Origin: Agelas oroides
Lineage: Eukaryota; Porifera; Demospongiae; Agelasida; Agelasidae
Length of the DNA: 64,000 bases
Reading direction: 5' to 3'
Assembly: GCA_949130485.1 (NCBI GenBank)
Contig: OX422196.1
Coordinates: 3,950,889-4,014,888, forward strand
The translations under genes and the position numbers were made by a program. Numbering within the stretch: the stretch's first letter is position 1; the number at the start of each line of letters is the position of its first letter. Below, one piece after another: positions 1 through 64,000 of the stretch. The notes beneath the pieces are model-generated. The model worked only from the letters and a program-made list of their open reading frames with translations, was not told the DNA's origin and ran no database searches.

Positions 1-3000
1 TGCAGATCACAGTAAGCCTGAAGCTATTTCTTACTCATTTTTTTTTATCTAAGGTTTGGAACAAATGTTGAGGTTCTACACCCATTGGACCAGCCTCTTT
101 CTGCTCGTAGTGGTGGTTTTGTGTTGCAGAACCTGAGTTTTACTCAGACCCGAACTAACTTCAAAGAGGTACTACAATATTGGTTTGTGGCTTAAAAAGA
201 TATGGTTTGAGGTGTGGGCCCATCTTTCCTTCATAGCACCATGAATTAATGTTGAATGCTAAGTGAAACACATATTAAACTGCAACCAATAGTTTACCTT
301 GGAATACAAGGAACCATTTTCCTGTCAAAGCTAGGACCACAGGTATTCAATGCAAAGCGCTCTTCGATCCTTTTTTTTACCACATCTCAAGGCAAAGGAA
401 ATACAACTAACGTTTTAGCACTGAGAATTTTTACACTTCTGTGACATCACAAATTCCATATGCCTATATATATATACATAAAATTAATGTTATGTGTAGT
501 GAGCATGCTATGGAGCTTTTAGCTAGCCTGAGGTAACTTTCCCAAATGAGTAGTGCTAAGCAGTACTTGCCATTATATCTATGTCTAGATCTAAAATTGA
601 ATTTACTATGGAAGCATTCCTTAGTCCGTGGACCTGTATCTATCTGAACTGTAACTTTATTTGCTCATTATACTACTGTGTTGCTTTTCTTCAGCTTCTT
701 CAAGCAGCAGAGTCAATATTCGCAAAATTCCTTTCAAAGTCAAGTAACTTATCTCCAGAAATCAGTCAGTTGCTGGTTGTGCTGTCCGATGGCAGAGGTG
801 TATTTGCTGATGGAACTCTTGTAAGGCAAATTTTGATTGCAGTCACAGAAGAGTTAATTAATTGCTTATATGTACACTTCAAGGTCCCAACATTCAGCCC
901 AGGAAAGGTTAGTAGAAAGTTGGCCAGTGGACCAGATCATATGTAGTCCTGAGTGATATTTAAAATTAAGGTGCCAATCCTATGCCCTGATGCTTGCCAA
1001 GCTATTTTTTTCCGATATTGTACACTTCATATCTACCGTGTGACTTGAGCTTTTAGCTTCTAACTCGAATATGTTATAATGCAGAATGTACTGTGTATAC
1101 ACTGTGAAGATCGTGTTCTAGCTCCACTTTGCCCCTAGTTGTGTGATGAATCAAGATGGCTCAGAATTGTACTTGTATAAGTGGACGTAGTATAAAGCAC
1201 CCAGCAGGCACAGTGACACTATGAACTTACACTTGACAGCTGTCACAACACAATGTGTAAGTGTCATCTCGATCCAGGTTTGCTACTACAAAATACAATG
1301 CTTGAAAGTTGGCCGTGTGTGGAGCTCATTACGTATTAATCCAGAATTTGATGACGTCACACGGTTACACAGGTGGAATGAAGGTCTGCGTGTAGACTGA
1401 AAGCTTGTAGCAGGGTTGCAGGAGAGAAGCATGGTCTAGCAGCAGTACAATTGTAAGGCAATGCTGGTCAGATGTACTCACTCATACAGCAAGCACATTC
1501 ATGCATCACAGCACAATTTCCAGGATGAATTATTATGAGAGTGCCTCTCAATCACTTCCCAGTGAAAAGAAAATTGCTTCTTCGGTGCAGGTCATTAATG
1601 GTTGTCCTATCACTAGTCTACTGGTTAAGTTTGATGTCATACTGTGCATGGGCACACTCAGATTTCACTGCCTAAGCTACGTACCATGCACAAGATGTGT
1701 ATTTCACAAGAAAAAAGGAAAAGTACAAAACAGAGGACATACAAGTAAACATACAATGACACAGTTGTTTTAAGGTGGCGGTGGAAGTCTCTCGGCGGAG
1801 GTTAACGAAAACATAAACCTGGGTTACAGTCAGGACCAGTGTTACTCCTAGTTTCAGGGTTAGGGTTTGGTTTAGGGCAATCTTGCTTTGCCTAATTTTA
1901 AAAAAGGGTTTTAGTAGCTCATTAATATATTCATGAACCAAAATTGCCACTCGATGGACGCATCTACACGCTCACTGTAGGTAGCGTCCTAACCACCAAT
2001 GTATCTGTGCCAGCTTTTGTTCAGAGCTACTCCCAAAGTCAGGCTAGACTCATGTTTGTCACTACTCTTGGAATGGACAACTTTGACTGCACCAAAATGA
2101 ATGCACATTTCAAAAAATTCACAGCTTGTCTACGGGAGGGGCTCATTCACGAGTGCAAGCAAGCATTACTAGCCCCACCTCTCCCCTTTATGTCGCTAAA
2201 CAACTCACGGCTCTGTTCCACACACAACCACCGTTCAGCTCCCTTGGGTACCAGAGTGTAGCACCAACGATAAATTGCGTATTCTAGTTAAAGCCCAGCC
2301 CAGCACTCGAAGCACCTGGCCACGGTCACCAACTAGGCTAGGCATACGATCGCAAGACCTGGGCCTGCCCAATGAGTACAGTCTTGGCCACTGTGGCCTT
2401 TCTGCTGCTTCTAGACACAAGCTTGCTTTCACAAGCAGGCACTACGTACTACTCACAGCTACTGACACTACAGCACTCTACTAAACTCCTTCTTTTTTTA
2501 ATTTTTTTTACATTTTTTAATTTTTTTATTTTTTAAGTCGATCTAAGCTTATCTTCAAAGTTCCGACCACCACATGAAGGGTACCGCCAGGCCACATCTT
2601 AACTAACTTAATTATAAACTGATTATTGGATGCCAATGCCGACAGGAAATGGGGGAAATCCCCAATTTTACGGACAGTGAACGGTTTGAGACTCCCAAAA
2701 CTGATTACGCGCTAAAAGTTTAGCAAGACAAAGAAATCTATCAGCTTGGATTCCAGGTTTGTCAACCTTCAAAGTAACAGGGTTACCTGCCACCTTAAAC
2801 TAACATTGTGTGATTCCATGTAACAAGCACCAGAAGGCATAATTGGCAATTGAAGATATAGGGATGGTTCACAACTATTTAGGTGTCATTTCTACTGTGT
2901 TTGATTGCTTTATGGAACCCATCCCTGCATGCATGTATTTTTATTCTTCTTGTAACCTGTCTCCTCATTGTCCTCTTACTACAGCTACCTGTCATCAGGA

Positions 3001-3134
3001 CCTACTTGGAGACATTCCCCTTTCCATTTTATATTGTGCTGAGGGAGATTGAGACTTTGCCTATGGTGCTTGGACAAGCACTGAAGCAGTGGTTTGAACT
3101 TGTGCACAATAGAACATCTACTACATTGTCCTAG
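1..3134 (+). CDS. MDN1: Midasin 3' end (C-terminal VWA/MIDAS domain), partial gene
   Basis: Last exons of midasin, the dynein-like AAA ATPase that strips assembly factors from pre-60S ribosomes in the nucleus. Exons read by eye: up to 11 (partial), 54-168, 695-907 and 2985-3134, with compatible phases and a TAG stop. The first full exon gives FGTNVEVLHPLDQPL, typical of the segment before the VWA strands; the next gives QLLVVLSDGRGVF, the core VWA motif; the last gives FPFPFYIVLRE and QWFELV, the diagnostic midasin C-terminus. A good donor inside the third exon (GTAAGG at 821) could remove 63 bp, but the frame is open through it and resembles a VWA helix and strand, so I kept it. The loop before VPTF is still shorter than usual. 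The last intron (908-2984) is unusually long and holds a TTAA-flanked repeat. The family call is firm; the third exon's internal structure is less so. Confidence 0.85.
1774..2794. mobile_element. Possible TTAA-flanked non-autonomous DNA transposon in MDN1 intron
   Basis: A TTAA at 1770-1773 is followed by GGTGGCGGTGGAA, and near the other end CAGGTAGGTGGC-type sequence on the opposite strand runs into TTAA at 2795-2798. TTAA target duplications are known for piggyBac and Kolobok elements. The terminal inverted repeat is short and imperfect and no transposase is visible, so the boundaries are tentative. Confidence 0.3.
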
Positions 3135-4381
3135 GTTTTTATCACTCACTGAAACAATAATTTTATGATGATGATGTACAGTCATTAATTAAAAATATGA
3201 ACCATCTACTCTGACTGTATTCTGAATGGGTACATGGGCCCAGCAACTGATGAGACCAAGCTTATACTTTGTTGTACTGCATGTTCAGTCCTATACAAGG
3301 CAGGTGCTAGGTCACGGCCATGCTACAATAAGAGAAGATGTGGCACAAGCAATTGGGTTTCTTTATGGCCTCGTTCCCAAGCTCACATGCCCCCAGCTTT
3401 TATCACTTGTGTTATGAAGAGAGCCTAAGAATAAGGCTAGTTCTTTTAAGTGCTGTTGTTGTTTCTTTCTGTTATTATATTTAGGCAGTTTAAAGTTGTG
3501 AATCTGATTTGTCAAATAAAGGTACTGCCAGGGTATAATCAATCAAATTTTCCCAGTCTAGTCATCAACTTTTGTGAGATCTATGTGTCCTCAGCCAGCT
3601 TGCATAACTGCAGATCAATAAACCCATCTTCAGAAATCAACTCCTCACCACATGTCCTTCTAGTTACAAATGAAGATACTAATATTAGTACTCTCTCTGG
3701 CTGCATGAATTTGTCAGCCTCATTCTATACCTGTGGTGCTGAATAAAGGATGAGGATCCCTGAGAATTTTTCTGGATAGCTATGTACAATTTGCCTGATA
3801 ACAGCACAGGACTTGACAGTCCTCTAGTAATTATCAAAGAGTGACGGAATGAAAACCCCATAGAGTGCAGTTGTACTCCCAACAGGTTAGAGGTTTTGAA
3901 GACAAGAAAGCTCCTCCAAACTTTGACCAGCAACTACAGCTTCTGTGATGGATCAATTGACCTCATTGAAATGAGGTGTACAATATTTTTTCTATATTAT
4001 AAATATTTTTTGTAAATAAGCTACTATTAATGTACGGTAGAACAGCCAAACTTCTTTATAAACGTAACTCATAACTATTAGTGACTTGTAAGCCATGGTG
4101 TCGGCTGGGAGTGTATACACTCATGTCACTGAAATAAAAATTATTATTATTATTATTATAGCTATCGATATGCAAGATCCATATGTTGCAATATTTGTGG
4201 AATATTGTTGCCAAGACCAACTGCATTTAAATATCAGGGCACTAGCTCCGCAGGCTGGTACCAATACTAAATAGTTATTTCCAGTACTTGAAATATACTG
4301 GAGAAGCCTACAAAATGTATTTTCACCTATACTATTGATCAGGCTGTCCGTTCAATGCCTAGCTGTCATGCTACTGGTGTC
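3135..4381. other. Intergenic region, no supported gene
   Basis: Likely holds the MDN1 3' UTR (AATAAA at about 3515). An ATT microsatellite lies near 4140-4159. Short open frames on both strands show no recognisable domain. I looked here for the remaining exons of the minus-strand GABA-B-like gene and found none. Confidence 0.4.
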
Positions 4382-4416
4382 TAGCCTCGTTCCCAGGCCA
4401 CTCCCACATTTTATCT
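4382..4416. repeat. Solo end of the TAGCCTCG-type inverted-repeat family
   Basis: TAGCCTCGTTCCCAGGCC plus flanking bases match, in reverse complement, 12465-12492 in the cryptochrome intron and resemble the palindrome at 18793-18877. No partner terminus is visible nearby, so this looks like a truncated copy. Confidence 0.5.
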
Positions 4417-4614
4417 TGCACTGATTCCAGTGTTCTGGAAAGGGGCAACTTTACCATTGCTTGCCAACAGATCTCTTGAATGCATAGCTACTGTTATCTC
4501 TAATCAGAAAGCAGCCCTGTCAACACTGTGTTGTGTGTTCCACTGTCAGTTTGATGAATTTTACCCCAAAAATGGCATTTAATGAAAGATATTCACACCA
4601 CCACATGAGCTCAC

Positions 4615-4993
4615 CACAGTAAACAAGTTTTCATCTTGTTCAATGAAGGCCACCTTCCTCCACCTAAAGTGCTTGATAACAGCAAAAAACCCTCCTGCAA
4701 TTTCGCCCTCCGTAGCTAACATCTGAAAGTAGTAGCGGAACCGCTGGCGATCAGCTAGCTCAGCAGAGGAGGATATGCAGGAAAACTGGATAGGGAGAAT
4801 GCATGTGAAGGGACAGATGACTTCCACCCTCCGGACGATTTCACTGTTGAATTACCTGTGTGATATTGTAGTAGTGAGATATCTCGGCAGTGGGCTCTGT
4901 GGCAACTGAACATCCTGAGCCAATCCAGCTGATCTTGACTGGGTCCTGGACAATCTGCTTGAAGAATGCATCCAACGCCACCGTCCTGTTGGA
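4615..4993 (-). CDS. GABA-B-like receptor, two exons of the ligand-binding (ANF-receptor) domain, partial
   Basis: Two minus-strand exons, 4856-4993 and 4615-4785, with clean splice signals, a 70-bp intron and phase 0 at all edges. The first gives WIGSGCSVATEPTAEIS, the second SSSAELADRQRFRYYF, then FFAVIKHFRWRKVAFIEQDE, the typical first lobe of the Venus-flytrap domain of class C GPCRs, closest to GABA-B receptors and their expanded sponge relatives. An upstream acceptor (exon start 5052) would add about 20 residues, but the start at 4993 matches the family and fits the exon ending at 18227 in phase and sequence. No later exons (second lobe, seven transmembrane helices) are found before MDN1, so the gene may be truncated or misassembled. 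Family call is good; gene integrity is doubtful. Confidence 0.65.
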
Positions 4994-5328
4994 CTGCAGG
5001 TGGAAATCCTTCCTGTAACTAACTTCAATGTTGCAAACACCCAAAACCAAACCTGTGGAATATCATTGCCAACTAGAATCCCCTGTCCTATTTTTTAAAG
5101 AGCTGCTAGTGCTAGTGCTAGTGATATTATGTTGCAGTAACCTTCTTTTGAAGCACTAGCTTACAACATGAAAGCCACACTGCCTGATTACCATGAGGAT
5201 AAAATTACTGTACTGGGGTACATAAACATTGTGACACTTATCAATACGAGGGGTCCAAATACGTACATGGGGGGAATGCATTTGTGCATGTACAAGAAAA
5301 CAGAAATTAACACAGGGTTCAAATTATT

Positions 5329-5401
5329 GGGGCAAGCCTGAGTGCACCACACACTAGTGAGTTTGCATTGTGTTACATGTGTGCAGTGACCAACTACTTA
5401 C
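5329..5401. repeat. Fragment of the 13-kb intronic repeat family
   Basis: GGGGCAAGCCTGAGTGCACC and the following CACACTAGTGAG match the start of the repeats at 13016 and 13481. It stops at the retrotransposon LTR, suggesting the LTR element landed in or beside it. Confidence 0.45.
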
Positions 5402-5614
5402 TGTTGTAGCAGACGGCCTGTATACCGCTCTGAGCAACGGTTCACCACCAACAACAGTGATTGGTTAACAGACTGACTTAATACTCCAATACACTGAATT
5501 ACATATTGGCACAAAAAACACGTGTTCAGAACATTCTAGAACAGACACCTACTACGCATGCTCAGATCCACAAATCTAACACAATGTCATAACATCAGTC
5601 CAGTACATGCAACA
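5402..5614 (-). mobile_element. Probable 3' LTR of gypsy element
   Basis: About 213 bp bounded by TGTTG and CAACA. On the minus strand it is immediately preceded by a purine-rich stretch (AAAGAGGGGGAG), as expected for a polypurine tract, and by the integrase C-terminal remnants. No second copy is seen at the other end near 8945, so the 5' LTR is missing and the assignment rests on position and termini. Confidence 0.6.
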
Positions 5615-5813
5615 TAACTCCCCCTCTTTAGGAACGTGTCCTCACATTTGAGCCGAATCAATCCGGTGGATTCCGAACTCGTTGGGGGTAATATCTGTTC
5701 ATTTGTGGCAGTTCAATTCCTTGGTCATTTCTCTGGTTCACTTCACGTTCTCTGGTGAACCCAAAGTAGATGGGGGAACCGGTTCATTCACCTCATCATC
5801 CACCACCTCCAAA

Positions 5814-7274
5814 TTAGTGCCAAAGTAATGCTGTCCATGCTCCTCCTCTTGTCTTCCTATATACATCTGATGGGATTTGTTCTCTTCTCGAGTTCTGATA
5901 TCGTGAGGTGCTGTGTTTGTACGGCTTGAGCCGGTTAAAATGGACGATCATTCTTTGACCACAGTTGTTTACCTCCTGCACTCCGTATGTAACATCTGAC
6001 AATTTCTTGACCACAACAAATGGACCCGACCATGGTCTGTAGAGCTTTCTCGATTTCCCTCAGGGCACTTATGGCAACAGTACACAGACGTGATCTCCTG
6101 CTTTGAATGGGTTTCCATGTACCCTCTGATTATAGAGCTCCTTCTGGCGTTCTAGCTGTCGTGCTGTTCTCTCTCTTACTCTGGCATATGCTTCTCCTAG
6201 AGACGCTTTGAGCGTCATGGCATACTGTGACAGTGGCATTGTTTCTATCCCTGGTGCACCATACATAAGCTCCACTGGCAAATTTCGCCTGCCGTCCAAA
6301 CATTAGGTAGAATGGCGTAAACCCAGTAGTAGGGTGGACACTTGTGTTGTATGCCATACAAATTTGCCTCACAAACTCATCCCAGTTCTCTGGGTGATCC
6401 TCTACAGAGGTAGCCAGGCTCTGCAACAGCGTTCTGTTCCATCTTTCCACCAACCCATCTGATTGTGGGTGGTAGGGTGTAGTCATGGTTTTCTGTATGC
6501 CCAATAGCTTGCACACCTCAGCCAAGAGATGGGATTCGAATTGGCGTCCCTGATCGGAGTGGAGTTACTCCGGTGGCGAAGAACGACAGAACATTTCATT
6601 CACTAACTTCCTTGCAACCACCACAGCTTCTTGGCACAGAATTGGGTATGCCTCTACCCATCGGGTAAAATAATCGGCAGCCACAAGTATGTACGAGTTC
6701 CCTGATGAGGATTCAGGTAGATGTCCCAGAATGTCTGTCGCTACCATTTGCATAGGGTAGCCCACTTGGACACTGACTATGGAGCTCTGGGTTTCGGATT
6801 TGGCATCTTCCTCCGGCCACACAACTTGCAAGAACTGCACCACTCTTTCACATCAGCTGCATGCCCTGGCCAGTAGAATCTCTCTCTCAGCTTTTCCAGT
6901 GTCTTGTTCTCTCTCAGATGAGCTCCTAATGGTCCACCGTGCAGGTGGTGCAGGATTTCTTTTCTCTGCTTCTTTGGGACCACCCACTGGTAAAGGATAT
7001 TCCCTCCATCTTTATCCTCGAACCGGCGCGTAAGCACACCACTAGAAATCACCAGTTGGTCCCACAGCTGCAATAGTTGGTGGGCTTGTCGGCGTTTCGA
7101 TTTAACGGCATCTGCAGTTGGCCGCTGGCCAGTCTCTCTTGCTTCCAGAACAAACTTGAGGTTGGGGTCCTCCTTTAGTAGTTGTCGTAGTTTCACTAGT
7201 GATCTGTCACCTATCGGTGATGCATCTATGGATATGGGGCTCACAGCCACTGCCATTCCCTGGTCATGGTCCAT
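5814..7274 (-). pseudogene. Gypsy integrase region, frameshifted
   Basis: Broken reading frames in series on the minus strand. 6777-7274 holds the H2C2 zinc-binding domain (HHLHGGPLGAHL followed by CSSCKLC). 6565-6843 begins the catalytic core with the first Asp in VATDILGHL. 6130-6525 continues with TPYHPQSDGLVERWNRTL, carrying the catalytic Glu. Frames then shift to 6069-6299 and 5814-6014, giving the C-terminal tail (KLYRP-like region next to the LTR). At least three frame changes separate these pieces. Described as remnants only. Confidence 0.8.
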
Positions 7275-7295
7275 CCTTCCACACTGCTCACACGG

Positions 7296-8942
7296 TCACC
7301 ATGACAATGCATCTGCATTGGCATGTTTCCTTCCTGGCCGGTGCACAATGTTAAAGTGGTACTCCTGCAGTTTCTCCAGCCACCTGGCCAACTGTCCCTC
7401 TGGCTCCTTGAACGACTGCAACCAGGACAGCGAACCATGATCCGTCCTGAGAGTAAACTCCCTGCCCAGCAGATAGGGGCGGAATTGCTCCGTGAACACG
7501 ACTACAGCCAACAACTCTCGATGGGTCACACAGTATCGACGTTCTGACTTGCTAAGAGTACGGCTGGCAAATGCAATTACATGCTCCTTACCTTCCTCGT
7601 CCAGCTGGGATAATACTCCACCAATTCCAGTGTTACTGGCATCTGTGTCCAAAAGGAATGGCTTAGTGAAATCGGGAAACACCAGAACATGCAGGTGCAG
7701 TGCACAGCTTCTGGCGTAGTTCAGCAAACGCTTCTTGGCATTCACGTGTCCACTCAAATGTCACTGTCTTCTCTGTGAGTCGATGGAGTGGCTTAGCAAT
7801 AGTTGCAAAGTCTCTGACAAAGCGACGGTAGTAGCTGGCCAGCCCTAGGAACTTCTGAACGTCCTTGGCTGACTGTGGAATTGGCCAAGAACCAACTTGA
7901 TCAATTTTCCTGGGGTCAGTGGCTACTCCCTCCCTCGAGACTTCATGGCTGAGGTAGAACACTTTCTCTCTGAAGAACGCACACTTGCTAGGTTTGAGCT
8001 TCAGTCCAGCTCCCCTCACTTGTTTGAACACGTCTCATATATTGCAGAGATGCATTGTACGGCTGGCAAATGCAATTACATGCTCCTTACCTTCCTCGTC
8101 CAGCTGGGATAATACTCCACCAATTCCAGTGTTACTGGCATCTGTGTCCAAAAGGAATGGCTTAGTGAAATCGGGAAACACCAGAACATGCAGGTGCAGT
8201 GCACAGCTTCTGGCGTAGTTCAGCAAACGCTTCTTGGCATTCACGTGTCCACTCAAATGTCACTGTCTTCTCTGTGAGTCGATGGAGTGGCTTAGCAATA
8301 GTTGCAAAGTCTCTGACAAAGCGACGGTAGTAGCTGGCCAGCCCTAGGAACTTCTGAACGTCCTTGGCTGACTGTGGAATTGGCCAAGAACCAACTTGAT
8401 CAATTTTCCTGGGGTCAGTGGCTACTCCCTCCCTCGAGACTTCATGGCTGAGGTAGAACACTTTCTCTCTGAAGAACGCACACTTGCTAGGTTTGAGCTT
8501 CAGTCCAGCTCCCCTCACTTGTTTGAACACGTCTCATATATTGCAGAGATGCATTGTCAAAGGAGCGTCCCACCACGATCATATCATCAATATACACCAG
8601 GCAGTGGGTCATCTGAAGACCTGCCAGCACCAAGTCCATCCATCAGCCTCTGAAAAGTATAGCAGGCCCATTGCATAAACCAAAAGGCATGACATTAAAT
8701 TCATACAATCCATAGGGGGTACAGAAAGCAGTTTTTTCTCTATCTTGTTCCCCCACTTCAACCTGCCAATACCCACTCACTATGTCAAGGGTAGAGAACC
8801 AACAAGAACCAGAGAGGGTGTCCAAGGTGTTGTCAATCCTTGGAATGGGGTAAGCGGTTTGGGCTCCCCCAACCATATAGCACAGTATCCTCCATGCACA
8901 ACTACCACAATAGTAACACATAACACAGCATCCTTTCTGCAC
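7296..8942 (-). pseudogene. Gypsy reverse transcriptase and RNase H region, frameshifted
   Basis: From the right: 8643-8942 has the RT fingers and palm start (FSTLDIVSGYWQV, then MPFGLCN), interrupted by small insertions near 8650; the YIDD catalytic motif lies in another frame near 8590. The thumb and connection segment (LKPSKCAFF, then FLGLASYYRRF) occurs twice because of the tandem duplication. RNase H follows at 7296-7757 with DTDASNTGIGGVL, THRELLAVV and TDHGSL. The fragments lie in different frames, so this is a decayed copy. Confidence 0.82.
7559..8556. repeat. 499-bp tandem duplication inside the retrotransposon
   Basis: The block 7559-8057 is repeated as 8058-8556, identical as far as I can read it. 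It duplicates the RT thumb/connection and the start of RNase H; both copies encode the same 122-residue open frame. Since the surrounding element is decayed, near-perfect identity means either a recent duplication or an assembly artefact. Confidence 0.9.
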
Positions 8943-9080
8943 AACTACAAACCATGCTTACAGTACTTGTTAGTGAGTATTGTAAAAGTTCTCTATAGCT
9001 ACTGTGGCATGTTCACATGTTGGCCACATGCGAGATAGTAAACTGACTTTCTTCCTCTATGTGGCCTGGGTAGGAGGCTA

Positions 9081-9404
9081 AGTATTTACTTCTGGAGAAG
9101 CTCAAGAACTCAGATGAGAAGATCTCACAGAAACTGTCAGTGGATGCTGGTATGTGGACTTCATAGTGTGATGTGCCCTCCCCCTCCTTGCTCCAATCAT
9201 GTGTCAATCTCCTCATGGAGCAATTTCCTCCCCCCAACAGCCCAGCGTCTGGACATTGAGAAGGTCTCCCTGAATGAGAAGTCGTTCTGCGGGCTTCTCA
9301 ATGAGGACCAGATGGCTATGGAGAAGCTCTCAGAAGGTGTTCGTCGCTTTGCTGCTGACACAGTGAAGTTGGAGGCTCTGATTCGTGAGAAGCTGAAGGC
9401 CTGA
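9081..9404 (+). pseudogene. TALDO1: Transaldolase, last two exons only
   Basis: Exons about 9081-9149 and 9241-9404 join in phase across a 91-bp intron. They encode [16 protein letters not shown], then [18 protein letters not shown] and [18 protein letters not shown] and a TGA stop: the C-terminus of transaldolase, the pentose-phosphate enzyme moving a dihydroxyacetone unit between sugars. The catalytic Lys and Asp lie far upstream in this protein and are not found between MDN1 and here. The gene is therefore a 3' fragment next to the truncated retrotransposon, or its 5' part is misplaced in the assembly. Confidence 0.75.
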
Positions 9405-10279
9405 AATTGCCAGTCCCCAATCCAATTCTGTGCAAACTCTAGCAGACACTGAAGTGTGTAGCTTAGAATCTGTAGAACTTGTACTATCTGGCATATTCTT
9501 TAGAGCTGTTTGAGACAAATTGTTTCTCCAAAATTGTAATTTGGTTGTTGATAGCGACACGAGTTTCTCGAGGTTCATTGTTGTGTGTGTGTGTGTGTGC
9601 TTTCCCTTGGTCCTATTTGGTTGCAATAAGGGGTGTCTGGCACCGTATGGTCTGGGCACCAGTACTTTACACGAATGTAACTCAAGTGTGCATGTGTGTA
9701 TGCATTGTGCACACGTTTGTATGCATTGTGCATGTGTGTGTGAGTGTGCATGTGGTATGTGTGTGCACATTATGTGACGGTATATATGTGGAGGTGTTGT
9801 AGAATGTGTGTGTGCCAGTGTGGTGCGTACTACCAAATAGGTCGGTACTCACTGAAGCAAAATTATTTACATCCAGTATAGAGTTGTCTTGTGGTCTGCA
9901 CACGGTTCTAGGCCACCTCCCAATTTTCCACGCCTTTCGGCTCGTGTAAAAACTGCATGCGCACTGTTGCCCTGTGTTATGTAATTGAGTGTGTTGTCAC
10001 TTGAGTGCGAAAGGGTGAAGTGACAAAAAGATGTGTACTTTATATTACACTGTTGCCATGGTAACGTGAATGTAAGCATGCAGAGACATTGTAGTTAATG
10101 AATAATTAATTACTATTACTAATGAATAGGAATTGTGCAGGCCGCCAGAGTCATAAATGTGGAGACGCAGACTCGTCGCAGTTTAAGAAAGCAGTGCTTC
10201 TTGCGGCGCCTACTCCAGCTGACGAGTAACAAGTCTAATATCTGTGAGATAAGGTGACCAGGCGAGTGTCCGTATAAAC
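9405..10279. other. Intergenic region with TG-rich low-complexity DNA
   Basis: 9580-9830 is rich in TG dinucleotide repeats and explains the open frames there. The last 150 bp before 10280 is the likely promoter and 5' UTR of the cryptochrome gene; no convincing TATA box was seen. Confidence 0.5.
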
Positions 10280-13200
10280 ATGGACGAGTCTTCGAGTTCA
10301 GGCGGCGATATGAGCGACGTCGGGAGCCTGTGCGAGCTGTCTTCAGGTAGGTGGCTAAAGCCGGGTAACTAGAGTACTGTAATGAAGGGCTTGAGGCGAA
10401 GGTGTAGTCCACTGTACGTAATGACGGATGATACCAACCCTGTATGCCGCAGCCTGCGACAGTAGCAGTAGCGAAGATGACCTGGGCGCCGTGTGTACCC
10501 GCAGCTCTGAGGGATACAGTTCGGACACTGGCGCACTCCTCCAGCCACCCACCACACTGCTCTGGGTCAGGGTGAGTGCCCTGCGGGTCCACGACAACCC
10601 AGCCCTGAGCTGGGCTATCCAAGAGCCCTATACGAGGTTCCGTGCTGTGTTCATCATTGACCCTTGGTTTGCCAGCGGTGAAAAGAAATTCGGAGCTTGC
10701 AGGTAAGGCACTGTAATGTTCCCTTTAATGTACACCATTTTAGCTCTCTCCTCTTCCTTCCTCTCTCTCATTCTCCCTCCTCCCTCTCCCCTCTACCCTC
10801 TCCCCTCTACCTCGTCCCTCTCCCTCTTCCCCCTCCCTCTCTCATTCTGCTCTCTAGATGGAGGTTTCTCATCGAGTCGCTGCATGATCTGGACAATCAG
10901 TTGAAGTGCTTCAACTCATGTCTGTATGTGGCTCGAGGGCAGCCTGTGGCGGTACTGGAAAAGCTGTGTGGGCAGTGGAACGTGACCAGCCTAGTCTTCC
11001 AGACAATTGGAGAGCCACATAGCCAGATGATGGAGACAGCTTTAGAAAGACTGGCCAAGGGGAAGGGATTGGAGGTACGAGGATCGTGTGGAGGACTTTG
11101 CGGTGTTACGTCCCCTGACTCTTGCTCCCCTCTCTCCCTTCAGGTCCATAAGTTTCCACCACACATGCTCTATGGTGTTGACAGGGTGCTGGAGATGAAC
11201 CAGAACCAACCAGTGACCACTTTCAACAAGTTTAAGGAGCTGCTACCTTTCCTCGGGATGCCAGAGGCTCCCCTGCACCGACCAAGACTGCCAGTGACAA
11301 AGCTAATCACTTGTGAGGATGAGCTACTTGACAGCGACTACAGGTAATGCAAGTCTGTGCCTCAAAGTGTAAGAGTGGTGTGTAACTTCCTTTCCTCTCA
11401 CCCTCCTCTCCCCTCCCCCCCCAACTTGCTCCCAGAATTCTGACCATGGAAGAGCTGGGTTTCATAGGGGAGACACTGTACACCAATCACTGGATTGGAG
11501 GGGAGAGTGAGGCCTTGAGAAAGCTGCCCATCTACTACCAGCTGAGATCGCAGCCACCCTCCAACCCAGTAGGTGCCATATCATTTTACCTGTCTCACAC
11601 CATGTCAGTGTGTGTCTCACTCCTCCAGGTGGACCAGCTGTTTGACAAATCATCACTGAGCCCATACATTCGTTTCGGGTGTCTTTCTGTGCGCTACTTC
11701 TTGTGGAATGTCAAATGTTATGCCAAGAGCAACCCCAAGCTGGAGTGTCTCATGAAAAAGGTCGTGTCCAAGTTACTCCAAAGGGAGTTCTTCCTCATTG
11801 TAGCGGCACAGGTGAGGGGAAGGGAGATGAGGAGGAAGGAGGGAGGGAGGGATGGAGGGGGGGGGGGGGGGGGGTGGGGGGGTGATACCCTTTAGGAAGT
11901 TTGTTCAGAATATTATGTGTACATACATGTGCACACACACATGCACACACACATGCACACACACATGCACGCACACACACATACACACACACACACACAT
12001 ACGTACACACATACACACACACATGCACATACATACACACACACACACACATACACACACACACATGCATACACATGCACGCACACACACACACACACAC
12101 ATCCACACACAGGTTCCCAACTTTGACTGTAAGCACCACAATCCAATCTGCTTCCAGCTGCCATGGGGAGAGGACTCAAACCTTGTGCAGGTTTGGAAGG
12201 AGGGGAGAACCGGATTTCCATGGATCGATGCAGCCATGAGGCAGCTCAGAAAGGAGGGCTGGATTCACCATTGTTTAAGGTATGTCAGGTGGTCAGGCGG
12301 TCAGGCGGGTTGACTAGCTATGGTCTGCAAAGTAGCGTGCGGGGATTGGATATTCATAGCCAATAATGAGATGTTACATAATTCTGTGTAATGACCAGTG
12401 CTTGTGCTCTAGCCTCGATTTTTTTTTTCTTCCTCCACCACCACCACCACGGCTGCTAGATAAAATCTGGGAGTGGCCTGGGAACTAGGCTACTTGTGCT
12501 CATGACAGCTGGTGGGTTTGCTGCTGTATGCTTCCTGCACAGTTGTTAATAGTGTCCAAATAGCGTGTAATGCTTCTTGCAACAAGGAACAGGCTTCTCA
12601 ACTCGAACTCTAGTTGGAGCCCGAGAGAACCAACCTAGGTAGGAGCATTCCTGGCCCTATCATTTTCCCTCTTAATACTGTAATTTAATGGGTTAGGCTC
12701 AAAAATTTACCCATTATACTGCACTGCACTGCTCCAAAAATCTACATGTACCTATTATGCTCTACATATGTTCCTATTATGCTCAAACTGTGCGTATCAG
12801 GAGTCTGTAACTGGCGGTGCATTTACCCTAACGTCCGGCTTCCACATAATTCCGGCTGTGTGGGGCTCTCAAAGTTTGCTTAGTAAGGAAGCTGGAGAAG
12901 AAGCGATGACCTGCTGCTAGTCACTTGACTCTCCTTAATGGGGCTAGTCGCCAACGTGGCCAAGTTTCCTCGAAACTTTATATGCTAGCGTTATTCTCAA
13001 TGCGCATACCTATTTGGGGCGAGCCTGAGCGAGCCCCACACTAGCGGGACTGCATTGCGCAGATGTGTGTGTATACGACCGTACGTACGTGCTTGCTTGC
13101 GGCCATATACCGTAAATTTTAAATGCTCGTTTAAATATTTCACGAAAATTGAACGTCCTCGTGCACTTTGTAGTTAGCCTCAATACTACCCAGAGTGCAG

Positions 13201-15891
13201 CGTTGGCAACCGTAGCGGAGACGGCTCAAGTTTACGCACGCACAGCACCTTACTTCTTCTTTGTCACAGCAGCTACGGACAGACCATCAACGGCAGGCTG
13301 CTCGCCGACTGTATAAAATTATACACACCGGGTTGAGGTATAATTTAAAGGGTCATGCATAAACGACACTCATAAACACTACCGATTCAGCTCATCATTT
13401 CAGCGTGAAGCTTAGTCTATTCATGTGCATGTTAGCTGCTTGGTCAGGGTTGCCCCCACAATGTTCTACATTTTCTAGTTGGGGTGTGCTTGAGCGAGCC
13501 CCACACTAGCGTGACTTCATTGCGCACATGCGTGTGTATGTTTGCTTGGACCGACCACTTACCGTAAATTTCAAATGAGCGCATTCAATGAAGGTCGAGC
13601 ATGTGCATGTGAAGGCTGGTGAAGGCCAGTGGAGGCCAGACTAACATGTTAGAGTGCAGCGTTGGCGACCCGGAGCGAAGATGACCAAAGTTGAAGCATG
13701 CGTGGCAACTTAATTCTGGTTTGTGCTTCTACCGACGACGGCAGGCAGCTCACAGGCGGTATAAATTTAATATGGACAATGGTTGACTGGGTCGCTTCCC
13801 TAAACGGCACTCATAAACGCCAGAAATTTAGCTCATGATTTTGGTGTAAAGCTTTAAGTCCATGCATGTGTAGCCATGTTAGCTGCCCTGGCTGGAGAAA
13901 TGGCTGGCATATGTGATATATAGCTACTTATGCATTATCAAATTTGGCTTAATTAAACAGTTGAGTGTGACAAATCCTGCTGTGTGCCATGGCAAAGTAG
14001 TAAATCAGCAGTTTGCTGCTTGCTCAGGCTCGCCCCATGATCATCTAGCTCGGTTTGTGTGCATTTTGGTGCTGCATGATCCTTAAATGGTGTTAATTGT
14101 AGAGGACTGTGAGCTATAGTATTCATAGAATGTGTTGTGTAACTGTATGTAATTCTGGCGGGCTTCGTACATGTATGTTTCCCCCGCAGTCTAGTTGGGA
14201 GGGAGCCAAGATGTCAGATAAAGGTGTTCAGTTTGCATGGGAGCACAATAGACCACTATTGCAAAATTGGAGCCAGCATGAAAACTGAGCCTGGGAAAGG
14301 AGGCTAGGGATGCAGGCGTTGGAGTATAGCTTGTGTGTGTGTTATCTAGGCTGCATTGTACCCACTCAGTTTTGTGTTGCTGTGCCTTCAGTGTACAGTG
14401 GTGAATCACCTCTTAATGTACTTAGTGGGTGTACAGCAGCCACCTTCCGGGAACTGTCTTCACATTTGCAGCCTACAACTGTGTAAGATCCCAAAACTGC
14501 TGCAGGGCACATCCTTTTCAATCAACATGTTCTGTTCTTGCTCCTCAGAGAGTCTGTTGCGACGTTCCTGACCCGTGGGGACCTATGGATCAGCTGGGTG
14601 CAGGGAAAGGACACGTTCGAGGAACTCTTGCTGGACTTTGAGCCAAGCATCTGCTGTGGTTGCTGGATGAGGAGCTCCTGTTCTGCATTTTTCACTGGTG
14701 AGGGAAGGAGCAGAGCTGCTCTGGTGAAGTTGAACAGTGAGGGAGGAGGGAGGGGAAGAGGGCTGCAACATAGCTTGTCTTGGACAGTAGCACTGTTCAA
14801 CTCATCAATCCTTAATTGTCAATCATCTACATGTGCGCAGAAGTTGAGTGTAGTTGCTGACCTTCTCCCCTCCTCTCTCTCCTCTCCTCCTCTCCCTTCC
14901 CCCCTCTCCCTTCCTCCTCTCCCACCCTCCTCTCTCCCACCCTCCTCCCTAGGTCCCATAGAGCACTATTGTCCCATTAGATTTGGCCAGAAGATGGATC
15001 CTAATGGCCGGTTTGTCAGGAGTTACATCCCAGAGCTCCAGAACTTTCCAAGTTAGTGAAGCACACTTGTGGTTCTCTGATGATTGTAGGTGGTTGAAAA
15101 AGGGAACAAAGACTAAATGATCCGCACTAATATGCATCGACTGATGTTTACTTGTCTCACATAATAAACAACCGAATCAACTGCTAAGCGCATTGAGTGA
15201 TGGTTAGTGCTGGGACATAGGAAAAGGATGTGTTTGTGCGTCAATCCTCCAATGTGTATATAAGAACCCTCCCTCCCCTCCCTCCCTTTCCTCCCTCCCT
15301 CCCTCCCCTCCCTCCCTCCCTCCCTCCCCTCCCTCCCTCCCTCCCCTCCCTCCCTCCCTCCCCTCCCTCCCTCCCTCCCCTCCCTCCCTCCCTCCCTCCC
15401 CTCCCTCCCTCCCTCCCTCCCTCCCCTCCCTCCCTCCCCTCCCTCCCTCCCTCCCTCCCTTCCTCCCCTCCCTCCCTCCCTCCCTCCCTTTCCTCCCTCC
15501 CTCCCTCCCTCCCTCCCTCCCTCCCCTCCCTCCCTCCCCTCCCCCCCTCCCTCCCCTCCCTCCCTCCCTCCCTCCCTCCCCTCCCCTCCCTCCCTCCCTC
15601 CCTCCCTCCCTCCCTCCCTCCCTCCCTCCCTCCCTTCCCTCCCTCCCTCCTACAGGTGAATATATTTACTGTCCGTGGCTAGCACCACTGAGTGTGCAGC
15701 AGGAGAGTGGGTGTATGGTTGGTGAAGACTACCCTAATCCTGTCGTGGATCACCTAGCGGCCAGAGCACTCTGCTGTAAGAGACTCCTGACTGCCATGAG
15801 CATGATTCAGAAACATGCTGCCACCCACTTTATGCAGCCAGCCTTCTCAACACAATACAACACAACAGTACATCTGATGAAACCAACATAG
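10280..15891 (+). CDS. cry: Cryptochrome of the 6-4 photolyase family, complete, ten exons
   Basis: Exons 10280-10346, 10453-10702, 10858-11074, 11144-11343, 11436-11568, 11629-11811, 12113-12279, 14549-14697, 14953-15051 and 15656-15891 join in phase to 566 codons plus TAG. Flavoprotein blue-light receptor family. An acidic, Ser-rich N-terminal extension (about residues 1-57) precedes the photolyase homology region (LRVHDNPAL, FRAVFIIDPWF). The FAD domain shows LSPYIRFGCLS, GRTGFPWIDAAMRQLRKEGW, FLTRGDLWISW and CGCWMRSSCSAFF. The proximal and middle tryptophans of the electron chain (WM and DLW) are kept. The second active-site His of 6-4 photolyases is Glu here (HHCLRES instead of HHLARHA), arguing for signalling rather than repair. 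Amphimedon is known to have such cryptochromes, one of them expressed around the larval pigment ring. Start chosen for its context (AAACATGG). Confidence 0.9.
11818..12111. repeat. Purine/G run and CA microsatellite in cryptochrome intron 6
   Basis: A GGA-rich stretch and a run of about 20 G (from 11860) are followed by a long degenerate CA repeat (11930-12110) that runs into the acceptor of exon 7. Open frames here are repeat-driven. Confidence 0.85.
12412..12492. repeat. Small foldback element of the TAGCCTCG family
   Basis: Begins TAGCCTCG and ends with CCTGGGAACTAGGCTA, with the internal GATAAAATCTGGGAGTGG shared in reverse orientation with 4382-4416. The left arm is degraded (poly-T and CCA triplets). 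Confidence 0.5.
13016..13915. repeat. Two diverged tandem copies of a roughly 450-bp repeat in cryptochrome intron 7
   Basis: Copy 1 about 13016-13480, copy 2 about 13481-13915. Both begin GGGG(C/T)G..GAGCGAGCCCC with CACACTAGCG, share ACCGTAAATTT, GCAGCGTTGGC, ACGGCAGGC, GGTATAAA-type and ACTCATAAACGC blocks in the same order. A fragment lies at 5329-5401. No coding potential. The repeats account for most of the 2.3-kb intron. Confidence 0.6.
15267..15650. repeat. (CCCTC)n/(CCCT)n polypyrimidine tract abutting the last acceptor
   Basis: About 385 bp of almost pure C/T strand-asymmetric repeat ending at the TACAG acceptor of exon 10 of the cryptochrome gene. It is an extreme polypyrimidine tract; the opposite strand is G-rich with many GGG runs. 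The long Pro/Ser open frame across it is an artefact of composition. Confidence 0.9.
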
Positions 15892-16551
15892 CCAGAAAAA
15901 CTCACTCAGTCAAATGTGGTTTTATCATCGCATATCCATGTCGCTGTGCTTCCTTGTTCACTGTTTTGCCACGATATTCTGCTGTCCTGTGATTTGTGCC
16001 ATTGGCTATCATCTGCTCTCCCATATATCACACAGTGCTATACCTGTTTCGCGTGTGAACACATTACTTAATTTTTTGCTACTAAACAATACATAATTGT
16101 AACGTGAAAGGCAGTGGGGCCGGGCTCGGCTTGTTGGTGTGCGTTATTTGGAGTAGACTTGTATCTCTGCCTCACATATCTATGCCTGAAGCAACGGAGC
16201 AGATGCTGGTGTTACTGGTGGCATGCATTGTGGAAGGTGAGCGTATGTTGATTTGACTCATATCAACTTTAGGAATTGGACTCGGTGTGTAGCGCCGGGT
16301 CATCTGCTAGTATAGCTTGATATAGTCTCGCGGCCCAGACTGTCTAACCCGCGAGACGAGTATGACTTGAATATGCAGCGTATAAACAACCAACGATTGG
16401 TAGAAGATTTATGACACGTAGATCCATTGCCTTCTTACTGGATGTTTCCACTGTCAAGTGGATGCTCATTGCCATTACTTCCTACAAAAGCATCCATGGT
16501 AGTTCTGATAACAATGCTAACAGAAGCCATAATTATATGTTGATTTAACCT
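15892..16551. other. 3' flank of cryptochrome gene, no gene seen
   Basis: A small hairpin near 16325-16362 (TAGTCTCGCGG and CCGCGAGACGA) resembles termini of the neighbouring MITE. No other structure was recognised. Confidence 0.4.
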
Positions 16552-16953
16552 TAGTCTCGTGCCCAGACTACTTTTCGCCGAGCGGGAAAATAGTCTGGTG
16601 AACTGCCTATACCGTTTTGGTTCCAATATTTTGAAACCACCATGACGTCATGTCAGCTGGATTGTGAATTCAAAAACCCTCTAGTAAACAGCGAACTCCA
16701 AGACAGCCTACTTGTACTCCTTTCGAAAGATATAATAGCCTAGTCTATACGCAGCAGCTAGGGTTGCCCGATCAACGTCCATTTCGCTGGTAAATCGTTG
16801 GCACGCAATGTGGAATGCAATCTTCGATGACGTCAAGCGTTAAATTAGAAAAGAACAATGCACCAGCATTCCGGCGCACTTGAACGAAAATAGGCAGTTC
16901 ACCAGACCCTTTTTTCCGGCGGGCGTGAAAAATGCAGTCTGGGAACGAGACTA
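16552..16953. mobile_element. TAGTCTCG-family MITE, copy 1
   Basis: About 402 bp with terminal inverted repeats: TAGTCTCGTGCCCAGACT at the left and AGTCTGGGAACGAGACTA at the right. Sub-terminal blocks are also inverted (CTGGTGAACTGCCTAT and ATAGGCAGTTCACCAG). No coding capacity. Related copies are at 35909-36472 and, more diverged, at 43291-43655. Confidence 0.8.
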
Positions 16954-17225
16954 AGTGGCCCTGGCCTGTGTATTGTTTGTATAATTGTTATATTACGTGA
17001 ATCCTTTATTTCACATCTTGGGGTGTAACAATTGCTTTTGAGTGATGTGGTATATACTATACCGTTGTCTGAAACGTCCGTGCGTGTACTCACAAAATAA
17101 ATCAATCATGCACCTATACTTGTGGTAACTTCAGGTAAACCAACTACAACTTATTATCCATGGTGATGCTGGAGGTAGCTTTTATCATGCATGCACTGTG
17201 TAAAGCCCCCTCCCAGATTTTGGGA

Positions 17226-17425
17226 NNNNNNNNNNNNNNNNNNNNNNNNNNNNNNNNNNNNNNNNNNNNNNNNNNNNNNNNNNNNNNNNNNNNNNNNNNN
17301 NNNNNNNNNNNNNNNNNNNNNNNNNNNNNNNNNNNNNNNNNNNNNNNNNNNNNNNNNNNNNNNNNNNNNNNNNNNNNNNNNNNNNNNNNNNNNNNNNNNN
17401 NNNNNNNNNNNNNNNNNNNNNNNNN
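17226..17425. other. Assembly gap (200 N)
   Basis: Run of 200 ambiguous bases. Nearby DNA (16954-18226) otherwise shows only a tRNA-like repeat. Exons of the minus-strand receptor gene starting at 18580 could be hidden here. Confidence 1.
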
Positions 17426-17786
17426 CCAATTTTCAACTCATGTCTACGCCCCTGATGTGTACCTCAAAGTGGCTGAAAATGATTGAAGCAGTGGTATTTC
17501 CAGCAACTTCGTATCATTGAGACTGTACATGGATATCAGGTATAGCTCACTGTAAAAACACCATAGGGTTACATTAACTGCATTTTTAGGTCATCTCAGT
17601 TGCATCCGTGTACCATGCAAGGAATGCTACCAAATAGGTTTTCTTGAAAGTCTGTTCAGGAGCTTTTCTATAGTCAAAACAGTCCCTTCTTTCAGAAGTC
17701 CTATTTGGTTACATTCCTGGCATTCTTGTCATAACCATGAAACCGAGACAATTCTCCAGGGCCAGATGTACAGGTTTGTTATACTT

Positions 17787-17872
17787 CAGTAGCTCAGTGG
17801 TAGAGCACTGTCAGCTCAAGACAAAAGAGCCTGGGTTTTGATTCCCAGTGACTGCCGGCTTTTCACTATTTT
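17787..17872 (+). repeat. tRNA-derived SINE-like sequence
   Basis: TAGCTCAGTGGTAGAGC fits the A box and D arm of a tRNA, and GGGTTTTGATTCCC fits a T arm with an 8-base loop (B box with one extra T). The acceptor stem does not pair and the anticodon arm is poor, so this is not a working tRNA. The tail GACTGCCGGCTTTTCAC matches the tail of the minus-strand element at 19558-19771, showing a dispersed family. Confidence 0.6.
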
Positions 17873-18226
17873 TGCTTATAGCATCAAAAGTATCTTTAGT
17901 TGCAATGTGGTTGGTAACAATCAAGTTGACTAGTAACAAGCTATGACAGTCAAAGACAAAACTTAGTACTGCAGGCAGGGAATAGCACAATTAGTGAAGG
18001 GGTCAACCTCAAATACAGTAATAAGAGTGTTGGCAATACCCTGCTTGCATGGAACACCAACCTGCAAATAAGTGGACTAACAAATATATGCCCAGATTGC
18101 TCTGGCCTGCTATTATAAATGGACATACCAACTACACTGAGGAAAGGGTGATAGCTGGGCATTACTTTTCACTGAGCACTCCTGTACACAAGTTTACCAA
18201 CAAGATGACGTAGCTATAGCACAAAC

Positions 18227-18580
18227 CTGCGAGTCTGTCAGAGTGTACTGCAACTGGTAACCAGGTAGGAGGGTTGGGTCACTGTTGATTCGGTCGAGAG
18301 CTACTTGCACGCCAGGTACAGCTCCACTGCTTCTGAAATCCCCGCCAAAGGACATCATCAGAACAAAATACAACGACTTGATCCCCACCGAAGTCTCTTC
18401 TGATGGATCGTTACTTGGGTACACTTGTAGGTAGTATGGCCAGGGGGATGGTGAAGAGTTGACGAGGCTTTGGTTGTCAGTCTTAGTAGGCACAACATTA
18501 ACCAAGACTGCAAACACAAGTACAAGGAAAGTGAACGCACAGCCGGACGGGACGTGTCGTTGATTAGTCGGTACATCCAT
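18227..18580 (-). CDS. GABA-B-like receptor, first coding exon with signal peptide
   Basis: Minus-strand exon of 118 codons from ATG (18580) to a donor at 18226. It starts MDVPTNQRH and has a hydrophobic signal segment (FTFLVLVFAVLVNVV), an extracellular stretch, then SLYFVLMMSFGGDFRSSG and LPGYQLQYTLTDSQ, the first strand and helix of a GABA-B-type Venus-flytrap domain. In-frame sequence upstream begins only with TTG, so the ATG at 18580 is preferred. The exon ends in phase 0 after DSQ and would join exactly to SNRTVALDAFF at 4993 on the same strand, 13 kb away. In between lies the oppositely oriented cryptochrome gene. Either this is one long gene with a nested gene, or two paralogous fragments. 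Confidence 0.7.
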
Positions 18581-18650
18581 AATCTGAGGTGTTGTAGCTC
18601 TATGCACGTACGTGCCAGGTATCTGGCACGACAAGCCGTTAACGACCGTA

Positions 18651-18960
18651 CGTTAGCATCCGTATATGCTACACTGCCACGGTATTTATACCAGCCCTAA
18701 CCCAACCCTAACCACACCGTAACCATATAAATCACTGTATAGCATACGGATGCTAACGTACTGTCTGGGGGGGGGGGGGGGGGGGGGGGGGGTAGCCTCG
18801 TTCCCAGGCTCTCCCCTCGCCCCGACGAAAATTTTTCGTCGGGGCGAGGGGAGAGCCTGGGCCTGGGAACGAGGCTAGGGGGGGGAATCTCGGTTGGTTG
18901 ATACCCCCTACGTTGTGAGTTAACATTGCCCATCCCCAGTCGTTAGGCCAGCGGTCCATT
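18651..18960. repeat. Dispersed repeat R1 with inverted GTACGTTAGCATCCGTAT motif and G run
   Basis: GTACGTTAGCATCCGTATA (18651) is repeated inverted at about 18743-18763. It is followed by a long G run, the palindrome 18793-18877, and AATCTCGGTTGGTTGATA...CGTTGTGAGTTAACAT. The same order, with another element inserted, occurs at 43260-43735. The inner part contains CCCTAACCCAACCCTAACC. Confidence 0.6.
18793..18877. repeat. 85-bp near-perfect palindrome (TAGCCTCG foldback)
   Basis: TAGCCTCGTTCCCAGGCT... and its inverse meet at AAAATTTTT in the centre. It sits inside a poly-G run of repeat R1, so G residues flank both ends. It would extrude a strong hairpin. It is short enough to be a minimal member of the TAGYCTCG inverted-repeat family. 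Confidence 0.85.
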
Positions 18961-18970
18961 TCATTCAGAT

Positions 18971-19557
18971 ACAGGAAGTGCACGTAGAGCTACATTCCAG
19001 TGTGTAATTAACACAATGAATACTTCCTTACTTTTCTACAAGCTAGCTCCAGCCAGCAATGGCAGAAACGAACCGGACTTGCGCCAGTTTGCGAAGAGGT
19101 ACCTTTCTGCTGTTCATAAATGTACTTTGTATCCCGGTTTGATAATGCCTTCCAGCGTTGCGACCGTTTTTCGCGACCTCGTCGCGGGACGAGCCTCGTG
19201 ATATGTTGCCGCGTATTTTAGTACATTTTTTTTTTGACTACCCGAACCCTGGCGATATATATATGTACGGATAGCCCATGGGTAGCTCTACAAAATATGT
19301 AAAAATCAAAAACTTCCGCTCGGGTGGTTAGCAGTTATGCGGGCTCAAAGTTTGGCTGAAATATTACGCTGCGGTTTACATAATTGGCATGTTTACTGGT
19401 GCGTTCTAACTGGGAATGCTGTACAGAGAGATGCACTGGCCACTGTGCAGGGTAAACTGAAAGGTAAAGTGATTTGAGTACCAAAAGTAAAGTAACTGAC
19501 TTGGCTTGTATGCATTCAGGGCCCCAAAGTTGGAAGACAGGCTATGTGATAGCTGAT
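18971..19557. other. Intergenic, no supported gene
   Basis: Promoter-side DNA of the receptor exon, then AT-rich sequence. Short open frames show no domains. Confidence 0.35.
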
Positions 19558-19771
19558 AGTTTGGATGTTTTTGAGGCGAAATAGAGGAAAGTGAAAAGGC
19601 CAGCAGTTGCCGGGAATCAAACCTAGGACACCTGGCTTGTGCAGCCAGTGCTCTGCGACTGAGCTACGACAAACGGACAACCACCAGCCCCCACAATCCT
19701 CTATATGTGCAGCACACTGGTACTGAAATGCCTCAGTCACACACCCAGTTCGCCTCAAAAACATCTAAACT
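19558..19771 (-). mobile_element. tRNA-like sequence enclosed by 23-bp inverted repeats
   Basis: AGTTTGGATGTTTTTGAGGCG (19558) and its inverse (ending 19771) match at 22 of 23 positions. Between them, on the minus strand, lies a tRNA-like unit: TAGCTCAGTCGCAGAGC (A box), CTGGC/GCCAG anticodon stem, TAGGTTTGATTCC (B box). The base before the anticodon is not T and the acceptor stem does not pair, so it is a pol III-type promoter relic or SINE head. The tail is shared with 17787-17872. Confidence 0.6.
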
Positions 19772-20718
19772 CTATTCCAACATGAGGCTAAGCAGCTGAT
19801 AGTTAAGCTCAGCTAGCACCCATTAATGTTTCTGTCTCCCAGCATTCTGATTGTGGCATTATCCACACAGATTATGGAGAAAAGAACACAACCATGAAGA
19901 TTGTAGCTAGCCAATAAAAATGTGAACAAGAGTGGCTTTTCAGCTTCCAGTCAGTCCTTACTATCCTATAATTGGTCAAACGTTAACAAAGTGGGATTTT
20001 GACAAAAAGGGAATCTACATCCAAATTTGGGAGAAAGTCACAACACCGTCATGGTTAAAGTGATGTCATTTATCATTGGTGTGTCTACTGAAGTTTCCTC
20101 CCTGCTATATACACTTGCTATATATCACTGCAAGATTGTGATAACTTACAGAGTATCATTATAATAAATTGTTGCAAGTCAGTCTTCACTACACGCGAGG
20201 GTATAAGATTGTTACCATCTCAAGTTGGAATCTAAATACCGGTATGCATGAGATCTGAACTAGAGTAACCAATCAATTATCGGACACCCCACATTATCGG
20301 ACGGCTGCATAGCACGAATGGGAGTAACAACGGCCCTTGTTTCCGATCCAGTAGGTAGGTTGATGCAACTGCTACCTGCACCCCAAATTTGAGCTTTATA
20401 GACCAGTGAATGTGGACGCTTATGCCCCAATAAAGGGCGGTGTCCGATGGTCGCGACCATCGGACGAACTACCGATTCACGGACGGTGAAGTCCTATAAA
20501 GGGAGGGAGGCAGCACTGTCCACCAAACTTGGTTTTCAGCTGCAGCTATCCTTACTCTACCTAACCTCCAATTATCAGCGATTCTGTTGTTGAACGGAGA
20601 CAAGTGTCGCGTGAAGAAGCGAGTAGGTTCAACCCATCAATCATCGGACGAGAATGAGCATGCGTGTATGCACATTATGACAATGAAAAGGCTTTTGAAA
20701 GGTAAGAATCCTTCAAAA

Positions 20719-20941
20719 GTAGGTGAATAGTCTGACATATGTATGTACTAGTAGCTAGTGGTAAGTAGGCTGTATACGAAGTGTGGAACGTGTGATAAGT
20801 AGCCTGTATATTGGAAATGTGCATGGAACGTGGTATAGCATACTTCTCTGCAGCATGACACAGCTTATCACACGTTCCACACTTCGTATGTAGCCTACTT
20901 ACCACTAGCTACTGGTACATACTATGTCAGGCTTCACCTAC
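20719..20941. mobile_element. Palindromic MITE present only in copy A
   Basis: About 80-bp inverted repeats: GTAGGTGAATAGTCTGACAT... at the left and ...ATGTCAGGCTTCACCTAC at the right, with CGAAGTGTGGAACGTGTGATAA and its inverse near the centre. It lies in a roughly 680-bp block absent from copy B, which also contains repeated CATCGGACG motifs. Confidence 0.75.
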
Positions 20942-21511
20942 TGCCCGCATGCAAATCGAGAAAATGGCTGACGCGAAACAAGTTTGCCTGGCCTAAAGTG
21001 GTGTATATTAGTATGTGCTTTGTGTTTTATCATCACGCAGCTGTAGTGTCATAGACAATATACTTCCTTGTAGTGGTAGTGTATAGCTATATAGTTGCAA
21101 TCCCAGTAGACGCTAAAAATATGCAATTACTGCGCGTGCAGAAGTCCCAGACTTCAAACACGCTGGAGCCTTCTCGGCTGTACAAACCTCCCAGCAAAAA
21201 ATGCTGTGTACAACTAAATCAACAGAGCTACAACGATGGTGCAAGTGCGGTACTCTTTGAATGTGCTTTTGTACCAAGAAGGTGCGAGAATAATTGAAGT
21301 TCTTTATTCGCGGCGGGACACTCGTTCTATGAGTCCGGTCTCCGCTCAAAGGCAATTTGCCGCTCGTGGTACATTAGTGCAGTGAAGTCAGAATGAGTTC
21401 TCTTCCGAACCAAGATAATTGTGTGGACAAAGTGAAGCTTAATTACTCAGGTCAGACGGAAATTGTTATATAAATTACCGGTCGTGCGACGCCTGAAAGA
21501 AAGCAACTTCT

Positions 21512-22572
21512 ATGGAAGGGAATTTGAAGGACGACATGGAGTCACCTGAATCCTCCCCAGATTGCAGGCTCGTGAAATTTTACAGCAGCGACGTTCACGA
21601 CGAAGTGGATTTGCATTTTGCAAGATCCTTGTCAGCGGCGACAACAAAATCTGAATCGCCTGAAGGGTCGCCGAAAAGCGAAGGTACGTGTATTGCAGAA
21701 CTATGGAAACCTGAACAGCTGAGCTACCATGCACATTTAATAGCATTTAATATAGCTACATTACATGAGCTATTGAGTATCGCAAACTTACTTTTCCCTC
21801 CCCTCCCCTCCCCTCCCCTCCCCTCCCCTCCCCTCCCCTCCCCTCCCCCGCAGAACGACCATGAAGCACTCTGACCACTACAGCCCCACTCAGAATCCAG
21901 TCCGTAGCCACCACTGCTCTTCCTCTCCCTCTTCCTGTGAACACACACCACTGGCAACATCATCCACCTACATCCTTCCCTACTCATTCCAGTGAAACAC
22001 ATTCACTTCACCCACCCCGACTAATGCTACACAGCAAAGGAAGAATAGTCCACCCACAGTTTGTTGAGTTTGTGATCCATCCTGAGGTGGACCCATATAA
22101 GGACATTCCCAAGCTCCCAGGGCAGTGTGATCCCTCCTTCTCTCCTCCCCCTCACATTGGGTGGATATCCTGTGAGGATATGGATAGAGGCGAGTCAACA
22201 TACAACTTTTAATAGTATACCACTAATATCCAATATGAATGACTTTATATTGGCGGATTTTAATTTGGCGGTAGGCTGGTCGATCCGCCAAACCGCCAAA
22301 TTTAATTCCCCGCCAAATTTTCCGGCTATACGGTATATAACTTTATATAAGTAGAGCAGTCTGTAAGCTCAGCACATTGCCATGCTGTGGCAATATTGTT
22401 TCACAAGGAACAACATGCATATATGTAGCTACAGTAGTTATACAGTTGTATATCTATAGCAGTTGACTATATGCACTTATGTGATCAATCATTTTGTTAC
22501 ACATGCACTGCAGGATGCCAGGACTTGTCTCTAACAGAGGAAGAACTGCAGCATATTATTGAAGACATATAA
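21512..22572 (+). pseudogene. Tondu/vestigial-like gene, copy A (one in-frame stop)
   Basis: Exons 21512-21683, 21854-22189 and 22514-22572 join in phase to 188 codons. Exon 1 carries DEVDLHFARSL, matching the Tondu (TDU) motif V-D-x-H-F-x-x-[SA]-L by which vestigial-like proteins bind TEAD factors. Exon 2 has a low-complexity part, then VHPQFVEFVIHPEVDPY. Exon 3 ends EEELQHIIEDI. The second intron uses a GC donor (GAG|GCGAGT). Codon 61 is TGA (21862-21864) where copy B has CGA, a CpG-type transition; otherwise the frame is open. The Tondu call rests on one short motif. It could be an allele- or assembly-specific stop in a real gene. Confidence 0.5.
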
Positions 22573-22835
22573 CATTCAATTTTTGCAGCTTGTATGCTAT
22601 AACAATATTATTTTTGTGCCATATAGACCTTAATTCTATACCCCGTCTGATCAGTATAATTATGTCAGTCCTTACTACCCCAGTTGGTCAAACGTTAACC
22701 AAGTGGGATTTTGACAAAATGGGAATCTACATCCAAATTTGGAAGAAAGTCACGATACAGTCGTGCAGAATGTACTTCATATCAGCCCATGTTTCTGCAG
22801 AGCTTGCAGTTTGGCTCAATTATAATTAGCTAAAG

Positions 22836-23908
22836 TCCGGATGTCATTTCGTTCCAACCTCTTTCCCTACTACATCAACAATTGCGAAATCATTTCACAT
22901 ACTCATCACAAGGATCTTGGCATCACTATGTCTTACGATCTCTCCTGGTCTAAGCATATATTGCTCAAATCTCTTCCAAAGCATATCGTATCCTTGGTCT
23001 GCTCCGTAGAACTTTCTCAGCAACCAACAGCACCACAACAAGAAAGAGTTTATATATTTCCTTGGTCCACTCACAACTGCTCTACGCTTCTCAGATTTGG
23101 AGACCTGTCTTGATTAAAGACATAAAAAGTTTGGAACAAATCCAGCATTGAGCAACGAAATTTATTCTAAACCGGTCACTACACCGATTACAAAAGTCGG
23201 CTTTTAAAATTACACTTGCTCCCTCTCATGATGACTTTGGAACTCCAAGATATATTGTTCTTTGTAAGAAGCTTAAAACAATCGGCTCTGAATTGCAGTT
23301 CTTTTAATATTTCCCAATATACTTCTTTCAGCTCTAATGCAACAAGATCAGGGAGCCACAGCAAACTCGTTCAGCCGTTTGTGAAAACTAACAGATTCAA
23401 GAACTTTTATTTCAACAGATTTCCTCATCTATGGAACGCACTCCCACCAATCGACTTGCAATTAAGCTATGAATCAATCAAGATCAAGCTCACCGACTTA
23501 TTCTGGAACTCATTCGTTCAGAACTTTGACAGCAATAACCCATGTTCATATCACTTCTGCTGTCCATGCAGCAAGTGTTCACTACTGCCCAAGTCTACTT
23601 CTAATGATTTCCACTTCAGTCAACAATTGGATAATCCATGTCATGTCATGCTACTTTGAATTTGAACTAAACAATGATTAACTTTATAAAGTAATTTATT
23701 GTAATCCGCTCAAAATTAATATTTGTATTAGCCATTGTGCTATTGTTTGTTGTGTTTCATTTTGTTTTGTTGAGGCTGCTATCCCTCTCTGTAGCAGTCC
23801 TTCAGCACTGTAGTACATTCTTTGTATCGGCTTCACTCCTCACCCACACTGAGCTCGACATATTTCTGTCATGTCGTTCTGTGCTGTAAAGCAATAATAA
23901 TAATAATA
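22836..23908 (+). mobile_element. LINE 3' end (RT C-terminus), copy A
   Basis: Encodes, with frameshifts, HKDLGITMSYDLSWSKH, later FNRFPHLWNALPPIDL and NPCSYHFCCPCSKC: the end of a non-LTR reverse transcriptase ORF with its Cys-rich tail, of the CR1/L2/jockey broad type. A 3' UTR and (AAT)n tail end near 23908. A 2-bp insertion near 22957 breaks the frame that is open in copy B. Confidence 0.75.
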
Positions 23909-24305
23909 CTTGTACTTGCTATAGTGATACTTATATAATCACACCCACACACAACATTTACATACACAGCTATATATGACAGAACAAGACCTGTAACTAG
24001 TCAACTACAGTCAGTTTGTGAGGGGTCTTATGTGAAGCTCTAAAGCGCACAGGATTTCAAGTTGTGATTCCTGATCATTTTGTTCTTGATCTCTGACTTG
24101 ACGTTAGTGACAGACAGTAACATAGTTTCCTCTTAATGGTGGATAAATTCTACCAATAACTGTTATGTCAGCAGTGCGGTGACAGAGTGTGTAACATTCA
24201 ACCAGAACTGTACAAGCCATCACAACTGAGATGGCAATGACCTCAGCACAACAAAGCTATCTTGCACTAGATTCTAACTGCAGTTTGTTCATTACAATGT
24301 CTCAG

Positions 24306-24478
24306 GTCTTGCTGAGAAGACCATTGAAATCAATGGAGTGACCACTCCTAAGGGAATGACAGTCCAACTGCCCATCCATCTCATCCACCACAACCCAGAA
24401 TTCTGGACCAAACATGAGAAATTTGACCCAGAACTTGTGCATACTGCCATGGCTCTGAACCCTAGAAATCTCCAGTAG
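24306..24478 (+). pseudogene. Cytochrome P450 exon relic, copy A
   Basis: Reads LAEKTIEINGVTTPKGM, then TVQLPIHLIHHNPEFW and EKFDPE before a stop at 24476. This matches the strand and PERF-region segment of CYP3/CYP5-like P450s just upstream of the haem-binding loop. The ExxR helix and the haem Cys loop are not found nearby, so it is a lone exon relic. It precedes the 57-bp array directly. Confidence 0.55.
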
Positions 24479-24545
24479 CACAAGAAGGGTACCAAGTTGT
24501 AATCATTAAGGAATATAGCTACATGACAACTAAGAGGTGAGATTG

Positions 24546-26826
24546 CTACCAGTGAGCACAAGCTGAACCTCACGTTGAGACTACTCCTTGAAACACTGCA
24601 TGCTACCAGTGAGCACAAGCTGAACCTCACGTTGAGACTACTCCTTGAAACACTGCATGCTGCCAGTGAGCACAAGCTGAACCTCACGTTGAGACTACTC
24701 CTTGAAACACTGCATGCTACCAGTGAGCACAAGCTGAACCTCACGTTGAGACTACTCCTTGAAACACTGCATGCTGCCAGTGAGCACAAGCTGAACCTCA
24801 CGTTGAGACTACTCCTTGAAACACTGCATGCTACCAGTGAGCACAAGCTGAACCTCACGTTGAGACTACTCCTTGAAACACTGCATGCTACCAGTGAGCA
24901 CAAGCTGAACCTCACGTTGAGACTACTCCTTGAAACACTGCATGCTGCCAGTGAGCACAAGCTGAACCTCACGTTGAGACTACTCCTTGAAACACTGCAT
25001 GCTGCCAGTGAGCACAAGCTGAACCTCACGTTGAGACTACTCCTTGAAACACTGCATGCTACCAGTGAGCACAAGCTGAACCTCACGTTGAGACTACTCC
25101 TTGAAACACTGCATGCTACCAGTGAGCACAAGCTGAACCTCACGTTGAGACTACTCCTTGAAACACTGCATGCTACCAGTGAGCACAAGCTGAACCTCAC
25201 GTTGAGACTACTCCTTGAAACACTGCATGCTACCAGTGAGCACAAGCTGAACCTCACGTTGAGACTACTCCTTGAAACACTGCATGCTACCAGTGAGCAC
25301 AAGCTGAACCTCACGTTGAGACTACTCCTTGAAACACTGCATGCTACCAGTGAGCACAAGCTGAACCTCACGTTGAGACTACTCCTTGAAACACTGCATG
25401 CTACCAGTGAGCACAAGCTGAACCTCACGTTGAGACTACTCCTTGAAACACTGCATGCTACCAGTGAGCACAAGCTGAACCTCACGTTGAGACTACTCCT
25501 TGAAACACTGCATGCTACCAGTGAGCACAAGCTGAACCTCACGTTGAGACTACTCCTTGAAACACTGCATGCTGCCAGTGAGCACAAGCTGAACCTCACG
25601 TTGAGACTACTCCTTGAAACACTGCATGCTGCCAGTGAGCACAAGCTGAACCTCACGTTGAGACTACTCCTTGAAACACTGCATGCTGCCAGTGAGCACA
25701 AGCTGAACCTCACGTTGAGACTACTCCTTGAAACACTGCATGCTGCCAGTGAGCACAAGCTGAACCTCACGTTGAGACTACTCCTTGAAACACTGCATGC
25801 TACCAGTGAGCACAAGCTGAACCTCACGTTGAGACTACTCCTTGAAACACTGCATGCTACCAGTGAGCACAAGCTGAACCTCACGTTGAGACTACTCCTT
25901 GAAACACTGCATGCTACCAGTGAGCACAAGCTGAACCTCACGTTGAGACTACTCCTTGAAACACTGCATGCTACCAGTGAGCACAAGCTGAACCTCACGT
26001 TGAGACTACTCCTTGAAACACTGCATGCTGCCAGTGAGCACAAGCTGAACCTCACGTTGAGACTACTCCTTGAAACACTGCATGCTGCCAGTGAGCACAA
26101 GCTGAACCTCACGTTGAGACTACTCCTTGAAACACTGCATGCTACCAGTGAGCACAAGCTGAACCTCACGTTGAGACTACTCCTTGAAACACTGCATGCT
26201 GCCAGTGAGCACAAGCTGAACCTCACGTTGAGACTACTCCTTGAAACACTGCATGCTACCAGTGAGCACAAGCTGAACCTCACGTTGAGACTACTCCTTG
26301 AAACACTGCATGCTACCAGTGAGCACAAGCTGAACCTCACGTTGAGACTACTCCTTGAAACACTGCATGCTACCAGTGAGCACAAGCTGAACCTCACGTT
26401 GAGACTACTCCTTGAAACACTGCATGCTGCCAGTGAGCACAAGCTGAACCTCACGTTGAGACTACTCCTTGAAACACTGCATGCTACCAGTGAGCACAAG
26501 CTGAACCTCACGTTGAGACTACTCCTTGAAACACTGCATGCTACCAGTGAGCACAAGCTGAACCTCACGTTGAGACTACTCCTTGAAACACTGCATGCTA
26601 CCAGTGAGCACAAGCTGAACCTCACGTTGAGACTACTCCTTGAAACACTGCATGCTACCAGTGAGCACAAGCTGAACCTCACGTTGAGACTACTCCTTGA
26701 AACACTGCATGCTACCAGTGAGCACAAGCTGAACCTCACGTTGAGACTACTCCTTGAAACACTGCATGCTACCAGTGAGCACAAGCTGAACCTCACGTTG
26801 AGACTACTCCTTGAAACACTGCATGC
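24546..26826. repeat. 57-bp tandem array, about 40 units (copy A)
   Basis: Head-to-tail units of 57 bp containing CAGTGAGCACAAGCTGAACC and ACTCCTTGAAACACTGCATG. All units look identical except for one position: CTACCAG versus CTGCCAG (about a dozen of 40 are G). Since 57 is a multiple of three and the unit lacks stops, it is open on both strands (751 and 847 residues), which is no proof of coding. Copy B has 13 units, all of the A type. Confidence 0.95.
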
Positions 26827-29653
26827 TTGAAACAATACATGGAAGTGACTGCACCTTACAATGAGGCATAAAGTGGATCTTTATCTAGGTATTTGGTCAA
26901 AAGGCATCAACCATGGCTGCAAAACACTGCAGCCACACAAGAACATTAATCAGTTTGATACACAGGAACTGCATTGCTTGGGAAAAATGAAAATCACTTC
27001 CTCTTGGGACATGCTAGCTGGAACCACCACAAGTGGCTTTGGATGTGCTGTTTGATTGCATGTGGGCAATGTTCCCTGCAGGGTACCATAATAGAATGCA
27101 CTTCATTTCTACTTTTCTATAGGTACATGCAGTGCTCAGATGGTATCGTAGCAACAAATACATACATCACTATGGGTTAGTCCACTGTGTAGTCGTAGTC
27201 TCCTGAACTGTTCGCATTATACTTTTGGTATGCAGAACAGGTAAATCTGTTTACATGCTTGCATGTAATGTAACAGCTCATAAGAAGAGTCTAGGGACAA
27301 AGTAACTGTACGTGTAACCACTAACAAGACAGGCAACTAGAAAACATAGGATAGCCTCCTTCATAAGTTACACCACCCTCACTTTTCACTAGAGGCTAGC
27401 TACAAACTGACTTTCCTTCATACATGACTGTTAACAATAAGTTTCATTTTATACAGCATTCATTATGTAAATGACATCATCATATTTGTGTAGGATGTTG
27501 AGTGTTATGAATGCCTCTAATATTTAGAAGGAAAAAATGTGTACCATGCAATCAGCAAGGTATATTTTGTAGTTTACATTTACAACCAATGAAACAGCTC
27601 AATGCTGCCCTAAAGTGCAGTACACCAAACATGCAGTTCGATAGGCTCAATGCAGCAATATCACCTGCAGCCATCAATTGAAAGTAGAAGTCAGGCATGC
27701 CGTGCAGATATTGAGTGTCTGGTTGGTCAGTTTGATGGCCAAATATCTACTTGCTGTCTTGTTTGGTTCAGTGTCAATGTTTCATTGTTGCTTGCTTTTT
27801 GAGACTTATTGTGAATTGCAAATTTTTTTGTCCATGGCACATTCAACTGTACAATGAATTGTTAATTGACTCTGCTGTTGGTCATGCTATAAATAATATT
27901 GTACCGCTGATGCAAGCTACTGGAATGGATAACAGTATTGACATGTAATTATATAGTCCTCGCCAAGGATTAGTGTGTAGTGTGCATTAATTACAGCTGC
28001 TTTACCTCCAAAATCGATGGGTGCTTTAATTGGCTATGTATCTCAACCTCATTCTCATACTCAGCCTAGCTGTCTGCATCAGAGTGGACGGCTCCAAGAT
28101 AAGCTGTATTTAGAAAGTGAATCATTACATGGGCCATTTGATAGGAAATGGGTGTTTGGGGTGATTTCTGGAAATTTGCACATTTATGCACCAAATTATA
28201 CTTTAGTATTTAACACTTTCCTGGCAAAGAATGCTTGTTGAAATAACTTATCATTGCCAAGTTATATTTCTTAAAACCAACTCATGTACAAAAGACAACT
28301 TTGAGAAATAACAGTTTAAAGTTTGACAAATGTTTAATGCTGGATGTGGACACCATGTTCTGGTTCTCCTAGCTCAGCCATTTGCAATTCAGTTGAGTAC
28401 ATTTACTCCTCAGGAAATTGACTATAACAACTGTTTGAGCAAACTTATTCACTTTCAAGCTCTTTTTGTGCTAGTTTCCTTGCTTTGTCAAAATTAGGCA
28501 TAAGAACATTTGGCTGGTCACCCTCATTTAAAACACCTCTAGCAATCACAGTGCCAAGACCCAATTAATCTTCACTCCATCAGAACCTCTGCCATGACAG
28601 TAAGTGTTCCTGGGACCTCCAAAGCAAACTCATAGAATATTCCTCATCCTGTTCAGTGAATGCAGCTAAGAGTGCTTCATCTTCACATGCTAGAATGCTT
28701 ATGTCATCACTAGTAGTAGCTATAGCTCATAGCAGCTGTATAAAACATGCAAAGTGGTGACACTACTAAATGTTCTACAGTTATAGCTAGGCAACTTACC
28801 CAGAAATACAGCTGCATTCTGCATGCCATGTGGATATTTCCCACTTAGTGAGCACTTTCTGACATGGGAGTATGCATATGTTTAACCTCAGGATGGTGGC
28901 ATTTCAAAATTGCAATAATCCCAGTTTCGTCAAAAATTTCGTATTTCACATATTTAGAGCTACTGAATATTCATAAATTTCACCCTAAGGCCCCTTTTCC
29001 TATAAAACGGCCCACATCGTTATTAGGTAGATATACTGGTCCCACTGGTTCCCTGGTTCTAATTTTCTGCCTTAAGAAGCAACAAGCCAGATATGCCCAT
29101 TTGAAAAACTGCTGCTGTGATCAGGCAACAGCGTGTGTAGGTCCTACGAAAGGATATGCAGGTTTGTGTTGTAGTACGAGACTCTCTGCTTACATAAACA
29201 GCATACATTCCACCCCCAAGATGCAAAATAAAGGAATCATGTAATTTAAACTAAAACAACTTTAAAATTTACATTTCCATTGCACCTATGTGCGCTTGAT
29301 TTGCCATATATATGGCTGAATTGGTCACTATTTGGTGAAATTGGAAACACTCCTTCTAACGATGTTCTTCCAGGCATAAATCTGCCCGTTCACCTCACCG
29401 AGTGTGCCTTTGTCTGCCTCAACACTTGTTCAGTTCCTATCAGTGCTGAAATTTCACACAAACACTGCTTTATCAGTTCCATTTTGGTGATCGCTGGTGG
29501 GGTAATGTCACTTCACTACAAGACCCTAAGCTGGCTACCCCATTGTTGTCTTGTCATGGGCAAGCCGAGACGAAAAAATTATGGCTGCCCTTTCATTGAC
29601 TGGTGAGATGCTAAATACAAAATTAGACTAATGCTTGAAAGTTTTTTATCATA
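26827..29653. other. No supported gene; end of duplication A and unique DNA
   Basis: 26827-28094 is shared with copy B and shows no recognisable protein. 28095-29653 is unique. A minus-strand open stretch at 28445-28560 (GVLNEGDQPNVLMPNFDKAR, then a stop) looks coding-like in composition but I do not recognise it. Two open frames at 28864-29244 and 29280-29606 (+) have no visible domain. Confidence 0.3.
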
Positions 29654-30076
29654 GGTAAGTTCACAATTTCACATCACATCACTTGACAATTTTGATCTCT
29701 ACATGGTCAATGAGTCAAGGTGTTGTTGCCAGGGTGTAGCTATGTTTCATAATCTTCATTTCAAAAATGTTACTTCAGTTATCTCCATTGTTTCACAGGG
29801 TTCTGAGTCGAAGTACATCAGTGGCACGTTATCCCATTCACAGCACCAAACACAGGCCAAGAAAACGAAGAAAAGGGGATGTACTCCAAGTTTGAGGGCA
29901 TCGTATCAATAGTCAGTTGGGCCATTAGGCAATGAAAAGGCATTGCATCTGCAGAAAAGAAAAATAAAGTGATGGCAATCAAAGTGCAGACCACTTTCAA
30001 TATTACACATACAGTTTAGATTGTATTACATTGTATTATTTGCAGCTATGATGTGATGTGAAATTGTGAACTTACC
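29654..30076. mobile_element. MITE with 27-bp perfect terminal inverted repeats
   Basis: GGTAAGTTCACAATTTCACA (29654-29680, continuing TCACATC) is repeated exactly inverted at 30050-30076. About 423 bp, no coding domain recognised. No clear target duplication. Confidence 0.75.
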
Positions 30077-30088
30077 TCTGTATAGCTA

Positions 30089-30189
30089 CAAGCCAGACCC
30101 AAACAACCCCAGTGCAGATCACTTTCAATATTACACACAGTGCTACTGAAGCGATCCACACTGCACTGGGGTTGGTTGGGTCTGGCTTG
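30089..30189. repeat. AAGCCAGACCC inverted-repeat element
   Basis: CAAGCCAGACCCAAACAACC... and its inverse (GGTTGGTTGGGTCTGGCTTG) bracket about 45 bp. Flanked by a direct repeat of TACAGTTTAGATTGTATTAC (30010 and 30200), which may be part of the duplicated target or an older repeat. Similar GTCTGGC foldbacks lie at 43148-43208 and 54036-54115. Confidence 0.65.
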
Positions 30190-30533
30190 CAAGACTACCA
30201 TACAGTTTAGATTGTATTACATTGTATTATTCTTGTTTGCAGCTACTTATGGAATTAAATCAAGGCAGGCTCAAACGTTAGCATCAGCATCATTGAGCAC
30301 ATCAAGGCCTCTGCTTCTTCAAATGTAATCCTCGGCAGCACTCATCTGAGGAAGACAGTAGAGGAGCTTCTGCAAAGGGAAACCATAAAAAGAAGCTAGC
30401 AAACTAGCTAGCTTATTAGGATGAATACATATAATAGAATGAGTAATGTCCTAAATAGCACGAGGTGAAGCCAAATGCTATTTAGGGCATTACAAGTGCT
30501 ATAAATTTACAGTAAATTGGAGGTATGTTCTGA

Positions 30534-32570
30534 TTCCAAAAGTGGATGATTTTTCACCTCTCTGTTTCATCCAAAATTGGATGTTTTTGTGTGCTGGTCC
30601 AATTTTGGATGATTCATGGTGGTTGTTTTCTATATAGGAACTCAGTGAACTAAAAGCATCCAAATGTGGATGATTTGTGTCATCAAATTTTGGATGTTTA
30701 TTTAATGAGTACATAAGCATCCAAACGTGGATGATTTGTGTCATCAAATTCTGGATGTTTATTTAATGAACACAATCTCATCCAGATTTGTGTCATCAAA
30801 TTCTGGATGTTTATTTATTTGGATGTTTATTTAACACAAGTCACAAAATGAAAACAAGCACATGTAGGGATGGAATCCTCAAAAACCAACCAAACTAGAT
30901 GGGACACCACAATACTTTCCACCATCCCTACATCTTGTGCCAACTATGCCTTGTGTTAGTGGTGTGCATAGGAGGGTCGTGGAAGGCAGTGGGGTGGGTA
31001 GTGCTGGGTGCGGAGTGCATGTTGATGTGCATGGAGACTGAGTTATGTTGTGGATAGCTGCAGTGTAGTTGCTACTGAGCATGGGCAAGACATATGTAGA
31101 AACTGTAGAGTGCATGAGCAGTGCTGGGTCTGTATAGCATGTTAGAGTAGTGTAAGTTATGTTGTGAAATTTTGTTACTGCTAGACATGGCAGATATGGA
31201 TTGTTTTTTATGTGGAAGACTGTGGAGAGAGCAATGCTGAGTGCCGTGTTCATTTAGTGGGTGTGGATAGAGTAATGTACTTTTAGACGGTTTTGTGGTG
31301 TGCATAGTTGGCAAAATGGCACAAGATGTAGGGATGGTGGAAAGTATTGTGGTGTCATTCCCATCTAGTTTGGTTGGTTTTTGAGGATTCCATCCCTACA
31401 TGTGCTTGTTTTCATTCAGAAAACTTTTTTGTGACTTGTTCCTAATGTTTTTTTTTGTTTTGTTTTTTAGGGGAAGATGCATGATCTCTAACATACGAAA
31501 GTATAGAACTTTGTTATTCACAAAGAACAAAGTATCGTCATAAATTCAAATGCTTCCAAGTGGAAAGTATAGATCCAAACATCAAACTTCTTTATCTATG
31601 GGGTTTAGAAGCCCAAGCAAAGCCTCATAAAACCTAAGTGCAAAGTGCATGGTTTTTATGAGGCTTTGTACGGGCTTATAATTCCATAGGTCCCTAATGC
31701 TGTGGTATCAAACCGATTTAGACTATAGCTACTCACCGTCAAACTGTTGCTGTAATGGAGTCTTACGACTCCATACTATGTGACCTCTGTGGGGACGAAG
31801 TCTATGGAGAGTTTTTCGGTGAACCCAATAATAGTTCACATGGAGTGAGAGGAGCTGAACAACTACCAGTTTCTGTGGCCGCCTCCTCTAGTGTGATGGT
31901 TTTTGAATGAACCCAGGCACAACACAATAAAAGAGGATAAGAAGACACCAGCCCAAAATGCTACAATCAACTCTATGTAAACTTGTACTGTATGTAAAGA
32001 TGTACAATCTGCATTTTTGTTGTAAATGACTATAACAAACAAAATTTGAAATTTGAAATTTGGAAATGGAATATTGAATATCGGTGGCTAGTGTTCTAAG
32101 TTGCCAGCTAGCTAGTGTTCTAAATTGCAAGCTAGTGTTCTAAATCGCCAGCTGGTGTTCTAACTATCAAGTACCTAGTGTCTAGGTGAGTTATTTGATG
32201 ACACAAATCATCCACGTTTGGATGCTAATGTACTCATTAAATAATCATCCAAAATATGATGACACAAATCATCCACATTTAATGTACTCATTAAATAATC
32301 ATCCAAAATTTGATGACACAAATCATCCACGTTTGGATGCTAATGTACTCATTAAATAATCATCCAAAATGTGATGACAAATCATCCACGTTTGGATGCT
32401 AATGTACTCATGAATTAATCATCCAAAATATGATGACACAAATCATCCACGTTTGGATGCTTTTAGTTCACTGAGTTCCTATATAGAGAACAACCACCAT
32501 GAATCATCCAAAATTGGATGATTTTTAAACCAGCTCACAAAAACCGGTCAAAAATCATCCACTTTTGGAA
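30534..32570. mobile_element. 2-kb foldback element with tandemly repeated long inverted arms
   Basis: The arms (about 30534-30835 and 32170-32570) are inverted copies, each built of roughly 60-bp units containing CATCCACGTTTGGATG and TGATGACACAAATCATCC-type motifs. Inside lies a second inverted pair: about 100 bp at 30841-30942 and 31316-31434 (ATGTAGGGATGGAATCCTCA and inverse). A small hairpin lies near 31614-31690. No transposase was seen. Structure resembles Foldback-type elements. Confidence 0.7.
31755..31910 (+). CDS. Small hypothetical ORF inside the foldback element
   Basis: ATG to TGA, 51 residues, begins MESYDSILCDLCGDEVYGEF with one CxxC pair. Not recognised. It could be a remnant of a captured zinc-finger exon or chance; codon composition is plausible but the ORF is short. 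Confidence 0.2.
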   Translation: MESYDSILCDLCGDEVYGEFFGEPNNSSHGVRGAEQLPVSVAASSSVMVFE

Positions 32571-33000
32571 GTTGACCATAGTAAATTGTGTTATTGCATG
32601 CTACAATAGTATAATTGTGTACTATAAACTATAATTATAGTAAAGCTACATTTGTGTGCTATAAACTGCTATAACAAGTGTATTACTATGCACATTGACC
32701 AAACAAATGACTATTACAAGTTTTGCTCAGTAGACGCCATTCGAGCAATTTCATTGGTTGTTTCAGGCTTGTGCAGATTTAGAGAATATGCCAAGAGCTG
32801 GATGAGAGGACAATGCACCGATCATGTTGATCTCGCTTCTGCCCCAATCATACAATCTCAAATATATAGCATTCAGCTACAAGTGTGGTCTTAGCCATTT
32901 GTGATTTAAAATCCATACTGCCAACCAGCCCAACTGCACAAAGTCTAAACTACTTGCATTCTTCAGGCACAACAGCTTCCAAAGCCATATCTCTATAAGA

Positions 33001-33515
33001 ATGGCAGTAGAATGAAAAGTAGAATGGGGTAGATGAGAGTATTGGTAGAATGACTAGAATGGGAAATGAAATAGAGCAGTAGAATGCAGTAGAATAGCAC
33101 ACCTGTAAATTCCTGATTTACATCTTCCACCCATTATGTTCCACTCTACTTCTCATTCTACTCCTATCTGTGGATGCCTGGCCTTGAGAGCCAGAGGTAG
33201 ACCTTAGAAAATCCTTGTAAACATCCAAGGAATTTCCCCTCAGTACTCATCCACACTGCACCCCACAACACTATTCACTGTGTTTTGAGAATGGTAACAG
33301 TAGAATGAGCACTGTATTAGAATGGAGACAGAATGAGCTGCAGAATGGAAAGAAAAACGACAGTAAAATGGGGGCTGAATGAGTAAAGGGATGTGGGTAG
33401 AATGAACAGTATAATGGGAGTAAAATGAGTATTAGAATAGTACTAGAATGCACAGCAGAATGGGAATAGAATGAACAGTAGAAAGGGGATAAAATGAGCA
33501 GTAGAATGAAGTACT
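33001..33515. repeat. Degenerate AGTAGAATG-rich minisatellite
   Basis: Many imperfect copies of GTAGAATG(G/A)G-type words spaced by 10-20 bp across two blocks (33001-33110 and 33295-33515), with complementary CATTCTACT words between them. Confidence 0.6.
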
Positions 33516-33991
33516 AACTGATGCACTAACTACCTGATTGTGTTGTAACTAACTGAACCTTATAACAAGTGATGGTTGACTGTGTAGTGTTGATGCACTG
33601 TCTGCCCATCTTGCCCCAGCTGACTGGACCGGTGGTAGTTGCAGCAAAAACCAGCCATGGTTGTTACACTCGAATGTGATTACTGTTAGTCGTATCTACT
33701 ATTGCCCTCAACAACACCGGGTACTTGATCATCACCCTGACATATTACATCATTGCAGAGCTAGTAACCTCCAGTGCCTAGTCCACTTTCCGTTTGCACC
33801 TCCCACAATAGGCGGGCGATATATAGACGCATGCTTGTTGGTTACATTGACCATGCATGGGAATACTCATGCAACATGTTGACACAGTACAATTATTAAT
33901 TCAGTAGTAATTCATTGCATTTCTGTAAACACGTGTGTCCCATAAGCCATCATGGGCTGGCTGCATACTGCAGGTGACATTAAAGGATTGA

Positions 33992-34270
33992 TTGATTGTT
34001 GAGAACATGCTTATCTCCAATCATACACAATTGTTTTACACACTGAAAGACACATTTCTACAGCTACAGCAACTTCAACCTTCACCTGAAGTTGTGATAT
34101 ATCCCGATCTTGATCATGAATCTATTTTAGGTCTTGGAGAAAGTCTTCAATGCATTGTGAAATTGAAGCATGCTTTCTTCAAAAAAATTCTGGAAGCAGG
34201 AGTCCACATTTCATCACTGCATGACCCAACCTCCTTACCTAGTGATAGACTATGTGATTATACATTTTAA
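33992..34270 (+). CDS. Hypothetical 92-residue ORF, unrecognised
   Basis: Open frame containing LQQLQPSPEVVIYPDLDHES and LGLGESLQCIVKLKHAFFKK. Helical, balanced composition, ends TAA. It starts with a non-ATG codon in the longest reading; the first ATG is MLISNHTQLF. It lies among transposon debris, so it may be an exon of a decayed element. Confidence 0.2.
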   Translation: MIVENMLISNHTQLFYTLKDTFLQLQQLQPSPEVVIYPDLDHESILGLGESLQCIVKLKHAFFKKILEAGVHISSLHDPTSLPSDRLCDYTF

Positions 34271-34932
34271 GTCTGTATGTAATATAGGCAAGCTGACAGC
34301 ATAAAACTGTACACTGGATTATTTTGTTTCTGAACGCTGATAGCTAAGTTTCACATGGAAGATGACAAAGAGCCTTACATTTGAAGAAAAGCTGCTCACA
34401 CTACAAGATAGGCTAACACGGCATGATAAACAAGTTGAAGAATTCACTTTGTCGATCCCAAACTCCAGAGAATATTTGAACCATAGTTGAAGGTTTAGCT
34501 ACTTCAACATCTTCCATGCAAATTCCACCAAGAATGTTTGAGAGCACTTTAGTTAGTGTTTCGAGACCCTGGGACTACCATTCCAAGTTCCAACATATTC
34601 TTCAGCAAAAACTACTCCAATTTCAAACTGTTTGGAAAGGGATATCTTACAGTGCCAAGCAATTTTTTTCACTCACAGAAATATCATAAGTTATGATGTT
34701 CAGTGGTTCACATGAACAAAGGTTGCCTTTTGAAAATACTTCCAGGTAGTGGAACTAATCATAATGAGAGATTGCATAAGGTCTCACATGACCAAGAACA
34801 AATATGGAGTACGATTAACTTAAGCATTGTTCACATAGACCTTTTTTAGACACAATATGAACACGTTATTGCAAGCAACCAACACACATTTCCAGCACCA
34901 ATTAGATGATCACAAATGTCATGTGATTGCAA

Positions 34933-35030
34933 GTGAGAGTTTTGCTGCAAAACAGCTCTCTGTACAGTTGACAGTCTTGGGCTTTTGTTTAGTCTTCAAG
35001 CCCTATTTTGGTGAATACGCTTGTAATCCC
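34933..35030 (+). repeat. 100-bp block shared with the end of duplication B
   Basis: GAGTTTTGCTGCAAAACAGC... through CAAGCCCTATTTTGGTGAAT matches 52205-52312. With copy A ending at 28094, this places a 6.8-kb segment here that copy B lacks. Confidence 0.75.
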
Positions 35031-35390
35031 TCGGGGGAGGAGTCTACAAGCCGTATAACACCGTAAAAGTTCATTCCAACACTCACAGAAGGCTATTTTT
35101 TGTGCAAGAGCAAGCAACTCCGCGTGCCCGGCAGCTATGGCTAGCTAGTTGAGATAAGGGAGGCTGTCTTTTCACCCAATCCCATGCGGATCACGTGATA
35201 GGCCTCCAGGACGAAAGGTCATTGATGAACTTGGCAAATGTGTCGGACACTGCGCTTGCGAACGGCAGGAGCAGCGTGTTCTCCTCGACAGGTAAGGCAG
35301 CTTATAGATTTAGTGATGTTTTACTTTAGTATAAATGAGAGAGGGTAGCTTATTGGATATACTGGGATGGGGACAAGGATTGACTCCTGA

Positions 35391-35465
35391 AAGTGGCCAG
35401 ACATGGTAAGAAGTCTCTTGTGCCATGTATGACTACAAGAGACTTCTTACCACATCTGGCCACTT
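35391..35465. repeat. Perfectly paired hairpin inside the 1.9-kb element
   Basis: AGTGGCCAGACATGGTAAGA and GTCTCTTGT continue into their inverse after a short loop (arms of about 32 bp with one or two mismatches). Confidence 0.75.
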
Positions 35466-35908
35466 TTGTCTGCTCTAGATTGTGAGTGTGGCAAGAAGGA
35501 AAGGGAAGTATCATAGCACTGATAGTGGGTGACTGGGTGTGCCTTTGTGCTAAAGTGTGTCTTTGTCCTCATCACATCACACAAGTGGTTTTAAAAGTGT
35601 AAGACCCAGTGAAAGTAAAATGCAGACAGAAGCATAAACGTAATTAGCATAAGGCCCTTCTAAGGGAGCATCTACAAACTATTTTTTCCCAAAGTAACAT
35701 CACTGTGACGTTGTGACCCCCCTCTCCCTCTCCTCATAACGTCATGCATACTGTCGACTATTGATGAGACACCGCCCTCAAATATCAGCCGCACAATTTG
35801 AAGCTCTGAGTGAAAAGTCATCGTATAGTAGCCTTGGTTAATTATCCATCCACCCAGTTGGAATAACTTAATCCTATGCACAGGTGTCCTAAGTGTCCAT
35901 GCATTGAT

Positions 35909-36472
35909 TAGTCTCGTTCCCAGACTATTTTTCCACACGGGGAGGGAAAAAATAGTCGTCAACGGCCTATTCCGTTTTTGTTCCGTGCGGTTTAAAAATT
36001 GGTGATGCAACGTCTTTAAAAATGCATTACGTGACGTCACACAAAGCTTGAAGCTATGAAAGAACTCAAAAGAGACAGCTCGTTGCAGGGATCATCCTTC
36101 TCGGAGCTTCCGAACGCCAAGAAATGGAGATTCACAAAACTGGAAGCCTCTGTCAATGTCAGAAAGCCAGGACAATCTTATCAACATTTAAAGCTCAGGA
36201 ACGTCACACTGCCAATTGTCAAGCTCAGAAACGCTCACCGCCGTTCACAGAAGTTCTGGCATTCCTTCGCTAGTCCGTTCTCTGGTTCTGCCTGGCTTAG
36301 TCTCCTGATAGCGCTTCAGCCTTCTTAAAATTAGTTGCAGTACGTGACGTCATTCGCATGAAGCAATGTGATTGGAGCGCCACCATCATGGCGCTTCGAT
36401 CAAAAATGGAATAGGCCATTGACCAGACTTTATTCCCTCCACGTGCCGAAAAATAGTCTGGGTATGAGACGG
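35909..36472. mobile_element. TAGTCTCG-family MITE, copy 2 (nested)
   Basis: Left end TAGTCTCGTTCCCAGACTAT; right end AATAGTCTGGGTATGAGAC. Sub-terminal CGGCCTATTCCGTTTTTGTT and AAAAATGGAATAGGCCATTG are inverted. About 564 bp, inserted within the 35158-37067 element. Copy 1 is at 16552-16953. Confidence 0.75.
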
Positions 36473-37621
36473 AGTTGATAGGGAACTTTTCTATATTTCT
36501 CTTTGCAGATTGAGAAGTGTAGAAGCTTCAGTCAAGATCTGCCTGTCGTATCCTCCCACGTGAAGACCTAATATATGATGCTTACATGCAAGAACTCAAT
36601 GCTGTCGTGTTGTATGTAGTCATTTTTGTACCTAGTCAATTTTTGTTAGCCTCAGTCCTTCTTACTCCAGTGCTTGTCAGGCATACTGCAAGAAACTAGC
36701 GCATGATTAGAAGGCCTGGGTATGAGGATGTTATTTTTTGTAAGTATTCATGGTCAATCAGTTCTGTTTTGCATCAACTTGCATGGTTGAATTTCAGCTG
36801 AACAACTTACAGTAAAACTAACAAGGCAGGCGACTTCAGTAAAGAACATAATCATAACGTCGTGTACTAACGCTGAAAGAAGTCATCTAGCTACTTCCAT
36901 GCTGCAAGAGTCTAGCGTAGGTCCACAGCGAGACTGACGTAGGCAACTGACAAGAGCGCTAGTGACTCGCCCGACTTCACTGTACTGCAGGCCGTTTAAG
37001 TTGCACCGGAAGTCACATGACCAATTAGGGCGGTACCACATGGGATTGGGTGAAAAGACAGCCTCCCGTTGAGATAATTACGTTGTTGCGGTTGACAAAG
37101 TGCGCATGCGGCTTCACTAGGCGGGAGATTTGTACAGCAGTCAAGTAGGAAGCCAACATATGCACGTAACGTACATGCTTTGTGGTGAAATGAATTTTGT
37201 CATACATTATTGATCTGAGAGAACTGAATGGTGGAAGGATGAGATAACAGTGATTCAGCAGTCCAGGAGGATGACACACGAAAAGTGATATAAGAAGGGC
37301 ATGATCAGGCGGCACAGGATGAAAGTGACAATTATAAGAGGTGACAGCTATACAAGCAGATGCTGGTACAATCACTAAAGTCCACAGCTACTGAGGATAA
37401 AGTCTACTACAGGAACAAACTAAAAAGGACCTAATTGGCTAACCTATACACACAGTAATTGTAAGTTCCAGTTGTAAGTTCTGTATGTATGTTGGAAGGC
37501 AAAGGATAGGGTTTGTTTAACTCAATGGCACAACATGTAAATATAGTGTATGCATGCATGATAAGCAGTACAAGAAACCATACAGGTTTGAGGGTATAAA
37601 CAATGGCTTAATAACTCACTG

Positions 37622-40600
37622 CTAGTCAGTTGAATGCTGAAATTTCTGTAAATACAGACCCACATTGTGATGTCCCTTGGTTTCAGCCAACTGACGAGGT
37701 GTTGCATTATAGAAACCTCTAATGGTAGGAGAACAATTCAGTTCCTCAACAAAAAACTGAACTACTTCTAGCTGGCCATGTTTTGCTGCAGTATGGAAGG
37801 GAGTGTTCTTGCGAATGTTTCTTTGGGTTGGATCACAGCATTTCCCTAAGGTGAGGAATTTCACAATGTCTAAATATCCATCGTGTGCAGCAAGGTGAAG
37901 TGGTGTTTGTTTGTCTGCATCCAAACATGATGGGTCACACCCTTGTTCATCAATCAAATACTTCATAATATGTAGGTGACCGTTGTAGGCAGCGTTATGA
38001 AGAGGGATACGGCCATACCTGCCTGGAATGTTTGGACTACATTTCAGATCAGCAATGAAGAATTTAAGTATTTCCAAGTGGCCACAGCATGCTGCCCAAT
38101 GGATGGGAGTGATGCCAGAAGAGTTTCTAGATATTGGACTACAGTGCTTTTCCAAGGTAAGGAATTTCACAATGTCCAAATGTCCCTTGGCTGCAGCAGG
38201 ATGTAGTGGGGTCTCTTTATCTCTATCCAAACATGATGGGTCACACCCTTGTTCATCAATCAAATACTTCATAATGTGCAAATAACCCCCTGAAGTAGCA
38301 CCATGAAGTGGGGTATGGCCATGAAAACCTGGAATATTTGGACTACATTTCATATCAGTGATGAAGAATTTAAGTATTTCCAATTGGCCATACTGTGCTG
38401 CCCGATGGATGGGAGTGATGCCGTCAGAGTTTCTAAATGTTGGATTACAGTGCTTTTCCAAGGTAAGGAATTTCACAATGTCTAAATGACCATTGTGTGC
38501 AGCACGGTGAAGTGGTGTACTTTTGCTTTTATCCGAACATGACGGGTCACATCCTTGTTCATCAATTAAATACTTCATAATGTGCATATGACCTCTTGCA
38601 GCAGCATTATGAAGAGGGGTACGGCCAGAGTTGCCTTGAATACTTGGATTACATTTTAAATTAGTGATAAACAATCGGACTATGTCTATGTGGCCATTCA
38701 GTGCAGCAATGTGTAAAGGGGTGTTCTTCCTTGTTGTCAGTGAAGATATGAGGTCTTTCATTGGTTTGTACTTCTCAAGCTCCTCAGTTAGAAATTTGAC
38801 AATGCCGAGACCACCTTTTGCACAACTAATATGTAATGGAGTCCATCCACTCTCATCCTGACACAGAGGTTCTACCTGCTGCTCAGTAACAAGATGCTTG
38901 ATCACATCAAGGTGAGCACATTCAGTAGCCACATGAAGTGGTGTTCTCCCATGTTGACCTAGACATGCAGGGTTGCAGTTTCTCTCATCAATGAAATACT
39001 TGAGTACATCTAAACTCCCTCCCTGTGCAGCTGCGTGAAGAACAGTGTTTCCATACTTGTCTTTCTGAAGTGGATTTTGGTGCTCGTCTGTAAGAAACTT
39101 GACTCTCTCCAGATCACCTCTCCTGGCAGCAAGATGCAATTCAAGTATATTCTCAGTTATTTGATGCCCACTAGATAACTGAAGTGTGCTCTCTTCATCC
39201 AGCTCATCTAGTTCTTTAGATAATGGGTCCTGTATTGTAGTTCAATTTAGAGTTCACTTGCTGCTAATGTAATGTTAAGGGTGGTTGGAACTAGGAGGCT
39301 GGTACATAAGAAACAGTTCTTTCTCAAAGGTATTTATTTCCGAGATACAATCCCCTAGCAACTGGCCGCATGTGCGCCCCTAATTAGTTCCGACCACCCT
39401 TAATGAAAGTTGTGCACATGTACAGTAGGCATCACTGAAGAACTCTTAGAAGATTCCACAACACAAATATTATCTGCTTTTGCACAATTGCATACTTTTC
39501 TCACTCACTATGACATACATACACACACACACTGGCCTCTTCATCATCTGAAAACCTGCATGAAGTTTTGTCATCAGTGACGATACTGATCCCCATGGCA
39601 GAGTCAGCATCAATGTCGTGTGTTGTCTGTAGTGCTGCCTGAAACACTGGGACCCTCAGTTCTGCCACAGATTCTAATATGGAAAGATCATGTCAAAGGC
39701 TTGTCGATCCACAGAAATGAAACAAGATATATTCACCACTTTACAACAAAGTGCACTAGCATCCACCACAAAGCTCAATCCGGAGTTACTATAAATAGAT
39801 AATTATGAATTTTACTATTTACCAAGTTACATTCCCTCTTCCCTTTGTGGTTGATGTGCCCTTGGTTATGTGTAAAAGAAAGTCAACTTAATGCTTTCAG
39901 AATTGTAACTGCAGCAGATTTTTAAAGGGAAATGTAGATCTATGCATAAAGTGAACATAAACTTGCAGCTTTCAGGTTGTATTATTTAGACAGTAGTACA
40001 AATGGTATGGTAGCTTAAATTAACTTTGCATAATGTATGTCTGCAGTCTATAAACCCAGTACAGTATTCCTGGCTCACCAGTTTCTTCTGGTTCAGATCC
40101 ATTCTCATCTCCATTCTCATCTCCCTATGAATAATGTGCATTGAGATTTATTCAATGGTGTGAGTTGGAAAATGAAAATCTGGCAGTCACTGAGAACTGC
40201 CAGTCACTGAGAACTGCCAATGTTCTAACCACTGAGTTGCAACCAGGTGACCATCAGTTCTTGCAATTCTCTCTCTATATATATTGTAGGTACAGAATGC
40301 TTTGGCCATACACCAATGACATGCAACTACACAGTAACTACAAACCTTGGCAACAAACTGGTAGTCTCCACAAGTCAATCTGATCACACCCTCTGCTGCC
40401 AGGGCCCTCTCTTGCTCACTGGACAGTGGAAATATCTCCTGTTGCACAAATGAGGGTATCTGGAAGATGAGCTGCAAACACCCCTCTTCCACTCGACAGA
40501 GACGTAAGACACTTTGAGGTGAAACGTGCAATATTCTACTAAGTCTGTATTGAAATTTCTTTAGTTCTTTCACAGTGAAGTCGTCGTACACAGAATCTAC

Positions 40601-43045
40601 TTTCACAACGAAATCAGCATGATCAGCATCACTCTTTGACCCATACTCTGGTGGACATTCATAAACTCTACGCTTTGAATATTGGTCAAATTCTTTCTCA
40701 TAGTTCTGAAGCTCAGCTTTATCATGGTCTGCACCAAGTTCATTCACAATGTGTTCAATCACATGATAGTTGAAAAAGGAAACATAGTCTTTAATAATGT
40801 ACAGCACTTTTTCGATATTTCCTGCAGTCTGAAGCTCTTGGAAGAAGGTTTGAAGCACTGGCTTTTGAGAACCCTTGTAGACAGGGTCAAATGCACCCAA
40901 TGAAAGGAGGTGGGTGACTAGCTTGTCCACAGGAACATTTCGTTGGCACAGTGACTCATAGACTCTGGAATGAAGGTGCCCAAATTTAAGTACTATATCT
41001 TCTGACTCCACACACAGCCGGATTCTGAGCCTCTCCTGTTGCTCGGGGGTAAGTTCACTTACCTTGAGGTAAGGGAATGAGCTAGTTATGGAAGTGGGTG
41101 TTGGAGAGCTAATCTCGAAGGGGTTCTGAGATCTCTCACTCTGATTGGAAGATCTGGGTCCAGGACTGACACTAGCATCTTCAGAAGTGAACGTCTCATC
41201 TGACATTGGTTTGCTAGCACAAGAGTCTTCCTGTTTTCTCAAGGGAGTTTGCTTGGTAGTTTGAGGAGCCGCAGCTGAAACCACTGAAGGTAGGTTAGAC
41301 AAAAGACAGGGTACTGCTGTTAATTAGCAGTTTCAAGTGTCCAAGTGTTCCAGTTTCCATTAGTAAAATGTCACCATGCAGGATTGCTGCTATAGCATGG
41401 ACGCTATTCACAAGTACTTACATAAAATTATTACACAAAAACATTAACATCTTGACTGTAACCTGAATGTTGTTTAGCAATGGTCAGAGCAAGTGCACAA
41501 TTGTCTCCAGCTGCAGGGCGTCCCACTACTTTCACCACAGCTCGCCACGTTGGTTCACCAAATCTCTCCACATTGTAGTTTCTCTTCAGCCAGCAGGTGA
41601 GCATCTCTGACAAACATTCTTTGGAATTCCCAGGATTGTCTGTTTGAATCATTTCGAGATGTCCAGAGTCAATTCGGAGACCTCTGCCAATAGCCTTCCA
41701 ACTCTTAACAACTGGCATCATCTCTTCCAGTACATCAAGGAGATCATCTTCTCCTATCAGGGAGAGACAATAATGTTGCATGCCCACCTGTATGTCAATC
41801 ACTTCTGTCTTAACGACATCCCTTGGAAATAATTTTTACTGATCCAGACTAACCTAATGGAGAATCATCCACAGTTGGGAGCACTTTATCCACCTGTTCT
41901 GACCCTACATGGAGAACAATTCAGACATGGTAGTTCAAGATGCTACAATTCTGTCTGGCCATCAGGAGGGACAGGAACAGGTAGACCCGGTAGGCAGTAA
42001 GCTACAGAACTTGTTGGAGGAGAAAAAAGTCCTCCAACACCTCTAATTATGCTCTCTTCTATTTTATAGAGTTTCATTGCGCTTCAGCTGGACTGAAGAA
42101 TGTTCAGAATGCAAACTACGAATCATAAATGTATATACTGCAGTACAATTACCAAAACTTCAGACAAGAGACTCAGTTGCTAGAAAGGCACCACAAAAAA
42201 CTAATCAACTTTCACAGAACACCACACCCACTACAACCAGAAGCAACAGGTGTTTCGTAAATTTCTAAGCTTTGTTTTTCTGACTTTACTGTGACATTAT
42301 TTGCTTGCACACCATGGCCACATGAAGTGTTGCAACATATTTGCTCATCAACACAAGACAGTTTATAATAATTACAGTCCCAACAACAGAACATACATGC
42401 GCAATATCACAACTTCCAAGTATACAAACTTTCAAACCATTACGTAGGAATTACTGGCTTATGTGCCACCTGTAGAAGCATAAATTTGTTTAGAGAAGTG
42501 TTTGCAAGCAGGAACAACATGAAATCAAGTAATCAGCACTGATCAACATGAGCTCCTCTTGATCATAAATGTTTCTACAAGTGACAAGCAAGTGACCACC
42601 CCGGAAAAATAGTTATCATAAATCATCGTTGCTAGCTACCTTTCTTCCCTGTAGGGCCAGGATTCCTCTCCACATCTCCTGCCATCAGCAGTAGCCTCAG
42701 CACCACTGCATACACCCCCAGCAATAAGCACACCCCAATCTGAATGCTCGGCATATCCGCCATCCCTCTGACTTCAGCACTCGGGGCAGAGCCGCTTCTC
42801 AACTTGGGACGACACACCTTGCGACTCCTCCCGATGGAACGCCTGCGGAACGTGTATCTAAATATCAGTGACAGGGAGACGACCGCCATGCAGCCCTGGA
42901 GCAGAAGAGGTGTGCTGTTCATGACCTCCCCCACGCCCCATCTTGCCGCCCTCCACGGGACTGGGAGCGGGCGGCAGTCGTATCGACACTGGTGGTAGTA
43001 GTTGTGTCCGATTCGAGCCCGCCACGTAGCGAGATCGATCCCCAT
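37622..43045 (-). CDS. 2A-peptide, DEATH domain and ankyrin-repeat protein, seven exons, complete
   Basis: Minus-strand exons 43045-42640, 41904-41854, 41804-41463, 41283-40346, 40124-40079, 39673-39519 and 39229-37622 join in phase to 1181 codons plus stop. Residues 1-134 hold two hydrophobic stretches, then DVERNPGP (124-131), a canonical 2A ribosome-skipping motif. The DEATH domain (about 170-265) has LLDVLEEMMPVVKSWKAIGR and KECLSEMLTCWLK. A conserved unnamed central domain follows (about 320-579; VDKLVTHLLSLGAFDPVYKG, SFFNYHVIEHIVNELG, VIRLTCGDYQF). The last exon has about 15 ankyrin repeats. DEATH plus ankyrin suggests an immune or apoptotic adaptor. If skipping works, a short membrane-directed leader and a 1051-residue protein starting with Pro are made. 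Start chosen at MGIDLATW (AAATGG context); a later ATG at 42763 is possible. The exon 6 donor is the least certain edge. Confidence 0.8.
39279..39399. mobile_element. 121-bp MITE with TTAA target duplication
   Basis: TTAA (39275-39278) then GGGTGGTTGGAACTA; right end TTAGTTCCGACCACCC then TTAA (39400-39403). TTAA duplication fits Kolobok or piggyBac-type elements. Lies in the last intron of the DEATH/ankyrin gene. Confidence 0.75.
42653..42676 (-). other. 2A ribosome-skipping motif (DVERNPGP)
   Basis: Encodes D-V-E-x-N-P-G-P exactly, the motif where the ribosome releases after Gly and restarts at Pro. It is preceded by Leu-rich hydrophobic sequence (VCLLLGVYAVVLRLLLMAG), as in metazoan 2A sequences that double as N-terminal signal sequences in sea urchin NLR proteins and some LINE ORFs. 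Confidence 0.9.
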
Positions 43046-43147
43046 TTCTACCTCAGTCAGACCTTCGAAGAAAGTAACACAAGAGAAACTCGCACAGTCT
43101 GACAACCACAACACATAATAAGAATGCTTTGGGCTCCTAGGCCTACA

Positions 43148-43208
43148 CGCATAGTCTGGCGAAGCCAGACCCAAACGAGCTGCGCGTGCGGGTCTGGCTT
43201 CGCCAGAG
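43148..43208. repeat. GTCTGGCGAAGCCAGACC palindrome upstream of the 2A gene
   Basis: AGTCTGGCGAAGCCAGACCC and its inverse flank a short centre; each arm is itself palindromic. It lies about 100-160 bp 5' of the chosen start codon, in the promoter or 5' UTR. Confidence 0.75.
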
Positions 43209-43290
43209 GAAGTTCACCTGGAACTGGATCCAGACATGTTAGTTGGAACCCGAAGAAGTTCAGTATACGGATACTAACGTGCTGTCGGGG

Positions 43291-43655
43291 TAGTCTCGGA
43301 ACCAGACCCTCGAAAAAGGAGGGTCTGGTAAATGGGGCGGGGTGGAAGTGCACACTTCGGAATGTTAGGAATTTTATTAATTGCTTACCTTCCGTAGCCA
43401 GTTAGAGCTTTCTGCTGAACCAGACACTCACAAAAGTGTTCTAATCTTTCCCGCTTGGTGTTCACAGCTTTCTGAAACGAAGCTAAACGCGAAGACGACT
43501 CTCGTACGGTTAGCATTTCTAATAAACGCACATCAGAATGCTAATCAAAAGCCAATCGGAAGTGCGCCTGCATACCGGGCGCAGTGTACACTTCCACCCT
43601 AGCCGATTTACCGGACCCTCCTTTTCGATTTTTCGAGGGTCTGGTTCCGAGACTA
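43291..43655. mobile_element. TAGTCTCG-family MITE, copy 3, inserted in repeat R1
   Basis: Inverted termini TAGTCTCGGAACCAGACCCT extend about 75 bp. Flanking CTGTCGGGG (43282-43290) and CTGTCGGAG (43656-43664) look like a 9-bp target duplication with one difference. The R1 copy at 18651-18960 shows the same flanks (CTGTCTGGGG) without this element, supporting insertion. Confidence 0.85.
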
Positions 43656-44563
43656 CTGTCGGAGGGGGGGGGGGGGAATCTCGGTTTGTTGATGCCCCTT
43701 ACGTTGTGAGTTAATATTCCCCGCCCCCACGAAGATGAAGAATTGTTCTCCGTACGTAGTGTATCCAATAACCATGCGGTCAGTGAAACTTGAAGTTTGC
43801 GTACTTTAATAGTGATGTATGCCTTATTGACTCACCTGCGCGCTATCGGTTAATTAAACCGCACTGGCACATAATTATTACATTCCGTGGCGACAACTCG
43901 ATTGTTGCAACGTCTCTATGCGAAGGGTGTGGCTTGCGAGACTGAGTCCAGACTCTCACCAGTCTTGCATGGACAGTGCAGGCGCGTACACAGGATTTCT
44001 CAAAGGACAGGTTGCGAAGTAATTGTTATTAGCAGTCGCGCGCGCGCCATAATGCTTTGTTACTTGAGCAATACGTGACCATCGTGAGTTTGGAAGTCGT
44101 GGCCACTCGTAGAACCGCGCGCACATGCGCATAATTTTTGCGTTGTAAGCACGTTCGCGTGCGGGGTATCTACTGAAAAAGGGGGGTTAACCCTCGAACG
44201 TACTCCCCCCCCCGTGTAAGCGAATACAGTTTACCAGACTCTCCCTTTCCGAGAGAGTCTGCATGGCTACCCGAGACTAGATACGTTGGACGGCACCATA
44301 ATTATTATTCAACTGCTTCCACTAAGAATTTGCATGCATCAGCCACCCTCCCATTTTGGCAGAAATAATAAAACCCTGCATGTTTGTAGTGTAGAAAAGC
44401 AGTAGATGGTTTTAGTGCTCAGCATTGCCCCAACGGTACCCAGCAGGAGTATACATCTTTCTGTGCATATGCAATGACTGCCATGAATCCTCTGAGACAC
44501 CACCTGTGATTACAGCGAGTTCAAACATGACAGGCCTGGAGTTGATGTCGTTCACATCTCAAC
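43656..44563. other. Intergenic, remainder of R1 and CG-rich stretch
   Basis: 43664-43735 continues repeat R1. Around 44037 is a CGCGCGCG run. 44232-44280 has a decayed MITE-like terminus (CCAGACTCTCCCTTTC ... CCGAGACTA). No gene recognised. Confidence 0.4.
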
Positions 44564-44674
44564 CTAGAGGGCATATTAGACACAGAGGTCACAGTTGAAG
44601 AAGTGGAACTTTGTATCAAGACAATGAAACTAGGAAGATCAGGTGGCTCAGATTCACTTGACCCCGAACATATA
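44564..44674 (+). mobile_element. Non-LTR retrotransposon fragment (RT N-terminal region)
   Basis: Open frame VTVEEVELCIKTMKLGRSGG then SDSLDPEHI, matching the conserved 'K-GK-x-G-D-x-L-x-P-E-H' start of LINE reverse transcriptases. Only about 110 bp is preserved, ending at the neighbouring MITE. Confidence 0.6.
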
Positions 44675-44682
44675 TGCATGCA

Positions 44683-45132
44683 CACTGCAAAAACTACTTA
44701 GTTAAAGTAACCTTACAGGGTGCTTACTCCAGTTTCATGGTTCATTGAACTGGTGAGTATATACTATGAAGTGAATTTTAACACTGTAATCACCCCCTCA
44801 AAATTCCATCAAGCTTCATTAAATAGCAGAGAGCTAGCACAGACACTTGTCTTCTAGCTAGCTAATGCACTTATATATATGGTCCATCTGCTGGCTATTA
44901 TCTGGTTCTATAACTATCCATCATCCCCATCACAATTCCACTAGGCTTTAGTAAGAAGCAAAGAGCTACCACAGACAAGTGCTCATTGCTTCTTAATGAA
45001 GTCTGATGGAATTGTGAGGGGGCTGATGGATGGTGATATGTTGGTGAATGCTCTTCATAGTATACTCACGAACCCTGAAACTGCATGGAGTAACTACTCA
45101 CAGGTTATTTTAAGTGAGTAGTTTTTGCAGTG
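44683..45132. mobile_element. 450-bp palindromic MITE
   Basis: Termini CACTGCAAAAACTAC and GTAGTTTTTGCAGTG. Nearly the whole element is an inverted repeat: TCATGGTTC, GTGAGTATA-type, CCCCCTCAAAATTCCATCA and AATGAAG blocks recur inverted. It interrupts LINE debris. Confidence 0.75.
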
Positions 45133-45171
45133 CATTTCCCAGCACAAAGACCTACCCAATCTCCTTGGCAA

Positions 45172-45204
45172 AGGTTCAAAGGTTCAAAGGTTCAAAGGTT
45201 AATG
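45172..45204. repeat. 9-bp microsatellite (AAAGGTTC)n-type
   Basis: Four near-identical copies of AAAGGTTCA in tandem. Confidence 0.85.
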
Positions 45205-46191
45205 CATAAGAAGCCAACATGGCATAGCATGATGTATACAACAGGTGCAAGGTGAAGCTGTAACAAGCAAGGGAGAGGGTCAGGAGCCAGGAAGATACAG
45301 GATGCAGAAAATGCTTGGCATGTACAAAAATATCAGTGCTCGGCAAATATATAGTGAGTATGCATCTATAGTCTCTTATGATTGTGTTATAGCGTGACAT
45401 TACATGCACACTAGATGCTTACTTCGCTGTATCTAAAGTATTGCTTAATTTGATTGGACAAATTGGCATGCCTACATAATTATATTGTGCAATATGAGTT
45501 TAGTGTCCCTTATAATTATATCATTCCTGCCTGCAGCTAAGTCTTACCTCATGAAAGTAGTACTATACACTTCCTTCATTATCATGTTCAAGTGTGTCAT
45601 TTATCAGTAAGCCAGATTTTTTAGAATTTAACAATCTCTAGTTTAGCTGCCCAACCACCTACTAAAAGGTCTGCATGCAAGGTGCATTAAGCATTACAAC
45701 CTACCAGGGGGCTAGATTCTAGCTGCAGACTGACTTCTGGGCTTGCCCAGCATTCTTATTGTGGCATTATCCACACAGATTATGGAGAAATGAACACAAC
45801 CATGAAGATTGTAGCTAGCCAATAAAAATGTGAACAAGAGTGGCTTTTCAGCTTCCAGTCAGTCCTTACTATCCTGTAGTTGGTCAAACGTTAACAAAGT
45901 GGGATTTTGACAAAAAGGGAATCTACATCCAAATTTGGGAGAAAGTCACAACACCGTCATGGTTAAAGTGATGTCATTTATCATTGGTGTGTCTACTGAA
46001 GTTTCCTCCCTGCTATATACACTTGCTATATAAATGTGAATATCACTGCAAGATTGTGATAACTTACAGAGTATCATTATAATAAATTGTTGCAAGTCAG
46101 TCTAAGATTGTTACCATCTCAAGTTGGAATCTAAATACCGGTATGCATGAGATCTGAACTACTACTCTGCCTTTTTTTTTTTTCGTCAATA

Positions 46192-46401
46192 AGGCCAGGC
46201 AAACTGTTTCCCATCAGCGCCCGCTTCCTCTGAGACCTGCCGCCTCAACTGTCATTATCGCCTTCCAAGCAATGACACGCCCACTTTTAATGGCCGTAAG
46301 CGCTTAGATTTGCCGAGTGTATGCTAGTAATAATAATGACCGCCCGCCCGCCCGCATGCAAATCGAGAAAATGGCTGACGCGAAACAAGTTTGCCTGGCC
46401 T
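46192..46401. mobile_element. AGGCCAGGCAAAC MITE (complete only in copy B)
   Basis: AGGCCAGGCAAACTGTTTC at the left and GAAACAAGTTTGCCTGGCCT at the right. Copy A keeps only the right part (to 20994); its left part is replaced by the 20262-20945 block, so copy B shows the older state here. Confidence 0.7.
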
Positions 46402-46919
46402 AAAGTGGTGTATATTAGTATGTGCTTTGTGTTTTATCATCACGCAGCTGTAGTGTCATAGATAATATACTTCCTTGTAGTGGTAGTGTATAGCTATATA
46501 GTTGCAATCCCAGTAGACGCTAAAAATATGCAATTACTGCGCGTGCAGAAGTCCCAGACTTCAAACACGCTGGAGCCTTCTCGGCTGTACAAACCTCCCA
46601 GCAAAAAATGCTGTGTACAACTAAATCAAACAGAGCTACAACGATGGTGGAAGTGCGGTACTCTTTGAATGTGCTTTTGTACCAAGAAGGTGCGAGAATA
46701 ATTGAAGTTCTTTATTCGCGGCGGGACACTCGTTCTACGAGTCCGGTATCCGCTTAAAGGCAATTTGCCGCTCGTGGTACATTAATGCAGTGAAGTCAGA
46801 ATGAGTTCTCTTCCGAACCAAGATAATTGTGTGGACAAAGTGAAGCTCAATTACTCAGGTCAGACGGAAATTGTTAAACAAATGACCGGTCGTGCGACGC
46901 CTGAAAGAAAGCAACTTCT

Positions 46920-48088
46920 ATGGAAGGGAATTTGAAGGACGACATGGAGTCACCTGAATCCTCCCCAGATTGCAGGCTCGTGAAATTTTTACAGCAGCGA
47001 CGTTCACGACGAAGTGGATTTGCATTTTGCAAGAGCCTTGTCAGCGGCGACAACAAAATCTGAATCGCCTGAAGGGTCGCCGAAAAGCGAAGGTACGTGT
47101 ATTGCAGAACTATGGAAACCTGAACAGCTGAGCTACCATGCACATTTAATAGCATTTAATATAGCTACATTACATGAGCTATCGAGTATCGCAAACTTAC
47201 TTTTCCCTTCCCTCCCCTTCCCTCCCCTCCCCTCCCCTCCCCTTCCCTCCCCTCCCCTCCCCTCCCCTCCCCTTCCCTCCCCTCCCCTCCCCTCCCCTCC
47301 CCTCCCCTCCCCTCCCCTCCCCTCCCCTCCCCTCCCCTCCCCTCCCCTCCCCTCCCCTCCCCTCCCCTCCCCTCCCCTCCCCCGCAGAACGACCACGAAG
47401 CACTCCAACCACTACAGCCCAGTCCGTAGCCACCACTGCTCTTCCTCTCCCTCTTCCTGTGAACACACACCACTGGCAACATATCATCCACCTACATCCT
47501 TCCCTACTCATTCCAGTGAAACACATTCACTTCACCCACCCCGACTAATGCTACACAGCAAAGGAAGAATAGTCCACCCACAGTTTGTTGAGTTTGTGAT
47601 CCATCCTGAGGTGGACCCATATAAGGACATTCCCAAGCTCCCAGGGCAGTGTGATCCCTCCTTCTCTCCTCCCCCTCACATTGGGTGGATATCCTGTGAG
47701 GATATGGATAGAGGCAAGTCAACATACAACTTTTAATAGTATACCACTAATATCCAATATGAATGACTTTATATTGGCGGATTTTAATTTGGCGGTAGGC
47801 TGGTCGATCCGCCAAACCGCCAAATTTTCCGGCTGTACGGTATATAACTTTATATAAGTAGAGCAGTCTGTAAGCTCAGCACATTGCCATGCTGTGGCAA
47901 TATTATTTCACAAGGAACAACATGCATATATGTATAGCTACAGTAGTTATACAGTTGTATATCTATAGCAGTTGACTACAGTGTATATGCACTTATGTGA
48001 TCAATCATTTTGTTACACATGCACTGCAGGATGCCAGGACTTGTCTCTAACAGAGGAAGAACTGCAGCATATTATTGAAGACATATAA
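46920..48088 (+). pseudogene. Tondu/vestigial-like gene, copy B (two frameshifts)
   Basis: Counterpart exons 46920-47092, 47388-47713 and 48030-48088. The Tondu motif reads EVDLHFARAL but is out of frame with the ATG because of one extra T in a T run at about 46987-46991. Exon 2 has CGA where copy A has a stop, lacks 12 bp in frame, and carries an extra AT at about 47481 that shifts frame again. The second intron has a consensus GC donor (GAG|GCAAGT). Exon 3 is intact. Homopolymer sequencing error could explain the T. Confidence 0.5.
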
Positions 48089-48351
48089 CATTCAATTTTT
48101 GCAGCTTGTATGCTATAACAATATTATTTTTGTGCCATATAGACCTTAATTCTATACCCCGTCTGATCAGTATAATTATGCCAGTCCTTACTACCCCAGT
48201 TGGTCAAACATTAACCAAGTGGGATTTTGACAAAAAGGGAATCTACATCCAAATTTGGAAGAAAGTCACCATACAGTCGTGCAGAATGTACTTAATATCA
48301 GCCCATGTTTCTGCAGAGCTTGCAGTTTGGCTCAATTATAATTAGCTAAAG

Positions 48352-49438
48352 TCCGGATGTCATTTTGTTCTAACCTCTTTCCCTACTACATCAACAATTG
48401 CGAAATCATTTCACGTACTCACCACAAGGATCTTGGCATCACTATGTCTTACGATCTCTCCTGGTCTAAGCATATTGCTCAAATCTCTTCCAAAGCATAT
48501 CGTATCCTTGGTCTGCTCCGTAGAACTTTCTCAGCAACCAACAGCACCACAACAAGAAAGAGTTTATATATTTCCTTGGTCCGCTCACAACTGCTCTACG
48601 CTTCTCAGATTTGGAGACCTGTCTTGATTAAAGACATAAAACGTTTGGAACAAATCCAGCATCGAGCAACGAAATTTATTCTAAACCGGTCACTACACCG
48701 ATTACAAAAGTCGGCTTTTAAAATTACACTTGCTCCCTCTCATGATGACTTTGGAACTCCAAGATAATTATATTGTTCTTTGTAAGAAGCTTAAAACAAT
48801 CGGCTCTGAACTGCAGTTCATTTAATATTTCCCAATATACTTCTTTCAGCTCTAATGCAACAAGATCAGGGAGCCACAGCCAACTCGTTCAGCCGTTTGT
48901 GAAAACTAACAGATTCAAGAACTTTTATTTCAACAGATTTCCTCATCTATGGAACGCACTACCACCAATCGACTTGCAATTAAGCTATGAATCAATCAAG
49001 ATCAAGCTCACCGACTTATTCTGGAACTCATTCGTTCAGAACTTTGACAGCAACAACCCATGTTCATACCATGCACTTCTGCTGTCCATGCAGCAAGTGT
49101 TCACTACTGCCCAAGTCTACTTTTCTTCAGTAACTAACTAATGATTTCCACTTCAGTCTACAATTGGATAATCGATGTCATGTCATGCTACTTTGAATTT
49201 GAACTAAACAATGATTAACTTTATAAAGTAATTTATTGTAATCCTCTCAAAATTAATATTTGCATTAGCCATTGTGCTATTGTTTGTTGTGTTTCATTTT
49301 GTTCAGGCTGCTATCCCTCTCTGTAGCAGTCCTTCAGCACTGTAGTACATTCTTTGTATCGGCTTCACTCCTCACCCACACTGAGCTCGACATATTTCTG
49401 TCATGTCGTTCTGCGCTGTAAAGCAATAATTATTTGTA
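48352..49438 (+). mobile_element. LINE 3' end (RT C-terminus), copy B
   Basis: Better preserved than copy A: DLGITMSYDLSWSKHIAQIS, ILGLLRRTFSATNSTTTRKS and LLYASQIWRPVLIKDIKRLE are in one frame, followed after a stop at about 48766 by FNRFPHLWNALPPIDL. The Cys-rich end is altered by an insertion. The (AAT)n tail is shortened. Confidence 0.78.
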
Positions 49439-49829
49439 CTTGCTATAGTGATACTTATATAATCACACCCACACACAACATTTACATACACAGCTATATA
49501 TGACAGAACAAGACCTGTAACTAGTCAACTACAGTCAGTTTGTGAGGGGTCTTATGTGAAGCTCTAAAGCGTACAGGATTTCAAGTTGTGATTCCTGATC
49601 ATTTTGTTCTTGATCTCTGACTTGACGTTAGTGACAGACAGTAACATAGTTTCCTCTTAATGGTGGATAAATTCTACCAATAACTGTTATGTCAGCAGTG
49701 CGGTGACAGAGTGTGTAACATTCAACCAGAACTGTACAAGCCATCACAACTGAGATGGCAATGACCTCAGCACAACAAAGCTATCTTGCACTAGATTCTA
49801 ACTGCAGTTTGTTCATTACAATGTCTCAG

Positions 49830-50002
49830 GTCTTGCTGAGAAGACCATTGAAATCAATGGAGTGACCACTCCTAAGGGAATGACAGTCCAACTGCCCATC
49901 CATCTCATCCACCACAACCCAGAATTCTGGACCAAACATGAGAAATTTGACCCAGAACTTGTGCATACTGCCATGGCTCTGAACCCTAGAAATCTCCAGT
50001 AG
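49830..50002 (+). pseudogene. Cytochrome P450 exon relic, copy B
   Basis: Same reading and same stop as copy A (EINGVTTPKGMTVQLPIHLI, then EKFDPE). Identity of the stop shows that the relic was already dead before the duplication. Confidence 0.55.
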
Positions 50003-50069
50003 CACAAGAAGGGTACCAAGTTGTAATCATTAAGGAATATAGCTACATGACAACTAAGAGGTGAGATTG

Positions 50070-50811
50070 CTACCAGTGAGCACAAGCTGAACCTCACGTT
50101 GAGACTACTCCTTGAAACACTGCATGCTACCAGTGAGCACAAGCTGAACCTCACGTTGAGACTACTCCTTGAAACACTGCATGCTACCAGTGAGCACAAG
50201 CTGAACCTCACGTTGAGACTACTCCTTGAAACACTGCATGCTACCAGTGAGCACAAGCTGAACCTCACGTTGAGACTACTCCTTGAAACACTGCATGCTA
50301 CCAGTGAGCACAAGCTGAACCTCACGTTGAGACTACTCCTTGAAACACTGCATGCTACCAGTGAGCACAAGCTGAACCTCACGTTGAGACTACTCCTTGA
50401 AACACTGCATGCTACCAGTGAGCACAAGCTGAACCTCACGTTGAGACTACTCCTTGAAACACTGCATGCTACCAGTGAGCACAAGCTGAACCTCACGTTG
50501 AGACTACTCCTTGAAACACTGCATGCTACCAGTGAGCACAAGCTGAACCTCACGTTGAGACTACTCCTTGAAACACTGCATGCTACCAGTGAGCACAAGC
50601 TGAACCTCACGTTGAGACTACTCCTTGAAACACTGCATGCTACCAGTGAGCACAAGCTGAACCTCACGTTGAGACTACTCCTTGAAACACTGCATGCTAC
50701 CAGTGAGCACAAGCTGAACCTCACGTTGAGACTACTCCTTGAAACACTGCATGCTACCAGTGAGCACAAGCTGAACCTCACGTTGAGACTACTCCTTGAA
50801 ACACTGCATGC
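50070..50811. repeat. 57-bp tandem array, 13 units (copy B)
   Basis: Same unit as 24546-26826; all 13 units carry the CTACCAG form. The single-nucleotide variant found in about a dozen units of copy A is absent. Confidence 0.95.
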
Positions 50812-51766
50812 TTGAAACAATACATGGAAGTGACTGCACCTTACAATGAGGCATAAAGTGGATCTTTATCTAGGTATTTGGTCAAAAGGCATCAACCATG
50901 GCTGCAAAACACTGCAGCCACACAAGAACATTAATCAGTTTGATACACAGGAACTGCATTGCTTGGGAAAAATGAAAATCACTTCCTCTTGGGACATGCT
51001 AGCTGGAACCACCACAAGTGGCTTTGAATGTGCTGTTTGATTGCATGTGGGCAATGTTCCCTGGAGGGTACCATAATAGAATGCACTTCATTTCTACTTT
51101 TCTATAGGTACATGCAGTGCTCAGATGGTATCGTAGCAACAAATACATACATCACTATGGGTTAGTCCACTGTGTAGTCGTAGTCTCCTGAACTGTTCGC
51201 ATTATACTTTTGGTATGCAGAACAGGTAAATCTGTTTACATGCTTGCATGTAATGTAACAGCTCATAAGAAGAGTCTAGGGACAAAGTAACTGTATGTGT
51301 AACCACTAACAAGACAGGCAACTAGAAAACATAGGATAGTCTCCTTCATAAGTTACACCACCCTCACTTTTCACTAGAGGCTAGCTACAAACTGACTTTC
51401 CTTCATACATGACTGTTAACAATAAGTTTCATTTTATACAGCATTCATTATGTAAATGACATCATCATATTTGTGTAGGATGTTGAGTGTTATGAATGCC
51501 TCTAATATTTAGAAGGAAAAAATGTGTACCATGCAATCAGCAAGGTATATTTTGTAGTTTACATTTACAACCAATGAAACAGCTCAATGCTGCCCTAAAG
51601 TGCAGTACACCAAACATGCAGTTCGATAGGCTCAATACAGCAATATCACCTGCAGCCATCAATTGAAAGTAGAAGTCAGGCATGCCGTGCAGATATTGAG
51701 TGTTGGGTTGGTCAGTTTGATGGCCAAATATCTACTTGCTGTCTTGTTTGGTTCAGTGTCAATGTT

Positions 51767-51940
51767 TCATCGTTGCTTGCTTTTTGAGACTTATTGTGAA
51801 CTGCAAATTTTTTTGTCCATGGCACACCACAAGTGTTAATGAGTTTTATAGTGCCCTGATATCCAAATGCACGTGTTTCATTGTTGCTTGTTTTTTGAGA
51901 CTTATTGTGAACTGCCAATTTTTTTGTCCATGGCACATTC
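51767..51940. repeat. Roughly 108-bp tandem duplication in copy B
   Basis: TTTCATCGTTGCTTGCTTTTTGAGACTTATTGTGAACTGC-type sequence through TTTTTTGTCCATGGCAC occurs twice; copy A (27779-27840) has it once. Confidence 0.75.
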
Positions 51941-52204
51941 AACTGTACAATGAATTGTTAATTGACTCTGCTGTTGGTCATGCTATAAATATTGTACCAC
52001 TGATGCAAGCTACTGGAATGGATAACAGTATTGACATGTAATTATATAGTCCTCGCCAAGGATTAGTGTGTAGTGTGCATTAATTACAGCTGCTTTACCT
52101 CCATAATCGATGGGTGCTTTAATTGGCTATGTATCTCAGCCTCATTGTCATACTCAGCCTAGCTGTCTGCATCAGAGTGGACGGCTCATGCGACCACAAT
52201 CTTG

Positions 52205-52312
52205 GTGAAAGTTTTGCTGCAAAACAAACACAAACAGCTCTCTCTGTACAGTTGACAGTCTTGGGCTTTTGTTTAATCTTCAAGCCCTATTTTAGTGAAT
52301 ACACTTGTAATT
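52205..52312 (+). repeat. Block shared with 34933-35030
   Basis: Continues duplication B with sequence that in the A locus lies 6.8 kb further on. A short filler (52188-52204) separates it from the main block. Confidence 0.75.
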
Positions 52313-52319
52313 AGCTATC

Positions 52320-55190
52320 CACGTAAAAGATGACATTAATTACTCCAACAAAGTCAGCTTGCAGACTCATGCATGCACAGTATCATTTTTGAGTAGTATC
52401 TTCCAAAATTTCGGTCAGTTGAGCCCAAGCAACATAAAACTAGAATGGTATGGCCTTCCTGCATATTGTAACATTCCCACTGAACATGAAGAGGAAAATT
52501 TGAACTTTCAGCTGGAGACACAAGGAGCAAGAAGCACAATCATCTTTATCAAAGGTCAAGATGGTAAACCGTAATACAAGGAAGTAAGTACACAAGCACT
52601 GAATATCCTAGTGTAGAGGAGCATGACACTACCCGGCTTGAGTTTCATCACAAGAAGCTGTTCACATTTTAAAGCAAGCTTTTTATCGGCATTTTAAGTA
52701 TTAGTTACTTGCAAAGAATGTCCAAAACTGCTGAGTTCAACAGTAGGAATAATTTCATCACTTGTTTTCTTGCTATGCTTGAGTGTAGCCAAATTGAATG
52801 TACTCTGTCATCAACTTAAAAAGGCAATGTACATGTACCAGGATATGGAAATTGCAATTGTATATAGAGAGAAATCATTCATAATTGGATGATTCTTAAT
52901 TATCGATTTTTGGAATATTTTCATATCATCAAGTGCTGTAAATGATGATTCCTTTCCTCTTTCCCAGGCCTCCCGTTTTTTGTTCTTCAGTTTGCATTCA
53001 AATATTATACACAGAAGCAGAAGAGCTCTTCAGCTTCCGTGTATCTTATTGAATGAACAAAAAATGGGAGCTTGAAAATGAAGCTACTGCTTAGTAGCTA
53101 GCTACCATCATCTATTCCAAAGGAAGTTAGTATATACCTAGACTACATGACCATAAATTTGTGTCTTCAACTTCCTGCAGCAATGATGGCTGGAACAATT
53201 GGAACTAGTATACCTTACATAACAAGTCAATGTAGATGGTTATGTAGTACATAGTCTCAATTTCGAGTGTAGTCTGCAGAGTAGTGAAAGTTCTCAAAAA
53301 GTGGAGCTGCACATATAACTGCAGCCACTGTCATTGAAGTATGACTTGCTCACTGAGCTTTATACATAGAAACTTATCCCTCAGTTTAGAGCTGTTGTTT
53401 CTTCTAGTGTGCAACTCCCAAAATATCAACTTTTTAGAATGTCAACTCCCAAAACAAATTGTTGACTTCCTTGAATTTCATAAGTTACACATGCAGGTAA
53501 CTGTACATGTACTAGATGTTCAATAGCACCATGGTGCTCACTTATTGGTACTTACATGCTGACCTTTTTATTTGATCCGCTTTACTCTTTGGCCCAATTG
53601 TCTGCATATATATTTTGTTTTGTGAGGCTAACGATCAGCTCCAGACAAGTTCAATTACGCATGCGCATCTGGGCACGAGACTAGCATGACTAGTTACTCC
53701 TAGTCGCGTGCTATGAAAGGTCATGGTGTGGGATCAACATTAGAAAGTGGAGGGTGAGAGATGGTCTAGCTTGTTAGACTAAGAAACCAGCTGTCCACAC
53801 TTGGCCACATACAAGGGTAATTTGCATCATGGTCTGCAAGTTATGTAGGCTTATACATGTGTATGTTCTTACTTTTTGACAACTTGGCTTAAATATGCTG
53901 CATGCATTTGTTGAATCTGTGAGTTGATTTTTGCTCCAACTTTCCATGCAAACTTTGGGGATCTGAGTTCTGTTGTGTTTTATATTTTCTTTATCCCTCC
54001 TCCCCTTGAAAGACCTGTTCTCGTGTGGCCAAACCCTAGACTCATGTGGCCAGACCGAACCTGGGTTGGGTCTTGCTTTGCAAGACTAGCCAAACCCTAC
54101 CTGGTAGGGTCTGGCCATTAAATGTACATGTACAGCTAGCCTTTACTTTTCCAGCACATCATAGCTTATGGCACAAAGTGATCAGAGCCATCATACGGGT
54201 ATTGCAGGCATTTGCAGAAGGAAAGGGCATTAAAGGCAGTTGGTAAGCCTTGGAATAAATTGTATGCTTACCCTTTTTGCATTTTGTGCTGCTCATTCCA
54301 GTCCCAGTATTGTTCTTGAACCCTCCTAGTGTCAGACTAGGCTATACTAGAACACTGGAATTACACCATCAGTCCCAGTATATCCATGCAGGGACTACCT
54401 CCAGCACCCTGTGGCAGAGTGTTAAAAAAACAGTAGTCGCAGAATTATCTGGGACTACCTCACCCCCCAGCACCCTAACGTTGAAAATACACTACCAGTC
54501 CTAGAATTATCCTAGTGCAAGTTCCCAATGCAAGTACCCCTGATGCAATACCATGGAAATCATAGTCATGCAGGATGCTAGGAAAGGGTCTATTGGCTTG
54601 TAACCAGACTCTCACAGTATGCTTGGGTCTTAAACTAAATTAATTTTCACAAGTTTGAAGATGTCTCATCTTTGTACTAATTACATGTGCATTTGATCAC
54701 ATGGCTTCAGTGATTGTATATAGCAAGATGTAGCCAGCAAGACTTGTACAAGCAGTGATTGCTGACTCACCTGCTTTCACAAATATGAAATGAAATGTAT
54801 CACTTATCGTGATACATAGCTTAACTTAAAATAATTTGTGTATCGTTCTTATCTTGTTTACTTTGTTGTTTTTTCTCCACGTGTTGGACATGTATTACTA
54901 ATTCAATTAGTCCACACTGATATTAATGTGAATGTGTTGCTGCAATATTGCCACACATTACCCCACTAGCCAACTTTGTTGCAGTAACAATGATTCACAG
55001 AATGCCCCCTATTCCTGTCACAGTTTGTGTGGGCAAACTATTTATTTAGACATGCAGAGGACTATAACAGTTTATGTCATAAATTGCTAGATTCAAGTAC
55101 GTAACAAGTAAGTGTTGACTGTATGTAAAAACTTTGCAGCTAGAAATGTTCAAACTCCCTTTTTGTTTCCTCTCCAGCCAAAAGTTTCTT
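52320..55190. other. No supported gene
   Basis: AT-rich DNA with short open frames (for example 52359-52574 and 53341-53526) that show no domain. 54280-54520 has repeated GGACTACCTC(C)AGCACCCT and AGTCC(C/T)AG motifs. Confidence 0.35.
54036..54115. repeat. Imperfect GTCTGGCC foldback
   Basis: TGGCCAGACCGAACCTGGGT and AGGGTCTGGCCA face each other around GGGTCTTGCTTTGCAAGAC. A weaker member of the CAGACCC foldback group. Confidence 0.45.
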
Positions 55191-55197
55191 GTTAAAG

Positions 55198-56506
55198 ATG
55201 AGTATCAACAAGAGCTACCTGCTTGTCCTCCTCTTGACCATCCTCTTCACCTCCTGTAATTCAAACTGCCCTACAACCACTATAGCAGCCTTTCACAGCT
55301 GCTCCAAGCTCTACAGCATGTTAGAAGCAGCATTACTGGAAAATCAAATTAATCTTTTCCAACTTCATGATGTCCTATTTCCAAGTGATAGTGCAGAACC
55401 ACCATATGCTGTTGTCTTATATAACATAAGCGATGTGAATGAGAGCATGTCATATATTTACAGTTGTTGGACGAGTTCTGTTGTATTAAAGTCTGTGGAA
55501 CCTGCCGTACTGATTACCCTTCAACTGCAGCTGCTTAACCAAGTGCTGGAAACTGTAGGTGCTTCCAAGCTAACAGAGTCAGGTGTGTCTCTGTATTTTA
55601 TACTGAAGGTAAATTTCATGAACATACAATCGATGTGATACTTCAGGGCTTAACTTCATGGGTAAGTGCAATATGTAATTACAAACCCATAAGGTACTAA
55701 ACATTAATTTGGTAATCTGTACAAAGGTAGCCCACGCAAAGAAATCCAAAAATTTGGGGCAGAAAATACACTCTATGCTTGACATATTAGCTCAAAGATT
55801 GCATACATCGTGAACCTAGCTGTGTGGGGGACAACATCAAATCAGTATATAGCTATATCTACTTTGACTGGAATAACTCGTATCTCACCCACATTCATCA
55901 TAATTGCAGCTCAAGGTGTATGCAAGCACCCAGCGGAGCCGTTCATCCTGGAATACAGCAGACTTCAAGTACAAAGGTTACAGCTGTCCATACAATGCTA
56001 CACTGGCAAATATGCTTGTCATCACTGCTGTACTGACTGTAACGCTAACTACAATAACACTGGTAGCAGCAACACCCAAATTCTATCAGAAGGTAGCTTT
56101 ACACATTGACAGAGGTAACCAGTGGTACTCATTCTTCTGGGCAACAAGTTTCATTGCATTAGTATGCAGCATTGCATTGTTGCTGTGTGAACTGATGAAC
56201 ATTGCCAGTCCATTTCTTCGGAATAAGTATATCAAGGTGGTAATGATGTGCTTGGCTATCTTCCTTGACACCCTGGTTGTTATCTGCATCCCCAAGAGTG
56301 CAGAGTTTCCAATCCCAAGCATAGCTTACCTCTTTTCTTTTCCACTCGGCTGCTTTTGTTCAAAACAATTACACTCAAAGTGGATCCAGACAGTTGCTAT
56401 GATTAGCATCTTGAGCTTTGCGCAGTTTGTTACTGTAGGTGTTGTACCCACAATCCTCTGGGCATTTGTATATCCTGTTCAAACTATATCAGTGATTTCC
56501 ATTTAA
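55198..56506 (+). CDS. Secreted-ectodomain multi-pass membrane protein, unrecognised
   Basis: Exon 1 (55198-55608, 137 codons) starts MSINKSYLLVLLLTILFTSC, a signal peptide, then a Cys-containing ectodomain with glycosylation sites. A last exon (about 55910-56506) reads YASTQRSRSSWNTADFKYKG then 4-5 hydrophobic helices (NMLVITAVLTVTLTTITLVA; FWATSFIALVCSIALLLCEL; VVMMCLAIFLDTLVVIC; ISILSFAQFVTVGVVPTILW) and stops. A middle exon near 55795-55880 (VGDNIKSVYSYIYFDWNNS) fits exon 1 but its junction to the last exon needs a very short intron or a frame change, so the structure is incomplete. AATAAA follows at about 56554. Function unknown; I do not recognise the family. Confidence 0.5.
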
Positions 56507-56740
56507 GGTCTTAAGACCCCAATTCTATAATACATTTGATGTTGCTTACCTGAGAATAAAATTCAACCTGCCTTCAAAATTTCAATGTTTGTGTTCCAGA
56601 GGAGGGGAACCTGGGAATGCCTCATTGTATATAGCTGATGGGGCCTGATACTGACCTAAAAACATATATCCTGCACGGTAGGCTTAATATTTAAGGCCTG
56701 CCTTATTAGCAGAGAAATTTGGTTGATTGTTCATACTTAC

Positions 56741-59227
56741 CACACTATTGATGACAATGAAAAGTGCATGCTTAGCAACAGTGTCATCTACCAATAAAAA
56801 TACATGGTTTCAGAATTAGATGCTTGTTTACGGGCGTCTATATTACAAGAAAAGAGTCTGAAAAGGCAAAGTAGCCTTACCAATAAATGTTTTCCAATAT
56901 ATAGCAATTACCAGTCACATACCAACATTGATTCTGCTGAGATATCCTGCCACTACTTACAGTGAGTGAGTTAGCTCACTCTAGTTCTGAGCTCTTACTA
57001 AAATAGTTATCACACTGATGCAACTGAGATGATCTAAAAATGTGGCTGAAGTAACCGAAGTGTTTTTTTTTACATTGATAAATATACGATGTGAAAGGGA
57101 GATGAAAAAACAAAGTATGGGTTGTATGATACTGTAACAGTTTGCACAGCTAGCCAGCCAATATCAACAACACTACACACATGCAATTAGAGCTAGCTAT
57201 GAACAACACTATACCTCAATAATTAGCAAAGGAAGTTACATACCACATTCACTGTGTTTGTATATTGTGGTGAATGACTTACCATCCAACGAGAAGAAAA
57301 TGAATTCCCAGTGGCACCTGTACAAAGAACACAAATTATAATAACCTACATAACTAATAATGTTGAGTGAACTATGTACGCTTTTCAATTTGATAGAAAC
57401 TAATAAAGGGCACTGACATTCCACTTGATCAGTATCACAACATAGCTATACTGTGCTGGTGACTATACGAAGTTTCCCAGAATGATAGCAAAATAGGTCT
57501 TACAAACTTGTGAAATAGGAGTCATCTCAAAGTTTAATGTGTCTGCCTATAAGAAGTGTAAGGAGGCAACATTATAATGGTGACTCCTATTTCCCAAGTT
57601 TGTAAGACCTATTTTGCTATCATTCTGGGCAACTCAAGCCAATGTCATGCATTATAATGTTGCCTCCTAAAAAGTACAAGGGTTTGAAGGAATCATTGCA
57701 GCCCTAATTATAAGTTATCTTTGATTGGTCTTCACGCTCCACTAGCTGCATGTATTGCTTCACTTCACTGTACGCATAGCAAAGTACATGTATAGCTATA
57801 ACCTGAAGAAGACACAATGAAACCTTGTGGCAGTCTGTGCATGGTATCTCCCTTCTTACACTTCTAGGCAAACAGATATTTTTCTGTCTTCTATGTATGG
57901 CATTCCTGTAGTTAAAATTCCTTTATGGAGATACAAAGTACACCGCATGCATTTCCAAGGTTGCAAGGGACAGGGTGGGGCAGGAAGGCCTGCGGGTGTG
58001 CATGTGGAGGCTAGGGTAAGGCCGAGTTCCTGGGTTAACTTCATTCCAACCTGCAGAAGCTCATAGCCAGTGATAGTATCATTTTGAGTTGATTAGCAGC
58101 ATCAGTGAACAGCTAATGTTAATAATTGCACAAGGCAAAGCCAAGTGCAATCAAGTAATGATCCTAAATTGTAAGAAAAACCTTGCTACTGATCAACCAA
58201 CAGCAATACACTAGCTACTGCAATAAAGGTGAAGTGTTCTTGAATGCTTCCTTGATACTCACATTCTAAATGGGTGCCAATCTAATTATGCAATGCACAA
58301 AAACACTCCAAGATGTGTATGGTAGGCACACTGCAGTGGATTCCACTTTGACTTTAAAAAGGGAGCAAATATTCTTCAGTTTTACATACATTTCAGTATA
58401 CACTGTTTGCATTTGTGAAGTATTATGAAACTATTACTGCAGCTACAGTGACCAGCTCTATGGGTTGGACAATTGAAAAGTCATTGAACTTTACTATAGA
58501 CAGATAAAACAAGTCCATCATTAGATGGTCAGAAGGCTGAATGGCATTGACATGCGATACTAATAATGTGAGCAAAAGCCATAAAAAGTTGGCTCAGCTA
58601 CAATTAAATATAAGCACCTTCGTCTTCAGGTGTCAAAATAACAAAAAGAAACAACAACAACAAAATATGTGAAGCTCCATTCCAAGGACCACAGTTTCTA
58701 TACTGCACACATTTTAGTGTGAAAAAATGTACAGGGACAGTTGGAACTTTGTATATTTTTACTTTCATTTTTCAAACATTTGCCATCCTTACTCATCTAC
58801 ATGTCTATACTTTGTATAAGTTGAAACTGCATCCCAAGATGCTCCCAGCTGGCTTGTTAGTTTGGTGCTAGCTAAATGGCTCACTGCTTAACCTCAGAGT
58901 TCCAGGAAGCAGCCAGACATGAGTCTCCCTGACAGTGATAACCATTAGTACAGGCTAAAAAATAAAGGCTAACATGCAGTGTTTTCAGTAAGGCTCTGCT
59001 TGTAATCATTGGTAACATTGTTGAAAGTAAACTATAGTCAAAAAGAAAGCACTGTCATGAATCTAGACTAGTATACTGTCTGCAAAAAAGGGAGCAGTGG
59101 TACGGGTCTTTTATAAAAGCTGCTTGAAAAGAAAAACATAATTGGAACCCACCTTAATATACTTTAGGCCCATAGTAGCGATGTCAGAGTCTCCAGAAGT
59201 ATGCCCGTTTTCGTCTACAGAGGCCAT
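56741..59227 (-). CDS. Possible small membrane protein gene, minus strand, tentative exons
   Basis: A candidate first exon (59227-59153, MASVDENGHTSGDSDIATMG, donor GTGGGT) and two internal exons with good signals: 57317-57283 and 56787-56741, which join in phase to CHWEFIFFSLDDDTVAKHAL then FIVINSV. Exons between 57317 and 59153 are not identified. The sequence resembles the neighbouring FIIVLVATALLD...YFDDDLG exon at 63944, so both may belong to one tetraspan-like family. A tail-like reading near 56580-56660 (QYQAPSAIYNEAFPGSPPLE) does not match in phase. Confidence 0.3.
57476..57629. repeat. 154-bp hairpin MITE
   Basis: CCCAGAATGATAGCAAAATA... and its inverse (TATTTTGCTATCATTCTGGG) form arms of about 50 bp. 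An AGGAGGCAACATTATAAT block occurs inverted at 57549 and 57651. Confidence 0.8.
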
Positions 59228-59710
59228 ATCTACACATTGCTACAACGTATCTGCATCAAATTGAGTACAGAGGTTTCTTACTCTTAGATGCTTAGGTACA
59301 TTTGTATTTACTAATTTTGTGAAAATGTCTGCCTTAGTCAAGAATGCATGCACTTTTTCGTCGTATTTCATCCTTTTTCTGTGTATTTTTGAGGTAATAA
59401 CAGACTTTGTACTCCTGCTCACAATGACTTTCAATATTCAACAACGAACAACTGTTTTTGCATACCAGACTGGTTGTCCAAGGGGACAGTGCAGGTTTTT
59501 GATTGCAACTTTGATCCAACTCCTGCGGAAATGCTACTATTTACAACCGAAAAACGCCGTTTTTTAAGCGTTTATCAAGCCTAGTGCAGGCATTACACTA
59601 GATATTCAAAATGAACAACCTTCCCTGGACTGAATAGGTACTGACTAACCTTCACAGCGAGTTTCATCTCAATTGGACTTGCAGTCGCTTGCGGAACGTG
59701 TACCGGACGC

Positions 59711-60252
59711 GGGATTCGCTAAATTCACCCGTCTTGAAACCTTATGAATAATTAATCAGATACGGTTAACCCCGTAAACGCAGCGGAGTCACGTGTACAT
59801 GTACAATGCACTGTCATAAACGCGGGAATTACAAGCTCAATAGCAGTGCAGCAGCTGTTCAGTGTCTTCGCGTCCTTGGGATTGTGGCACCAGCTACAGC
59901 AGGTAATCATTCTACATAATGCACAGTATAGACCATTCAAGAGTAACTTCTGAGCTTGTACGTGTAGCTAATTAACTGTGAAAATCTGCATTATAATATG
60001 AAATTGTAGATGGAAGACTGGAGCAAGAGTCTGCAGCGTAGGGGCGTCTTCTTTGAGGGTTGGGTAGAGGATCTCGATCAAGTCTTGGAGTCACACAGGA
60101 AGGCAACGGTCACCAGTTAAGGATCTCGTTCTCTGAATTTACGTTTCTTGTCATTGTTCCTTGTGCTCTAGCCTCGTACGCGTATCAAAGGGGTTAACCG
60201 TATCTGATTAATTATTCATAAGGTTTCAAGACGGGTGAATTTAGCGAATCCC
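59711..60252. mobile_element. 542-bp TIR element with perfect 10-bp target duplication and gene-like cargo
   Basis: Inverted termini begin GGGATTCGCTAAATTCACCC and match for about 62 bp, ending GGTTAACCCC. Both ends are flanked by TACCGGACGC (59701-59710 and 60253-60262). Between the arms lies a spliced open frame. A 10-bp duplication and GGGA start are shared with the element at 35158-37067. No transposase, so mobilised in trans if active. Confidence 0.85.
59756..60120 (+). CDS. Captured C-terminal gene fragment within the 542-bp element
   Basis: An open frame from 59756 to 59902 contains VINAGITSSIAVQQLFSVFA and SLGLWHQLQQ, ends at a GTAATC donor, and joins in phase across a 107-bp intron to 60010-60120: MEDWSKSLQRRGVFFEGWVE, then DLDQVLESHRKATVTS and TAA. 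Composition is protein-like and helical; I do not recognise the parent. The frame enters from within the inverted repeat without an ATG, so it is either a fragment with a lost start or uses 60010 ATG for a 36-residue peptide. Confidence 0.4.
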
Positions 60253-60262
60253 TACCGGACGC

Positions 60263-61407
60263 ATAATCACGCAAAAACGACGTATATTAAAATTTTCTGC
60301 AAATCACTTGCGTTTCTAAGCTCATACAACCTGCCATATAGACTCAAAGTTAATGATATTGGTACCGTTAGAATCGCCTTTTCATGCTCTTTTCAAAAAT
60401 CATAGTTGTTAATGTTATAAATTAATTTCAGTTTTTACCCCGATATCGCTACCCATAGACTACGGCGTCCACAATTAAATCTGTACAACATATTTTCTGA
60501 TCGATCTGCAATAGATAGCTACATCCTCACCAGAATGAGTGCCACTGCATGGTAGGAACTTTCGAAATTTCAAGCCGTTCGAAGCACTAGTTCCACCATC
60601 CATGATTGCATGCGAGTTAACAATGCCAGTGTTGCAATACAGGTTGGGGAGTAGACAGCGGCAGGAGGGAGTGGAATTTTAATGTCAGTAGCCCAGCGGT
60701 ATTGAGTAGGGCCGCGCGCGGCCAATCCGTCGGAATGAATCCGCTAGCGATGTTGATCCACCCCCGAATTCGAATTTTTGGGGGGGATCGGATCCGCTGT
60801 GACACCGGAAAGAGTGAAGGCGGAAAAGCATCCGATTTTTGCGGATTTAGCGCTGAGCATGGTTCATTTCTGGTTTGGATGTGTGCTGGTCCAGATAGGA
60901 CACTCCTGCATGGCCTTTCACGGCTGTCAGTCCTTCAGAGCCACCTCTTGCCACAACTGGACTCGTGTTACCCGAAAAAGATATTTGTGTGAAGATGCTA
61001 TATGCATGGGAATTACTTTGACAAATTCATCTTGCCTCCTTGGGCCCATCCTCAAAGAGATTGAGACTGTACGCAACACTGGTCATTGAATCTGTACATG
61101 TGTCTGTTGTTTGGTGTAGATGTGTGCTGGTGAAGGTGGGACATTCACTGGCCTTTTTGTGGTTGTCAGTCCCCACTCAGATCTAGCCAGAATCTTGCCC
61201 TGGATGCATGCTATTTATTGTAGTGGTAACTTTAACCATTATATAGTCTCAATAAATTATCACGTAACCACGTACAATCTCACAAGTCTCACTGCACAGC
61301 TGCAAAGAGTTAAAATAGCTGTTAAATCCTGTTAGTAAGTAACTTAAAACAAAGTTCAGCAGCAAGATCTCTATGTAGCTAGTCCTCCCTGTTCTGGAGA
61401 TAATGTT
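60263..61407. other. Intergenic with an imperfect internal duplication
   Basis: GATGTGTGCTGGTCCAGATA (60878) and GATGTGTGCTGGTGAAGGTG (61118) start two similar blocks of about 60 bp, each followed by GGACA-TC...GGCCTTT...GGCTGTCAGTCC-like words. The open frames here (60702-60992, 60778-61089) are unrecognised. Confidence 0.35.
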
Positions 61408-63944
61408 TTAGTGGGAAGCATTGCGTTCATCATCAGCAGGTACAACAGGGACTGGATGATCACCTGAGTTGACAAACTGACTGTCAGTGGTTGTGTAGCC
61501 AGGCCAGGCTGAGTACCCAGGCTCGGTCCCGTATCCAGGTGCAGTGGTGTGTTCAGGCCCAGTTCCATACCCAGGTGCAGTTGTGTGTCCAGGCCTGGTA
61601 GCATACCCCGGTGCAGTTGTGGGCATATACTCTGTTCCAAACCCAGATGTTGTCATGGGCACAGGCCTAGTAGCATACCCCGCTGCAGTTGTGTGCCCTG
61701 GTCTGTGGGAGGAAAGAGATATTTTAAGCAGTTTTGTGTGTATGCATGCATAATTTGCATGCATACATATGTTAGTGTATGTGTATGTGCTGTGTGTGGG
61801 TGCATGCATGTGTATGTGTGCATGCATGTATTGTGTGTGGTTACAATATCACGTTTGTGTCCATGTGTTGTGTGTGTGTATGCATGCATTGTGTCTATGT
61901 GCATATACCGTAGTGTCCCGCTAATACGCCCCCTTCGAAAATACGCCCCCCCCCCCTCTTTTCCGCCAAAGTTCCTGCACAGGGTAGTTTGACTCGTTAT
62001 AACGCCCCCCGGTGAGCGTCTTCTGGAACATCAAAACTACACGTGCTTACTATACGTTGCAAGTGCGTTCAGTAAGACTATAGTAGTCGGTGAATCTTTT
62101 GTAAGTTTTGTGGCTTTTAGAAAAGCCGGTTAGATGTTCCAAGTTTTAAGCTGCTAGTTTAGCAAACAGGTTTATCAGTCTGTCAAGGTGTTTTTGTTTC
62201 CCTCTGAAGATGTACACGCACGGAACCACGAGTCCTTTCCCATCAACTTCAGAACGTCTTCTGTCACCATTGACGATGCAAGTCATCTCGCTGCCACTCT
62301 TGTGCAAGAAATACCAGCAGACTCTGGAAATTTCCCGTGGTACATGACCGACAGTGTTGCCGTTCTTGAGGACAGGTACAGCGAAGTCGTCGTGAATGTT
62401 ATTGACCTCGCGTTGAACTGGCAGCTCTTCTCCGATGTAGGGAGACCACGCAGCTTTGTAAACGTAATGTCCGCGAACAGTACTCTCGATCCTGAAAGTC
62501 GTCGCCATAGTTAGTTGGAAGTGTCCTAATTGCGTACATAGCACTTGCGTAAAATCTTTTGGGGGGGGGGGGGGGGGGCTTATAGTCGAGACTAATTGCA
62601 TCCTCGAATATAAGCCCCCCCCCCCCCCAAACTTTAGGCGGGATGTAGTGTACAAAATGGGGGGGGCGTATTAACGGGACACTACGGTACATGCATGTCA
62701 TGTATGTGCTATGTATGGTTGTGTGGGGGATTACTATAGACACTCATCAAACTGTTGTTTTTTTTCACTAGTTCATTTTTTTTTTTTTTGAATTTTTAAG
62801 AAGTCTATACAAACCCAGCTAGGTACTCACCAGACTGGCTTTTTCGCAAACAAAGTGTGACACCAGCAAGGACACCCGTCACTACCTACAATCAAGAAAT
62901 GAAAAGCCATGGCTTTGAGGGGGATATTAACATCTGATATTGAGACCATTATATAAGCTTTACCTTTAGCACAAGGTTGATGATGCACATGCTAGCAGTT
63001 TGCTGTTAAGAAAAATAGCATTGTACCTAGCATAATAAATAAAGAATTTACAACATGCTTCATGTATTTAGCACTAACATTAGAAATGTAGCTAATACCT
63101 TGGCTATAAAATCTACATGTGGTCACAATATCATGTGGATGCATCAGTGGCGTAGCCAGGATGAGCAAGTTACGTGGGCACAGCATGGGCACACCCAGTG
63201 CGTGCGTAACATGCATCTGGCAGGAAATCTGGAGCATGCTCCCGCCATGAAAAATTATACACTCTGAAATCGCTTCTGAGGCCATTTTCGGCCACAAATA
63301 CCATTCATTCAGTCTTACCTGTGGTCGTGCCACGTCCACATGAAACTTGCAATCCCACTTGCTAATACTTGATCTTTGACCTTAGCTTTCCACATTATAT
63401 TTTACCCGGGCACCAGCAAATTTTACGTGGGCACAGGCCCGGGTATGCCCGGGTGTAGCTATGCCACTGGCATACATACATATTTGTCAAATAAGCAAAT
63501 AACTCTGTGCATAGTAGCACTGACCCCTGTTTATAATGAGCTTGCTTGGGCTCGACCATATGTACAATGTTGCACAGTTTCCTAGCATTATTTTACAAGG
63601 ATACCCAGCAGAGAACTGATAAATCCTCTCACGGAAACCTGCAGAGAGTATAGACATAGCTCAATATGTGCATTTGACGGTAGCTAAATATTGTGCACAT
63701 TGAATACTGAATGGTAGTAAGAAAACAGGCATGTCAACAGAGCTTTGAAAAAAAATACTGAAGAAAGTAATCAGTAGCTAGGTGTAGTTGGCAAAATAAG
63801 TGATCAGCTTTTGAATCATAAATCATAAGGATCATCTAGTGAGGAAACAATTGACTTACTGAGACTACTTCCAAGGTCGTCATCAAAATAGAGACCCAGC
63901 TGAATGATATCCAGTAGAGCTGTTGCAACAAGCACTATAATGAA
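61408..63944 (-). CDS. Multi-pass membrane protein with PGY-repeat tail, partial (continues beyond window)
   Basis: Minus-strand exons with good splice signals: 63944-63860 (FIIVLVATALLDIIQLGLYF, DDDLGSS), 62991-62964 (MCIINLVLK), 62885-62831 (VVTGVLAGVTLCLRKSQS), and a terminal exon 61702-61408 of 98 codons. The tail is built of repeats such as TTAPGYGTGPEHTTAPGYGT and ends PADDERNASH. Exons 62991 and 62885 join in phase; the joins on either side do not, so at least two small exons are missed. Pattern is of a tetraspan membrane protein with a cytoplasmic Pro/Gly/Tyr-rich tail. Its intron holds the 61908-62687 element. Confidence 0.45.
61908..62687. mobile_element. 780-bp TIR element carrying a HIRAN-like ORF
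   Basis: Termini CCGTAGTGTCCCGCTAATAC at the left and the near-perfect inverse (GTATTAACGGGACACTACGG) at the right, each flanked by TA (61906-61907, 62688-62689), as for Tc1/mariner or, with TAC, Harbinger-like insertions. Poly-C/poly-G blocks and a second small inverted repeat (62558-62630) lie inside. It contains one intact ORF unrelated to transposases. Confidence 0.8.
62146..62508 (-). CDS. HIRAN-like domain protein, 120 residues
   Basis: ATG at 62508 to TAA at 62146, no intron. Motifs: RGHYVYKAAWSPYIGEELPV, then REVNNIHDDFAVPVLKNG, VGHVPREISRVCWYFL. This fits HIRAN-type folds (GExLxxxRE-N-xxD-AVxV...VGxVPR), which in helicases such as HLTF bind DNA ends; stand-alone relatives are common in sponge and cnidarian genomes, function unknown. 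It lies wholly inside a TIR transposon within an intron of a same-strand gene. The frame is uninterrupted, so either the element is young or the ORF is maintained. The in-frame extension to 62655 is composition-driven (poly-Pro/Gly) and was not used. Confidence 0.7.
   Translation of the reverse strand: MATTFRIESTVRGHYVYKAAWSPYIGEELPVQREVNNIHDDFAVPVLKNGNTVGHVPREISRVCWYFLHKSGSEMTCIVNGDRRRSEVDGKGLVVPCVYIFRGKQKHLDRLINLFAKLAA
63145..63469. mobile_element. 325-bp CAGTGGCGTAGC MITE
   Basis: Left end CAGTGGCGTAGCCAGGA and right end GCTATGCCACTG (inverse of CAGTGGCATAGC). GCAT occurs on both sides (63141-63144 and 63470-63473). CACGTAA-type words inside are inverted as well. Lies in an intron of the minus-strand membrane gene. 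Confidence 0.7.
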
Positions 63945-64000
63945 CTGCAAAGTAGAACTGAACATTATACCGAGTGCATCATACAATGAATGTAGTAACT

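Follow-up and report, generated by a model that had tools for sequence, protein, structure and literature searches.

A predicted 2A-ended membrane leader as the first exon of a DEATH/ankyrin gene family in the sponge Agelas oroides

A DEATH/ankyrin gene of the sponge Agelas oroides very probably begins with an exon that encodes a hydrophobic leader ending in an exact 2A/StopGo core, as judged from reading frame, splice phase and comparison with its paralogs. The gene lies on the reverse strand of the window, a stretch of 64,000 nucleotides (assembly GCA_949130485.1, contig OX422196.1, positions 3,950,889 to 4,014,888). We consider it likely that the 2A sequence splits the membrane leader from a cytosolic DEATH/ankyrin protein during translation, with some product staying fused and being directed to the endoplasmic reticulum (ER).

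Exon 1 (406 nt; Table 1) opens with an ATG at 43045 in the context GAAATGG, and its frame stays open up to a splice donor (AAAG/GTAGCT after 42640) that ends the exon in phase 1. The encoded product counts 131 residues to the final proline of AGDVERNPGP. Two hydrophobic stretches ending in DVERNPGP had been described here by the initial annotation, and both the open frame and the hydropathy bear this out. They correspond to residues 44-62 and 103-121, are candidate membrane helices by hydropathy, and enclose a basic loop with 11 Lys/Arg in 40 residues. The core is preceded by Leu-rich residues and an AGD context (LRLLLMAGDVERNPGP), positions that were compared with those given in PMC12846837. 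There, D12, E14, N16 and Leu 7 of F2A are reported to be important for activity; the window sequence carries Leu at positions 6 and 7 together with AGD, matching F2A positions sensitive to mutation. The 2A core itself lies within the open frame, and its continuation across the first intron is predicted. A single-sequence AlphaFold2 model of the leader was weak (mean pLDDT 55), with a helix at residues 97-127 and a block of pLDDT 70-82 at residues 101-130, and a search for PDB relatives of the leader gave three matches, the best at E 0.89.

The intron proposed between 42639 and 41905 agrees with the splice sites. The accompanying claim, that exon 1 continues in phase into the DEATH domain, stood with respect to phase and gene order; the direct join did not, as a predicted 51-nt exon (41904-41854) intervenes. 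From exon 1 to exon 4, every junction that was read falls in phase 1. The best PDB relative of the DEATH domain was FADD, a weak match (E 0.17). The second part of the central domain resembles TRADD-N at low significance: Pfam TRADD-like_N matched weakly in 7 of 17 members (best E 0.0077), the window member scoring 16.5 bits, below the cut-off of 23.7. A single-sequence AlphaFold2 model of the central domain showed the order b-a-b-b-a-b at low confidence (pLDDT 44), and a PDB profile search with the TRADD-N-like region returned no TRADD match and one unrelated match (E 1.8). One more small exon is likely between 40079 and 39229. The window gene holds both a Death domain and ankyrin repeats, the Ank score being far above its cut-off, and has ankyrin repeats downstream instead of NACHT and LRR.

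Table 1. Features of the DEATH/ankyrin gene, in window coordinates.
Feature	Position	Strand	Description
Exon 1	42640..43045	-	Open frame and splice donor; 131-residue leader with a C-terminal 2A, followed by TGKK plus one base of the following codon
Hydrophobic segment 1	42860..42916	-	STPLLLQGCMAVVSLSLIF; Kyte-Doolittle 1.70 over 19 residues
Hydrophobic segment 2	42683..42739	-	IGVCLLLGVYAVVLRLLLM; Kyte-Doolittle 2.50; runs into 2A
2A/StopGo core DVERNPGP	42653..42676	-	Exact consensus; predicted unmade bond between last G and P
Exon 2, predicted mini-exon	41854..41904	-	51 nt; phase 1 on both sides; splice sites
Exon 3, DEATH domain	41463..41753	-	Pfam Death match at E 1.3e-4; score 22.5 bits, marginally below the cut-off of 22.6
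Exon 4, central domain	40346..41283	-	938 nt; predicted helical region, then TRADD-N-like alpha/beta region
Exon 5, small, predicted	40079..40124	-	From splice sites and frame in the window sequence alone
Ankyrin-repeat exon and stop	37622..39229	-	Pfam Ank E 3.4e-104, 14 matched stretches; acceptor from sequence

The 2A core is abundant in this genome. In the 259-Mb assembly there are 179 matches to the DNA pattern for DVExNPGP and 284 places that fit D(V/I/M)ExNPGP (44 + 35 + 67 + 138), of which 268 have known coordinates; the reversed-pattern control gave 0, ruling out a chance match of the core. A leader query of 123 residues that stopped short of the core found 80 matches in the genome (the window and 79 others), assigned to families A and B, and an exact 2A, here D(V/I/M)ExNPGP, stood at the expected place in 73 of these 80 leaders picked without the core. 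The remaining seven leaders are mutated, truncated or decayed. Among them, L029 retains an intact frame but reads DVARNPGP, meaning that the motif is not absolute; in L030 a loss within the 2A shifts the frame; the frame of L035 is broken ahead of a 2A remnant, DIEKKPGP; the L032 leader is decayed; and homology is lost before the 2A in L031, L033 and L034. Broken frames were seen in several paralogs.

Leaders and downstream exons are linked across the genome. A central-domain match follows on the same strand within 12 kb in 74 of the 80 leaders, and 68 of the 73 A/B 2As lie upstream of a central-domain exon. Searching from the other side, the central domain gave 152 matches, 150 of them listed, from which a best-92 cut was chosen by the analyst. 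A 2A lay at most 12 kb upstream on the same strand for 99 of the 150 listed matches and for 79 of the best 92, as against a mean of 1.97 and a maximum of 7 for the best 92 in a shifted control (1-3 Mb, 500 trials). A central-domain match within 12 kb was found on the opposite strand for 2 of 246 2A places and upstream on the same strand for 19 of 246, as tandem arrays would give. A genome-wide Death list, in which 150 of 870 candidates were scored, was left out of the counts. Two regions, G000 C1:4.06-5.10 Mb and C3:0.32-0.82 Mb, hold mostly same-strand arrays of 2A-leader genes, often 10-40 kb apart, and broken copies are scattered within both arrays.

The 19 family-A loci, the window among them, share much of this gene structure. 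A phase-matched mini-exon of 51 nt with splice sites is present in 16 of 19, as is the DEATH exon; the central domain was found in 15 of 19, and ankyrin repeats in 8 of 19, within the stretch read. Neither mini-exon nor DEATH exon was found in the stretch read for L015, L019 and L020. Seven family-A loci showed no ankyrin repeats in the 1.5-2.6 kb read past the central domain, so some paralogs may lack them. Of 20 loci read over 9.9 kb, 16 gave a DEATH match downstream (L028 weakly), and none was found in L015, L019, L020 and L025. The predicted donor after the 2A is in phase 1 in all 19 family-A loci, and the DEATH acceptor is in phase 1 in all 15 whose start of this exon is shown; L001 and L003 fit the same phase, and L005 has a weak DEATH match with no clear acceptor. 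Two further loci, L038 and L041, carry a 2A and a DEATH-type domain in one uninterrupted exon; these domains match the window DEATH domain at E 3.5e-6 and 1.2e-5, respectively, and the L038 piece scores E 1.5e-4 against Pfam Death (22.3 bits, cut-off 22.6). Collinearity of the paralogs, the shared mini-exon, the phase-1 donors and these one-exon 2A-DEATH genes together uphold the initial annotation in its assignment of the leader to the DEATH/ankyrin gene. The structure of the gene, its copy number, linkage and conservation are supported by these data.

The distance from leader to DEATH exon is 2.4-6.7 kb in family-A paralogs, which leaves room for other first exons, and for 13 members of the best-92 central-domain set no 2A is listed within 12 kb. 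Both observations speak for alternative promoters, with the 2A exon as one of several first exons, limited to certain tissues or conditions, and much of the DEATH protein made without a leader. In the window, however, the first intron measures 735 nt, and the predicted exons 2 and 3 lack a Met before the DEATH domain (the earliest comes after 11 residues of exon 3), so that the start codon evidently comes from exon 1. We regard such promoter choice as quite unlikely to account for the gene.

A separate transcript of LINE or other origin, lying upstream of the DEATH gene by accident, was the refuting case named for exon 1. As in the sea-urchin genome, where 2A also occurs in non-LTR retrotransposons (PMC4981915), retroelement copies of 2A are apparent here. 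A further 105 2A places fall outside the A/B, C and D leader families, and 29 of them were read (20 short loci and nine longer ones). Seven of the 29 (L045, L053-L056, L062 and L064) are LINE-like, with PHD-type Cys/His after NPGP, supported by Pfam PHD in L045 (E 1.1e-6) and by eye in the other six; some of the rest resemble, by eye, additional leaders that end at a phase-1 donor. Host and retroelement 2As thus appear to coexist in this genome. For the window locus a LINE origin was rejected, as TGKK, the donor, the mini-exon and the DEATH exon follow the 2A, with no PHD-type Cys/His. Leader, mini-exon, DEATH and central domain keep the same order across tandem paralogs, and the one-exon arrangement of L038 and L041 likewise argues against a separate transcript. 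So does the course of DNA identity: against nine paralogs it is 0.78-0.97 across exon 1 (30-base bins, gaps counted as mismatches) and drops to 0.25-0.47, on the same count of gaps, from 14 bases past the donor. Some conservation reaches about 90 bases upstream of the ATG. An accidental LINE-type neighbour is therefore very improbable, and the leader is best read as exon 1 of the DEATH/ankyrin gene.

Selection on the leader was estimated from 12 family-A paralogs, which had been retrieved with the exact motif and retained where the start could be recognised. Pooled Nei-Gojobori dN/dS was 0.43 over the leader and fell to 0.105 at alignment columns 31-60, around hydrophobic segment 1, the most constrained part; this suggests that the leader itself has some role. 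Over GDVERNPGP, dN was 0 and dS 0.38, with synonymous codon changes. Because these leaders were picked by the exact motif, the absence of nonsynonymous change is in part a product of that choice; the search pattern did not, however, demand the invariant R or the A and G that open AGDVERNPGP.

According to the proposed mechanism, exon 1 would be a membrane-leader cassette ending in a working 2A. At ...AGDVERNPG, most translation events would release a 130-residue leader with two helices at its C-terminal Gly, followed by resumption at Pro and synthesis of an independent cytosolic product, a DEATH - central (TRADD-N-like) - ankyrin protein beginning with Pro, which we infer to be of the innate-immune or cell-death type. 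A minor fraction would stay fused, and the leader would carry this fusion to the ER membrane. When the 2A is read, segment 1 would, by residue count, be approximately 68-86 residues from the active site and already outside the ribosome, so that ER engagement could tune the ratio of skipped to fused product; the end of the ribosome-translocon path is put at 65-70 residues in PMC2978324. Active skipping, a membrane-directed leader and secretion of the un-skipped product, as proposed in the initial annotation, would be consistent with the sequence, the pattern of selection and published precedent. According to PMC2978324, a translocon-engaged sequence upstream of 2A can inhibit skipping, and thus the fused form might dominate in vivo.

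Besides families A and B, two other leader families that terminate in this core were found. Family C has 65 matches, at least 55 with a listed 2A (a lower bound, since 16 2A places are unlisted), and family D has 39, of which 37 have a listed 2A; together the A/B, C and D leaders account for at least 163 of the 268 listed 2A places. Downstream content was sampled at selected loci for families C and D. DEATH-type similarity to the window was found in the family C loci L037 (E 2.5e-7) and L039 (8.2e-9), as well as in L038 and L041, which also belong to this family, and was not recognised on reading L036. In family D, L042 is similar to the window DEATH domain at E 7.3e-24, a region for which Pfam gave nothing, and no DEATH-type similarity was recognised on reading L046. 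A listed central-domain match lay within 12 kb of only 8 of the 54 2As in family C and 1 of the 36 in family D. The motif WRARIGH occurs near the N-terminus of the window leader (residues 8-14) and of the family D leaders L042 and L046, the leaders being otherwise dissimilar. It may be a conserved motif or a trace of distant homology; leader homology between families A and D beyond WRARIGH was unsupported (BLASTP E 8.6).

These families bear on a further alternative, that the 2A-like motif is inactive or mostly bypassed, with the leader acting as an N-terminal signal anchor and the product being a membrane-tethered DEATH/ankyrin receptor. A pair of hydrophobic stretches flanking a basic loop would suit an anchor, as would the inhibition of 2A by ER-engaged upstream sequence, and TRADD-N proteins with a transmembrane helix are described from an oyster by Kaur et al. 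(PMC8195603). An anchor, however, has no need of the exact octapeptide, which is kept in 73 of 80 A/B and 37 of 39 D leader matches, and leader families whose searches have no place in common (A against D, E 8.6) end in it. We therefore think it unlikely that the leader is a mere anchor, and favour a 2A that separates leader and DEATH/ankyrin protein in most translation events.

The closest precedent is the 2A of sea-urchin NLR genes. In Strongylocentrotus purpuratus, a 26-residue 2A-signal heads DEATH-NACHT-LRR proteins, and an N-terminal signal of this kind yields a cytosolic product upon skipping and an exocytic one without it, both activities having been measured (Roulston et al. 2016, PMC4981915). 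The sponge gene shares with this system, as described there, an N-terminal 2A on death-fold genes (here by gene structure), a hydrophobic signal merged with the 2A, and membership of a multigene family. It differs in that a leader exon of approximately 130 residues with two hydrophobic stretches heads a DEATH - central - ankyrin protein, known here from DNA, and in that other leader families stand on LRR genes and 2As lie upstream of some NACHT exons. Compared with the 2A/StopGo sequences of picornaviruses and non-LTR retrotransposons, the D(V/I)ExNPGP core and the Leu-rich upstream residues are alike (PMC12846837), whereas here the 2A belongs to a host gene with introns, lies close to a splice donor, and is proposed to serve two-product targeting and not polyprotein processing.

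In the sponge Amphimedon, an expansion of 357 TRADD-N proteins has been described, with Death-like domain(s), TRADD-N and then mostly ankyrin repeats or SH3 and LRRs (Kaur et al. 2021, PMC8195603); the window gene resembles this layout, its TRADD-N assignment being weak. The terms 2A-like, NPGP, ribosomal skipping, signal peptide and leader were all absent when the main text of that paper was searched, and neither 2A-like nor skipping occurs in the main text of a paper on the NLRs of Dysidea avara. No report of 2As in sponge immune genes appeared among the literature matches listed for 2A with sponge, Porifera or Amphimedon, or with NLR/NACHT, as judged by titles and the starts of abstracts; we do not claim absence from print. 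A study by Rao et al. (2025) in Cell Reports reportedly surveyed cellular proteomes.

More tentatively, 2A-ended membrane leaders might constitute a portable phase-1 first-exon cassette that heads death-fold immune genes of no fewer than three classes (DEATH-TRADD-N-ankyrin, DEATH-LRR and DEATH/NACHT), with ER engagement of the first helix setting the skip/fuse ratio and one transcript giving a cytosolic or a membrane/lumenal sensor. If so, then 2A recoding, with sponge and sea urchin taken together, would be a recurring and perhaps ancient trait of innate immunity in animals and not a viral speciality. A single animal genome with at least 163 leader-borne 2As would offer a broad collection of natural variants in which to study the function of 2A and signal sequences, and would allow a test of whether co-translational recoding serves early animals to put one immune protein in two compartments.

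For the NACHT class, a search gave 314 candidates, 105 of which were scored and listed. A 2A lay upstream within 12 kb of 12 of these 105 NACHT exons, and within 6 kb of 8, against a mean of 0.56 and a maximum of 3 in the shifted control; within 12 kb, a single NACHT exon had a downstream 2A on its own strand, and no exon had a 2A on the opposite one. Some NLR-type genes here thus seem to carry a 2A too, as in the sea urchin. In L038 (G000 C1:4215-4604) and L041 (C2:25969136-25969525), the 2A-DEATH exon precedes a large exon that encodes LRRs and a region resembling the central domain. In the large exon of L038 the LRRs are clear, NOD2_WH reaches E 0.072, and a pattern search found no P-loop; the two loci may represent a relative of the NLRs from which the NTPase core has been lost.

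Elsewhere in the window, retroelement-like ORFs lie at 6133-7760 on the reverse strand, integrase-like and RNase H-like by eye. A long tandem array with the unit ASEHKLNLTLRLLLETLH on one strand, open in both directions, occurs in two copies, at 24295-26880 and 49819-50865; by eye, these are probably satellite repeats.
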